A stretch of DNA of 64,000 bases from Aspidiotus rigidus (lineage: Eukaryota; Arthropoda; Insecta; Hemiptera; Diaspididae): NCBI GenBank assembly GCA_035079385.1, contig JAVHKY010000065.1:1514921-1578920 (forward strand), given 5' to 3'. The notes below the pieces were generated by a model, which saw nothing but the letters and a program-made list of their open reading frames with translations, was not told the origin of the DNA and did not search any database. Made by a program: the position numbers and the translations under genes. Positions 1-64,000 of the stretch are shown in pieces. How positions within the stretch are numbered: the stretch's first letter is position 1; every line of letters begins with the position of its first letter.

Positions 1-197
1 GTATCATAATTCATCACGAGTATTGAAGCCTGAAGCTTGTACTCCGCCATTTCTGGAAGATGACATCAATGATTGCGGCACTACAATCTTTCCAAGTCTC
101 AGTCCACGCGAAAAATACACGTCATAGTGCCATTTTGATGAATATGAAGACTCTCGCTTTATTTCACGGAACGGAAGTGTTTGGAAGGTATTTGGAG

Positions 198-614
198 TCA
201 ATGAGGAAGGTAGAAGAGGTCGTGAGAACAGAGAGAAATTTCCTTAATTGGCTTCTGCCTCTCAGGTTGCACCTGTTTTTGTTGAAAGTTCTTCAGCACC
301 TGCTTCACCACTGCATCTTCCAGCATTGACTTCATCTCAGCCTTCAAAGTTTGATTTGAAGTCAGATAAAAATTGAAGGCACGAGGTAGACCTAAGAGAG
401 CATTCCACCAACTACGTTCCTTCAATAAAGCTGCAGCTGATCGATAGCACAAAATCGTCCGAGTACAGAAACTCCTCCCACTATGCAATTGCAGAAGGAA
501 CGAAACTATAGCCCGTGTCCCATTTGTGATCTTCCTCTCAAGTCCGATGTGACCAGCACTGATTGTTGTTTGGAACGTCTCCATGTTTCCTGCCGCAAAG
601 AGGTCGCTGACCAT
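198..614 (-). CDS. Unassigned open reading frame, possible retroelement or exon fragment
   Basis: An uninterrupted 138-codon frame on the minus strand, long for this AT-rich sequence. I do not recognise the product. The C-terminal half is charged and helical-looking (a Lys/Glu/Gln-rich stretch near residues 95-125). A different frame continues open below position 201, which could mean a frameshifted relic. No signal peptide, no clear splice sites and no known motif were seen. It may equally be a chance frame. Confidence 0.22.
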   Translation of the reverse strand: MVSDLFAAGNMETFQTTISAGHIGLERKITNGTRAIVSFLLQLHSGRSFCTRTILCYRSAAALLKERSWWNALLGLPRAFNFYLTSNQTLKAEMKSMLEDAVVKQVLKNFQQKQVQPERQKPIKEISLCSHDLFYLPH

Positions 615-1784
615 ATAATTTTCGTTCTAGGCTATCTACTCTTTATTATGTTTACATTACTTTCGGGGATGCTTGAAGGGATTTTATCCAGTTTCATTAA
701 TAAAGAATCTGTACCGACACATAGCATTTTGTTCGTCGGTATATACCGACAAAAAGCACTAACCATATTCATAAAGCACGTACATACAACAGTCATAGTC
801 ACGGTACAATATAGAGGTATTGATCCCTCGCAAAATTTCTGTCTCCCAAAATGTGGTAATTCATACGGAATTCTGCTACGCTTGCCGCGATCGTTAGAAT
901 ACCTCTCACACGCCACACCCCTCCTGTGTTGATACCTTACCGGAGGTACCCTAATATTGACCTGTAGGCTAGCGTTCTATTCATGGCCACGAGAGGTAGA
1001 TATCAAAAAATTGGAGGAAAAAAGTAGTGAAGTTAAGTGCATTCGTTCCAAATATTTTCACAAGCCAAAGGTGATAAGTGCGTATACGATTCAAGAAATA
1101 ATGGATTTATAACCCAGTAAATTGTGAAAAAAAGTCTTTTTACATTCCACGGATTCCTGAACGTTGACAGTTTAATCCGTAAATTGAAAATTGAAGCGAT
1201 GTGAAGGCCATAGGAAGCGTGAAACTTATGTGAAACCTACAAAAAGCTTTAAAACGCTCTCCTGTAAAATCAGGTTTTTAACTATAATAGGTACCTATCA
1301 AATAGATACACATTTACACTTACCCTTCAATACAGCTAAAATAATTATGAAAACGGTGTATTCCATGACAGCTACAAAGACGGCGAGTAAAATGTGAACA
1401 CCAGTTCTTAATGAAATTTACCTCTCAAAATATACAAGTATGTAGTCAGTCATGAAGACCCCTACGCAATGAATGCAATGCACGAATAAGAGGCTACATC
1501 GTAACTTCCGAGACGTCATATTCTGAAAATAACTTTTATTCTCTCACTGTCTACACGCGTACTGGCTGGCTTAAGGAGAATCTATTAAGGGGAAGAGAAA
1601 ATCAAAGTAGGCCTAATTGGAAACTGGCTGTCACATTTTATATGCAAGTGATTAATGAAAATTGAAGATCGATTATATCGATTATTTATGATTCTAACTA
1701 TAATACACATCCACTTTTGGCCCGTTAATCATGATGACGTTATAGTAACAAGCCTCTCTGCCATTATTTCTCAATTTAACATGA
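615..1784. other. AT-rich stretch without recognised features
   Basis: No convincing exon, repeat unit or RNA gene seen on either strand. Confidence 0.4.
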
Positions 1785-1918
1785 ACTTATACTCTGTTCA
1801 CGTTGAGAAAGGATGGAAAGTAGTACCTCGAGAACGGAACGGGAGATTGAAATTACCTGGAGTGTTCCGTTCTCAAGGTACTAGTTTCTATCCTTTCTTA
1901 ACGTGAACGGAGTATAGT
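1785..1918. repeat. Long imperfect hairpin (inverted repeat)
   Basis: Arms at about 1785-1840 and 1864-1918 are near-perfect reverse complements (about six mismatches and one 1-nt gap over 55 bp), separated by a 23-nt loop. Both arms carry the block gagaacggaac or its complement. The structure could be a small MITE or a transcript able to form a long dsRNA hairpin. No flanking coding sequence explains it. Confidence 0.75.
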
Positions 1919-1924
1919 ATTCTG

Positions 1925-2027
1925 TTCAACAAAGATACGGCTTAACGCAAGACGGCTACGCCGTTGAAACGTTGTACTTTTGTGTTAAAATACATATTGT
2001 GAATAGCAGTGCCGTATCTTTGTTGAA
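1925..2027. repeat. Second inverted repeat, 17-bp perfect arms
   Basis: Positions 1925-1941 and 2011-2027 are perfect reverse complements (ttcaacaaagatacggc and its complement). The spacer holds a further short palindrome around the central gacggctacgccg. It lies 6 bp after the preceding hairpin, so the two may be parts of one element. Confidence 0.7.
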
Positions 2028-2239
2028 TTGTATTATTCATATTCACGGTTAAAAAACCTTTCGTTTAGTATTCTGTATGTTGGACCAACTATAATTGACG
2101 AGCTCCATTGCTTGGCTCATTTGCCGCCATTCTTGGCCTTTTATCAGTTTAGTATGCAGTGTATCAAGCTTAGTCACATTCTTATAGTGTTCTACAGTTG
2201 TAGTGTACTGTGTGTAAGGCTGAGAATCTTACAAGCAAC

Positions 2240-4045
2240 TTACTCGACATGTTTGCTAGTACACCGGGCTAATCCAGTGAGATTTGAGGTTAGACCAACT
2301 ACCCCCTCCGGGGGGCACACTGGCGGGGACACAACGTGTCTTGGAACTGGTGTGTCTTCAAGTCTTACCACTGCCTTGCCGTGGCGAGGGGGCTTACGAC
2401 TGGGAGAGGAAGCTATTGCTTCGGACAGCACGCGGTGGAAGCTGAAAAGCGGAAAGGCAAATAGTCGCTGTCACTCTCCAATATAGTCAACTAAAAGTGG
2501 TATAGGCGAACTTCCCCCTCGAAGGATGTCAATCAGGGTCCTCCCCACTGCTATGTGGGAAGCAAGGAGTAACTGACACATCCTTAAGTCCAGCTGCTAC
2601 CATACTTGTATGGCGAGGGGAGTCACTCCCTCGAGAATGACAAAGCAGCGGGCTCGCACAGTCTTCTCCCTGTGTATGGCACCCTCATATTTTAGCATCA
2701 CTGATCACCACTCTATCCTATCACTCTTCTCTTTTCGATTAGGTTAAGGCACACCTTTCCTATCTATCTCACTCTTCTATCTTCATGGCTGTCGACTTAA
2801 GACAGGGTAGCTGCACCTACAGCCTGTTTCGGGATTCCTACCGATTTCTTTGACCCATCTTCTCTGTTTTCATCCATGCTCTCTTGCATGCGTAATCCAC
2901 TCCTCGCAGTACATCTAGCAACTGGGGTTATGTACTGCCTGAGCCTCATGGCTACTGAAGGTTATCGCAGGCCTTCACGTCCAACGGCTGGGTTGGGTTA
3001 CGTACTGCCCTGCCTTGCACTTCCTGTTGGGGACATGAGACGCAGCCTTCACGTCCTGGTTTGCCAGTTGCACACACACGCGAGTCTCCTTTTGAACCTA
3101 GCCTAAGAACACATCCAATACACATCTGACTAACGTTAGGATTTCTAACCCCCCCTCTACTACAACTGTCCTAGGACAAGTGGCGGGGACTTCGGACATC
3201 GTTCCAACCAACCTACAGCTCTTCTCTGAAGATGAACGCTGAAATGAGACGGGAAAACCCTGTACAGGTAATCCCAGACCATCGAAGCAACCCCTCTCCA
3301 CTACCCACCAGCGGAAGCAGAGAGGCCTCCGGAATACCATACCTATTCCCACTAACCCACTCCTTCACTCAGCTATCAGCTGAAGAAGATACCAACAACC
3401 AATCTGTCCTTTCAAGACAGATGCAGAAATGCAATAGGGAAACCCATCTGCGGGTGACCCTTGACCATGGAAGCGAACCCCTCTTCTTCCTCTACCTCCC
3501 CAGTCCAGGGATGAGTAGACGGACTGGGAACATCATTCCCAACTTAGTAATAATAGTAGTATCATTATTAGTGTTATTATTATTACTATACCTTATCCTC
3601 TTAGTTTATCTTTGCATTCGTCAGCCAACCAGCTGACGATCTCCAAACTACACCTTCTTCACCCCCGAAGAAGTCGCCGAAGCACGTTGGGGATCTGCCC
3701 TGACCGCGGAAGTGTACCCCTCTCTACTCCCTTTCCGGGACTTAGTCAAGTAGAGAGCCTTGGAACATAGTTTCCCACTAAACCACACTCCCTTAACAGG
3801 GAATGCCGAAGTGCGATGGGGGAAACCCGTCCAGTGCATAAGTCCCCGGACAGTTTCTGCGGGCGACCCCCTGACCACAGAAGCAACCACCACATAAGCC
3901 ACACAAAACGCTCATCGTCTTAGAGACCAAGACACGTACAGTCAGTGTCACCTCCGATACGGTTATCTGCAACGCAGGCCTTCACGTCCAATCCTATGGG
4001 AGGGATTGGGTTACGTACTGCCTCGCTGAGTACTTTCGGTTCACA
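2240..4045 (+). repeat. GC-rich degenerate repeat module, possibly the 5' region of a non-LTR element
   Basis: This block is far more GC-rich than its surroundings. A phrase around gcaggccttcacgtccaa followed by gttacgtactgcc occurs near 2970-3010 and again near 3975-4022. Between them a looser unit recurs about four times (near 3226, 3420, 3666 and 3810): a gaaat-rich start, a gggaaaaccc-type core, then gaccatcgaagcaacccc-like text. It resembles the repeated untranslated leader of some LINEs, but I found no reverse transcriptase attached. The frames open across it lack protein-like composition. Confidence 0.45.
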
Positions 4046-4428
4046 AACCGTAAATTTTATTTTATTTTATTTCATTTTTCAATTTATTTTGTTCGGTGAT
4101 TGTAAATTAATAAAATTTTATTTTCAGATATTAGGAACCGTAGTAATATGGAAGAGCATGTTTTTTATATATATATATATATATAACACCCTTTATTGTA
4201 AAAAAATAAAAATAGGAGAAAAATTGAAAAACAGGAATCACAGAAAGTTTAGAAGAAGAAAGGAAAACAAAAATATATAATTAATAATAAAATAACAATA
4301 TAGGCCTAGATTAATAATTTGAATGAACAGATAGATAAAAAAAAAAAAAAAAGAAAGAAAGACAGGGTATTGGAGGATGGCAACCAGGCGTTACCTCGTT
4401 TAACAAATTTATTATGAATTATTAAAAG
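4046..4428. repeat. AT-rich low-complexity DNA with a TA run and a poly-A tract
   Basis: Contains a (TA)n run near 4164-4184 and a poly-A followed by GAAA repeats near 4338-4362. No coding potential seen. Confidence 0.6.
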
Positions 4429-6489
4429 TCAGATTGTGATGGATTCCAGAAGATTTTTAAGGAAATTAAAAATATGAGGGACAATTGATAATTCTTCGGA
4501 TGAGAGAAGGTCAATAGCTCGGAGAGTGGTTGGAAACTTTACATTCATACATTCTGAATAAAGTTTTCGTCGTAAATTTGATAATTCTAAGCATTCGAAA
4601 AAGTAGTGGTTGATGTCGGCTTTTAAAGGGTTATCTGGATGGAAGGAGCATGCGTCAGATTCTAAGAGATTTATGCGAGGGAGACGATTATTTCGAAGCG
4701 AAGACGGCTGATTTTGACAATGAGAGAACGAGGGATGTCTCGAAATTTTCGAAACCAAGGAGATGTCGGAAGAAGAAGTTGCACAAGTAAACAGTGAGAA
4801 TTTTGATTGTTAAATGAATTTGAATAAATTTAGAGACCAGTCATCCCGTGTGGAGCGTTTATGAGTGAATACAATTCTGACATGAGGAGAAGGTTTGATG
4901 AAACCTGAGAGAGACGTGCTAATTTAGCTTTCTCGTCTGTAATTTCATTATTAGTAATTCCCGCATGTGCGGGGATCCAGGGGAAATCAATTTTGATGGG
5001 GGGACCCTGGAATGTCTCCAAATATCTGGAATCAGCGATTGTGTCCATAGAGCGTTGAGAATTCTAGATAGGATTACCATTGAAGATACGGAAGGATGTT
5101 TTAGCATTTTATAAGAAATGCAGTCGATACCAGGTGCTGTGTTTTCCTTGTTGTGAAGGCTGTTCGTGAGTTCTTCTAGGAGGAAAGGATGCTCTAACCA
5201 ATGGGAAGAACACGGAATAGATTCCTGTGTGATGACTTTCTTGAAAGAGGGAGGATAAGCTGGGTTGATTGAAGAAAGAAAAGTGTCTGTTTGTTCCTTA
5301 GAGGAGGTGCACGAAATAGAGTTGCTAAGCCTGTACCTGAGAGCTTTGGCTTTGTTCCATATTTCAGACAAGGGAGTTTCTCTATTAAAAGACAGAGTAA
5401 AAGATTGCCAAGAATCTTTGCGAGCTTTTTTCAAGGTTTTTTTAGCTAAAGCATTCATTCGGCGTAGTTGTATGTAATTTTGTTCGCTTGGGTCATATTT
5501 AAAGACTCGGAGGGCTTTGCGTCGATCTTGAACAACTGTTTGGCATTGGCTATTCCACCAGATAGATGGGGAACGTTTAATGCCGGGAGTTGTGGTCGGA
5601 TTTTTGCGTGGAGGGGCCGAATTTTTTAAGGCTTAAGTTATGCAGGACGTAAAGGCTTCATAAGCTTCAAGAGCTTGAGTCTCAATGTTTGTAATGTTTG
5701 TTATATACAATGTAGATAGTGACGAAAATTTAGACCAGTCCAACTCTTTTAGATTAAGTTCATGAAAAATGTTTTGAGAGTTTGATAAATGGAGAGAAGA
5801 AGTATCTTGAAGATTGTTTTGGTGGAGCTGAATGAGAGCTGGAAGATGATCACTACCTGAAAGATCAGGGATAACTCGCCAGGTGCAAACCCATGCTGTA
5901 TTTTGTTTGCAAAGGGTAAGGTCAATAGCTGAGGATGAGTACTGTCCTATTCGAGTATGTTCACCGGTATTGATTATAGAATAAGAATTAGAATTGAGTC
6001 AGACGTCTTCGAGAATTTGACCGTTATTGTTGTAGCCGGAATTACCCCAAAGTGAGGAATTGGTGTTGAAATCACTTGTTATGATGTCCAAATCGTGTTG
6101 AACGTCAAGAAGATTTTCTAGTTGTTGGTAAGTGATAGAAGCTGAAGGGGGGGATATACACCCCAACCAATGTAAGAATTGTGCTTTGGAGGTGTACTTG
6201 AACAGCGATAAATGATGAAGTATTGTCAATCAGAGGTACAGGATAAGTAATGTGTGCGTTAGAGTGTAGGTCATTCCGTACCAGAATCATCGATCCATCC
6301 GTCAGGACGGTCTGCTCGATTGATTCGGAAGTTAGGGACGTATTAGTGAGATGTAGGGTGAAGCCAAGTCTCGGATGATATCAAAACATGTAAATTTTCT
6401 TGATGAATGAGATGAAGGATTGATTCTCTGTTAGAACTTGAGCTCTTACAATTCCATTGTAATATATTGATTATGTCTGAGTGCGCCAT
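4429..6489 (-). mobile_element. Non-LTR retrotransposon relic (I/R1/Jockey-like), internally deleted
   Basis: Read on the minus strand, the element begins with an APE-type endonuclease. The start ATG at 6489 is followed by an ILQWNCKS block and a SETWL block, then ILVRNDL near 6280 and ITSDFNTNSSLWG near 6060, in shifting frames. The N-terminal part of the reverse transcriptase follows (5458 down to about 5000; ENTAPGIDCISYKML and IPDIWRHSRV). It is joined directly, with a frame change, to the end of an RNase H (WIPAHAGITNNEITDEKAK, near 4975). The YxDD core is missing, so most of RT has been deleted. A C-terminal segment at 4758-4429 carries a Cys/His-spaced motif (C-x4-H then H-x4-C). RNase H after RT is typical of I-superclade LINEs. 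Inactive copy. Confidence 0.8.
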
Positions 6490-7463
6490 CAATGGTTAGT
6501 CAGTAGGAAAATTGATGGGACATTAGTGTATTGTAAGAAACGAAGGATGTGTGATAGGGAAGGGGGAAGTACAAAAAAGGGAGTCGATACAAAATTTCTT
6601 GAAACATATAAACTGTGTTTTATTGTTCATTCTACAAATATTTGGCTTGATTGACAGGTCATGGGTATTTAATCTAAAGAGAGGGGGTGACTCTCTCAAT
6701 GAGTTTTGCATTGTGAGAGGAAAAATCGTGTCTTACTCAGTATTTTTTTCCCCTTCAAATTACTTTTTTGTTATTTCATATATCTGATATAATGTTTTTT
6801 TTTTTACTCGTTCATTATTTTCAGTTATTTACATACAAATATACATTATGTATTTTATAAACGCAAATCAAACTTTTTAACTTTAGTTTAATACACTGAT
6901 CTTTTGTTCCAAATTATGTTACAAAGCTTGGATGGAATTTTTCCATTCTAGTTTAAAAGTTTCTTTTCATCGTTTCCCGGATTTCGAACAATAATTTTGT
7001 GAGCTTTTCTTTATTATTACAAATAGAATACCAAATTTGTCAAATATCCGTTTATTGTTAAAACTCTACAATTTTATGAGCATGAAATGCGAAAGAAAAT
7101 CAACAAAAAAATATATATTGCGACAAAACGAAAAACTCGGTTAAATTTTAGCGGCAAATTATGGAACATTGATTCGAACGTACGCGAGTTTCCGCCAAAA
7201 TACAAGAATTCAAAAATAGGTGCAGCGCGCAAACGCAAAAGCTCTACAAGCTTTTATCGCGCACACTCCCCCTCGTTGGAGGGTACCGCTGGCTTCAGGG
7301 ATAGATTTTCTCGTTGATACCGTATCGATTTTTCCCACTTAATGGTATACGAGAGTATCGTACATAATATTATAGGTCTACAATTAAGTAACGCGCATAA
7401 ATTACCTCTCGACGATTTCGTCAACCGTAATTGTGTAGATGATGACGATTCGCAACTTCTAAA
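6490..7463. other. AT-rich intergenic DNA upstream of the LRP11-like gene
   Basis: No repeat or exon recognised. The last 150-200 bp probably hold the 5' UTR and promoter of the gene starting at 7464, but no clear TATA box or initiator could be assigned. Confidence 0.4.
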
Positions 7464-10400
7464 ATGTCGCCTTCCAACCATTTTATATCGAAAAAAGATG
7501 TATTCGTACTCGGCTATGTAAATATATTTCGTGTGCTTTTCGTATTATTACCTATATGTGATAGTTTGTGCGTGGCCGATCGAATAGAAGAGCCATTATC
7601 TCGAGTACAACAGCACGTCCACAAGCGGCAAGGATTCGATGACTATCGTATGTGCGCCGCGAATTTCGAAATCCATCAAGACAAGATCATTCGTACCGAA
7701 GAATCTAAGAGATTGGGCGCCAAATATTTGAACGGCAGAGATGTACTCTCCAAAGACGAATGCGTGAAATTTTGTTGCGCTACGGCGAATTGCGATGTAT
7801 TCGTGCTGGAAGAGAAAGTTCTCAATCAAGTATGTCCGACAAGTTCACAAATTTCTTTTTATATCGATAAGGTCTAACGACTTGCTTCATTTTCAGCAAC
7901 TGGGAACTTGTTATCTATTCGAATGCGGAACGCCCGAAAATTTTAAGTGTAAATTCACGCGGCATTTGAACTACAGCAGCGCCGTATTAATCATAAACAG
8001 ACCTCAGTTACAACTCGAGGATGAAATACAGTATTCGCAACATGAGCGTGAACTGACTAGCTTAAGGTAAGTGATGATGTCAAGAGTTACTTGATCCCTT
8101 CAGGAAATTTTATGGTCCAACTTTCGCTATAAGATGGGTCATTCTTAGTCAAAGGAGGACACACGTGTCATAGATGTACTTCATTCATTTCTCTCGTTTA
8201 TCTTTCGACGTTGGAGAACTAAAAGGTGTGACTGTGAAATTCGAGTACTAATTCACCTTTGGTCCTTTTTGGTGCCCTCAAAAAATTTTGTACGTTCAAA
8301 GCGATTCAAAATCTCGATCCTTTTTTAAGCAGAACCGCAAGTCTTGTCAAAGTTCATTACGTCCAAAAATATGATTGAAAGAACAATAGAGCCTCGACTG
8401 GATAAACCTTAGCGACACGACCTTACGAAGGCTCAGGGAATTTTTTTCTAATTTGTAGCAAATCTTGGGGCAGTGTTTCTCACCTTTCTCACATCGCGGC
8501 ACATTTTTCCGTCGGCATTATACAAAATTTTTTGATGTTTTGGTATTTTTATGTCTCTACTATATCCTATGCCTAATGAATTCGATGGACTCCTTGTGGA
8601 TACGACCCATTTGAATAGTAAATGGTGGGTGGTACAGGGACGTGATGAATCTCCCTTGTCGTCCTTCTTTCCTCTAATTACAGTCCCAAGAAGTCTGAAG
8701 TTTTGACTTAATATAGGAAGTGAGAAGAATTTCGAGTTCTGCAATCAATAGACGCAAAAGGATGTGGATTTGATGGATCTCCCTCGTTGTCACTGGAGAA
8801 ACTCCCCTCCAGGTTCTCATTGTTTCAAAGATTCTAAGGACATGAAACACAATCTATATTTTTTGCCCCCTCACTGAAAGTTTTTGATTTTTAGTGAATT
8901 CAGGTTTGTAGAATTGAAATAATTCAAGTGGTGGGATAATATATCGATTAGATGGTGTTTTCGATCACTTTCCAACCAAATTAAAAAAAATTGGCAACTC
9001 TTTTTTCAATTTACGTTTATCTTCGATAAAAATCTCGCGACACACATGAGTTGAGCTTGTGACACAGAGATGTGCCACGGCACAGTGGTTGAGAAATCTT
9101 GTCTTGGGGAAAATTTCGCTCACAAATCGATGAGAACGTCGCAAACTCTATTGAATTTTAATTCTGGGTATTTTAGAGTCTAATCCGGCTATTTGGAGGC
9201 ATTTAGGATCGTGGTCTAGGGGACTTTTTGACCATCATTGCCGGATTTCACAAAGGAGTTTTTTTTTGCATTATTTTCTAGTCCAAAATATAGGCCAGGT
9301 ATTCCGTCAACGAGTGGCTCATTGGCGCGGCGGAGCGGTAGAAACACATCCTTGTAACCCGGAAGTCCGCGGTTCGATATTAGCTTCGAGCAAGCGCTAA
9401 CAGTAAGAGGTTACCTATCTCTCGAACAATAACTTCTAACATCGTGCTATCTGTTGACGTCACTGAGCCGATCATGGGGGTGGGGCTTGTGACGTCACAG
9501 ATCAATTTTCTTCAAATTCCCCTCCTGTTATCCATGGCTTCAAAGTCCGGGCATGTGACGTCACAATCTACATTCTTTAGATCACACGTGCCCCATAAAA
9601 TGGGGTTTAACTCCGTTAAAGAATCCGTGAGTTTTTTGTATTGTTATTCGTATAAAATTTCTCGTTGTTCATCCGTTGTTGTTAACCAGCATTTGTGGAG
9701 ACCCTGGAAACGCGAGGCCTAAGACCAACGACTTTCCTGCCCTCCTTCTCTCGATGCCACTTTTCGTTCAACGATAGGAATCCTAAATTAGAGGAGAAAG
9801 GGATTATGAAACAAGGGGGAAAAAATGCTATCACCATTAATGCTGAAAAAGAAATTGTACGTGAAATTGGTGAAATTTGGTCAGTTTGCAAAATTGGTGA
9901 TTATTAAAAGTGAAAGAAGGGTTGCCAATTCTTCAATTCTGCGTGAAATTGGGTTGGTGGACAAATTCAATCATTATTGAAAGCTGAAAAAGAAAAGTCA
10001 TCATGCAGTTGACAAGCCCCTCTCTCTCACACTCCCTCCAATAGTATAACCTTCGCGACGGCTCTGAATGACTCTGACTTATTTCAGGGTCTTGAAGGAA
10101 TTTCGACCATTGGACTGTGGGTAGTACCATATTTATCTGAAAGGACCAAATTCCCGCCAGGATTGAGGAATTTTCTTTAAAATAGGAAATCTTGCTTGAA
10201 ACCTCCCCCCATAAAAAATTTTTGACCGAATCTCATTGGTGATCGATTTAATCGATAATCGATTTCCACAATGAGAAATTAACCTAAAATAAGTTCGCAG
10301 CTCACCGTAATAATCTTGATTGACGGAGAAAAAACTCACCGCGGTCCTTTAACGGAATTGAACGGGGTGCAGGGAACCTGTTTTATGGTAAACAAGAGGA

Positions 10401-12842
10401 ACTTGGAGAAATTTAGACTTTCGAGCTGCGCTTGGATTTGAAGAAATTTTGATTTTTGAGCTATGCATGATAGGAGGGGGACTTGGAAAAATTTCGACTT
10501 CCAAGCTATTGTAGAACCTAAAATAGCCGAAAGTTTCATCATAGGTGGTAGAAAAGTCGTTATTTTTCCAAGCTCCCCTCCTATCGCTAGGTTAATTTAT
10601 CAAGTCATTTTAAATTGCGGACGGAGGACGTTTTTTCCCTAATAATGCCCGATAAAACAGGTTCCCTGTTGACAACTTTGCGAGAACTTCGAGCTGTTTT
10701 CTCCAAGTCGTTAAACTGAGTTCAGAACCTCTACCCTCTTCGTGACTACAATCTGCTGTTTATGTATATCTGCTCGGAAATCGGAGATCTTCGTGCTAGC
10801 TCGCTAGGTCAGAGTTCTCTCCTTTCAGATTACTGCGATGACGTTTTCCAAAGCTTGTGAAGTGGATCGAGTCCTTTTCAAAAATATTTCGAAGCCGCCA
10901 AACTAGGTCAAAAGCCTAACCCTCAGATAGCTATTTTCACCTTCGAAAATTTTTTCAAGTCTCCACACCCAGTAGATTGAATTTTTATCTTTCCTAATTT
11001 ACGATAACAATGAATTGGTCTGATTTTTGAAAACTACAAACTATCTGAGACGGCGACTTTAATTAATGCTAGGTTTTTTTTTCAGAGCTAACGAGCTTGA
11101 ATCGAATAAGTCCAAAAACTGTCATCATAAAAATGCACATTCAAACGTTGGGAATGATGACTCAATTCCAGCAATGCGAGATACAAAGGATGCTGTGAAA
11201 GTATTAGATGAAGATGCTGACGATAACACCTTCAAAAGTGAGTTTTTTTATGTTTTGAAAATTTGAATTCGAGCGTTCAGTAACTCGTCTCCTTCTTGCG
11301 CTGCCATATCCCGAGAAGATGATTGTCATTTTTCCTCGATATTTTTTTATCAAATAATTTTATACGTAGATGGTTGCACCTTGGTTTTGCAAGTGTGATT
11401 TGACACCCTACATTGGAGCGTAAGACCCGGGAGCTTACTCAAGAAAAGTTCCTAATGTATCTTCATCTTAAAAACTTGGACTACTATTAGCTTAGGGGTG
11501 CCAAATCACAACGTTGGGGATAAGAAGGGATAAGCACTTGTGCTACTGCTACGGGACTTGATCTGTGCTCGGCTCAATTTGCCTACCCTGCTCGAAATGT
11601 TTTGTTTCTTGCACCCGCGAGAACAGGTCGGGTACATGGAATTTTTCAGGTCCCGCGCCTTAAGACTCAGCATTTTGCCACATTGCCACTGAATGAAGGA
11701 ATGGCACTGGACAATAGAATATGGTGAGTTGATCGAACCCTAAACATTGTATTTGATAAAAGAAATATATTCATCAAGAAGATTGTGAGCACTCTGTAGG
11801 AAATGTGTGGCGGATGATTTTGCTCTACTTGTGTTGCTATAGAGGGGGCAGGGAAAGGAATAGAAGAAAGAAGAAAGAAAGGAACATAGATATTTTACAA
11901 CCAAAAAAGGTTGAGGGATTTAGTAGACTCGTTTTTTTTTCTTTACAACCAAAAAAGGTTGAGGGGTTTGGTAGATCCGTTTTTTTTTGGTTTTTTTTTT
12001 TCAACAGTTGGAGTGTTGCCCATAAGTGGCCCTCTGGGCTGTGGTACGGCATTATTATTTTCTTAAATAAATAAATGAAAAGCCGTAGTTACTTCAAAGT
12101 GTTCTGCCACTTTTTTAGTAATAGAAAAAATGAAGTCTACCACCATCGTTTGGAGGGAAATAAAAAACGGCCTACAAACACAAAATAGATCACTTGAATA
12201 CCTTTACTCTGCACATTCAGAGTATTTCAACAGAGTAAAGTCAAAGTCTGCGTCTTCCTCCAGTGGAAGTTTTCAATCAAATGACCCCGATAAAACAGTT
12301 TCCAATATACAGGCTAGAACGTTTTAAGATTCAAAGTGTAGGAGCCCAATCAACCATCAAGAAGTTCAAAGTTTTATGATTCTTATCAGATCGATTTCCC
12401 TGACTTGTTGCTCTTATTGAAATTATTAGATGTCAAAATATATAAATTTCCATATTCTGTTGCAGAAAGTGGTAAATGTAGCAGGTTCCAGTTCGAGTGC
12501 CGAACGTCTGGAGAATGTATCGCAATTTACAATGCTTGTGATGGAATCCCCCAATGTGCCGATAAAAGTGATGAAGACGTCGAGCTCGGATGCCCTACTA
12601 GTGGTAAATGTCTATCAATTTCTCAGCTAGCCGCTAATATTTACTCGTTGAAGTAACTTTCTCGAATTTGAATTTTATATAGGTCCGCCAATTGGCGTCA
12701 AAAGAGCTGAGGACGTGAAACCGAATGCCGGGAACATCGAGACTGCATTCAAACAGACCGCAGCTTCGGCGCCCCTGAACAATGTGGCTGATCAAAATTT
12801 CTTGTTCCAACAACAGCAAAAGCAAAGACAACAATTGATGAT

Positions 12843-12873
<31 letters not shown>

Positions 12874-15800
12874 TTATTATCTCAACAACAGCAGCAAATG
12901 TTATCTCAACAACAATCGATGTACAATCAACAAATGAACGCGAATCTTTGGCAGTCGAAAACAAACCAACTACCGTATGATGGTGAGGGGAAGGAAAATA
13001 TTGACGTTTTTTCAGTTTTCGCTTCGATGTTATTTTACGTTGACGTAATTTCTAGGTTCTCCGATTATACCATCAATTAATGATAACTACCCAAATCTAA
13101 ACGCAAATTCTAGAGGTCAGTCGCAAGACGCGATTGTGTCAACGTCATCAAGGATTGTGTATCCAGATAGATCCGAAGGTGAAATGAGTAATGGACCGGT
13201 GTTTCCACTTTCAAATACGTGGTCCAATAAAAACGACGAAGATCATATTTTGAAACAGAATTACGGTTCGTATGCTTGATTTTGGCGAAGTGAAAGAAAA
13301 GTTACATATCCGTAGTTGATATTGGTTCCCTTTTATCGGAGGTTACCCACGATCCCCGTCGAGAAAGTGAGATATCTAATGGACCTAGAAGCCGAGGAAA
13401 TCCTGTTTCACCTTTGTATTCGAGAACTATAGGGATATTTCAAATTATGATTTGATCTGGAAGCATTAAATACAAAAATTTTTTGGCAAAACGAAAGGTA
13501 GAATTGGGGAGGTAGGGTTGGATGCAACTCTAAAAGAAAATAATTCGTGAATTTTTCACAAATTTTAGGCAATTTTGACAAGTGGTAGTCCTTCTTGACA
13601 TTATTAGGAGTTTTGATGTTCATCTTTGATGTTATCACTCCGGCTTTTCTCTTGGAATTAAATCCAAACAGCTACAGCATCCTTATCCTATCCTTCCTTC
13701 CGAAGTGCGAATCATTGTGGTTTCATTGAAATAATCGGGATATCAACCTGAAACAGGGGCAAACTGGAAAGAAAGTAGAAGCATAAAGGATGGTATGGTC
13801 AATTAATATGCGAGAACGAAATTTCTGAGATGAGGGCTCCTGGAAATTTACTATAGGACGTGTTGGAGGGCGGACTTAGAGTAAAATTTTATAAATCTCC
13901 CTTCTCGTTCTACTTATTTAGTTCGCCGAAAAATATATCAAGTTCTTTTATTTACATCAAAATGTTTCCAAGTTCCCGAACGAGGCCAGAGCCCCTTCCC
14001 CAACTTCTTCATAACCTTAATTTTCCGAGAGGACTGTGAATATTTTTCCAAAATAATCGGGTGTCCTTCGATTACAATCGTGACATGCTTGGGGAGAGAG
14101 GGAGCTTTCGGGATGTTCCATATATAATTCTTTTTCCACAAGAAACTCACTATACTTATGTATGATTGCGGTTTCCTTAGAAATACGCATTTTGAAAAAT
14201 TTTATCCTAATTTAGTGGAGAGGAGTTCATATCAAGCCGAATCTTATGATATTTCACCGAAAAGGGGTTGAAATATCATCAAAATAGCTGATTATTTTTC
14301 AAGAACTTTTAAATTACAGACAAAGAAGAACTCTGTTTTCCCCCTTGTCTTCTATTATAAAACCCAGCAGTTTTGCTTGTTTAACATGAAATTGAAGAGA
14401 AAGGTTTTGGTGCTCAAGTTTCCTAGAAAACACGATTTAATATAAAATGTTCAATTTCAGAACCGTTGCACAATTTCAACCCTAAACAGAGCGATACGAT
14501 AAATGCTCCTAACAGAGAGCGCGAATATGGCAAGTAAGTAGAAAATTATATTTTTTCAACGACATACAAATATTTCTGTTAGAAAATTTACATTATCGTA
14601 TTTATTTTCAGCCCTCCGCCATTCATTCCGTACCGTGGCGGTGTCTACCCTCCCGGATTTGTCGGGGAACTGCCGCATATTGCCAAGAATAGCGTGTGGC
14701 ATCAAGAGTACAATAATATAACATCAAATCCGAGTAAGTGTAGTACAAAATGTCGATTTATGTAGGAGTTACATATCCAGTTTATTGATTTGTTTCTCAT
14801 TCTTACGCTCAGATCTGAAAAATGCAGACTACGCTTACAACGTGCGCGAAGATTTGAGAAATAGAACGGATGATTTGATGAAAACTACCAATTTTTCGGT
14901 GAGTAACCGTATCGTATTCGTGTTTTTGACGTGTTTCTTGTCTTTTTTGTACCCCCAATCCCATTTAAAACCCCAGGATAAAATTTGAACCCTGCGAGGC
15001 CAATCCCCCTCCTAAATTATGGCGACCCCTTGGGGAAAACTTTTAAGTTTCGTGAGGCCAAAATCCCCCCTAAATGATGGCCACACCTTGGGAAAAGTTC
15101 TCGAGTTTTGCGATGCCACAACGGTCACGATAATGCGATTGGAAGTGTGACAATCGGGAGAAACGGTTTTCTTTTAGAGATACGAAAGGTCCAATTGTCC
15201 AGATCGTTCTTATAGACATTTCTTTTTTATTAATGGTTCAAATTTCTAAGTTGGACCCCAACTCGATTCTCAGGGTGGGAGTGGATGGATTGTGACGTAC
15301 ACTTTTCGTTTCTGCTGGTCTCACTCCTCTCCAACCAATAGGAGAATTTGACTTCGACCCCTCATACGATCAAAGCGGGCAAACGTGCGGAAATTCTCAT
15401 TGGTCCAAGCAATGGAAGAAATGTTCCCAAGAACCTTGTTATCTGTTGTGTGCTCGCTGTGAAATCGCCTAAAGCTCCGTGTATGATCGAAGCGGGGCTG
15501 TAGCCAATCTTTCAGTGCGAGTCCACAATAGGAGAAAACTTCTTCGGTTCCATTTCCTTTACCACACCGATTGAAACGACCAGAATTTCAGCATGTATCC
15601 CCTATTTCATCTTTGCGAGGCTCTAATAAATCTCTCACCGTGAACACACAACAGATAACAAGCTTCTTAGTTTCATTTTTCTATCGCCTGAGATGACAAG
15701 AATTTTAACAAGTTAGCCTAGCCCAATCAAACACGGGGTCATAGCCGACCTCTCACAATGAGTTTATAACCTTATCAAAGCAGAAAACGATTGGAGGACA

Positions 15801-17997
15801 AGGACATCAGAACAAACATAGCACTAATGATTCTACCTACCTTTATCTTAAAAACTGCTAATTATCAAAATTGGGTTCTGCATGTCTTCTGGTTCCCTAA
15901 CCCGAGGACTGGAAGGGAAAAGTGTGTCCACAATGGAAACACTCGAAAGCACAATACAGTAAAGACGTAGCATACGCAAATCAGCCTGTTCTCATACCAA
16001 AAATTGAATAGGACAGGGCCAGGCATATTTACAGCCCCCCGATAAGGTTGGAGGGGAAGGAGACTAGCATAAACGAAAAAAACTAATGGCTTCTTTAACG
16101 GAGTTAAACGATGAGTGGCAGGGAAACTGTTTTAAGGGGCATGTGGGATCTGAAAAATGTTGACGTACCAAATTTATGACGTCATCAAATTGTGACGTCA
16201 TAGGCCCGCACTTTGCAGCTATTATAATAGGAGTGGGACTGAGAATACGTTAAAAGGACGTTCTGAGTCTTATGGTGTTTGAAGCGTTGTATATTTGGCT
16301 CATTGAAGGGGTTAAATCAATTGGTGTATGAAGCATTTCATATCTAGTTATTTGAAGGGGCTACCTTTCAGCCTATATACATCGACCTTCGGGCTATTTA
16401 TGATAGGAGGGGGAAAGAGAATTTTAGAGCTCCGAGCTAGGCCGGCCGGCTGTTTCTCCCTTCCCCGATAAAATAGGCTCCCTGTTAAAACTCCACGGCG
16501 CGGCACGATCCAGCACAAATGTAGCACAAATAAATTCACGCGCTCCCACCCCAAGAATCGAGATAGGGTGGGCTCTGGATATGGACCTTTAGGTTGTTTT
16601 CAAAAAGAAAAGTCGAAAAGGGTCTGGAAGATTACAAAAGTAATCAAATGAAAGTTCTCGCCTAAACAAAAAAGAAATTGGATTAGTGTTTTGAAAGCTG
16701 TACATTTCTTGAATACCAAATATTTCTAAGGTTGAATCCTCTTTGAAGGTTGGGATTTTCGGCACGCGAACTCCTTTAAGGATGTCTGCTTGGTTTTGGT
16801 TGTAGGAATCTCTTCAATAAGTTGTCTAAGGCAGTCTTTCAAACTTAAGGAACGAATTGTAGAGCTTTTTAGCAGATATGAAATAATGAGTAATTTTTAA
16901 TTTTTTTCATCTCTTGCTAGAGTAAACAACACGAAGATGGAGGAATGTCAGTAGATAAGAAGATTTTGTACGTTTCTAATGGAGAAATATCTGGAAATAA
17001 GACAACGTCGTCCATTTCTACTCTAAACGCGCAGAGTGAGAATACGAACCAAACAACTCCCACCGATTTGAAGCAATCCGCTCCACAGCAGTCTACAGCA
17101 ACAACCATAGTAGCTACCACAGTTGCAAAGAAAGGTACGAAAATATTCAGTGTAAAAATTTTTTAAAATACGAGTGCTATAGGTATATTGGCTCAGAAGT
17201 GTAAATTTTTTCAAGTCCCTATAGTAGTTCAAAGTCATCCGAACTGTTGCAAGTTTCGAGTTTAGAATTTTGACACGCGAATTCTTACTCTACCCCAGAT
17301 ATTTCCAACATCATTATCATTTTTCCGTGTTCTCAGAGACGGAAAAGGAAAGCCGAAACTTTTAGTAGAGATCGACAAGTAGCCACAGAAAGCTTTTGCA
17401 CAAAATTTCAGCTTATCGTGTTGCTGTGACTCCCTTTCAATATAGGGCACTAGTTTTATAAGGGGGGAGGTATTTTGTAGGAAATTGTGGTTGGAGACCT
17501 AGTTTGGAAAGTCGGGAAAATTTTTGAATATGATGATCATAGTTACTCGAATAGAAGGTGCTCCGTTCTAAGGTTAGGATTTGATAATTTTTGAAAAGTT
17601 CCATTATTTGACTTCTAATGTGTTTTTAGAAGACGACAACTCGCCCCGGGTTGTGGATACGGATGGACTAATTTCGCACAGAAAGATGGAAAGTCAGCTG
17701 AGCGCCGATGCTCAATTTCTCGATGCTAATAGAATACGCGATGGCTATACAGAGCAACCAAGTGGAGCTTTTGTTTCATTAACCTTAGGTAGGTAAAATG
17801 CTTTCTCGAGTTCTGGTATCGGTCGATATCGTTAAAATAATCCTCCAATATTGTATTATATAGGTATTTGCGTAACAGCAATAATGGTATTCGTGGTCGG
17901 CTGTCGTTTGAGAGTGGTCCGTAAACGAATCCGACGAGGTGGGAAACTTCCCTACGCCCACGACGCCGATTTCTTAGTAAATGGAATGTACTTATAA
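7464..17997 (+). CDS. LRP11-like single-pass membrane protein with MANSC and LDLa domains
   Basis: Twelve coding exons join without a phase error into 707 codons: 7464-7829, 7897-8066, 11086-11237, 12466-12603, 12683-12982, 13056-13265, 14461-14533, 14612-14733, 14813-14898, 16921-17134, 17630-17788, 17864-17997. A hydrophobic N-terminus (about residues 12-38) looks like a signal peptide. Exons 1-2 encode a Cys-rich MANSC-type domain (from Cys64; FCCATANCD, then GTCYLFEC). Exon 4 is one complete LDL-receptor class A repeat with six Cys and the calcium-binding CDGIPQCADKSDED. Exon 5 carries a Gln-rich tract (about residues 318-363). Exon 12 gives one TM helix (about 661-680), a basic stop-transfer RRVxRKRIRRG-like segment and a short tail ending DFLVNGMYL. 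MANSC plus LDLa plus TM matches the LRP11-like group; the role is probably extracellular binding or scaffolding and is not settled. Exon 6 uses a weak donor (GTTCGT). A possible poly(A) signal lies at 18533. Confidence 0.88.
9305..9395 (+). repeat. tRNA-like SINE head (Thr-UGU-like)
   Basis: A pol III-type internal promoter is visible. Box A-like TGGCTCATTGG lies at 9315-9325 and box B GGTTCGATAT at 9371-9380, at tRNA spacing. GCTC/GAGC can pair as a D-stem, and the anticodon loop CTTGTAA would carry UGU (Thr). The anticodon and acceptor stems are degenerate, so this is a tRNA-derived SINE remnant rather than a functional tRNA. The 3' limit of the SINE body is unclear. Confidence 0.55.
10370..10668. 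mobile_element. TIR element, GGGAACC family, copy A
   Basis: Bounded by inverted termini of the type CAGGGAACCTGTTTTAT at the left and ATAAAACAGGTTCCCTG at the right. The interior holds units of the 45-bp motif (ggacttggaaaaatttcgac and a gagctat-type block). No coding capacity, so it is non-autonomous. It sits in intron 2 of the LRP11-like gene. Confidence 0.7.
11886..11995. repeat. Short tandem duplication in intron 3
   Basis: About 54 bp are repeated twice, each copy containing acaaccaaaaaaggttgagg and a following T-run. Confidence 0.7.
13316..13424 (+). other. Exon-like segment resembling part of exon 6
   Basis: After a possible acceptor (gtag, 13312-13315) a frame in the right phase encodes ESEISNGPRSRGN, echoing SEGEMSNGPVFP in exon 6. 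No donor in the phase needed by exon 7 was found and the frame stops at about 13453, so it is left out of the main model. It may be an unused exon duplication or a rare alternative exon. Confidence 0.35.
14899..16920 (+). other. Intron 9 of the LRP11-like gene
   Basis: A 2-kb intron with no extra exon recognised. It contains TIR element copy B at its 3' end and a pair of TGACGTCA palindromes (16177, 16193). Confidence 0.75.
16119..16484. mobile_element. TIR element, GGGAACC family, copy B
   Basis: Left end cagggaaactgttttaaggg and right end cccgataaaataggctccct are inverted copies with a few changes. The interior contains a gctatttatgataggagggg block of the 45-bp unit. It also contains two TGACGTCA palindromes. 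Confidence 0.65.
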
Positions 17998-18950
17998 GAA
18001 GAAGGCATGTAAGGGGGAAAAAAGTGAAATTTTCGCCATTTTGTTAAATTATTTATAATTCACGTTAATTGTTTTAATATATGTTTTTAACTTATACATG
18101 TACTGTATTGGGCTTATAATCGTCGTCACAAAATATTTTCGTACAATACCGTATCCTAATTAATTATAGATCTAATATTAGCGAAACCATTTTCGAAAGA
18201 AAACAATTCTATTACGTTACATTCCTCGGAAATTTACTTTATAAACGAGGTTATTCATTCTTGTCACTCGTGGAGTTGAACATTTTTTTATGGACACGTG
18301 TTTTTGAATTACGCGCAGCCTAAATTTCATGTAGGTACACTATTTCAAAAAGAATTTCCTCAAATATACGGTTTTATTTGAAACTCTCAAAAAATCATTC
18401 CATCTTCGCTCGTTTTTTGCGGGTCTATTTAGTCATTATGTATTTTGTCAATTTTTTGCATTACCTATGTTGACAAAAATCTCGAATGCATAAATTATTT
18501 GATATTACCTATGTGTCGATACCTATATTAACAATAAATGTAAGCAATTTTTACGTCACAATCTTGATATGTGTTGCTGTGTTGCTTTTGATTTGAAGTA
18601 AAAAAATTTTTATAAATCTTTCAATGTGTTCGACATTTATTTTCCTGGGCACCTGTCGATCATAGACTTGTTCCAAACCATTGGTAAGTGAGAACGACGT
18701 CGTGTCGACCGATAATTTTGCTATCGGAGGGAATAGCAGAATTAAAAAAAGAAAAAAAGTATTAGTTTCTTAGCTCTGATGGCTTTCCAAAAAATTAAAA
18801 AAGGTAAAAAAATTTGTTCCAGCTTTGCCGTTCTGCGTATAGTAGCCTGTAGTGCAGTCAATCAACGTAGATGGAGAATAGGTATCTTCCACAACAGTGA
18901 CATAGCCCCATTTCTACTGATCATCTCATTTCAAGAAGCCTGAACCCACG
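17998..18950 (+). other. 3' UTR of the LRP11-like gene and adjoining intergenic DNA
   Basis: AT-rich and non-coding. AATAAA at 18533-18538 is a plausible polyadenylation signal for the preceding gene. Nothing else recognised. Confidence 0.5.
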
Positions 18951-19026
18951 GCGGTATGACGGTATCGGCAGTATGACGGTAATGGCAATGTAACGGTAAC
19001 GACGGTATGATGGTAACGATGCTATG
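18950..19026 (+). repeat. Short degenerate tandem repeat (ggtatgacggtaa-like)
   Basis: Five or so imperfect copies of a roughly 15-bp unit containing tatgacggtaa lie directly before the 26-bp minisatellite. Confidence 0.65.
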
Positions 19027-21070
19027 ATTGTCATCTGTTTCAGCATTACTTACAAAATATCTCGTTCAAAATTGGCTTTGGGATATCTGGTTCAGCATTA
19101 CTTACAGAATAACTGGTTCAAAATTGGTTATGGAATATCTGATTCAGCATTGCATACGGAATATGTGGTTCAGCATAACATACAGAATATCTGCTTCAAA
19201 TTAATTATGGAATATCTGGTTCAGGGTAGCTTATGGAATATCTGGATCAGCATTGCATATGGAATATCTGGCTCAGCATTACTTACAGAATATCTGCTTC
19301 AAAATTGGTTATCATGGAATATCTGGTTCAGGGTAGCTTACGGGATCGAATATCTGGTTCAGCATTACTCAGGGAATATCTGGTTCAAAATTGGTTATGG
19401 AATACCTGGTTCAGCATTACTCACGGAATATCTGGTTCAAAATTGGTTATAGAATATCTGGTTAAGCGTTGCTTATAGAATATTTGGTTCAGCATCACTT
19501 ACAGAATATCTGCTATAACATTGTTTATGGAATTGCTGGTTCAGCATTGCATAGGGAATTATATCTGATTCAGCATATTTTACAGAGTATCTGCTTTAAA
19601 ATTGGTTATGGAACATCTGGTTCAGCATTACTTACGGAATATCCGGTTCCCAATTTGTTATGTAATATCTGGTTTGGGGTACCTTACAGAATATCTGGTT
19701 CAAAATTGGTTATGGAATATTTGGTTCAGCATTGCCTATGGAATATATGGTTCAGCATTGCTTATGGGATATCTGGTTCAGCATAACTCACGGAATATGT
19801 GGTCCAAAATTGGTTATGGAATATCTGGTTAAGCGTTGCCTATGGAATATTTGGTTCAGAATCACTTACAGAATATCTGCTATAACATTGTTTATGGAAT
19901 TGCTGGTTCAGCATTGCATAGGGAATATCTGATTCAGCATATTTTACAGAATATCTGCTTTAAAATTGGTTATGGAATATCTGGTTCAGCATTACTTACG
20001 GAATATCCGGTTCAAAATTTGTTATATAATATCTGGTTCAGCATTACTCAGAGAATATCTGGTTCAAAATTGGTTATGGAATATTTGGTTCAGCATTGCC
20101 TATGGAATATATGGTTCAGCATTGCTTATGGGATATCTGGTTCAGCATAACTCACGGAATATGAGGTTCAAAATTGGTTATGGAATATCTGGTTAAGCGT
20201 TGCTTATGGAATATTTGGTTCAGAATCACTTACAGAATATCTGCTATAACATTGTTTATGGAATTGCTGGTTCAGCATTGCCTATGGAATATGCCCTATA
20301 TGGTTCAGCATTGCTTATGGAATATCTGGTTCAGCATTACTCACGGAATATGTGGTTCAAAATTGGTTATGGAATATCTGGTTAAGCGTTGCTTATGGAA
20401 TATTTGGTTCAGAATCACTTACAGAATATCTGCTATAACATTGTTTATGGAATATCTGGTTCAGCATGACTTACAGAATATCTGCTTTAAAATTGGTTAT
20501 GGAATATCTGGTTCAGCATTGCTTATGGAATACCTGGTTTAAGATTATGTATGGAATATCTGGTTCAGCATTGCATATGAAATATGTAGTTCAGCATTAC
20601 TTACGGAATATCTGGTTCATAATTGGTTATGGAATATCTGATTCAGCATTGCATATGGAATATCTGGTTCAGCATTACTTACAGAATATCTGCATAGAAA
20701 ATTGTTTATGGAATATGTGGTTCAGGGTAGCTCACGGAATATCTCGTTCAAAATTGGTTATGGAATATCTGGTTCAGCATTCCATATGGAGTATCTGGTT
20801 CAACATTACTTAGGGAATATCCGGTTCTAAATTTTTTATGGAATATCTGGTTCAGGATAGCTTACGGAATATCTTGTTCAGCATTGCTTATGGATTATCT
20901 AGTTTAAGATTAGGTATGGAATATCTGGTTCAGCATTATTTACTGAATATCTGGTTCAAAATTGGTTATGGAATATCTGGTTCAGCATTGCATAAGGAAT
21001 ATCTGGTTCAAAATTTGTTATTGAAAGTCTGGCTCAGGGTAGCTTACGGAATATCTGCTTATTTTGTCGA
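19027..21070 (+). repeat. 26-bp minisatellite array with 364-bp higher-order period
   Basis: About 2 kb of tandem units of the form ggaatatctggttcagcatt plus about six further bases, alternating with a ggttcaaaattggttat variant. Blocks starting near 19469, 19836 and 20200 repeat the same order of variants. The offset is about 364 bp (14 units), with one 3-bp insertion. Because 26 is not a multiple of three and the unit has no stops, all plus frames stay open and give spurious repetitive ORFs. Confidence 0.92.
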
Positions 21071-21177
21071 TTGTAACGCTTCTTAAAAGATGCCGGCCCT
21101 AAAGAACCACTCGATACAGTAGCGCTCCATGCAGGTAAACCAGAAATATTCTTTCTAAGCTGACGTCACACAGTTTA

Positions 21178-21267
21178 AGTACGTTCCAAATAAGAGTTCC
21201 CGCTTTTGATAAGCAATCGCCCATATGCGCTGTTGTCAAAAGCGGGCACTCTTATTTGGAACGTACT
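21178..21267. repeat. 90-bp near-perfect hairpin
   Basis: The arms agtacgttccaaataagagt and its complement bound the element, and the inner arms cccgctttt/aaaagcggg continue the pairing. The loop is about 26 nt. It may be a tiny MITE or a structured transcript. A TGACGTCA palindrome lies 10 bp upstream (21161). Confidence 0.8.
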
Positions 21268-22288
21268 ATACCTTGTGTTATCGTTTCTCAATGGTATCTT
21301 TATTATTGGTTGTATTTTGTTTTTGTTGACCGCAGATAAAGTTTCGCATTTGATAAACCTTTGCATTTCAGGTCACCTTTACTGATATTATTTTTTGTCA
21401 ACTGTTGAAGGGGCCACAAAAAATTCCTTGTAGCCCTCGCGTGTTGAAGCTGGGCAGTTCGAAAGAATCTGGGTCTGATATATCGTTGACGGAGATAAGA
21501 GAAAACGTCAATCATCGTCTCAATTCCTGTTTTTCCAGTAAAGATTATTAGAGGAAAAAGGCAGTAGAGGTAAATTCTATTCTCTACATATTTGTTGTTT
21601 ATTTTTTCCTTATTTCATTGGCAGTTCTCACATATGACTGTCCAGTCTACTTGTTTGTGCGATGCAGTGATTTTCAAACAATAGGGGGACGCAAGAGAGA
21701 AACTGGGAGGCCGCGGTGGGTGAAAGAAATGAGTAGTCTGATCGAGTGGAATAATTTCTTGATAATACGGGCAACTCGATAATACATTTGCTATATATTA
21801 TATGTATCATATTCAATAATAATTTTTGGGGAAGAGGCCACGAAGAAGCGGAGGAGAATAAAGAAGAGGGAGAGATTCATTCCAGTCACTTATTCTATCT
21901 CCATATATTAGCGCTGAAGTATTTCAACAACCCTCTCCCAGAATTTTGATTTTACCACGCCGAGAAATCGTCGATGAGATAAAAATTTTAAATTATCGCC
22001 GGACATACGTGAATGACCGTTTACAGAGATTACTTTCGAATCTGATTACGAGTGGGAAATTGTGCTCTACAACTCACTTCACAGTTTTTATTTTTTTTTT
22101 TTAGGTTTTCAGAGGGAATGTACCTCCTTTATCCCTCACCGTAAATCCCCGCTGAACGCTAATTAAGCAAAAAATTCAACTTTTATTTATGTTCTCAGGT
22201 AATTTAATTTCGGGCTAGTATGTTTGACTGATGCCATAACCAGTATACACTTGTACGAATGATTTGGATAAAATTCGGACTTTAAAAA
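21268..22288. other. Intergenic DNA upstream of the secreted helical protein gene
   Basis: No exon or repeat recognised. The last few hundred bases probably contain the promoter of the gene starting at 22289. Confidence 0.4.
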
Positions 22289-22917
22289 ATGAATTATTCG
22301 ATCGTATTTATCGCATTAATTTTATGCGCAGGTGAACGAGTACATTCAACTTTACTGTTGATAGAAAAAACAAACGAATATACCGGTTATTGATCGAAAT
22401 TTTAGGTACAATCATTGGAAAAAAGAAAGAACCTAATGGCACGGCTGCACGCGAAATGAAGATTCTTCAAGAGGACGTGACAAAAAGACAAAAGGCGCTG
22501 AAAGAAGTGGTACAAATTACGGACGCGATTCCGGCGTTAGTGAAAAAAATTGTCGAAATTGAGAACGAGTTTCAAGATCCGAAGTACAGAATGAACACAT
22601 GTGCTTTGGAAGAGGCTGAAGATTTAAGGGAAAATAATCTAAAATTTCGGCTAGATATAGATAGTAAGATGGAGAAGATACAGGGCTTAATTTCCGGAAT
22701 AAAAACTAACGCTAATGATGGAAGTGATAATGGTCGCAATCAGACAAGTTTACAACAAAAACTTCATCATCAAAACAGGGTGATCGATAGACTTTTACAA
22801 TGGGTTTCCGGTGTGAACGAAGAATCCGCTACCCTGAAGAGACTGGATAAGATTGAAACAGAAACGGAGACGATGGAGCATATTCGAGAAGAAATAAAAC
22901 AGTTCCTGAACTCGTAG
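22289..22917 (+). CDS. Small secreted helical protein, family unknown
   Basis: Two exons, 22289-22331 and 22406-22917, join in phase 1 to give 184 residues. The first exon is a signal peptide (MNYSIVFIALILCAG); cleavage is expected at the exon junction. The donor is GTGAAC and the acceptor ttttag. The mature part is strongly charged and predicted helical, with heptad-like spacing (ILQEDVTKRQKALKEVV; LKRLDKIETETETMEHI), two NxS/T sites and a single cysteine, so it may form coiled coils. I do not recognise the family. A signal-peptide first exon ending in phase 1 is also seen in the seven-cysteine gene nearby, which suggests a neighbourhood of secreted proteins. Confidence 0.75.
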
Positions 22918-25337
22918 TAGTTTTAACTCGTTCTTACAGTATACTCGTGTTTTTCGTGAAAAACGCGTCTCGAGACTTTCTCGCAAGATTTCTTGTCTTG
23001 CCTGAACTATACCTAGAAGTAGGTATAGGCACTTTACAAAATGAAATGATTAGCGGCAACTTGGAGATGTACTGAAAATATGTGGACACTGAGACAAGGG
23101 ATAAAGTTTGAAAGTTCAAGAAAAATTTTCACTCATGTGTAACTACCATTTGGAAATTTTAATACAAGTACTGTCCCAAGTAGAAAAATTTTGTCTCCAA
23201 AAATTTCCTGACCAACGAGTCTGAGTTGAAAACTGTAAAACTTTGTTTGCCCCATCCTTTCGGTAGGGTAGACCAAAATAAGATAAGTCAATTGGTCGCT
23301 TTCCAAAAGATGAAGGTTTACACGTTATAGTACCAAATTAAATAACGGAAACCATGAAAGAGACAGTGTTTATATCCCTAAAGTTACACTCATTAAAAAG
23401 GAAATTTGGGAGAATTTTGTACTTCGCATTTATTTGAAAAAGTGAGTAAATGATGCAGCATATACAATAGCGATTCAAAAATTAGTAGCTAGACAAAGAT
23501 TGAGAAAATTTAAAGAGTACAACTTTAATATACATGAATTGATTCAATTCAAACTACAAAAAATACAATTTGAATTAAATAAATAGTGAAGCAAATAAAG
23601 TAGAGAGATCGCGTATGAGCGTGTATTGCGCCCCCTTAAGCTAAGCTCACTTAAAAAAAAAGATGGATGCCCATTTTACCGGCTCTCGAGCTCCTTACAA
23701 TAAGGAGCATGTATAAGAGCTAAAACAGAAGTGAATACGGATGTTGAGGGAGGGGAATTTAAAATAAAAAACGAATAAGGCAGAGAGACCCTTTGTTATC
23801 CACACTTTTCGACATTGTTTGATGATGTTATCAACCTAAGGTTACAGGACTTGAAGAAATGTGGACTTGGAACCTGTATATGAAGGGCGACGGGTGCCGT
23901 TTGGTATGTCGTGGGACTTGGCTATACAGGTGAGAGTTTGTGTTAAGACCCCTATAGTGCAAAAACGCAAAATGTTGGATGCATACTTCACATTTACGAA
24001 ATTTTTAATCTCAATTTTATCTTCAATTTGCGCCTCTATCCAACTTTTCTGAGCTGAGTTGTCAACCAAAATGTACCAAAAATTGATCAATCTACCAAAA
24101 TTCTCAAAAATTGAAAATTGTTTAATTTTCCATATTTTTCTTGATTTGAAAGTGAAATTTAACGCCGATTCCGAAAAAAATACCCGAATAACACTATGAA
24201 GCTTAAAGTGAGGGAATTTTCAATTTCTTACTTCGGAAATCTTGGCAAATTGGTCAACTTTCGTCACATTTTGGTCTATAACTCGGTTCAGAAAAGTCGT
24301 AAAAAGATGGGTAGGGGCACAAACTCAAGATAAAATTAAGATACAAATTTTATAGATTCGAAGTATACATCTAACATGTCGCGTTTATAAGTGAATTTAG
24401 CGCAAATTCTTATTCAACTGGTAATATCTTTTGGCCTCATCCGTTATGATGGGAAAGGGACTTGAAGAAATTTCGACTTTCAAGCTATACATCAGAGGGA
24501 CACAACTTTGAAAACTTTGCACCACCGAGCTGTATATGATAGATGGAGGAATTCGAAAAATGTCGACTTCAAGCTATACATGCTAGGAGGGAGGCTTGGA
24601 AAGATTTCGACTTTCAAAAAAAGTTCACAAACGCGAGATTGTTTGTTACCGTTTCATGTTCCGGATCGAACCTATTCACTATTCAACATTAAACTTCAAG
24701 AATAATTAATTTATTGATTAGATTTCAAAAATAAGAATCCCTTAAAGATATGTGGAGGGGTGGGGGATAACGTATTTGTAACCAGTTTTTGGCTGATATT
24801 TCTATGCAGGCAGTACAAAATTGTTTGAAATTACGTCATAATTAAACGTTTTTCTCTTATCATTGCCATATTTTCGGCACCTAATTTATGTAATTTTTTT
24901 TTTCGTTAATATTAATTTTTTAAAAAATTTCAAGAAAATGTAAATTTATTTTTATAAATTTTTTTCATTGGCTTAGATCTTTATTATCATTCACCATCAG
25001 AGTAGTAAACTAGGTCGTAGTCACAGTTTTTCCAAGCCTATCACCAGTTGCCCGGATACAATGCAGAAAATAGGGTAGAAGGTTAGCTACAGGAGTATCT
25101 CGGAAGTTGTTCGCCAAGTCCCAAGGGCAAGGTCGTAGATGTACATCATGAAAACGACCATGACTCACTTTTTCATAAAAATGAACTCTGCTAGAGGGAA
25201 ATGGATATTGAATGCCGGTACAAACCAGTGCTATTTGAACAGTCATAATTCATCCAGTCTATAATGAAGAGAATCGTCGGTAGTTATACACAATGCGATG
25301 AAGGAGAATATCTTACTATCCATACATACACATAAAT
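22918..25337. other. Intergenic DNA with fragments of the 45-bp repeat unit
   Basis: AT-rich and without convincing exons. Between about 24455 and 24640 four degenerate copies of the 45-bp unit occur (gggacttgaagaaatttcga followed by a gctatacat-like block). A 78-codon minus-strand frame at 25010-25246, just past the stop of the next gene, has no supporting evidence. Confidence 0.5.
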
Positions 25338-26090
25338 TCAAGTAGTTTCTTCTTCTAAAAAAGGTATGGTAAAAAATATCGTTTGCCAGTCAATAACAGC
25401 CGATAGGTGTTTACCGGAACAAACGTCTTCAAGATGTCCCAAGATATCGTCGGTCGTCAACCATTGTACAGTGCAAGCGCGCGCTAGAAGTGGACTGAAC
25501 ATTCTGAAGAAAGGGTTCTACGAGCAAAATAATATTACACTCGTAAGTATGTAAAAATTTCGTTGTCTTAATGATAATCTGATGAAATCAATGTTGCAGT
25601 ACATCTTCGTCAACGCAGGTGCGACGAAACGCAGGGAGGACTTTTTGAAAGCAAGCTGTGCTATTTATCAAAGGTCCCGGAGCCACAATTTCATCTCTTT
25701 TCTTATCATCATCTTGCGAGAAACGTTCAATAAACTGAGTTAAGAAATCGTCTGCGCTTGACCTCATCTGAGAAACAACAAAATATTAACCCTGTGCAGG
25801 CTATACAAACTCGCTTACTTTACCTCAAGCTTGTATATTTACCATTTCGCAGTATTTATAAGCCGCTAGTGCTGCCTGTGATGGTTGGTCTACTCTGTTC
25901 AATTTATTTTTCACCTTTAAGGTACAAATCATTTCTCGCAATGATTTCAGCTCGTGCGTGTGATAGAGAGGAAAGTCGCGTTTCATCTCTTTAGGATCAC
26001 AGAATTTCTCCCACGAACCGTCGTATCCGATGTCTCGCAAACGGACTGGTGGACTTGGAGTGCTCGATATCGTTGAAGTAGAAAAAATCT
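25338..26090 (-). CDS. Secreted seven-cysteine protein, paralogue 1 (first exon not located)
   Basis: Three minus-strand exons: 26090-25843, 25767-25603, 25517-25338, all joined in phase 0, ending at a TGA. They align exon by exon with the plus-strand gene at 27041-28015. The shared blocks are IGYDGSWEKFCDPKE, YKYCEM at the first junction, RTCVDED at the second and FFRMFSPLLARAC at the start of the last exon. Seven cysteines match one to one between the two proteins. The middle exon is 165 nt in both. The 5' exon, expected to encode a signal peptide and end in phase 1, was not found, so the start is missing here. Family and function unknown; the cysteines suggest a disulphide-stabilised secreted fold. 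Confidence 0.75.
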
Positions 26091-27040
26091 CTACAGCAAA
26101 TCAAGATTACTCACTTGTACTTCGAAATATGCTACATAGGCTAACAAGTCTGTTAAGCATAGGATGTGTACCTATGTGCAAACAAAGGAACGTGACGAGC
26201 GACCACACGTTTAGATGTAATAAGGTGGAGGTCATAATAGGTAGTCGAGGATTAAATATAAGTAAATGGGACAGGGGTGCTATTACGAGAATGAGTTGAT
26301 ACCTATATCTAATCTCAAATTAGTTGTAACTTACTCAATCAGAAACCTACTCATTTAGAAACGGTCTGATTCTGGCGTGAAAAACATAAATAACTTCAAT
26401 TCAAAAAGTTGTTCGATTTTGTCTTCGCTTATCATTGGCAAGAAAATTCTTATCAGTACCTAGAAGTAGATATTCTAGTTATCAAACAACGTATAAATGA
26501 AAAAAATTCTTGGCTGATGAGAAACTTGGAAAGTCAAACGCAAGGAAACTGGAATGACGAAGGGTTTCGGAGTTCACGGTTATAGAGAATGATTCTGAAC
26601 GGACGATAGAATAGACATTTTCCTCGATAGCTCGGAAGTCGACCACAATTTTTCGCCTTTTCATGTCTTTCGAAACTTCTTCCATGTTTCAAAATCATAG
26701 CCCCACCTCTTTTAGAATCGACAATTTTCTGGAGAAACAGGGGATATTGTAGGTTCCCTGTTAAAACTATGGAACTTACTCGTATTTTGGGAATCACTGT
26801 AGTAATTCGATTACGTTTGAGATTACAGCGAGTCGTTAGTGTAATGTCTTATCTTAAATATTTTTGTACACACATGTGACTCGGCTCTGAATAACGATTG
26901 ATCTGCTAAATGATATTTATGCACATCTAAGCCCAGTAAATTTCAAAACTGATTCTTCAGTGCCGCGGTTGTGATTCTTTCTCTCTGTAGGCATCAGGAC
27001 GGATGTAAATTGAATATATTTCCGCTGAACATTAACAATT
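26091..27040. other. Shared upstream region of the divergent paralogue pair
   Basis: This region should hold the missing first exon of the minus-strand paralogue and both promoters, but no good signal-peptide exon with a phase-1 donor was found. A single end of the GGGAACC family (aggttccctgttaaaac) lies at about 26751-26767. Confidence 0.45.
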
Positions 27041-28015
27041 ATGCCATCAGTTCTTCGTAGATCAAACCAAATCTTTCTGGTTGAATTATGTTTGCTCGCG
27101 TCCTATTTTTCATTGCACTCTTTTACGGGTGAGTAGTGTCTCAAAACAGATGACCCTCCTACTTTCTTCCTATTTCTCCGTCGAACTAATCAAAATACGG
27201 AATAACAATTGTAGAACTCATCTCGGTTTGCAGACGAAACTAATGACACTCTAGCAGACAAGGCTATGTATAGTAGTACATCGATGCCACTAGAAACAAT
27301 TCGTCCAACTCCACCGGTACAGTTGCAAGATATAGGATATGATGGTACTTGGGAAAAATTTTGCGATCCCAAGGAGATAGCGAAAGACTTTCCACTCCAT
27401 CCGCAAGATGAATTAAGAATAATGAGGTTGGTCTTATGCAAACTATGGGAAAATAATAATATTTCTCGTTTTTCGCTTCCTGCTTTTGTCGGATACAAAT
27501 ACTGTGCAATGGTGAGTCTTCCGAATAGTACGAGTACAATATTTTCTCCTCAAGACTTCGTTGATTACACGTGCATAAATTTACAACATTTCCAAGGTGA
27601 GACCTCAAGCAGAGTATATTTGGGAGAAACTTATCGCAAAACTTACGCACGATGATGCTCAAAAGAAGAAGGATCTTTACACTAAAGAACTCAAAAACCA
27701 AAACCCTTACTGCTTCGATAGAGCAGAGAAAGCTTTCAAACAGAAGTGCATCCACGAAGAGGTATTCTTTTCCAAAGTACAGTTCAGTACACAGTGAGGT
27801 CTGTTTGATCATTATCTTTGATTCTGTTCTTTATTATTTTTTAGAACGCCTACTTCAGAATGTTTCGACCAATTTTAGCTCAAGCATGTATGGCACATTG
27901 GCTGACTACAGAGGAAATTCTGACTCATATTAAAAACGTTTGTAAAGACAAATACATGCCCGGCAAAGGGGTCGACTGGAATCTTATAGCCAACTCTATC
28001 AATTACAGAGACTGA
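27041..28015 (+). CDS. Secreted seven-cysteine protein, paralogue 2
   Basis: Four exons, 27041-27128, 27234-27511, 27597-27761 and 27845-28015, give 233 residues. The ATG at 27041 was chosen over the one at 27088 because only the former leaves the phase (1) needed to read through exon 2. The N-terminus contains a hydrophobic signal segment (IFLVELCLLASYFSLHSF). The mature protein has seven cysteines (KFCDPKE, VLCKLW, KYCAM, PYCFD, QKCIHEE, QACMAH, NVCKDK), each with a counterpart in the divergent paralogue. I do not recognise the family. Intron positions and phases are shared with the paralogue for the three exons visible there, so the pair arose by inverted gene duplication. Confidence 0.82.
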
Positions 28016-29873
28016 CAAAAGTTATACGTTCATAAAAATTAATAGTGATCGACACTATAGCCTTGAGACACTTCTTGGGGAACACATCATCTTAAAGAAA
28101 GGTACGATTTCCTCAGGTCGTCTAGGGGTGACTTTTGTCATACAAACGAAGCGAAAGTCTAAAATAGTTGAGAATTTGCTGAATTCCACCTCTACAGGAA
28201 TTCAATTTTTCAAATTTTTCCATTAATTTTTCCCATATGAGCGTTTAGGACTCGAAAATTTTTACCTGGAACTTGTTAGACAGGGGAGGGAGGAGTAAAT
28301 CGAAGAAAAATGATGGCTGCCGGTCGCTGGGCACCGTCCGGCAAAATGTGAGACTTGAAAAAATGTTGACCTCTGAGCAGGAAGGAGCTACAGATATGAG
28401 GAGGGGGACTGGGAAAAATTTTAGCTTACAAGCTATAAATGATTGGAGAAGGACTTAGTTAACAGAGAACCGATGATAAAGGGACTCGGAAAAATGTTGA
28501 CCTCTGGGCTATAGGTGACAGGAAGGTAAAATTTCGATCTCGGAGCTATACGTAATAGGAAAGGTATTTAAAAAAAGTTTTACTTTCAAGCTACATATGG
28601 TAGGAGGGTAACTTGAAGAAATATCGACTTTGAAGCTATATTTATATGGTGGGAAAGGGATTCAGGAAAATCCCGACCTGCGAGCTTGACGCCGCACACA
28701 AATGACACCTTTCTCATCGGTTCCCTGTCAACTAAGTCCTTCTCCAATCATTTATAGCTTGAAAGTAGAAATTTCTCCATGTCCCCCGCCTATTACCTGT
28801 AGCTCGGAGTCGAAATTTTTTCAATTCCTCTTCCTATCACCTGTAGCATGGAGATCGAAATGGTTACAAAGTTCGGGATTAAGAAGTAGAAGGAGGTGAC
28901 TTCAGTGAACATATGAAATAAGCCATTAACTGTCCGTTTGAAGCACAAAGAGAGAAGCAATCATTAAATAACAATTTTACATCATCATGAAGAATGGAGT
29001 ACTCAGCATTTGACATGTAATACGCATTTCTTGCGATGTCGAGCAAATTTTGACACAGAATGACTATCAGGCTCGGGGCCACGGTTGATGACGCTGCCAG
29101 CTAATGACGTCATAGTTGAAGGGAGCCTCAGAGTCATAGCTAATGACGTCATAGTTTATTATGAAGAAAGAGAAGGGGTACAGTACACAAGATTATTAGG
29201 GGTAGCTCGTGGGGATGGTATGGACTCGAAAATTTTAGTAATAGAGGCTAGGACTCAGGACTCGAGGAACTCGTACATTTCCAGAATCATGTCCAGGTTG
29301 CTTCTGTGGGACGAATTCGCGGGAGTAGTGTTGTGGACTCGCAATTTGGAATTAGGGCCTCGGATTCAGGCAATTTCAGGAAAGATATAAAATCTCGGAG
29401 GAGGCATACTCAAGGGAGTAAAGCGAGAAGTGATTTATTCCTTTGAGAATCGATGTGTCTGACTATAATTTGGCAAATTGTTTTAATTCTATTAAATATA
29501 TAAAACTTGTCAAAAATTCCAACATTCAGATGTACACAGTGGGAAATAAATTTGAGTTCCAGAGGGCAGAGTCGGCTCATTGGGAGGCACAGCACAGCCT
29601 GAGGACTGAGAGATAGATGCAACATTTTATTATTGAGAACGAATTTTTGTTTCATATCGCTTGCTAACAATGTCTGTATGGTGCATGGAATTGAAGATCG
29701 TCAATCTTGAGTTATTTTGTTTGTACACAAGCACATACCAAATGAAAGGGTTTCTGCGACGCTATACATGCCATCATTATAGAGACGAAAACTACGTTAC
29801 GGACATGTACGAGTTTATTTATAAAAAATTATAAATAACTTACTGCAATTTCACTCTACGTATTACATATACC
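28016..29873. other. Intergenic DNA with repeat fragments
   Basis: Degenerate 45-bp units occur at about 28380-28890 in both orientations around TIR element copy C. A pair of TGACGTCA palindromes lies at 29105 and 29144. No exon recognised. Confidence 0.5.
28463..28727. mobile_element. TIR element, GGGAACC family, copy C (diverged)
   Basis: Left end cagagaaccgatgataaaggg and right end ctcatcggttccctg are inverted counterparts. The interior consists of degenerate 45-bp units. Confidence 0.5.
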
Positions 29874-32504
29874 TTATCGCTGATTCATCTGCGAGCCCGT
29901 CGAACTCGTCGTATCTTGTGATAAGTTGTTCCAACTTTGAACCTCGGTGGATGCGAAGATCACGTAAAATAAATTTGTACCGAACATTATTACGCTACTC
30001 AAAAGGAATACAGATTTCCACTGCGCCTGTGAACTCTGCGAAAAGAACATTGCACGAGTTTTATAAAACAAGAAACAAGAGGGATTTCCAGGGGAAAGAG
30101 AGCTTTTGAAATGTATTCCAAGTTAAAATCTCTACAGATGATTATCGCTACCGCTTCATTAAAAATGAGAGAAATTGCACAACGCAGACACGGACAACCT
30201 CCACGAGAAATCCATACTTATTTTTTATTGTATAATGTATACCCATTGAAGGGTTTTTGGAGTCAAGTTTTCCCAACGACAAACCACGAATACTCACTAA
30301 CCGGATCGCTTATAATCCATCCCACAGCCAATGGTGCTAATGCGGATGGAATACAAGCTAGAGAATTTGTAATACCCATCAATGTTCCGCAAAAATTAGG
30401 AGACACTTCGACGTGGTTCGTGAGAAATCCAGTGTAAATACCAGAGTTCATTGATTCTGTCAGTATCAGCACCGCTATAAGTACACTTGCGTCTTTAGTG
30501 TCTAATGTACCGAGGATGAGCAAACCTAAAGAGCCTCCCCACAATGCTACAGCAACAAAAAACAGTGTATCGTTATTACGAGGAGTATTCGACGTAGCAC
30601 ATTGATTTATTCAGCTTTTATACCTATAGAATTCCAGACTTTCCTTTGGACAGTTGAAGACAGACACTTGCGTTCTTGTATTTTGTGCCCGATTATCGAG
30701 AATAGAACGGCTGTTGCCCAACCGCTCAAATACGGTAAAGAAGACAAGATACCATTCTGTAAAAAGTAAGGAAATGAGGAAGGATCATTGTGACATCTAT
30801 GCAATTGACAGAAGAAGAAATATGTACCCTCCTTCACTTATCTATGTAGCCATAGGAGATGAGAATTTTTCCAGGTCCCTTTCCTGTTATATATGCAACT
30901 CATTCGGGAATATTTTTAATTTTTCAGGAGTTATACCTCAAACTTCCTGAAAATCTTATGATGACAGAAAAAGAATCCATCTAGCGAGCACTATACTTGC
31001 CTGTTTTAATGAACCATATACGTACTTGTTTTATGTCAACCCCAAAGACCCCGTTGATAAAATTAGGCGTCTCCGTCAACAATGTCCAATAGGCCCAGTT
31101 CTCTCCCAGATGTGACACAAGTATAGCCCACACCGGCGCAGACGTTACAATGTGTTTCCACGGTGTTTTCAGTACCTGAAAGAAGAAGATAAGTAAAATT
31201 TCAAGTTGACATTCGAAGTATACCCTTCACGCAGTGTATTTTTGAACTAACCTGTTCATTTTTTTTGACGGATTGCAACGATTCTTCGATATAATTTCGC
31301 TCCATCACCGAAATAAAAGAATGTTTTTGCGGCGTACTCGCTCCAAACACTAACCATAATAATATCCATAAAAATCCGAGGCTTCCGGTCACAAAAAATA
31401 TAGATGGCCAACCGAATTGTGTAGCGGCCAAATATCCAGATAATGGTAAACCAATTAATGTTCCAGTAGTTATCGCTGTATCGTAAGATGAAATACAATG
31501 TCTCGATTAAAATTTCGCACATGATTCCTATAAAAAATACTGCGAATACGTACAACTAAAAGTGAGAGATGTCGCTCGATTTCGTTCAGACGGTGGGATC
31601 CATTTTGAGAGCAAGACCATAATGGAAGGATAAAACAAACCCTAATACAAAGTTTCAGAAGTTATTATAGTTGAAACAGTATGTTTTGTGAACAAATGGT
31701 GAGTTACCAACCTGCGAAGCTCCTTGAAGTACCCGCACCGCCACCACTGCCTGATAACCATATTTAGCGACGAAGGGAATGATGATTGTTGCTAAGCTCG
31801 ATATGGCCATTCCTATCGCTAGAATGGGTTTTGAACCGTATCTCTCGGCCATGAGACCAGCTATAATCTGCAGCAGCATATAACCTCCGAAAAATGAGCT
31901 TAGAATCGCACTTTTTTCTGACTCGTCCCATTTGTAAACCTTTGAGAGTCCCTGCGAGAGAATAAACAATTAATCCGAAATTCACAGCTCTCTTCATTAC
32001 ATATTTTCTCATTAGACAAACTTGTTTCATGAGGCAGCAGAAGGTTTTTTTTTTCGATTTTTACTATCGAATAAGATAAATTACTCCGAAAGTCTTACTA
32101 TACTCATTTAGATCATCAGACAAATTTCTCCAAAACTCATGAGTCATCTACAGCTCAAAAATCGAGATTTCTTAGATTCTTCTTCCCTTATTAGTATACA
32201 CATTTGGTCGGATCATTCACATGTTGCCAAGTTCCTATAAACTTACTAGGACGGGGCCTTCCTTCCTTTGTATACTAACTGCAGGGCCTGTCCTCTATGT
32301 CATATTGCATACTCACTTACACTAACCTTAAATAAAAATCTTTAATTGATAAATTAATAAATATATTCATACTGTATTTTCTGACGTGTTGGCATGTTTC
32401 ATATCAGTCATGGCCACGATAGCAACGGACATATTGACTCTCAAAATATATGCGACGATTAGGGCTACGCTTACCATTAATATATGCAAACAACGAACTT
32501 CCAT
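29874..32504 (-). CDS. SLC17/sialin-family transporter (putative inorganic phosphate or organic anion cotransporter)
   Basis: Eight minus-strand exons join with agreeing phases into 457 residues: 32504-32373, 31951-31712, 31641-31554, 31475-31252, 31175-31026, 30756-30624, 30546-30302, 30035-29874. The length fits the SLC17 group of the major facilitator superfamily, integral membrane proteins with about 12 helices. Family hallmarks are LRVNMSVAIVAM after TM1, WDESEKSAILSSFFGGY, a MAERYGSKP loop, VRVLQGAS, WIPPSERNRATSLTFS, the glycine-rich LIGLPLSGYLAATQFGWPS, and SPNFCGTLMGITNSLA near the end. Substrate cannot be read from sequence; arthropod members include phosphate and vesicular anion carriers. 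The start is uncertain: an acceptor (ctctag) lies just above 32534 and the frame stays open from there, so an upstream exon may supply the real N-terminus. Confidence 0.85.
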
Positions 32505-32534
32505 TGTGAGTCTGTTTTTGTGGATGCGACCGAC

Positions 32535-32989
32535 CTAGAGTGAAGATGAAGGTCTGGTAACTGAATATAATTAAATGAAAGTGAATACATTTTTGAATAT
32601 GATTGTAAGATAATAAGATCCCTCTAGCTCCGGCTCGTCTTTCTCAAAATCTTCCTTCATTTATTATGAAATTGGGGACCAAGAGAATAATTAAAAGACA
32701 TTTATTTAGCCCAGGAATCGAAATCCTGCGAAACCCTTGCCAAGTCTAGAAATTGAGGAAAAATTTGATTTGACACTTACGAATATGAATTTGGATTGTA
32801 ACCTGTCGGGAATTTGCGAAACACCATTTTGCAAGATACTTTTTTTGAGACGCATGACGTCATCGTGGCTTTGATAAAATTTAGGGAAGTGGGGGCGTAA
32901 TATGACGTCATTAGTGACCTTGAACTACTTTAGGAAGAGCTGTATAGTCAATGGTGTTCAAATAAAAAAAAAGAGAAGAAAGACTGACT
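32535..32989. other. Upstream region of the SLC17-like gene
   Basis: No exon assigned; a 5' exon of the transporter may lie here. Two TGACGTCA palindromes at 32855 and 32903. Confidence 0.4.
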
Positions 32990-34460
32990 AAGAGGCTGTA
33001 TGGTAATGCAGGAGGCTAGGCGCTCCTTGCACGAGAAAAGGAAAGCGAGAATTGCTCAGTGTGAAGTACGGATACGTATGATCCGCGATGAGAAAAGAAC
33101 CAAGACCCTATAGTGAGCTGAATTCCCACCTGACGCAAATGTTAAGTGGCCATGGCTGCTTCAACAAGTACCTTCGTGAGGAGTAGGGATCCCTATTGGA
33201 TCATCTTTAGGCTCTCTCATCTCCGAAATCTTCATGTCTAAGTTTGAACTTGACCTCTTTTCCTCGAACCAGGTGTTACTTAATCATATCTACTACTGGC
33301 ACAGGTACATTGATGACGTTCTATGCACCTGGACTGGTCCCCCAGATCGACTCCTTGGTGATTTTCTGAGGTATCTCAATTCCTGGTACCCGTCCATAAA
33401 GTTTACTTTGGAAATAGGGGTACTTCCCATTAACTTTTTGGATTTATCGATCTCTATAATAGACGGTATCCATAAGTTTGGAATTTACAGGAAAGATACT
33501 ACGACCGATGTTTTAGTCCACGGAAGTTCGTTCTGTCCTGTTGCTCACAAGATGGCTGACAGACTGACTCGTATTCCTTTGAGTCAGCCTGCTTTCAAGT
33601 AAGAATTACTTACGTGGCCAGAGTGAATGGGGTCAATGTCGATGTTGACGTGATGATTTAGAGGAAAGTTACGAAGAGCCTTCTTGATTCCACCACCTTT
33701 CTCCCTCGAGACTCGATCTGTGATCGTCGTATGCGTTGGATTAGTCTCCCTTTCTTGGGGAAGTTCTCCCTCCAATTGGGTCAAGCCCTCCACCCGTTTG
33801 GCTTCAGACCCGCGTTCTACAACCCTACCACAGTTAAGGGGTTATTTGTGAGGCTGAGGACCCCATACCCGTTAATGAGAGGAGGGGTGTTTATAAGTTG
33901 GAATGTAGGAACTGTGGAGGCTTTTATATTGGCGAGATCAGCCGCCAAATGAAAGTTAGAGAAGCACAGCACCTGAAGTCTTGGAATTAGGGACACTTAG
34001 AGGAGTCAGATTTTGCTGATCATTTAATAAACAGTGGCCACAGCTTCCCTGCGGGACCCGAAAAGCTCCTCCATAAGGAGAATTCCTACCGTAAGCGCAT
34101 CGCCCTCGAGCATATAGAGATAATGTGTCATCTCAACAATCTCAACACCGACGGCATTACTGTACTTAACTCGTACAATCCGGAAGAGGGCCTGATTGAA
34201 CTGGTTTATAATTCACACCGCGCCAGTCTTAATACCTTCTTCTTCTCTACTGTTCGTCAGTTGCTTTCATTACAATCCTACAGATGGTTTATTAACCGAA
34301 AGCGTTTGTCGTTTCAATTTTTTCTGCAGTTTGCATAGTTTACTCTCCCTTCGGAGTATTCGTCCTTTCGCGTTTAAGTTAGGGAAAGTTGAGCAGGAAC
34401 AAGTTCGCACTGCAATAGATTCCGTGATGATGGACGACAGCATACCTTATTAGAGTGTGA
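32990..34460 (+). mobile_element. R1-like LINE 3' relic split by a Penelope-like insertion
   Basis: Left part (to about 33183) encodes HLTQMLSGHGCFNKYL, the conserved C-terminal motif of R1-type LINEs. The right part (about 34373-34460) encodes DDGRQHTLLECEA, resembling the HT..EC zinc-binding end of the same proteins. A second copy at 38860-39115 shows the two parts contiguous, so the DNA between was inserted. Both copies are broken by stops and frameshifts. Confidence 0.55.
33184..34372 (+). pseudogene. Penelope-like retroelement fragment (RT plus GIY-YIG endonuclease), broken
   Basis: Encodes the C-terminal part of a Penelope-type reverse transcriptase: IPIGSSLGSLISEIFM, then RYIDDVLCTW, FLDLSISII and FGIYRKDTTTD in one frame at 33234-33602. 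After frame changes a GIY-YIG endonuclease follows (VYKLECRNCGGFYIGEISRQ, near 33890-33950, ending toward KRIALEHIEI). An in-frame stop lies near 33988. The N-terminal RT is missing, so this is a 5'-truncated dead copy. GIY-YIG after RT is diagnostic of Penelope-like elements. Confidence 0.85.
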
Positions 34461-34976
34461 AGCGTGATATCAAACGTGTAGAAAACAAAATTAATGTATA
34501 TTTATGTAGCACCCGCTCCACAATGAAAGACGGCCGTCTGCGCATACGACAGAAGCGATACTGCATTAGGTTAAAGTACGCTGAAATAGAGGAAGGAAGA
34601 CTGACACTAGGCTGAGAAATACCGGCGGAGGAGCGAACACCCAGTATAATGAACGTAGCAAAAGTCGACATTTTTCCAGTACCTAAGGTAGGTCAAGGTC
34701 ATTGTTGTCCTAGAACAGCTTACTACAGCATGTTGGGTCATTTATAATGAAACAAGCAAAGTTCGAAATTATAGCTTAGTATAGGCCTAGTACAACCCAG
34801 TATATTGTGAAAGGGTAGTATAGTGTGTATCAGGGCTAATATAATGTAGGCCAGTTTATTCTACATTACGCCGAGTACAAAGAGAAGTAGCAAAGGTCGA
34901 AATTTTTCCAGATTTCATGTTCACGAGGACGATGATGAGATTTTAGGCTCAAACCCCAGCAAAAAGATATGAAAAA
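34461..34976. other. Intergenic DNA between repeat clusters
   Basis: AT-rich with short repeats of a tagtataggcctagta type near 34780-34870. No exon seen. Confidence 0.4.
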
Positions 34977-35955
34977 ACTACGGCTTCCTGAACGAAGTTA
35001 AACGAGGAACGCAGGGAACCTGTTTTATGAGTCAAATGGGATTTGGTATTGAAAATTGAAGGAAGCCTAGACCTAGATAAAGCTAGTATATAAAGAAGGC
35101 CTAGACTTACTATAAGCCTAGTATAATATAATTTGAGAGTCTAAATTTTTCTAAATCCCCCTCCTATCATACATATAGCTCGAGAGTCGAAATTTTTTCA
35201 AGTCCTCCTCCTATCATATATAGCTCGAGAGTCGAAATTTTTCCAAGTTTTTTGCTGGACGGCGCACGGCAAATTTCTCAAAAAGCCCCCCATAAAACAG
35301 GTTCCCTGTTAACAAAATGGAGTGATCAAACATGTAGAAACTTTCTCATATTCGAAAAAGAGATTTACACGTGATATTGAATAATCAAAAAAGAAAAACG
35401 GAAAAATCGGCACTAAATATCACTTTTATTTGTTTACGAGACCGACGTTTCGTCGCATCACGCGACTTCATCAGGGTCGAGACACTACCCTGATGAAGTC
35501 GCGTGATGCGACGAAACGTCGGTCTCGTAAACAAATAAAAGTGATATTTAGTGCCGATTTTTCCGTTTTTCTTTTTTTTTTCTCACATTCTGTTATTCGC
35601 CAGATTCTCTTAAACAGGGAACCTGTTTTATGGGGGGCTTTTTGAGAAATTTGCCGTGCGCAGTCCAGCAAAGAACTTAGAAAAATTTCGACTCTCGAGC
35701 AATATATTATGATAGGAGAGGGACTTGGAAAAAATTTCGACTCTCGAGCTATATGTATGATAGGAGGGGGACTTAGAAAAATTTAGACTCTCAAATTATA
35801 TTATACTAGGCTTATAGTAAGTCTAGGCCTTCTTTATATACTACCTTTATCTAGGTCTAGGCTTCCTTGAATTTTCAATACCAAATCCCATTTGACTCGT
35901 AAAACAGGTTCCCTGCGTTCCTCGTTCAACTTCGTTAAGGAAGCCGTGGTTTTTC
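34977..35955. repeat. Large palindrome of two inverted TIR elements around a hammerhead core
   Basis: The outer arms (34977-35310 and 35600-35955) are inverted copies of the GGGAACC TIR family (copies D 35012-35308 and E 35615-35915). Each contains 45-bp units and a stretch reading toward caaatcccatttga or its complement. The inner arms 35387-35477 and 35487-35577 are a near-perfect 91-bp inverted repeat around a 9-nt centre. Short unmatched DNA separates inner and outer arms on both sides. Confidence 0.85.
35478..35528 (+). ncRNA. Hammerhead ribozyme, type I, Penelope-like minimal form
   Basis: The conserved core CTGATGA is at 35490-35496 and GAAAC at 35513-35517. Stem II pairs GTCGC (35498-35502) with GCGAC (35508-35512) over a 5-nt loop. 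Stem I pairs CGAGA (35478-35482) and CC (35488-35489) with GG (35521-35522) and TCTCG (35523-35527), leaving a 5-nt bulge as expected for type I. The cleavage triplet GTC is 35518-35520. Helix III would be about two base pairs with no loop, so activity as a dimer is more likely. Such minimal hammerheads are known from Penelope-like elements. The opposite arm carries the same core on the minus strand (35434-35477) but with poorer stem I pairing. Confidence 0.72.
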
Positions 35956-36339
35956 TGGCCACCGGGCCCCCAGCACTCCCGAGCTGGGGAGAAGGAGTGG
36001 AACAAATTTCAACTCTGAACATTCCTATATATAGAAGGATTGGGTTTTTAAAAAAATCCGATCCTTGAGTTATGTATGGAAGGAGGGGGGGGGGGCGATC
36101 TTAGAAATAATGACCTATTCTAATAGATTGTCGAAATTGTAAAAACCCACATAGAAAAGTTTTATGTTTGTCCAAATTTACGTAGTGAATGGAACAAGTC
36201 CTACAAGCAGCGAACGAAATAGAGTGCAATTTTTTTTCCTTAGTACTTCTTCATTATCACACATTCCCTCCATTTTAGTAAAGCGTTTTCTTCGTAAAGT
36301 ACGAGCCATAGTATCTGTTTTTAGAAATCGTAGGCACGC

Positions 36340-36729
36340 AGACATCAACCTTGGATAAGGAATTTACCTGAAGATACACAGCATAGACATTTAATGATTC
36401 ATTAAACACAATACCATGAGAAAAGTTTTTTCTTTTTCCCGCGACATTTCAGTACTAAACTTGATGATGGAAGGTGTAGACTCTCCGAAACCGGTTATGA
36501 TACTAACTCCGCGACCAATAATTTAAAGTGTGTATGACGAATTTTTCCAATTTTCGTGTTATATAATACGTACTAACATTCGATTCAAGATTGCTATCAA
36601 ACTGAAAAATTTTTTCCCATAATTTTACGTTGACCCAAAATGTATACGGTATTGTGTTCAATGAATTAATAAATATCTATGCTGTGCATCTTCAGATTAA
36701 TACCTTATCCAAGATTGATGTCTAGCCAG
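36340..36729. repeat. Foldback element with about 75-bp inverted arms
   Basis: Left arm (about 36340-36414; ccttggataaggaatt, then tgaagatacacagcatagac) is the imperfect reverse complement of the right arm (about 36650-36728). The 235-bp interior holds TTGATGATGG and CTCCGAAACC near 36461-36492, similar to a hammerhead core with C3 replaced by T. Possibly a relic of a Penelope-like terminal repeat. Confidence 0.6.
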
Positions 36730-38316
36730 CGTTCTCGTGTTTTGACCCAAAACTCCTCCTCTCACTCGTTCTAGCAGGTTCGTCATATATTTGCACAACT
36801 TTGTTGGTGGCGGACAATTGGTTACGTCACTTCGATTTCCAAAAATAGGTTACTTCCATCTCGATGCAGATGAACACAATTTTGTGACATTCTTGTAACT
36901 TGTAAAGGGTGGGTCGAAAGTCAGGTGACGCTTACCATGGTGGCGCAAAAAGTCAGTTGACACGTAGCAACAATAGCATGCTCGGTGTTACTACTCCAAA
37001 GTACGGTCGGAGAAAAGTGTATGGCGTTCAGTTTCGTTAGAATTCGAAATTGACAGTTCGCGTTTTTTGAATTGTTAAACGCAATGGCAAAGTTCACGAC
37101 TTCCGAGCGTGCGTTTACTTCTTATTTCGCATGCGTGCAAATCGGTAAACCGCACTTTTTCGCTATTTTCAAGAAACGCTGACTTTTGGGCCACCCATGT
37201 GATTTTTCTTAATTGAGGTATACCCCAAGTCACGAAGTGTTATTAAAGTCTGTGTATCTTCTCCCATAATCGGAAATCTTACTGCTTAAGCATATACGTA
37301 CATCAGCACCATTCATCATAACATTCCATTCATTTGCTTCACTTACCAGCTTATCCGTTAACTTGGCGCTCTTCCTCTTTGTTATGTATTTCCTATATCA
37401 AATTTTGATGAAGGTCTTGAGTTTAGCAGGTACAAGATCAACACATTGTGATTACTTTGGCAGCGCGTCGTCGAAAGATTGTCGATGACCGCGACGTACG
37501 TAATGAGCTGAGGATGAGAGTGATAATGATCTTGTATTCCTCTATTTCGCACTGATACCGTACAAGTAAAAATGCAACATGACGTTCACTTCACAACGTG
37601 CTATAAATTTGTATTCATGCCAGCTGAAAACAAAACTGAGACTAAGTGACGAAAAAATTAGTTACGCTTCGTTATTCGCACATTTAAGCACGTCAGATTG
37701 CGAATACGAGCCGCGTTTGTCTCTTATTTCTTGCTGGGTCTTTCGTTTTTCAAACGCGAATCGCGTCACTTTGAGCCCTTTTCCCGGATAAAAAATCGCA
37801 CCTTGACCATTTTCTTAAAGTACTTCAGCGTACATTTTGGAAACGAGAATATTGGTCGTAGTATGGAATATTACATAATTGATAACATTTTAATTGCTAA
37901 TAATATCTTGTTCTATTGTGAACTTATAATTAATTACCTTGTGTAGGCTACTTTCTTAAAAAATGACTTAAACATTATAATTTGCCTTATCTCGTGTGCT
38001 AACAAATGGTCGTTTTTTACACACCTGCTTAGTAATTGTTATTCATTTTCGTAGGTAGAGAAAAACATCATTCGAATATTGTGCTGCCTCGTGCCTTTAG
38101 TCCTAATCATTTTTATCTAATACTTACGTGGAAACACGAAAAAAATCCTAAAATGATTATATGGTACGTCTTTCGGGGGAAGGACTTTTGGAAAAACTTT
38201 ACCAAAAGGCTGGATGAGGTTTGGAAAAATTTTGAGCTCTGAAATCCTCATACACAAAGAGTACCTAAGAAAATGAGATGCCATTACAAGACTGTGATGG
38301 CAGCAGATTCGGCAGC
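36730..38316. other. AT-rich DNA without recognised features
   Basis: No exon, repeat family member or RNA gene recognised on either strand. Confidence 0.4.
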
Positions 38317-38621
38317 GGGGAACGCGCTGTCCCGAGAATTTTTCCAAGTCCCCCCCCCCCCGCCCTCTATCATATTATAAATCTTGGAGCCTGAATTATT
38401 CTGAGTCCCGAAAATGATGGCGTGACAACTTGAACGCGCATTAATTTCGAGGAAGCCGTCGTTTTTCCAAGTCTCCTTCCTGTCATATACAGTATAGCTC
38501 ATTCGTGGAAATTTTTCCAAGTCTCTAGCTCGAGGGTCAAAATTTTTTCAAGTCTTTTTCCCCTCTCCGCGACGTGAAAATTTCCTAAAAGTACCCCCAA
38601 CAAAGGGACAGCGAGTTCCCC
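38317..38621. mobile_element. TIR element, GGGAACC family, copy F (GGGGAACGCGCTGTCCC subtype)
   Basis: Ends ggggaacgcgctgtccc (38317-38333) and gggacagcgagttcccc (38605-38621) are inverted with one mismatch. The interior has 45-bp units in reverse orientation (ttttccaagtcc blocks) and a C-run. Non-coding. Confidence 0.7.
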
Positions 38622-38859
38622 ATAAAAAAAAATTGCTGATAAAAAAAAATAGGAATTTGATTTTTCTATGTAATCGATTATTGATTAATAATCGACATCG
38701 AATAATCGATTATTTTGAAATGGAGATTAAGAGTTGCACTGTTAGTGCCTACCGCAACGTCTCGATGGAGGCTCTTTGCTCGTATTAGAACTCCACCACC
38801 AAAGCGAAGAAGAGGAGAACGACCGACCAAAAAGCTTTAAGGGTCAAATAGAAGGCTAG
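38622..38859. other. AT-rich spacer with ATCGATTATT palindromes
   Basis: Repeated aatcgattatt blocks near 38670-38720 form short palindromes. Nothing else recognised. Confidence 0.45.
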
Positions 38860-39115
38860 GCGCTCTTTGCTTGAGGAATGGAGAGCGTGAACTGCTCAGA
38901 ATGAGCTAGGCTGCGCGCTAATACGCACCGATGAACCGAGACCATGCTCAGCTCCTGACGCAGATGTTAAGCGGCCATGGTTGCTTCAACAAGTACCTTA
39001 TTCATGAGAAGTTGAGGAAACTTGAGCAGGCGACGTGTATGTAGCGCCTACATTCAAAGGCGAGATGATGGACCACAGAATACCTTATTTCAGATTGAGG
39101 CGTGGAAGTGTGAGT
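38860..39115 (+). mobile_element. R1-like LINE 3' fragment, uninterrupted copy
   Basis: Encodes LLTQMLSGHGCFNKYL followed by a diverged DDGPQNTLFQIEAW block, separated by stops and frameshifts. It matches the two halves of the relic at 32990-33183 and 34373-34460 and so marks the unoccupied state of the Penelope insertion site. Confidence 0.5.
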
Positions 39116-39439
39116 GAGGCAAGCTTAGTCGGTCTCTTCAAGAGATCGGGGTCGTCAAAACGCTCGTTCTGAGTAGTCTGAAAGCCACGATGCTAGGTTT
39201 CAAACGAACTGCATTTGCAGAAAGTTGGACATGGAATATGATGGGCAAAGTCAGAAAGAACGCACAAAGTTTTTAGTACAACTGTCTTATTGCAGTAATG
39301 AGATTACAAACGTATAGGTAAGAAAGAGTTTTAAAAATTATAAGGAATATAGAACTTTAGGTACTCCACGGAAATCACATTATCACTGCATTTTTAATGT
39401 AGGCGGACATCATAATATTATAGAACACGGAGTTTTTAG
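39116..39439. other. Spacer without recognised features
   Basis: No exon or known repeat seen. Confidence 0.4.
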
Positions 39440-41730
39440 CGGGGAACCCGCTATCCATTTTGTTAGGAGATTACATCCTCAGAAAACGTCCGCGTCCGCG
39501 AAGTTAGTAACCTAAGGTTAGGTTAGGTTACGGGACTTAGAAGAATTTCAAGTCTCGAGCTATATATAATAGGGGGGGGGGGGACTTGGAAGAATTTTGA
39601 CTTTCGAGCTACCGTCCGCCGTCCATCCAAAAACTTGGAAAAATTTTGAGACTCGAGCTATATATGATAGGAGGGGGACTTAGAAGAATTTCGAGTCTTG
39701 AGCTATATATGATAGAAGGGGGACTTGGAAGAATTTCAAGTCTTGAGATATATAATATGATAGGAGGGGGACTAGGAAGAATTTCGAGTCTTGAGCTATA
39801 TATGATAGAAGGGGGACTTGGAAGAATTTCAAGTCTTGAGATATATATGATAGGAGGGGGACTTGGAAGAATCGTGACTTTCGAGCTATATATGATAGGA
39901 GGGGGACTTAGAAGAATTTCAAGTCTCGAGCTATATATGATAGGAGGGGGACTTAGAAGAATTTCGAGTCTTGAGCTATATATGATAGAAGGGGGACTTA
40001 GAAGAATTTCAAGTCTTGAGATATATATGATAGGAGGGGACTTGGAAGAATCGTGACTTTCGAGCTATATATGATAGGAGGGGGACTTAGAAGAATTTCG
40101 AGTCTTGAGCTATATATGATAGAAGGGGGACTTGGAAGAATTTCAAGTCTCGAGCTATATATAATAGGGGGGGGGGGGACTTGGAAAAATTTTGACTTTC
40201 GAGCTACCGTCCGCCGTCCATCCAAAAACTTGGAAAAATTTTGAAACTCGAGCTATATATGATAGAAGGGGGACTTGGAAGAATTTCAAGTCTTGAGATA
40301 TATATGATAGGAGGGGGACTTGGAAGAATCGTGACTTTCGAGCTATATATGATAGGAGGGGGACTTGGAAGAATCGTGACTTTCGAGCTATATATGATAG
40401 GAGGGGGACTTAGAAGAATTTCAAGTCTCGAGCTATATATGATAGGAGGCGGACTTAGAAGAATTTCGAGTCTTGAGCTATATATGATAGAAGGGGGACT
40501 TGGAAGAATTTCAAGTCTCGAGCTATATATAATAGGGGGGGGGGGACTTGGAAAAATTTTGACTTTCGAGCTACCGTCCGCCGTCCATCCAAAAACTTGG
40601 AAAAATTTTGAAACTCGAGCTATATATGATAGAAGGGGGACTTGGAAGAATTTCAAGTCTTGAGATATATATGATAGGAGGGGGACTTGGAAGAATCGTG
40701 ACTTTCGAGCTATATATGATAGGAGGGGGACTTAGAAGAATTTCGAGTCTCGAGCTATATATGAAAGGAGGGGGACTTGGAAGAATTTCAAGTCTCGAGC
40801 TCTATATGAAAGGAGGGGGACTTGGAAGAATTTCAAGTCTCGAGCTATATATGATAGGAGGGGGACTTAGAAGAATTTCAAGTCTTGAGATATATATGAT
40901 AGGAGGGGACTTGGAAGAATCGTGACTTTCGAGCTATATGATAGGAGGGGGACTTGAAAGAATTTCAAGTCTTGAGCTATATATGATAGAAGGGGGACTT
41001 AGAAGAATTTCAAGTCTTGAGATATATATGATAGGAGGGGACTTGGAAGAATCGTGACTTTCGAGCTATATATGATAGAAGAGGGACTTGGAAGAATTTC
41101 AAGTCTCGAGCTATATATAATAGGGGGGGGGGGGGACTTGGAAAAATTTTGACTTTCGAGCTACCGTCCGCCGTCCATCCAAAAACTTGGAAAAATTTTG
41201 AAACTCGAGCTATATATGATAGGAGGGGGACTAGGAAGAATTTCGAGTCTTGAGCTATATATGATAGAAGGGGGACTTGGAAGAATTTCAAGTCTTGAGA
41301 TATATATGATAGGAGGGGGACTTGGAAGAATCGTGACTTTCGAGCTATATATGATAGGAGGGGGACTTAGAAGAATTTCAAGTCTCGAGCTATATATGAT
41401 AGAAGAGGGACTTGGAAGAATTTCGAGTCTCGAGCTATATATGATAGGAGGGGGACTTAGAAGAATTTCAAGTCTCGAGCTATATATGATAGGAGGGGGA
41501 CTTGGAAGAATTTCGAGCCTCGAACTATATATGATAGGTGGGGGACTTGGAAGAATTGTGACTTCCGAGCTATATATAATAGAAGGGGGACTTGGAAGAA
41601 TTTCGACTCTCGAGCTATATATGATAGGAGGGAATGTAGAATGATAATTTTGATTTGAATTATATGACAAGATTATCAACTCAGTTCCACACCACCTGAG
41701 AGGTCGAGTTAAGGAATTGCGGGTTCCCTG
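39440..41730 (+). repeat. 45-bp satellite array inside a GGGAACC-family TIR element
   Basis: About 45 tandem copies of a 45-bp unit (gagctatatatgataggagg, then gggacttggaagaatttcaagtctc in variants) fill 39540-41640. A unique punctuation block containing taccgtccgccgtccatcc occurs at about 39611, 40204, 40573 and 41162, giving alternating spacings near 590 and 370 bp. The outer ends gggaacccgc (39442-39451) and gcgggttccc (41719-41728) are inverted, as in the dispersed TIR elements that carry the same unit. The unit length is a multiple of three, so both strands show long spurious ORFs. Confidence 0.9.
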
Positions 41731-42056
41731 CTGCCATTGCAACGTCTGCAATGGCTTCTAATTTTTTCTGTCTTTCATAGGCTAAATTAAATTTTGAATA
41801 GTTCTCGAAAATCTCAAAAATTCACGAAAATTTTGCAGCAAAGTCTAAACCACCAAATAGGTTTTATCTATATTGCATGACGGACCAAAGGGAAGAAAGG
41901 TTGCCGTGAATAATAATTTAATAGTGATCGCATCCGTACTAAGATGATACCATGTTACCTGATTCCATAAGAATAAGATCAGAGTCCCCCAAGTATTGAG
42001 TATCAACAATAATTATGATAATACTCGTATAGTGATAATAAGTATAAATCAATAGT
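41731..42056. other. Short unique DNA before the LTR element
   Basis: No exon recognised. Its last bases (acat, 42057-42060) form the left target-site duplication. Confidence 0.5.
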
Positions 42057-42060
42057 ACAT

Positions 42061-42401
42061 TGTAGCGTCTCAGCCCCCGCCCTCGGGGAGAGATGGCACA
42101 GTCAACCACTAACAGCAGTACATTAACCAAGGTGGAAAAAACTTCAGGGATGCCAGGAACTTTAATTAATTTAGTAAAAGGGAAAAGAACCAAAACCCGT
42201 AATTTTAAATCGAACGTAGACCACAATTTTTTGTAACACCAAAGTGCCTACTGCTAGGGACCGTGTATCCCAGTACAAAAGAGAAATTCAGGGTGGCTGG
42301 GCGTAAAAGATAGACCCACCCCTAGTGACATTAACGGCATATGTCACCGACGAAACATTAACTGTAAGATAAATGTCATTGCACTATTTTGAGAATGAAG
42401 A
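42061..42401 (-). repeat. Extra 341-bp copy of the LTR 3' end
   Basis: An exact-length copy of the first 341 plus-strand bases of the LTR sits directly against the outer end of the full 3' LTR. It lies inside the target duplication. It carries the base shared with the 5' LTR (A) where the adjacent full LTR has T at about 42482. Confidence 0.9.
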
Positions 42402-45327
42402 TGTAGCGTCTCAGCCCCCGCCCTCGGGGAGAGATGGCACAGTCAACCACTAACAGCAGTACATTAACCAAGGTGGAAAAATCTTCAGGGATGCCAGGAA
42501 CTTTAATTAATTTAGTAAAAGGGAAAAGAACCAAAACCCGTAATTTTAAATCGAACGTAGACCACAATTTTTTGTAACACCAAAGTGCCTACTGCTAGGG
42601 ACCGTGTATCCCAGTACAAAAGAGAAATTCAGGGTGGCTGGGCGTAAAAGATAGACCCACCCCTAGTGACATTAACGGCATATGTCACCGACGAAACATT
42701 AACTGTAAGATAAATGTCATTGCACTATTTTGAGAATGAAGAGAACACAAATCTCAAACAGACATGGGGTACTTGTATTTTATATATATACGAGTATTGA
42801 ACATTTCACGTATCGGCATACGAATACATTAAAATGAATTAAAATGAATAGAGAATCGATAGGTATGCATTAAGATGAATCCTAAAAATGTAAAATCAAT
42901 ATGAAAATTTCCTTAACTGCTAAACACATAACATGAATCACAGGATTAAAACTTGCGAGAAAGTCATTTTCTCAAAATTTTGATAAAACAGAATAATAGA
43001 ACTTTTGGATAAAATTTGACGATCCAAAACAAAGAGAAAAATAAAATAAAGGAGGAGATTACATCCTGAACTTTTGGAGAGGTTCTCTCTACCAAGAAAA
43101 TATTCGGACCATAAAGACGAGAGAAGAACACTTCTCACAGGCCCAACGATAAGTCTTAAACAGACAGAAATAGTGCTGAGATGTGTTTACAAACAGAAAT
43201 CAGTTCGATACCGACGGGTTCTTCCCGCTCTGGCACCCCAGGAACCTAAAAAAATGAGTACGCTCGCACGGAAAAAATACGTAAAGTATTAAAATAAGTA
43301 ATTGAGTAAAATCAGAAAACAGACATAGCAACGTGGAGCGACTCGTATAAAGAACAACATCTCGCACGGGACAAGTGCAGACCTCGAAGAGCCTGCGAGA
43401 AAGACCTCCACTCGGCCATATGACCGAACAATCTCATTTCGATAAGAGAGATTTCGAAAGAGAAAGAAAAAATTAAAACTCAAAGCAAAATTTCGTGGTC
43501 AAAAATTAAGTCAAAACCTATACACGTAAAATACGTAAAGTAGGAAACGGAAAATACGGTACTCACCGATATAGCGACGATCCGACGATGAACTGTGCAC
43601 AATTCCTCGGGACGCGCTGAAATAAAAATTCAATTAAAGAGTTGGACCACCCTTCCAATTATGAATAAAGGAATGGACTAGACTCATGACTCCTCGCAGA
43701 TTTTTCCCACATAGAAAAAAAATATAAGGCACTTAACTTAGGCAACATAAAATGAAATGCAGAAAGGCTTAAAAAACAGAAGGAAAAAAAAACTGAATAG
43801 ACTATAAATAAAAATTTGGCGGTCAGCTGGTCATGAGTGGCGATAGCAGGTGCTTTCATCCTCGGTGTTGACAGATGGCTTCGTCGTTAGGATCGAGCGA
43901 TGAGCGGCGAATCGAATGATCTTAGGTATGGACCATCGTGCTCCGAAGACCATGGTGATGTTGGTCAACACGACGGTGATTATGATCGGGTTACGTGGTC
44001 ATGTTGGCTGGGGAGGTTGGTCCCCGCGATAAATAACTAGCCCTCCATGGTCATAATTACTCCACAATAACTTTTAGAAACATCACTGACGAAATTAGTA
44101 ATTACCGAACTGGGTCAGCCTACACAAAAAATCTCGTATTTCAAATGAGAGGCGCACTTCTCTATTAATACGAATAAGTTAGGTATGCGAAATTGATACA
44201 AACATACGGACTTTTATAAAATTGACATTATGGAACGGCGCACTTCAGCAAAAATTCGCGTCGTCGGAAACAAAATTTTTCAGAGCTTCGGTTATAGACG
44301 TACTTGGCAATCACAGCCGTTAACGACGAGCTCGATAGAATAAGACGATCACTTCGTCACGACGTATACACACGAGATATCATCGACCGGAGCGTCGAAA
44401 TTCGAGACATAAAAGCTAGTACCGACTCGAGACACCACTAAACAGAGACTCGAATTTCACCCTCGATTCGAACCAGAGACCAGAGACATAGACCCAGTTC
44501 CTCTTCATGTAGCCAGTTCGCGTCAAAGAGATTTCCCATCTCTTCAGAGGAGGAAGAAGCCGCGAAACAGACGTCCAATCATGGAACAGTGCCCCTGTCG
44601 CGATTGGATTTAGTCCGAGAGCTCGACTCCACCCCGACAAATGAACGATCACTTGCCGGAATGAGAGAGACAGAAGCTGCCCGGACGACACTCCATCTCT
44701 GTCTAGCTTTGTCCTAAAAGGGTGAGTACGTCGGAACCTTTACCAGCATTCCAATTGTAGAAAGTAACAATTTTTTGCTTGGAGTCACAGAGAAGAAAGG
44801 ACTAGACGACTCGCGGACGATTTGAACTTACAATGCCCCGATGCTCTGAGTCTATTATATCGCTGGGACACAATACGAAAGGATATGGAAGATTTACAAC
44901 CAGTTGTAAATATGAAAATTCGAAACAAACTCGATATTTTAGAAACTCGCAAATGCTCAGGAATGCCTATCTCGGCATTCAATTTTATTACAGCCTCGTC
45001 ATTTAAAAGACTTAATTAAATGCAGGACGAAGGGAAATTGCTCCAGAATGACGGATACTCCAGCAAAAAATATAACATCCTATTTAGTTTTTATACGATC
45101 AGGTATTGTGTACGCTGTACGTGGGTAACGATTCGACTTCATCGTGCATTGATACACCCTAAAAGAGAAAAGAAGTCGCTCAGTGATTTACAACGCCTAT
45201 CCGGACGGATAGCGAGAAATATAATAATTTCGACCAGGTCGCTTCGCTCGTCCTTCGACATCACAATTGAATAGAACCACCGAAAAAATACGACATCGTC
45301 TAATAGGCGCCACAATGTGACGCAACA
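42402..45327 (-). repeat. 3' LTR (2,926 bp)
   Basis: Same length and sequence as 54059-56984. On the minus strand it starts TGTTGCGTC and ends GACGCTACA (TG...CA). Several short frames are open in it but none looks protein-coding. LTRs of nearly 3 kb are unusually long. Confidence 0.95.
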
Positions 45328-45345
45328 GATGCCCCCTAGGAATTT
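45328..45345 (-). other. Candidate polypurine tract
   Basis: Minus-strand CCTAGGGGGCATC abuts the 3' LTR start. The purine run is short (AGGGGG), so the assignment is tentative. Confidence 0.4.
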
Positions 45346-45628
45346 CGCAAAGTACGCAGAGCTTTGTGGGATTTCTACCCGTTTGTGTCGCGTGATTCTA
45401 GCACTCATCACCAGTGACCGCTAGATGTTCTGTATAACTATATCAAATGGGAAATATTAAATTAATTCTGAAAATGAATGAACAAGTTAAATTTACTAAA
45501 GTACGTAATTCTACCTTAAATACTATGGTCACTCAAACCTCTCCTAATTCGGATTAAGGCCCGGGGTCGTGACTCCCTCAACATCCTCAAATAATCCTGT
45601 CACTTCACAAGATAAGGAACATTCACAC

Positions 45629-48600
45629 TTACTCATCTCGCTTTCTGATTAGAGTGAGCTGCCTAACGTTGGCCATTGCCTCGTGTCCGCTACAAGTATC
45701 ACGGATCAAATATGCATTCGAGCCTATCTTCTTGATGACTAGAAATTCACCATCATATCTTTTGAAAAACTTCTTCGTAAGTCCGTAATACGCTTGCGAC
45801 AACTTGTGCTGGCGAACAGCCACGACATCCCCTTCCTGGTACTGAGTGTATGTTTTCCCAGATATCATGTCATGGTGCACGTCTCGCTCAAAGTCCAGCG
45901 TTTTAAAATTAGCTACGTAGGCCCAAATACGTTCGCGCGGAGATAGATCTTGCGTGATGATGTTTACCCAACTGCGGTACTCCTTGATCGCATTTTGGGC
46001 CATGTAGTCTACTTCGAGGTTGCCGAAATCGACGGAATGTCCAGGAACATGTTTGATCTGGATGTTCTCCTTGCCAAACACGTTCCTGACATCGATGAGC
46101 CTCTCTAACCATTCGTTGTTCTGATACGTGGCGAACTTTTGGTTTGTCTTCGTCAATAGCCCCTCATCAATTAGGTCAGTAAGGTAGGCCGAATCAGTGT
46201 GAATTACTACCTTACTGACCCTGTTCGCATAGGCTACCTGCAGAGCGCTTATAACCGCGTATATCTCTGCCTGATTGTTGTTGACAGCCGGTAACACCAC
46301 TTTCGCAACATTAGCTTTGTGGCTCTGGGCTACCCACACCGCGATCGCTGCAACATGGTAGTTTTTCTGCGATACGGCGCCGTCACAGTAGACGTGCGCC
46401 CAACCTTTGTCATCGTATGGAAATTTAAACGGAGCTGCTTTGCGTTCTAATCGCACGTTTTGAATGCACACGTTCTCTGTTAAAGTCTTAGTCTTATGTT
46501 CGATCAGGACTACTGGATTCGGCACACGAATTTCGACACTCGACATTGGCAGAGGATTCAACTCTGTGATCCCCAAGATTTGGTTCGGGGAGTATCCGTG
46601 GGATTTTGGCATTGCATTCAACGTTTTTTCAATGCGTTTCAGGTCTCGGTACCATCTAGAATGATCATTTCCAGGGTTCTGGTTAGCATTCATACACAGC
46701 CGAATCTTCTCACCTAGATCTCTCATTCCCCTTTCTGCGGGGTTACTCTGAGGAGTATACGCCATGGTGAATTTTGGTTTTATTTGGTGTTCATGGAGAA
46801 ATTCCACCCACTGATTTGAGTTAAACTGCCGAGCATTGTCGGACAGAACTGAATTTATTGGGATATCCAGCGCATCGTAGGTCTCCAACACATGCCCCAT
46901 TGCACGGACAAAACTTTCAGTCTTCACGGACTTGAGTGGGTGATATAGCACGAATCCTGATAGACGATCGATGGCTACAAATACAGCTATTATGCCGCCT
47001 CGTCTAAGGGGTAACGGCCCGAAAATATCTACCGATACTACATCTCCCGGGATCCTCGCTTCAACTCGGCTTCTTCGCGGGTGGATGGGTTTATTCGAAT
47101 TCTTATTGTGCTTGCACACGACGCACCTGCTTAACGTTGCGGCTACGTGCCTTTTCAGGTCTTTATAATAGAACTGCCTTTTTATAAGAGCAGTAGTCTT
47201 CTCAATTCCTGCATGGATATAGAACTCGTGAAAAAAGATGATGATGTCTATAATAGCGTGGGCCGGCACCACTAATAACTGAGCCCCACCTTCGGCAATC
47301 TTGTAAAGTACACCTTCGTCAATGCAAAACTTGGACTGGTTGGCAGTCTTTATCTGACTCATTACTTTGACACAGAAAGGATCTGTATTCTGGTGAGCTC
47401 GTATGTCCTCAAACAGGGTACACAGTAACTCAGGTGCTTCATGGTCAGCTCCCGCTACCGTAGCGCGAATTGCTGTCCACCTTTCCTCAATATTTTCACA
47501 ACTTTCAATCGCTGGGGCCCATTCGTTCTCGAACATGGATTGGATTTCAACGGGTTCGCCCGCAGTAACTTGGGCGATCATTTCAAACTGACGCAACATT
47601 TGGAACGTGCTTTCGAAAGCATTGTTCTCATATCCTTCAGGATCAACATCGAACGAGTTGATGAACGTATACCACTTCGCGCATACTCCATTCACCTCAG
47701 CCAAGTCACGAATTGTACGCAGCAAGGTCAGCGCCTTTGAGCCCAGTTTAATACGGTACCCAAGTAATAAGTCTTTGTACCTTTTCAGAACATAGTAGAT
47801 GGAGTATAGCACTTGAAGTACTTTTGGTTTCCTAACAATCGTGTCTGGGAAGCGGCAGTTCGTCATAGTGATTATATTTACCTGACCGTCCTCCACGCAC
47901 TGAAAAATGCAACCGGTCATCGCATTCTCAACAAAGTGGACTACTAAATAGAAAGGCTCTCCAAACTTGGGTTGTTTGAGCTCGAATTCTCTGAAGAACT
48001 CTTTCTTTAGATTATAATATGCCAGTTCATGGCTTTCATCAGTCTTAATAGGGTTTCCACCTGAGAGCAAATCAAGTAGAGGCGAAACCAGAGATGAATA
48101 CTTTGGTATAAAACGGCTGTACCAGTTAAGGAAACCGACGAGTTGCTGGACAGACCGTTTAGAGGGAAGATGAAACTTTGAGTTCTTAAAGTACTTCTTC
48201 TCAAACTTTGTAAAGAACTCCCCTTTGTCAAAATTCTTTGATATCACTCCGTCAGTGATCGTGTGACCCAGAAACTTCAGCTTAGGTCTAAATAAATGGG
48301 TTTTCTTTAGTGATAGCGTCATGCCTGATTCTAAGACATTACGAACAATTTTCTCGAGCAGGGATATGTGCAGTTCGTAATCGTTCGTCTGTACCTTGAC
48401 GTCATCTACGTATATTTTGACGTTAGTTGCTTCTTCAATTCCTTGGAAAATCACCCCTCGGACCACTCGGTTGAATACCGAACCACTGACCTTGGTGCCA
48501 AACGGTAAGCGCCGGTACTCGTAAGTCTCACCATTTATTTGGATTCCAAGGAACTTACTAGTTTCTTTTCCGAGGGATATTTGTAAGAACCCGTGATTGA

Positions 48601-50449
48601 AGTCGAAACTTGAGAAAATACCGCCCAAGCTTTCGTCAAATAAGAAACTTTCTATACGTGGTGGGTCATGGTGCTCGGCACACACAATTTGGTTGAAAGC
48701 AGCCGCGTCTACACACATCCTTATAGATCCGTCTCCCTTTGGACTAATAACTATCGGGTGGACGTACTGAGTATTGGACCTTGCTATTACTTCCAACTCT
48801 AGAAGTCGCTTAATTTCACTCTCGATAGCTTTCTGATACACTTTCGGGTATCCGTATTTCTTCACCTTCCATGACTCGGTCGCTTTAAATTTCAGGTCAA
48901 TCTCGCCGCCGTTCCATTTCCCTAATTGTTGACGAAACACCATAATATATGGAGACAATCTGCAGAACGCTTGCTCAGCCTGCTCTCTCGTGATGATCTC
49001 CTCGGCCATCGCCTCATATAGTTTCTCCTTGAGCGCTGATAATAGTTCGGATCTCTCATCCCCAGGCGAGCTTCGCATCACGCTTAATGACAAATTTGCG
49101 AACTCTTTTCGGTGATCATACACAAACAACTCAGGTACTCTTTCTTCAGAAGCGTCTAGAACTTGTAGGGTAAAACGACGGGCCGCTCCGGATAACGGCA
49201 CAGTAATTTCAGGTTCACCCTTCCCTGGAGGGTTCAGGTTCATTAGCAAGTTTCTGTAATCAATGACTGCGCCGTACTTTAGAAGGAAATTTCCCCCAAG
49301 TAATACATCTTCAGTCAATCCAGTGACAATGAGCCCTGCAATGTAAACAGTCCGGCCACTTAATTTCGCCTCTACAATAGCAATAAAGTCAATGGATTGG
49401 GATTCTCCAACCGCTAACGCTATACGCACTGGGTATTTGATCTTTAAAAAGACTATAGAGCCCGGAGACGTCCGGTATATACGGTCTGTAAACTCCTTAT
49501 TAAATACGCATACAGTGGCTCCGCTGTCGACCAACATTAGGGTGCACGCCAGTCCGATGTCTCCATCAATGTGGAACAATACCCCCTCGCTCTCTTCCAG
49601 AGTAAGGCCTTGATCAACTAGGTCCCGGCGTAAAACGGTTTTACGGGGACTATCGCTTTCCATTTCGGCTTGGGCCTCCCGCATACTCAGTTCTCCTAGG
49701 CTCAGTTGCCCGGCAGACTTGGCTTCGTTAGTCACTACAGCGATCCGATCTATACAATCTGAGACCGCCTGTTTTTGAAATTGAGTGATTGACCCTCCGA
49801 CCTTGGAGTAAACGTTTCCCTTCAGTTGAACATTGACTTCAGCCGGGTAACCATCATCGTCGGTTATTACCACATCGCCACCGCGATGTCGTACTGTGTA
49901 GAAAACAGTGTCTAAATACACCAGGCGGGTGTTTTCCGGAAATTGGTCGTTCACGGACTTGTAAACGTTTCGAATCTCTTGATAGAAAGCCCATTCGCGG
50001 AAATTGTTGTTCCCGGGATGTGGCGGAGGAATTACCAGTAAGATAAAGTCCACCCTCTTGTCGAGGAGGCGACTCACAATTTTTAATAGACTCTTGTGGA
50101 AGCCAGCGGCTTCCCTTTTGTGACTCAACGCCTGGTCCGAAAATCCAGTAGTTAGTGCGACGAATTGGTGAAACTTGGAGGCAGTCTCAACTGCATTGAG
50201 AAGATAATCTATTGTGATAAACTGGTATACCAAAAAGAACTTTTTCAGCTTAGAGTTGTGTTGAGTGACCGTTTTCACATTGAAGAATTTCAAAAAGTCA
50301 AAGAAGAGTGTGTCACCAATCAATTGAAAAATCTTGAAGAGTCGGAAAGGCCCACCAGCCGGGAATCTATCTGGACGATTGGCCAATTCCGCGAGGTTAT
50401 CCCCCTCCTCAGGAGTTACTGGCGGAGGGGGATCCTTCAGTTTTCCGGC
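45629..50449 (-). CDS. pol: Pol polyprotein (PR-RT-degenerate RH-IN with embedded RNase H)
   Basis: The frame opens after a stop at 50452-50450 and is reached from gag by -1 frameshifting. Residues here are counted from the TTG at 50386 (1,585 codons, no internal stop). Residues 1-235 are unassigned. Protease: LVDSGATVCVF (287). Reverse transcriptase: about 500-770, catalytic Asp595 (FSSFDF), LPFG (627), YVDD (659-662), FLGH (705). Residues 800-900 have the position and outline of the usual RNase H but lack its acidic residues. Integrase: HHCC zinc finger (H1053, H1058, C1088, C1091) and catalytic D1120, D1183, E1218. A second RNase H occupies about 1328-1470 with D1335, E1374, D1398, H1450, D1460. 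The integrase C-terminal GPY/F-like domain is at about 1515-1580 (KRYDGEF, GSNAYLI). The products would make and integrate a DNA copy of the element RNA. The intact frame suggests recent activity. Confidence 0.92.
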   Translation of the reverse strand, partial: AGKLKDPPPPVTPEEGDNLAELANRPDRFPAGGPFRLFKIFQLIGDTLFFDFLKFFNVKTVTQHNSKLKKFFLVYQFITIDYLLNAVETASKFHQFVALTTGFSDQALSHKREAAGFHKSLLKIVSRLLDKRVDFILLVIPPPHPGNNNFREWAFYQEIRNVYKSVNDQFPENTRLVYLDTVFYTVRHRGGDVVITDDDGYPAEVNVQLKGNVYSKVGGSITQFQKQAVSDCIDRIAVVTNEAKSAGQLSLGELSMREAQAEMESDSPRKTVLRRDLVDQGLTLEESEGVLFHIDGDIGLACTLMLVDSGATVCVFNKEFTDRIYRTSPGSIVFLKIKYPVRIALAVGESQSIDFIAIVEAKLSGRTVYIAGLIVTGLTEDVLLGGNFLLKYGAVIDYRNLLMNLNPPGKGEPEITVPLSGAARRFTLQVLDASEERVPELFVYDHRKEFANLSLSVMRSSPGDERSELLSALKEKLYEAMAEEIITREQAEQAFCRLSPYIMVFRQQLGKWNGGEIDLKFKATESWKVKKYGYPKVYQKAIESEIKRLLELEVIARSNTQYVHPIVISPKGDGSIRMCVDAAAFNQIVCAEHHDPPRIESFLFDESLGGIFSSFDFNHGFLQISLGKETSKFLGIQINGETYEYRRLPFGTKVSGSVFNRVVRGVIFQGIEEATNVKIYVDDVKVQTNDYELHISLLEKIVRNVLESGMTLSLKKTHLFRPKLKFLGHTITDGVISKNFDKGEFFTKFEKKYFKNSKFHLPSKRSVQQLVGFLNWYSRFIPKYSSLVSPLLDLLSGGNPIKTDESHELAYYNLKKEFFREFELKQPKFGEPFYLVVHFVENAMTGCIFQCVEDGQVNIITMTNCRFPDTIVRKPKVLQVLYSIYYVLKRYKDLLLGYRIKLGSKALTLLRTIRDLAEVNGVCAKWYTFINSFDVDPEGYENNAFESTFQMLRQFEMIAQVTAGEPVEIQSMFENEWAPAIESCENIEERWTAIRATVAGADHEAPELLCTLFEDIRAHQNTDPFCVKVMSQIKTANQSKFCIDEGVLYKIAEGGAQLLVVPAHAIIDIIIFFHEFYIHAGIEKTTALIKRQFYYKDLKRHVAATLSRCVVCKHNKNSNKPIHPRRSRVEARIPGDVVSVDIFGPLPLRRGGIIAVFVAIDRLSGFVLYHPLKSVKTESFVRAMGHVLETYDALDIPINSVLSDNARQFNSNQWVEFLHEHQIKPKFTMAYTPQSNPAERGMRDLGEKIRLCMNANQNPGNDHSRWYRDLKRIEKTLNAMPKSHGYSPNQILGITELNPLPMSSVEIRVPNPVVLIEHKTKTLTENVCIQNVRLERKAAPFKFPYDDKGWAHVYCDGAVSQKNYHVAAIAVWVAQSHKANVAKVVLPAVNNNQAEIYAVISALQVAYANRVSKVVIHTDSAYLTDLIDEGLLTKTNQKFATYQNNEWLERLIDVRNVFGKENIQIKHVPGHSVDFGNLEVDYMAQNAIKEYRSWVNIITQDLSPRERIWAYVANFKTLDFERDVHHDMISGKTYTQYQEGDVVAVRQHKLSQAYYGLTKKFFKRYDGEFLVIKKIGSNAYLIRDTCSGHEAMANVRQLTLIRKRDE
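45977..46405 (-). other. Embedded RNase H1-like domain within integrase
   Basis: Pol residues about 1328-1470. The motifs are VYCDGAV (D1335), NQAEIYAVISAL (E1374), VVIHTDSAYL (D1398) and HVPGHSVDFGN..VD (H1450, D1460). The spacing between the five residues (39, 24, 52, 10) follows RNase HI (in E. coli D10, E48, D70, H124, D134: 38, 22, 54, 10). HVPGHS is typical of cellular RNase H1 rather than of the Ty3/Gypsy resident domain. It lies after the DDE core and before the GPY/F-like domain. Confidence 0.88.
50399..50446 (-). promoter_or_regulatory. Programmed -1 ribosomal frameshift signal between gag and pol
   Basis: In the minus-strand RNA the heptamer G-GAA-AAC (50446-50440) precedes the gag stop UGA (50439-50437). 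After a 6-nt spacer comes a perfect 10-bp GC-rich stem (AUCCCCCUCC at 50433-50424 with GGAGGGGGAU at 50408-50399) and a 15-nt loop. The pol frame is -1 relative to gag and overlaps it by 13 nt. The P-site slip GAA to GGA mispairs at the middle base, so the heptamer is not ideal; the A-site slip AAC to AAA is standard. Confidence 0.82.
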
Positions 50450-52056
50450 TTATTTGTGTGTGTGCTGGAATTCGCGTTTCCTTTCTCGGAAAAGCCCGTG
50501 TCCTTCTTATCTTTCTGATCAGACCTTCTGTTGTCTAACGGGTCGTATAACTTGCCACTCTCTCCGCCTCTCGACTTGGTGGCATTGTTTGAATGGCTCG
50601 TGGGTGGATTCGTATTCTGCTCTTTCCGACCGGTCGTGGTGCCGTATTGACTATAGTTCGGTTTATTTCCAAAACTCTTCCAGCGACCTTTACCACCTTT
50701 CTCGGAACTCTCGCTCGTCGTTGTCTTGCTAGCAGGTTCCTTGTTACTGAAATCACTCGGATGCACAACATTTATAACCAGGCTCTTGAAGTCAGCAAAC
50801 GACTGACATCGGCCTACTCGTAAGAGATCGCGCTTTTTGGCCGGCATCTTTTCGATGAGTCTTTTAATAATATCTGAAGTACTGAGCTTAACCTTGGTAA
50901 GCGCTGAGAGTCGTGCGTGCCAGCTATCTAATTGTTGCACAAAAAATGTTGGGTCACCTTCCCGATACGTTATCTTAGCCTCGTCGAACTCTCTCAGGGC
51001 GAGCTCCTGAAGATCAGAGTTCCAGTAGTGTTCAAGAAAGGCTTTCTGTATGTTCGAGAGAGATTCCTTTTCATCCGGGATACCTCCTGCCCACGCCGGG
51101 TCGCTGACTTGGACCAGCCTTATGAAAAATCTAGTCTGCTCCCGGGGAGGTATCGCCCGGTTAGCAATCGTGCTATTGAATAGCTGTACAAACCTATCGG
51201 GGGAGATCTTCCCATCTCCGCGGTAAGGTCGACACTGACGGGACACCGCCTCGTACAAAGATTCGATGTACTTATTGTACTTGTGAGCGATCTCGATTTT
51301 ACGGAGCTCAGACGACTCAGTAACAATGCTACTAGTAGGCGGGGGTATTCCACTATTGGATGCTGAGGTGGACTCTGCCCGTTCCTCAGTCCTAACGAGC
51401 CCTCTTTCTCGCTCATTAACCCCTGACTCCTTTTCGAGCCCCGCTTGCTCCGAAATCATATCTGACAAACTTCGTATCACTTTCTCCGGTCTCCCATCTG
51501 CGGAGGTCCCGAATAATAGCGGGTCGTGCTCAACGCGTGAATTCCGTACCTGTTCAGCTTGACTGCTTATGGAACTAGGGAGGTTGTCTATCTGAGGGAG
51601 GTTTTGTTGGGGCACCGACGTTATCAATCCTATGTTCGGATCCGGAGTACGACTTTTGGTCAACGTTCCCATTATGTGGTCTAGAGCTTTCAGGGTAGCA
51701 AGTTCTCTCTCGTTCCTAAGCTTCTCTTCCCGTTCGTGACGTTGTTTCTCCTCTTCGCGTCGCGCCCTGTCTTCATCGTCCTTCCTGTCCATCCGTTCCA
51801 ACATACGGAACATTAGAGAAGTAAGCAATTCATTCGATTGGTGACTCGACGTTTGGGGCTGCTGGGAATTTGACTGCTCATTTTCGTTAGATCTTCCCGT
51901 TTGACTACGATCTCGAACCTCGTTATCGTTTGCAGTTTCTTTCTGCATATTATTCGCAGCCTCATTTTCGGAACATTCTTCATCGTCTATTTGGTCTCCG
52001 TCGGAGTCATTGAGAGGGTCTAGCTTTTGAAGACGTTTGGATTTGCGCTTCGACAT
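50437..52056 (-). CDS. gag: Gag polyprotein
   Basis: The ATG at 52056 (MSKRKSKR) gives 539 residues; the frame is open seven codons further upstream without an ATG. The N-terminus is acidic and low-complexity. A charged coiled-coil-like stretch follows (RRMDRKDDEDRARREEEK-like, about residues 90-130). A capsid-like helical region comes next (about 265-435; FVQLFNSTIANRAIPP, AFLEHYWNSD, REGDPTFFVQQLDSWHARL), matching the Ty3/Gypsy Gag layout. The C-terminal tail is Lys/Ser/Gly-rich. No CCHC zinc knuckle is present; the tail has no suitable cysteines, so RNA binding presumably relies on basic residues. It ends at UGA directly after the frameshift heptamer. Confidence 0.9.
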   Translation of the reverse strand: MSKRKSKRLQKLDPLNDSDGDQIDDEECSENEAANNMQKETANDNEVRDRSQTGRSNENEQSNSQQPQTSSHQSNELLTSLMFRMLERMDRKDDEDRARREEEKQRHEREEKLRNERELATLKALDHIMGTLTKSRTPDPNIGLITSVPQQNLPQIDNLPSSISSQAEQVRNSRVEHDPLLFGTSADGRPEKVIRSLSDMISEQAGLEKESGVNERERGLVRTEERAESTSASNSGIPPPTSSIVTESSELRKIEIAHKYNKYIESLYEAVSRQCRPYRGDGKISPDRFVQLFNSTIANRAIPPREQTRFFIRLVQVSDPAWAGGIPDEKESLSNIQKAFLEHYWNSDLQELALREFDEAKITYREGDPTFFVQQLDSWHARLSALTKVKLSTSDIIKRLIEKMPAKKRDLLRVGRCQSFADFKSLVINVVHPSDFSNKEPASKTTTSESSEKGGKGRWKSFGNKPNYSQYGTTTGRKEQNTNPPTSHSNNATKSRGGESGKLYDPLDNRRSDQKDKKDTGFSEKGNANSSTHTNKPEN

Positions 52057-54058
52057 TCTACTACGAGGTGGTGTCACTCAGATAGGAAAAAATCGAACTC
52101 GAATGCAGTGCCTAACGCAGAAGCTTATCTGTGAGAATAACCCGACGCTTTATGCTTGCCCTCTAACAGAAATATCTCTATCTAGCACATTCGCTGCGTC
52201 AATACGAGATAAAGGAATCTCTTGCACAAAATTACAGAGAAATCAGAGTTTGAAAAATAATATTTTCTAAGTGTCAACTAGGATCTACCTACGACGCTAA
52301 AATATAGAAGTCTTCTACAGACAAGAAAGTAATCGTATTACTGAAATTTATCAATCATAAAAAACACACGGGGAAACCGTTTCCCCAGCCAACAAGACGC
52401 TCACCATATTCGCGCTCACGCCAAACAAAATATACAACCCTTTTTACCCACTTGCACTTTCGCTTTATAGGTATTGGTATCGTGATGTGTCTCTCGTACA
52501 TTTATCTCGAAAAAGACGCACACCTTTCTAATTCTATTTTTACCTGCTGGACCGCACTCACTTACATTATACGTTAACGTAAATTCTATAACCTATAAAC
52601 CAGCTACGCCGATACGCGAGAAGTAGAACACATGTGAAGCACAGTGCGAGGACAAGGTACGGGCACTAACCCTTCAGTATTGGTCGTTGACCTAGTGCTT
52701 AACGTTTCACGATAACAGGTCAACGCACGTGAACCAGTTCTGTGTTGCACCCTTCTAACGATGACACAGTAGCTACCCTTTCACTCTCGTTTGTACGAGA
52801 GTAGTTCGAACGATATTCGTGACCGGAAAAACTACGGGCAGTATTTTAGTAGGTCTAAGTGATAACGACAAAGATTACATTACGATTACAGGTTAATTAT
52901 TGGTTTCAATTATTTTAACTGTCAAAGAGTAATTTTGTTTATTATTAAATATGGACTATTATTATCGTAAAGATTATTTTCTCCTTACGTTAAAATCAGA
53001 GAAACAAGTTGCCCCCTGAATCTTTATATTAATCAGCAGACGACTTGGTAAAGTAGACTACACGACAAGGCCAAAGCCGATCAGCAAAGAGGCTACACAG
53101 AAACCTACCCCAGGGAGACATCCGTGAAACACCAGAAAAACAAACAAACAGACGAAAGAAAGTGTCGTGTTCATAACTGACTGAGATCACAATCATACAT
53201 TCGAACAGCCCTTTTTTCTAATAAATAGTGCATACGTCACCTATGAGCCCATAGGTAGTCCAGATTCAGTCCGCAACATAAGGTACCAAATGGGCGTATT
53301 TGGCTGTGTGACCTCATGAAGGGTTAGGGTTCTCGCATTATCCCACGCAAGCGTGTATTTTATGCAGCCCCATCTCCACCTGTCCGCATTCCTGATGGTA
53401 AGAATGAAGAGTATGCTGAACTCTTCGAACGTATATAGAGAAAGTGACACAGTCAGAGACAAGACGACTTAAGGTCCCTAACTACTCAATAAATTTCTCT
53501 ATGTCTTCATCTCATCCGAGACCAGACGGCTTTTCTCGCATTCTCCGAAGACACAGTCGCCCGACCAAAGAACCAAAATACTCGACAAAGCGATCGAGGA
53601 GAGACACCTCGAAGATTGTAGTCCACTGGACGAATATAACAGACAAGTAGGTTAAAATAACAGATCAAGACGTGAAGATCGGGACTTGCCCCCAGAGTAC
53701 CGAGGCAATCCCTACTCAAACATTACATACGGAAAACGAGACGTAGCAACGAAAAGCATACATTTCTCGGCAAAATAATAAGCAAAGAGTGAATAGATAA
53801 AATTCGAATATAATAAGTCAAGATACTTGTCCCCGCAACTGTGAATGCCCCCAGAATGTTTACAGCTTTGTGTTCTCTTCAAGAGGCTGGACAAGGCTAA
53901 AAGTAAATCTATTCCTTCCAAAACAGGGAGTGAAAGGGAAAAAAATAAAACAGAAGGTTAAAAACAAGGAAACAAAATATAAAAAGAAGTCCCTTAAATA
54001 GGAAAATATTTCTAATCCAAAGAGACACTGTCGGTCCCCACCAGGGATGCCATAATTC
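52057..54058 (-). other. Long untranslated leader of the LTR element
   Basis: About 2 kb between the 5' LTR and gag. No frame of protein-like composition was seen. It should contain the packaging signal and any splice donor, but none could be assigned. Confidence 0.6.
54034..54053 (-). other. Candidate primer-binding site
   Basis: Six nucleotides after the LTR end the minus strand reads TGGCATCCCTGGTGGGGACC, which starts with TGG as tRNA-primed sites do. I could not assign the tRNA. A second TGG 9 nt on (TGGTGGGGACCGACAG) is an alternative. Confidence 0.4.
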
Positions 54059-56984
54059 TGTAGCGTCTCAGCCCCCGCCCTCGGGGAGAGATGGCACAGT
54101 CAACCACTAACAGCAGTACATTAACCAAGGTGGAAAAAACTTCAGGGATGCCAGGAACTTTAATTAATTTAGTAAAAGGGAAAAGAACCAAAACCCGTAA
54201 TTTTAAATCGAACGTAGACCACAATTTTTTGTAACACCAAAGTGCCTACTGCTAGGGACCGTGTATCCCAGTACAAAAGAGAAATTCAGGGTGGCTGGGC
54301 GTAAAAGATAGACCCACCCCTAGTGACATTAACGGCATATGTCACCGACGAAACATTAACTGTAAGATAAATGTCATTGCACTATTTTGAGAATGAAGAG
54401 AACACAAATCTCAAACAGACATGGGGTACTTGTATTTTATATATATACGAGTATTGAACATTTCACGTATCGGCATACGAATACATTAAAATGAATTAAA
54501 ATGAATAGAGAATCGATAGGTATGCATTAAGATGAATCCTAAAAATGTAAAATCAATATGAAAATTTCCTTAACTGCTAAACACATAACATGAATCACAG
54601 GATTAAAACTTGCGAGAAAGTCATTTTCTCAAAATTTTGATAAAACAGAATAATAGAACTTTTGGATAAAATTTGACGATCCAAAACAAAGAGAAAAATA
54701 AAATAAAGGAGGAGATTACATCCTGAACTTTTGGAGAGGTTCTCTCTACCAAGAAAATATTCGGACCATAAAGACGAGAGAAGAACACTTCTCACAGGCC
54801 CAACGATAAGTCTTAAACAGACAGAAATAGTGCTGAGATGTGTTTACAAACAGAAATCAGTTCGATACCGACGGGTTCTTCCCGCTCTGGCACCCCAGGA
54901 ACCTAAAAAAATGAGTACGCTCGCACGGAAAAAATACGTAAAGTATTAAAATAAGTAATTGAGTAAAATCAGAAAACAGACATAGCAACGTGGAGCGACT
55001 CGTATAAAGAACAACATCTCGCACGGGACAAGTGCAGACCTCGAAGAGCCTGCGAGAAAGACCTCCACTCGGCCATATGACCGAACAATCTCATTTCGAT
55101 AAGAGAGATTTCGAAAGAGAAAGAAAAAATTAAAACTCAAAGCAAAATTTCGTGGTCAAAAATTAAGTCAAAACCTATACACGTAAAATACGTAAAGTAG
55201 GAAACGGAAAATACGGTACTCACCGATATAGCGACGATCCGACGATGAACTGTGCACAATTCCTCGGGACGCGCTGAAATAAAAATTCAATTAAAGAGTT
55301 GGACCACCCTTCCAATTATGAATAAAGGAATGGACTAGACTCATGACTCCTCGCAGATTTTTCCCACATAGAAAAAAAATATAAGGCACTTAACTTAGGC
55401 AACATAAAATGAAATGCAGAAAGGCTTAAAAAACAGAAGGAAAAAAAAACTGAATAGACTATAAATAAAAATTTGGCGGTCAGCTGGTCATGAGTGGCGA
55501 TAGCAGGTGCTTTCATCCTCGGTGTTGACAGATGGCTTCGTCGTTAGGATCGAGCGATGAGCGGCGAATCGAATGATCTTAGGTATGGACCATCGTGCTC
55601 CGAAGACCATGGTGATGTTGGTCAACACGACGGTGATTATGATCGGGTTACGTGGTCATGTTGGCTGGGGAGGTTGGTCCCCGCGATAAATAACTAGCCC
55701 TCCATGGTCATAATTACTCCACAATAACTTTTAGAAACATCACTGACGAAATTAGTAATTACCGAACTGGGTCAGCCTACACAAAAAATCTCGTATTTCA
55801 AATGAGAGGCGCACTTCTCTATTAATACGAATAAGTTAGGTATGCGAAATTGATACAAACATACGGACTTTTATAAAATTGACATTATGGAACGGCGCAC
55901 TTCAGCAAAAATTCGCGTCGTCGGAAACAAAATTTTTCAGAGCTTCGGTTATAGACGTACTTGGCAATCACAGCCGTTAACGACGAGCTCGATAGAATAA
56001 GACGATCACTTCGTCACGACGTATACACACGAGATATCATCGACCGGAGCGTCGAAATTCGAGACATAAAAGCTAGTACCGACTCGAGACACCACTAAAC
56101 AGAGACTCGAATTTCACCCTCGATTCGAACCAGAGACCAGAGACATAGACCCAGTTCCTCTTCATGTAGCCAGTTCGCGTCAAAGAGATTTCCCATCTCT
56201 TCAGAGGAGGAAGAAGCCGCGAAACAGACGTCCAATCATGGAACAGTGCCCCTGTCGCGATTGGATTTAGTCCGAGAGCTCGACTCCACCCCGACAAATG
56301 AACGATCACTTGCCGGAATGAGAGAGACAGAAGCTGCCCGGACGACACTCCATCTCTGTCTAGCTTTGTCCTAAAAGGGTGAGTACGTCGGAACCTTTAC
56401 CAGCATTCCAATTGTAGAAAGTAACAATTTTTTGCTTGGAGTCACAGAGAAGAAAGGACTAGACGACTCGCGGACGATTTGAACTTACAATGCCCCGATG
56501 CTCTGAGTCTATTATATCGCTGGGACACAATACGAAAGGATATGGAAGATTTACAACCAGTTGTAAATATGAAAATTCGAAACAAACTCGATATTTTAGA
56601 AACTCGCAAATGCTCAGGAATGCCTATCTCGGCATTCAATTTTATTACAGCCTCGTCATTTAAAAGACTTAATTAAATGCAGGACGAAGGGAAATTGCTC
56701 CAGAATGACGGATACTCCAGCAAAAAATATAACATCCTATTTAGTTTTTATACGATCAGGTATTGTGTACGCTGTACGTGGGTAACGATTCGACTTCATC
56801 GTGCATTGATACACCCTAAAAGAGAAAAGAAGTCGCTCAGTGATTTACAACGCCTATCCGGACGGATAGCGAGAAATATAATAATTTCGACCAGGTCGCT
56901 TCGCTCGTCCTTCGACATCACAATTGAATAGAACCACCGAAAAAATACGACATCGTCTAATAGGCGCCACAATGTGACGCAACA
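54059..56984 (-). repeat. 5' LTR (2,926 bp)
   Basis: Partner of 42402-45327, TG...CA termini, followed outside by the acat target duplication (56985-56988). The transcription start of the element should lie inside it; no TATA box was assigned. Confidence 0.95.
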
Positions 56985-56988
56985 ACAT

Positions 56989-59007
56989 ATAATCATTTTC
57001 ATCATGAAGTTAAAATTATGAAACAAAATTTTAGCGATATCAATTTAATACCTAAAGAAGTAGGCCAAAATCATGTTCCTACTTTCTTCGTCCGTTTTTG
57101 AATAATTTTGTCCAAAAGATACTAAATCATGCGGAATACTTTCATTGAAACTTTCTATTTTTTTTTTTTTCTTTCTTTTTCATCGAGACATGCTTGTAAG
57201 GATTCGACGACTAATTTATTACCGATGCAATATCACAATATTTTGAGAGAAAATTGATCTCAATTTATTAACATGAAATTATTCCGTTCATCTCGATTAG
57301 TTTTGTTTCACCATCTCAATTTGGTAAATATCAAAAAACGATGGAATGATAATAAATATCTGCATTCACTTTGATTTTAGGCTTTCGTATGTTCAGGCAT
57401 GATGGATTGCTTCGTACGGATTTACAAAGAAGAGTCATTGTCAGGACTATTCAAAGGCTTACAGCCTGCGATGTTAAAAGCGGCATTTGTGACCTCGATC
57501 TATTTCACACTGTACGAAAGAACGTTGAAATTTTCGAGAGAACGGAGTTCTCAGTAGTTGATCAAAAATAAAAAATTTTGGTTGTGGGATGTATTTTGCG
57601 AAATGTTACCTTTTTATTTTTACAACGAAAGTATAAATGTTTGTTTTTAGTCGTTGTACGGAGTAATTTTATTCATAATTGCGGACTGTGGAACCAAGTG
57701 GGAATTCATACTGAACGTAATTCGAATATAGACTGTAGAGTGGGTTACTCAAACCGTGAAGAAATTTAATGTTGAAGAAGTTTCCCTTTGACAGAGTCGT
57801 GTTATGAAACTTTTTGAATTCGCGTTCCCTGCTCCACGCCTCTTATTAGACTTGTCATGAATTGAGTGTTTTTGAATTGGCTCTGCTCGCATTTTAATGA
57901 CAAAAATGAGACGATAAGAATAAGAAAGTTTATTTTTCACATCACTGAGCCAGCGGCTCGTATTGACTGGGCTTAAATGCTTAACATTCGGTATTTACAA
58001 GGTTTATGGGAGGGGTTACTTGAGCTTTGTGTTATCGGTCAGTTCTAGCTAGTCAGTGTGTGTACTGTTCTGTTCCTCTACTTTCAAGTATCATTCGTAT
58101 AGTTTTTTTGCATTTCATTATTTTTTCTTTTATAATTGTTTCTCTGTCGTCTGTATCAAGTTTGTTCAAGTTTTGTAATCCTTTGTACGTACTAGTCCTT
58201 TTTCCTACATTAGTTTTTGTTCTGGGTAATGTATCGTTTGTTCCTTATTTCTAGTTTTATTTCTTTTTGGTAGCACATTCTTAAGGTATCCTTTTTTTTT
58301 CACATATTTAATCGTACTTATTTATTTCACGTAGTTCCCCTAGGGTAAGCACCCTTGCTTCTTCGAATAATTCTTTTGAGCTAAATCTTTTCGGCCTATT
58401 GTACAGAATTTAAAGAAATTTCTTTTGACTGCGAATTACTGGTTTCAGGTTTGTTTTGTAAGTTGCCCCCCATGCCGAAACTCCGTATTGAATTTTTCAT
58501 TGAATTAGTGCCATATAATATACACATATATTAGTCTTTTCATTCTGTTAGGGATTATATTCCTTATTTGTAGTGCCAAGTATATAGTGTTTAGTAATTT
58601 CCCTGCTAATATTCTTGAATGTTCCTTCCAATTAAGATTTCTAGATAAATAAAGTAAAACTTGATGTTGAAATTCCTGTCTTGACGTAACCAATGAAAAA
58701 CTAACTGAAAAAAAAAGAAACAATAACGCGCTTATTGAATTTTTTGGTTGTGGTAGTGAATTTCATATTATTAAGTCGATTTCTTAAGGCACGGGACGGT
58801 TCCAACCCTGTGTACCTCTTTCAAAATTTTTTTCCAGTTTTTGCCTCAATTTAAGCTTGTGATTTGTTTTCCTACACGATTGTAAATAGGCCTGGGATCA
58901 TATTTAAATTTTGCAGATGCGGAAAAGGTGAAAAACATCTATATAAATCATTCTCGTTGACAGTTGAGGCGCCTTAAAAAAATTTAGTATATATCCCCTG
59001 CCTGTAC
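56989..59007. other. AT-rich intergenic DNA with one exon-like frame
   Basis: Apart from the frame at 57381-57571, listed separately, no exon or repeat family member was recognised. Confidence 0.4.
57381..57571 (+). CDS. Possible terminal coding exon, family unknown
   Basis: A good acceptor (tttgattttag) is followed by a frame entered in phase 1 that runs 62 codons to a TAA: FRMFRHDGLLRTDLQRR at its start, two cysteines, charged and helical-looking. No upstream exon was found between it and the LTR element. If real, its gene may continue across the insertion, with the element sitting in an intron. The opening FRMFR recalls the last exon of the seven-cysteine proteins, but nothing else aligns. 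Confidence 0.35.
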
Positions 59008-59058
59008 ATGAAAATTGTCTTCTACTGCCTATTGTCTAAGCATATTTTCTTCAACAAA

Positions 59059-60059
59059 ATGATTGAATTTTTGAATTTTTATTCAATTTTGATTTTATTG
59101 ACGATCGCGGCTAATAATGTGGAAGTTCAACCCTAGAATGTTGATGAACTGGAATTTGCGAAAGTACCGTTTGGATATATGATTTTAAGTACGGTAAACT
59201 CTTCGTATATTTTCTGTAGTCTCATAGTTGGATAGAAAGTTAAACTCAGTTTAATTTTACTAAATCATGATTTTAGTGAGTGCTTTCGGTAAAGTCCACC
59301 TCCTACTCAAATATTTTTCTTGAGGGTTTTCCTTCTACCGCGATAATTTAGTTCTAAAGAAGACTTGAATTCAGAATAATTAGGCACAGTCTTCGAGAGA
59401 AAAAAATCTGAAAATTTCTTACTAAGTTTGATTCGATATTACAAGTGAATGTGGTTATAATGCGTCCAAAAAAATCAATTCAGAAAAAAAAATTAATGTA
59501 GAGTTGGGTTTACAATTTTGTTTCAAGTTTGTAGCTGATCCTAAGTTGACTTGAAAGTTGAAAGGTACACGTTCCCCAGAATCAAATGAGGGAAAAAAAT
59601 TCAATTCACGAATACCTAGTCAAATTAGGTATTTTAATTTTCCAACTTCCCAATGACTTGTCAGTCGATACGCAGGTAGAGAAAAAAGATCAGCTATTCA
59701 CGGTTAATAAAATTTATTCCAATTTTCTAGTTCCTAGATGACTTGACTAGTTGGTACACGTTCAGCAAAATCAATTGATAAAAGTTGTATTTAAAAGCTT
59801 ATAAATACCTCCGTAAGCATTCTTCATAATTTGCGTTTTTTTTTCTCACTCTCTTCAAGTAAGAAATCCGATAGGCCCTCATGCAGATTATTTCGGAGAT
59901 GAAAAGTTTGTAATGACTCCAGAAATACTCGCAGCAGCAGCAAAAGCAATGAACAGAGAGTGCACGGGAAGAGTATCGGGAGGTGATTTTCATTATTTGC
60001 TCAAAGATATACTTATTCCACAAGAGCATTGTTACGATTACATTTTTCGCACTTGTTAA
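59059..60059 (+). pseudogene. Small secreted protein gene with an in-frame stop
   Basis: The ATG at 59059 opens a hydrophobic, signal-like start (FLNFYSILILLTIAAN). After 25 codons there is a TAG at 59134, but the same frame then continues (NVDELEFAKVPFGYMIL) to a donor, GTACGG, at 59189. A well-supported exon at 59860-60059 (acceptor after a long pyrimidine tract ending cttcaag) continues in matching phase: RNPIGPHADYFGDEKF, ECTG, EHCYDYIFRTC, stop. Apart from the one TAG it reads as a secreted protein of about 108 residues with three cysteines in the last exon. It may be a recent pseudogene, a read-through case, a sequencing error, or a gene whose true first exon lies elsewhere (TAG then serves as the acceptor). 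Family unknown. Confidence 0.5.
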
Positions 60060-61384
60060 AGTTTAAAGTGAAGAAAAAATAGAAATTCTCAAGTTACACC
60101 CAAGTGTGTAAGATTCCAAACTTGATCATTCTTTCAGGGTCTCTGTACAGAATTCATTCACACTTGTATTCTGAAATGTTTCTCATCCTGCAAAGAATTA
60201 ATTTACTGTATCGAAAACTAATCCAAGTTTTTGTGAGGTAGCCCCCACGTGACCTTCCTTAAGAACTTCTTAAATCAAACAGAACGTTTGAGAATACAGC
60301 TATCAAGAACTTTCAAATATTTTATTCGTTCTCGCAAGGAAAAAAAAAGTCTAGATATCAACGGATTTTTAAGTGCTTCAAAACGTACATTGTTGATGAT
60401 TCCTCAAAGATATGAAAAAGAAGACACAACAAATAATGTTGATGGGATTATAGGAATGGTGACGATTTCCGAACATTTTCCTGAAAACCGAAATCTTGAA
60501 TGACATTGCTCCTATATTTCCTGGAAAAAATTACCTGAACGACCGAAATCCTGAAAAAAAGATCCTTAAAAAATATCGTGAACGGATAATATTCTGATAC
60601 AAGAATCTCAAGACCATTTTCCCGGAATATTATAAAAATCGTGAGGGATGTTAAAAATCTCTCAAAAGTAAGAACGCTGGTAGGCAGTCCATCAAATTGC
60701 GCTATACGGACTAAAGGATTACGCACCGCGATTTTCTCTTCATTGTATTTATTTTTTCCATGGAAATTACTTCCTCATATGTACTTTGCTTCGCTGACGC
60801 ATCTCTCACTTCTGACAACTTCTTGAAGGTGGAAGCGAAAATCGTTGGCACCAAGCATTATATCAACGGCTTCATTACCATCGGGGTCGACTCGCCAAGA
60901 ACAAGCGTTACTGACATTGCCGCCACATTATATCTCACACTCGAGTGTAAAGCAAGGGCTATAATTCTAAAATGAGTCGCTGGTTTCAGGGTGTGCTCAT
61001 AATAAAGAGACCGACCCAGTTAGCACGTACACACCTTCCAGATCGTGAAGAGGAAGCCACCGATAAATTGAAGCGAAAAATTTCCTGACGTAGCCAAATA
61101 AATGAAGATCATACTTCATGTCTCTTATATATTATCAGTAATATTGAAATATTCTAATCGACGCTTCTACTAGGTCAAGCGCTCGTGAGATATTATCCTT
61201 CACTTTTGCTCTTACTCTCATTGACCTACACGTCTTTTGTTTCGCTTATGCGAAAGCCCATGGAGCAGTACGTATATACTTGTGGGAAAAATATTTTGAG
61301 CTATTTTCGTGGGGGCGAAAGTCTGATATGATATATTTTGAGCTATCAGCTTTCGTGGGGTAGCAGCTTGTATAAGTAAAATTA
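60060..61384. other. Intergenic DNA, one weak frame
   Basis: A frame from about 60721 to 60975 begins with a hydrophobic stretch (FLFIVFIFS) and continues without stop (IVGTKHYINGFITIGVD). Composition is protein-like, but no splice site, homology or promoter supports it. Nothing else recognised. Confidence 0.25.
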
Positions 61385-61471
61385 GCTTTTGCAAAGGAGA
61401 AAATGGACATCATACTTTTTCAAATTTTGGAAATAAAACGGTGTAATGTCCATTTTCTCCTTTTGAAAAGC
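61385..61471. repeat. Hairpin with 26-bp arms
   Basis: Positions 61385-61410 and 61446-61471 are reverse complements with two mismatches (aaggagaaaatggacat core). The loop is 35 nt. A CA microsatellite follows at 61500-61515. Confidence 0.8.
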
Positions 61472-61849
61472 ACAATTCTATACATACAGGCTGCTGATAC
61501 ACACACACACACACATTGTGTAAACAAGCATTATTGAAGTGCCAGGTACCTGTGAGATACCCTCTCGAATCCGTTAGGTCACTCCCTCTTTTGAATTACT
61601 CAACCAATGAGCAAGAAAGGACAGGTAAAGTTTGCACACGTCACCTTGCATCCAAGCGAGTGCATACAGTTTGCTCAATCCCTTCAACCAGGTTAGTATG
61701 TTCGGTGCAGTTGTGGAAAGTGGAGTGGACGCGTTACTTCTTCCGTTTGGTTTTTCTTGTCGCTCGCGTTTTTGCTTCGGTATATACCGCCGCGCCGTCT
61801 TTCCAGCCTTTGGAATTTTGATGAAATATTTTTTCATTTCAGATACAAA

Positions 61850-62290
61850 TTTAAATTGAAACCATCGTCATTTTGTAGCGGCCGTTCTATTCTGAAACAC
61901 AGGCGGCACGACAGCTCCAAATTTTGACTTAAGGTGGTGTTTATTTTTGGTCTGCGCTATTGTAGGTGGATTGCAGGAAGTACATTGAGTGCATAATGCG
62001 GATATACTCGCGCGCGACGATATTGTGCTACCATCAATCATACCTATTCTAATTTGGAAAAATTAAAATTGAAACCATCGTCATTTTGCAGCGGCCGTTC
62101 CGTTCTCACGACGGCTCCAAATTTTGACAAAAGGTGTTGTTTATTTTTGGTTCGCGCAATTACCCTATCTACAAACATTATATTCTATATGATGGTTAGG
62201 TCTTATAGGAAGTGCATTGAAGGAATAATGTGGATTAGCCGCACGCGTGATAATATTGTGCTTTTTGATTATTCAGTGCACTCACGATCG
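61850..62290 (+). repeat. Diverged tandem duplication of about 200 bp
   Basis: The block starting ttgaaaccatcgtcatttt (near 61856) recurs near 62069. The shared order is a gcggccgtt motif, gctccaaattttgac, tgtttatttttggt, and a later gaagt.cattga..g.ataatg segment. The two copies differ by many substitutions and indels. Confidence 0.8.
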
Positions 62291-62299
62291 GAAAAGCTA

Positions 62300-63160
62300 T
62301 ACGGTGGGGCGCAGTATTAGTTTACTGACCCGCCAATGAATAGGCAACCATCTGAGATTGTAATTGAGGTGTTGCAGACGTAAACAGTTTTGATAATTTG
62401 TGGTGCACTGATTGCCTGCGCCTTCTCTCTTTTTCATCATAATTTTTTCAGATGTAGGTACAGCGCACCACATTCGGATAAACCGCGCAGGGATTTTATC
62501 TTCATTAGACGCGGTGGACTGTTGTGGTAGTGCACAGTCGCAGTCTTACATGTATAGGGATTTTCTTTTCTTTTTTTGTCTGTAGTGTAGGACTAAAATC
62601 TTTAGTGTCTTTGGGACGCATTGGAGCCACCTCCACGTGGTGCGTCCTGGGCAACGGCAACAATTATTTTGTTGACGGCTAAGGCTCCTAAGAGTAATAG
62701 GGCGAATAAAAATTACATAAAAAATCCAATGAATTTAACTTTGATTGGCAAAAAAATGTTTCTTCATACCTAGTGTAATTTTGTAATTCTATTCGGTAGG
62801 TCATTTTAGAGTTCTTAGGCTGGTCCTCGAGTTAAATGTGCTCACCTTTGTCGTTACTCATCCTATTATGAAAAATTGAAACCTTTGTGAGTCAGATGAG
62901 TAAATTAGTTATTTACTGTGGATGAAATAGTGGTTAACTTTTCAAAGAGGATCATAAGGTACAGAGTCGGAATTTTTATAATTATTTCGAGTACAAATTG
63001 AGCTTGCTTGAAAACTTTGTAAGAAGTAGTATTTCGCAGATTTTCTTTATACCAACTGTAGCTTCGATATTCTCACAAAATTTTCAACTTATTAATACGA
63101 GGATTTCGATTCAACTTATTAATACGAGGATTTCGACTTGAGTTAATATTAGGAAGGTTT
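62300..63160. other. Intergenic DNA without recognised features
   Basis: No exon seen. The cacctccacgtgg stretch near 62630 contains the palindrome ccacgtgg but has no assigned role. Confidence 0.4.
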
Positions 63161-63500
63161 AAATATGATAGGAGGGGGACTTGAAAAAATGTCTACTCGA
63201 GCTATATATGACAGGAAGGAGACTTGGAAGAACGACGGCTTCCTTAACGAGGAACGCACGGAATCGAATATTGGTTTTAAAATTTCGACTCCTATCGTAT
63301 ATAGCTTGGAGGATGAAATTTTTTCAAGTCCCCCTCCCATAATATGTATATTATACTAGGCTTATAGTAGATCTAGGCTTCCTTGAATTCTCAATACAAA
63401 ATCAGATTTCACTTATCGTTTAACTTCGTTAAGGAAGCCGTTGATTTGGTATTGAGATTTCAAAGAAGGCTTAGACATACTATACGCTTAGTACAATATA
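63161..63500. repeat. Fragments of the 45-bp unit and GGGAACC element flanks
   Basis: Contains gataggagggggacttgaaa, an acggcttccttaacgaggaacgc block near 63235 and its inverted counterpart tttaacttcgttaaggaagccg near 63420, as found flanking the complete TIR copies. The terminal cagggaacc itself is lost here. Confidence 0.6.
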
Positions 63501-63509
63501 GTTCAAGAG

Positions 63510-64000
63510 TCTAAATTTAGACTGTGAGAGAGTGGAGAGTGAGAGAGGAGAGAGATGAAGAGAGAGAGATGAGAGTGAGGAGTGGGTGAGGGTGGGTGAG
63601 GTGAGAGAGAGTGAGAGAGAGAGTGCGTGCGAGGAGAGAGAAATGGGAGCGTGGCGCGAGGAGTGGAGAGTGTAAGAGAGCGAGGGGGGTGGTGCGAGTG
63701 CGTAGTGGAGAGTGTGAGAGAGCGAGGGGGGGTGGTGAGGGTGCGGGAGAGAGAGATGAGAGAAGAGATGAGAGTGAGGAGTGTCTGAGGGTGGGTGAGG
63801 TGAGAGAGAGTGAGAGTGAGAGTGCGTGAGAGGAGAGAGGAAGGGAGCGTGGTGAGAGTGTAGGTGTGAGTGGATGAGAGTGCGTGAGAGGAGAGAGGAA
63901 GGGAGCGTGGCGCGAGTGAGTGTGTGAGGGAAGGTGGTGAGAGAGAGATGAGAGTGAGGAGGGTGGGTGGAGTGAGGAGGGTGGGTGGCGTGAGAGGAAG
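63510..64000 (+). repeat. Purine-rich GA/GTGAG low-complexity tract
   Basis: Almost entirely gagag, gtgag and ggtg repeats to the end of the window. Frames open across it are artefacts of composition. Confidence 0.92.

What the first reader, a model, noticed from the sequence alone, without database searches (positions are those of the whole stretch)
45977..46405. A complete RNase H1-like domain embedded inside the integrase of a Ty3/Gypsy-type element
Seen in sequence: between the DDE core (D1120, D1183, E1218) and the GPY/F-like C-terminal domain of Pol lies a domain with all five RNase HI catalytic positions (D1335, E1374, D1398, H1450, D1460) at family spacing and a cellular-type HVPGHS motif. 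Established: Ty3/Gypsy elements carry RNase H directly after RT, and second RNase H copies known in some lineages usually sit next to the first. Inference: a cellular RNase H1 or a related domain was captured into integrase. This gives an enzyme that would digest RNA from the integrase end of the polyprotein, or a fused IN-RNase H.
Basis: partly seen in the sequence, partly recalled or inferred. Interest (0 to 1): 0.92.

Follow-up and report, generated by a model that had tools for sequence, protein, structure and literature searches.

The report
RNase H built into a retrotransposon integrase
A family of young, virus-like jumping genes carries an RNA-cutting enzyme domain of the kind normal cells use, placed inside its DNA-inserting enzyme, apparently in place of its own worn-out copy; this is an unusual rearrangement of a well-known replication machine.

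Summary
Pol (1585 aa, window 45629-50386, minus strand) runs: SGNH-like domain, protease, RT, native RNase H, integrase NTD and core, second RNase H, integrase CTD. The second RNase H has an RNase H1 fold; among solved structures human RNase H1 is nearest, and it is unlike resident Gypsy RNase H. It is a lineage trait: D-E-D-H-D is invariant in 13 of 13 elements compared, and all 32 near-full-length same-lineage integrase cores listed in the host genome are followed by it. It is constrained almost as strongly as the integrase core. A second lineage in the same genome carries a related RNase H after the CTD; one capture with a later move is favoured, not proven. I call it a new variant of a known kind (dual-RNase H LTR elements); nine full-text searches showed no such arrangement. 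No activity was measured, and the host is unidentified.

The parts
42061..45327 (-). 3' LTR (2926-bp unit 42402-45327 plus a tandem 341-bp copy of its + strand left end, 42061-42401)
54059..56984 (-). 5' LTR, 2926 bp, one mismatch to the other LTR; TG...CA ends; 4-bp direct repeat ACAT outside 42061 and 56984
50437..52077 (-). upstream ORF, 546 aa, in gag position; no Pfam match over cut-off
45629..50386 (-). Pol ORF, 1585 aa
49715..50341 (-). N-terminal SGNH/GDSL-hydrolase-like domain of Pol (residues about 16-224), GDT where GDS is canonical
   Evidence: AlphaFold2 model; Foldseek
49283..49540 (-). aspartic protease (PF13975, 22.0 of 28.2 bits: below cut-off in the window; 32.8 bits, over cut-off, in homologue P0002)
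48257..48742 (-). reverse transcriptase core, YVDD at residues 659-662 (start placed by comparison with P0002)
47651..48037 (-). native Gypsy RNase H (PF17919 over cut-off, PF17917 below), catalytic residues lost: tether-like
47099..47266 (-). integrase H2C2 zinc-binding domain
46733..47053 (-). integrase catalytic core, D1120, D1183, E1218
45968..46426 (-). second RNase H, cellular RNase H1 type, D1335 E1374 D1398 H1450 D1460 (Pol residues 1321-1473)
45632..45967 (-). integrase CTD: helical lead-in plus SH3/GPY-F-like domain (GEF)

Best explanation
This is a young Ty3/Gypsy-type LTR retrotransposon of a lineage whose Pol acquired a cellular RNase H1-type catalytic domain and keeps it in the linker between integrase core and integrase CTD. 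The old RNase H after RT has become a catalytically dead, tether-like domain. The integrase-borne domain therefore most likely supplies the RNase H steps of reverse transcription (template removal, primer removal), reaching the RT-bound hybrid from an integrase that stays joined to RT or assembles with it in the particle. Shown: domain order, predicted fold, intact active-site residues, lost native residues, conservation, lineage. Inferred: catalysis, the role in reverse transcription, RT-IN association.
For: Domain order in the window and in 4 of 4 homologues scanned out of 7 held (P0002, P0006, P0007, P0015). D-E-D-H-D and the integrase D,D,E in 13 of 13 aligned. Native RH, 13 lineage-A members: first, second and third Asp 0 of 13, Glu 0 of 13; three ordinary Gypsy Pols keep the three Asp in 3 of 3 and the Glu in 2 of 3 as aligned. 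Nearest solved sequence is human RNase H1, E 9.4e-10; a retroviral RNase H E 0.014; 1goc (E. coli, recalled) E 0.75. Structure. Synonymous sites saturated (pS 0.76 or more) with pN 0.25-0.33 in 15 of 15 pairs of 6 host subfamilies, slightly laxer than the integrase core (pN 0.18-0.28). All 32 near-full-length lineage-A integrase cores listed have RNase H matches directly downstream; 29 of the 32 are uninterrupted over the whole 323-residue C-terminal piece. Precedent for trans action: in Ty3 the RNase H of one RT subunit serves the dimer, and integrase aids cDNA synthesis through close association with RT (passages of PMC5371799).
Against: No activity, expression or protein-processing data. 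About 675 residues separate YVDD from D1335, so the usual fixed RT-RNase H spacing (recalled) does not exist in cis. Lineage-A domains lack the WK.NGW segment of cellular RNase H1 (12 of 12 rows), so hybrid binding may need another domain. The integrase core is modelled poorly and the Foldseek alignments to integrase have rmsd near 25 A, so relative geometry is untested. In an earlier alignment one of 7 members (P0006) has an Asp at the second native position, beside a gap.
Confidence: 0.72

Rival explanations
1. The integrase-borne RNase H serves integration, not reverse transcription: it trims RNA left at LTR ends or opens R-loops at the target, while a host RNase H serves reverse transcription.
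For: It is physically inside integrase. The host has at least one cellular-type RNase H1 gene with introns (L054; L053 probably another).
Against: The native RNase H has lost its catalytic residues in 13 of 13 lineage-A members, the pattern reported where a second RNase H domain is present in retroviruses and plant and oomycete elements (PMC10508981 passages). A related RNase H in lineage B lies outside integrase proper, after the CTD.
Confidence: 0.15
2. Two independent captures of cellular RNase H1: one into integrase (lineage A), one at the Pol C-terminus (lineage B).
For: AU tests do not reject trees joining only A or only B with cellular RNase H1 (p 0.305 and 0.363); A and B differ in place and linker.
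Against: A+B versus cellular RNase H1 is supported 89/88 (29 rows) and 97/88 with 10 bacterial sequences (32 rows). A and B share a CTD more alike to each other than to ordinary Gypsy (hhalign 98% against 71% and 69%), an SGNH-like N-terminus in B by eye only (sequence) and a degenerate native RH (B keeps the Glu in 3 of 3).
Confidence: 0.3
3. Local duplication or rearrangement of the element's own RNase H.
For: AU test does not reject lineage A plus native Gypsy RH as one side of a branch (p 0.146).
Against: Native RH is still in place. Profile match to native RH 0.36%, to cellular RNase H1 99.75%. No PF17917/PF17919 match in the C-terminal piece at E<=1. The catalytic His and the GN.E.D region have no counterpart in the three native Gypsy RHs (alignment).
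Confidence: 0.03
4. Proteolysis frees the RNase H as a separate enzyme and integrase works as two pieces or without the CTD.
For: Pol is normally cleaved (recalled); cleavage sites were not examined.
Against: Core, RNase H and CTD stand in one open frame in 29 of 32 listed host copies; the stretch from RNase H to CTD is predicted as long helices.
Confidence: 0.1

Closest known systems
Retroviruses, lokiretroviruses and Odin retrotransposons (tether plus new RNase H)
   Same: Native RNase H degenerated to a tether; second RNase H of fungal/metazoan type with a full active site (PMC9040795 passages; PMC10508981 passages)
   Different: Their second RNase H directly follows the tether (passages); here it lies inside integrase. 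Their sequences were not in my trees.
Plant Tat and oomycete Chronos/Archon Ty3/Gypsy elements
   Same: Gypsy elements with two RNase H domains and degenerate native RH; Tat shows several positions of the extra domain (passages; section 5)
   Different: Their extra domain is archaeal-type (Arg in place of His); none of Tat structures #1-#5 is described as inside or after integrase (section 5 of PMC10508981)
Eukaryotic cellular RNase H1
   Same: Catalytic-domain fold and D-E-D-H-D residues
   Different: No hybrid-binding domain match, no WK.NGW segment, embedded in integrase
Bdelloid rotifer LTR elements with a GDSL ORF3
   Same: LTR element with an SGNH-type protein (PMC5408684 passages)
   Different: There a separate ORF3 and standard PR-RT-RH-IN; here a Pol N-terminal domain and a second RNase H

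Membership tests
Ty3/Gypsy LTR retrotransposon | Paired LTRs with TG...CA and a short target duplication | tested here: met
   2926-bp LTRs, one mismatch, ACAT flanks
Ty3/Gypsy LTR retrotransposon | Pol order PR-RT-RH-IN | tested here: met
   (PR below cut-off in the window; over cut-off in P0002); with extra domains
Ty3/Gypsy LTR retrotransposon | RT falls in the Ty3/Gypsy clade | tested here: inconclusive
   RT tree holds only 13 rows, no Copia, BEL or retroviral outgroup
Dual-RNase H elements (retrovirus/Odin/Tat/Chronos type) | Second RNase H with full catalytic set | tested here: met
   13 of 13
Dual-RNase H elements (retrovirus/Odin/Tat/Chronos type) | Native RNase H catalytically degenerate | tested here: met
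   0 of 13 keep any of the three Asp or the Glu; in the alignment one of 7 has an Asp at the second position beside a gap
Retroviral/Odin/Chronos arrangement | Second RNase H directly after the native one | tested here: not met
   It lies after the integrase core
Archaeal-type additional RNase H (Tat, Chronos, Archon) | Arg at the fifth active-site position | tested here: not met
   His in 13 of 13
Eukaryotic RNase H1 catalytic domain | Fold and D-E-D-H-D | tested here: met
Eukaryotic RNase H1 whole protein | N-terminal hybrid-binding domain | tested here: not met
   No PF01693 match at E<=1 in the C-terminal piece
Resident Gypsy RNase H duplicate | Profile similarity to Gypsy RNase H | tested here: not met
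   hhalign 0.36%; no PF17917/PF17919 match in the C-terminal piece
Any RNase H | Hydrolyses RNA in RNA/DNA hybrids | not testable with these tools
   No assay possible

The most novel reading that the evidence does not exclude
A bifunctional integrase: the element's only working RNase H has left the reverse transcriptase and lives in the core-CTD linker of integrase, so reverse transcription is completed in trans by the integration machinery, after a single RNase H1 capture that changed place within Pol (after the CTD in lineage B, inside integrase in lineage A).
Probability: 0.5. Interest if true: 0.85.

Novelty: new variant of a known kind. Interest (0 to 1): 0.72.

Why it matters
In the dual-RNase H elements described in the papers I saw, the new domain follows the native RNase H, lies upstream of RT, or sits in a separate ORF. 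Here the only RNase H site with intact residues is on integrase, in a lineage that is conserved, present in several public protein sets, and recently mobile (LTRs differing at 1 of 2926 positions). That makes testable whether RT and RNase H must be coupled in cis at fixed spacing, and how domains are exchanged within Pol. It also adds a further case of native RNase H decay beside a new one, the step associated with the origin of retroviruses.

Tried and rejected
Resident-RH duplication: rejected on profiles, not on the tree alone. Assembly error or chance fusion: rejected by 29 uninterrupted copies in six subfamilies and 7 outside proteins. Host RNase H1 through the hybrid-binding domain PF01693: the only hit (L048) looked ankyrin/ANKLE2-like (name recalled), not RNase H1; cellular RNase H1 exons were found instead in L054 and L053. 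IMG/VR viral contigs: two scans, no relative. The RT tree cannot root A, B and ordinary Gypsy. dS is saturated in all RNase H pairs, so no dN/dS ratio is quoted for it. The RNase H tree was flagged for long branches meeting (native rows, P0014), which is one reason for the second tree. Host group by nuclear-receptor count: not completed, so species and phylum stay unidentified; an env-like ORF in L044 and the ANKLE2-like gene suggest an animal (recalled features). Nine paper searches (each listing capped at 10-20 rows) showed no RNase H inside or after integrase; the 2015 paper PMC4408406 is not held, and Repbase was not available.

Full report
Observation. The window holds one long minus-strand Pol frame of 1585 aa (45629-50386) and a 546-aa upstream ORF (50437-52077). 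Pfam gives, in order: an aspartic protease below cut-off, RVT_1, RT_RNaseH_2 (34.6 bits, cut-off 29.8), Integrase_H2C2, rve, RNase_H (E 1.7e-19) and an SH3_Tf2-1 match below cut-off. The element is bounded by 2926-bp LTRs that differ at one position, with TG...CA ends and ACAT outside both ends, 14,924 bp in all; the left LTR carries an extra tandem 341-bp copy of its end. I infer a recent insertion.

The lineage. The host genome (441 Mb, 102 contigs, unnamed) holds 29 copies matching essentially the whole 323-residue C-terminal piece, none with an internal stop: 7 at 100% as rounded (open frames 982-1625 aa) and 22 at 49-55% (110 of 110 candidates scored; lower bounds). The integrase-core search (150 of 760 candidates scored) lists 32 lineage-A cores of at least 55% identity over most of the query (7 + 16 + 9); all 32 have RNase H matches just downstream, in three (C12, C16, C20) split or broken. 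Shorter fragments were not counted. Outside the genome, 7 Pols (P0002-P0005 JGI, P0006 a source marked lgn, P0007 and P0015 NCBI) have it (6 hits of 2662 candidates, one more); organisms unknown. Order was checked by Pfam in 4 of the 7 and by alignment in all 7, the CTD of P0003 being cut short. D-E-D-H-D and the integrase triad are invariant in 13 of 13. In 15 of 15 pairs among six host subfamilies synonymous sites are saturated in the RNase H while pN is 0.25-0.33, against 0.18-0.28 in the integrase core and 0.32-0.50 in the linker.

The native RNase H. Three ordinary Gypsy Pols of the same genome (L043-L045) keep the three catalytic Asp in 3 of 3 and the Glu in 2 of 3 as aligned. Thirteen lineage-A members keep none of the four (0 of 13 each); three lineage-B members keep no Asp and the Glu in 3 of 3. 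An earlier alignment of 7 A members agreed except for an Asp beside a gap at the second position in P0006. This is the tether pattern reported for retroviruses, Odin, Tat, Chronos and Archon (passages of PMC9040795, PMC5348765, PMC10508981).

Lineage B. L039, L041 and L042 have an ordinary core-CTD integrase followed by a linker of about 200 aa and a C-terminal RNase H; L002 likewise. The nearest solved relative of the L039 domain is also human RNase H1 (E 7.5e-12). Trees: lineage A 100/99, A+B 89/88, A+B+cellular versus native and non-LTR RNase H 98/96 (29 rows, long branches flagged); with 10 bacterial RNase HI chosen from 80 fetched loci, P0015 added, and native, non-LTR and P0014 rows left out, A+B versus cellular 97/88 (32 rows). 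Both trees are unrooted and do not say whether the source was eukaryotic or bacterial. Against one capture, AU tests reject none of A+native (p 0.146), A+non-LTR (0.091), A+cellular (0.305), B+cellular (0.363). A and B share a CTD with a common loop (hhalign 98%; 71% and 69% with ordinary Gypsy; P0003 left out of the A set). I take one capture with later change of position as likelier than two.

Mechanism. With the native residues lost, the integrase-borne site is the only intact RNase H in Pol, about 675 residues after YVDD. It lacks the WK.NGW segment of cellular RNase H1 (12 of 12 rows), as if hybrid binding is shared with another domain. In Ty3, RNase H of one RT subunit serves the dimer and integrase aids cDNA synthesis through close association with RT (passages of PMC5371799), so an integrase-supplied RNase H is plausible. 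This is inference.

Novelty. Tat structures #1-#5 place the extra domain next to RH, upstream of RT, in ORFs before pol or before gag, or as two sequential copies; none inside or after integrase (section 5 of PMC10508981). The passages seen on Troyka and on Cer1 describe one RNase H. Passages of PMC5408684, PMC6431247, PMC8775202 and PMC3985635 show no such order. Nine full-text searches found none in the rows listed; Repbase and most subscription journals were not covered.

Noticed in passing
window 49715-50341 (-): Pol begins with an SGNH/GDSL-hydrolase-like domain: top Foldseek hits include PAF acetylhydrolase, the Oskar CTD and GDSL lipases, best E 5e-5 (whole model mean pLDDT 65). The Ser nucleophile is not conserved (GDT in the window and P0002, GDG in P0015, GDS in L046), so it may be a non-enzymatic, perhaps RNA-binding, version as in Oskar (recalled).
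   Followed up: partly
P0007 residues 1621-1673: A CC2D1A/B DM14 domain (PF21528, 29.9 bits, cut-off 24.6) follows the integrase CTD in one relative from the NCBI source; DM14 proteins bind ESCRT-III (recalled).
   Followed up: no
window 42061-42401: A 341-bp tandem copy of the LTR end lies inside the 4-bp target duplication, so it probably arose during or after insertion.
   Followed up: partly
window 39633-41632: 45-bp minisatellite array of 44 copies just beside the element; a second array of 26-bp units at 19033-21057.
   Followed up: no
L044 2-1072 (-): An ordinary Gypsy element of the same genome is followed by an ORF with RKRGLINVVGRISKYLFGSLD, which resembles insect errantivirus env (recalled).
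   Followed up: no
L002, L046 and relatives: A fused gag-pol family with SGNH-like domain (by eye), degenerate native RNase H and C-terminal RNase H: nine near-identical RNase H matches, six of them in open frames of 2519-2520 aa.
   Followed up: partly
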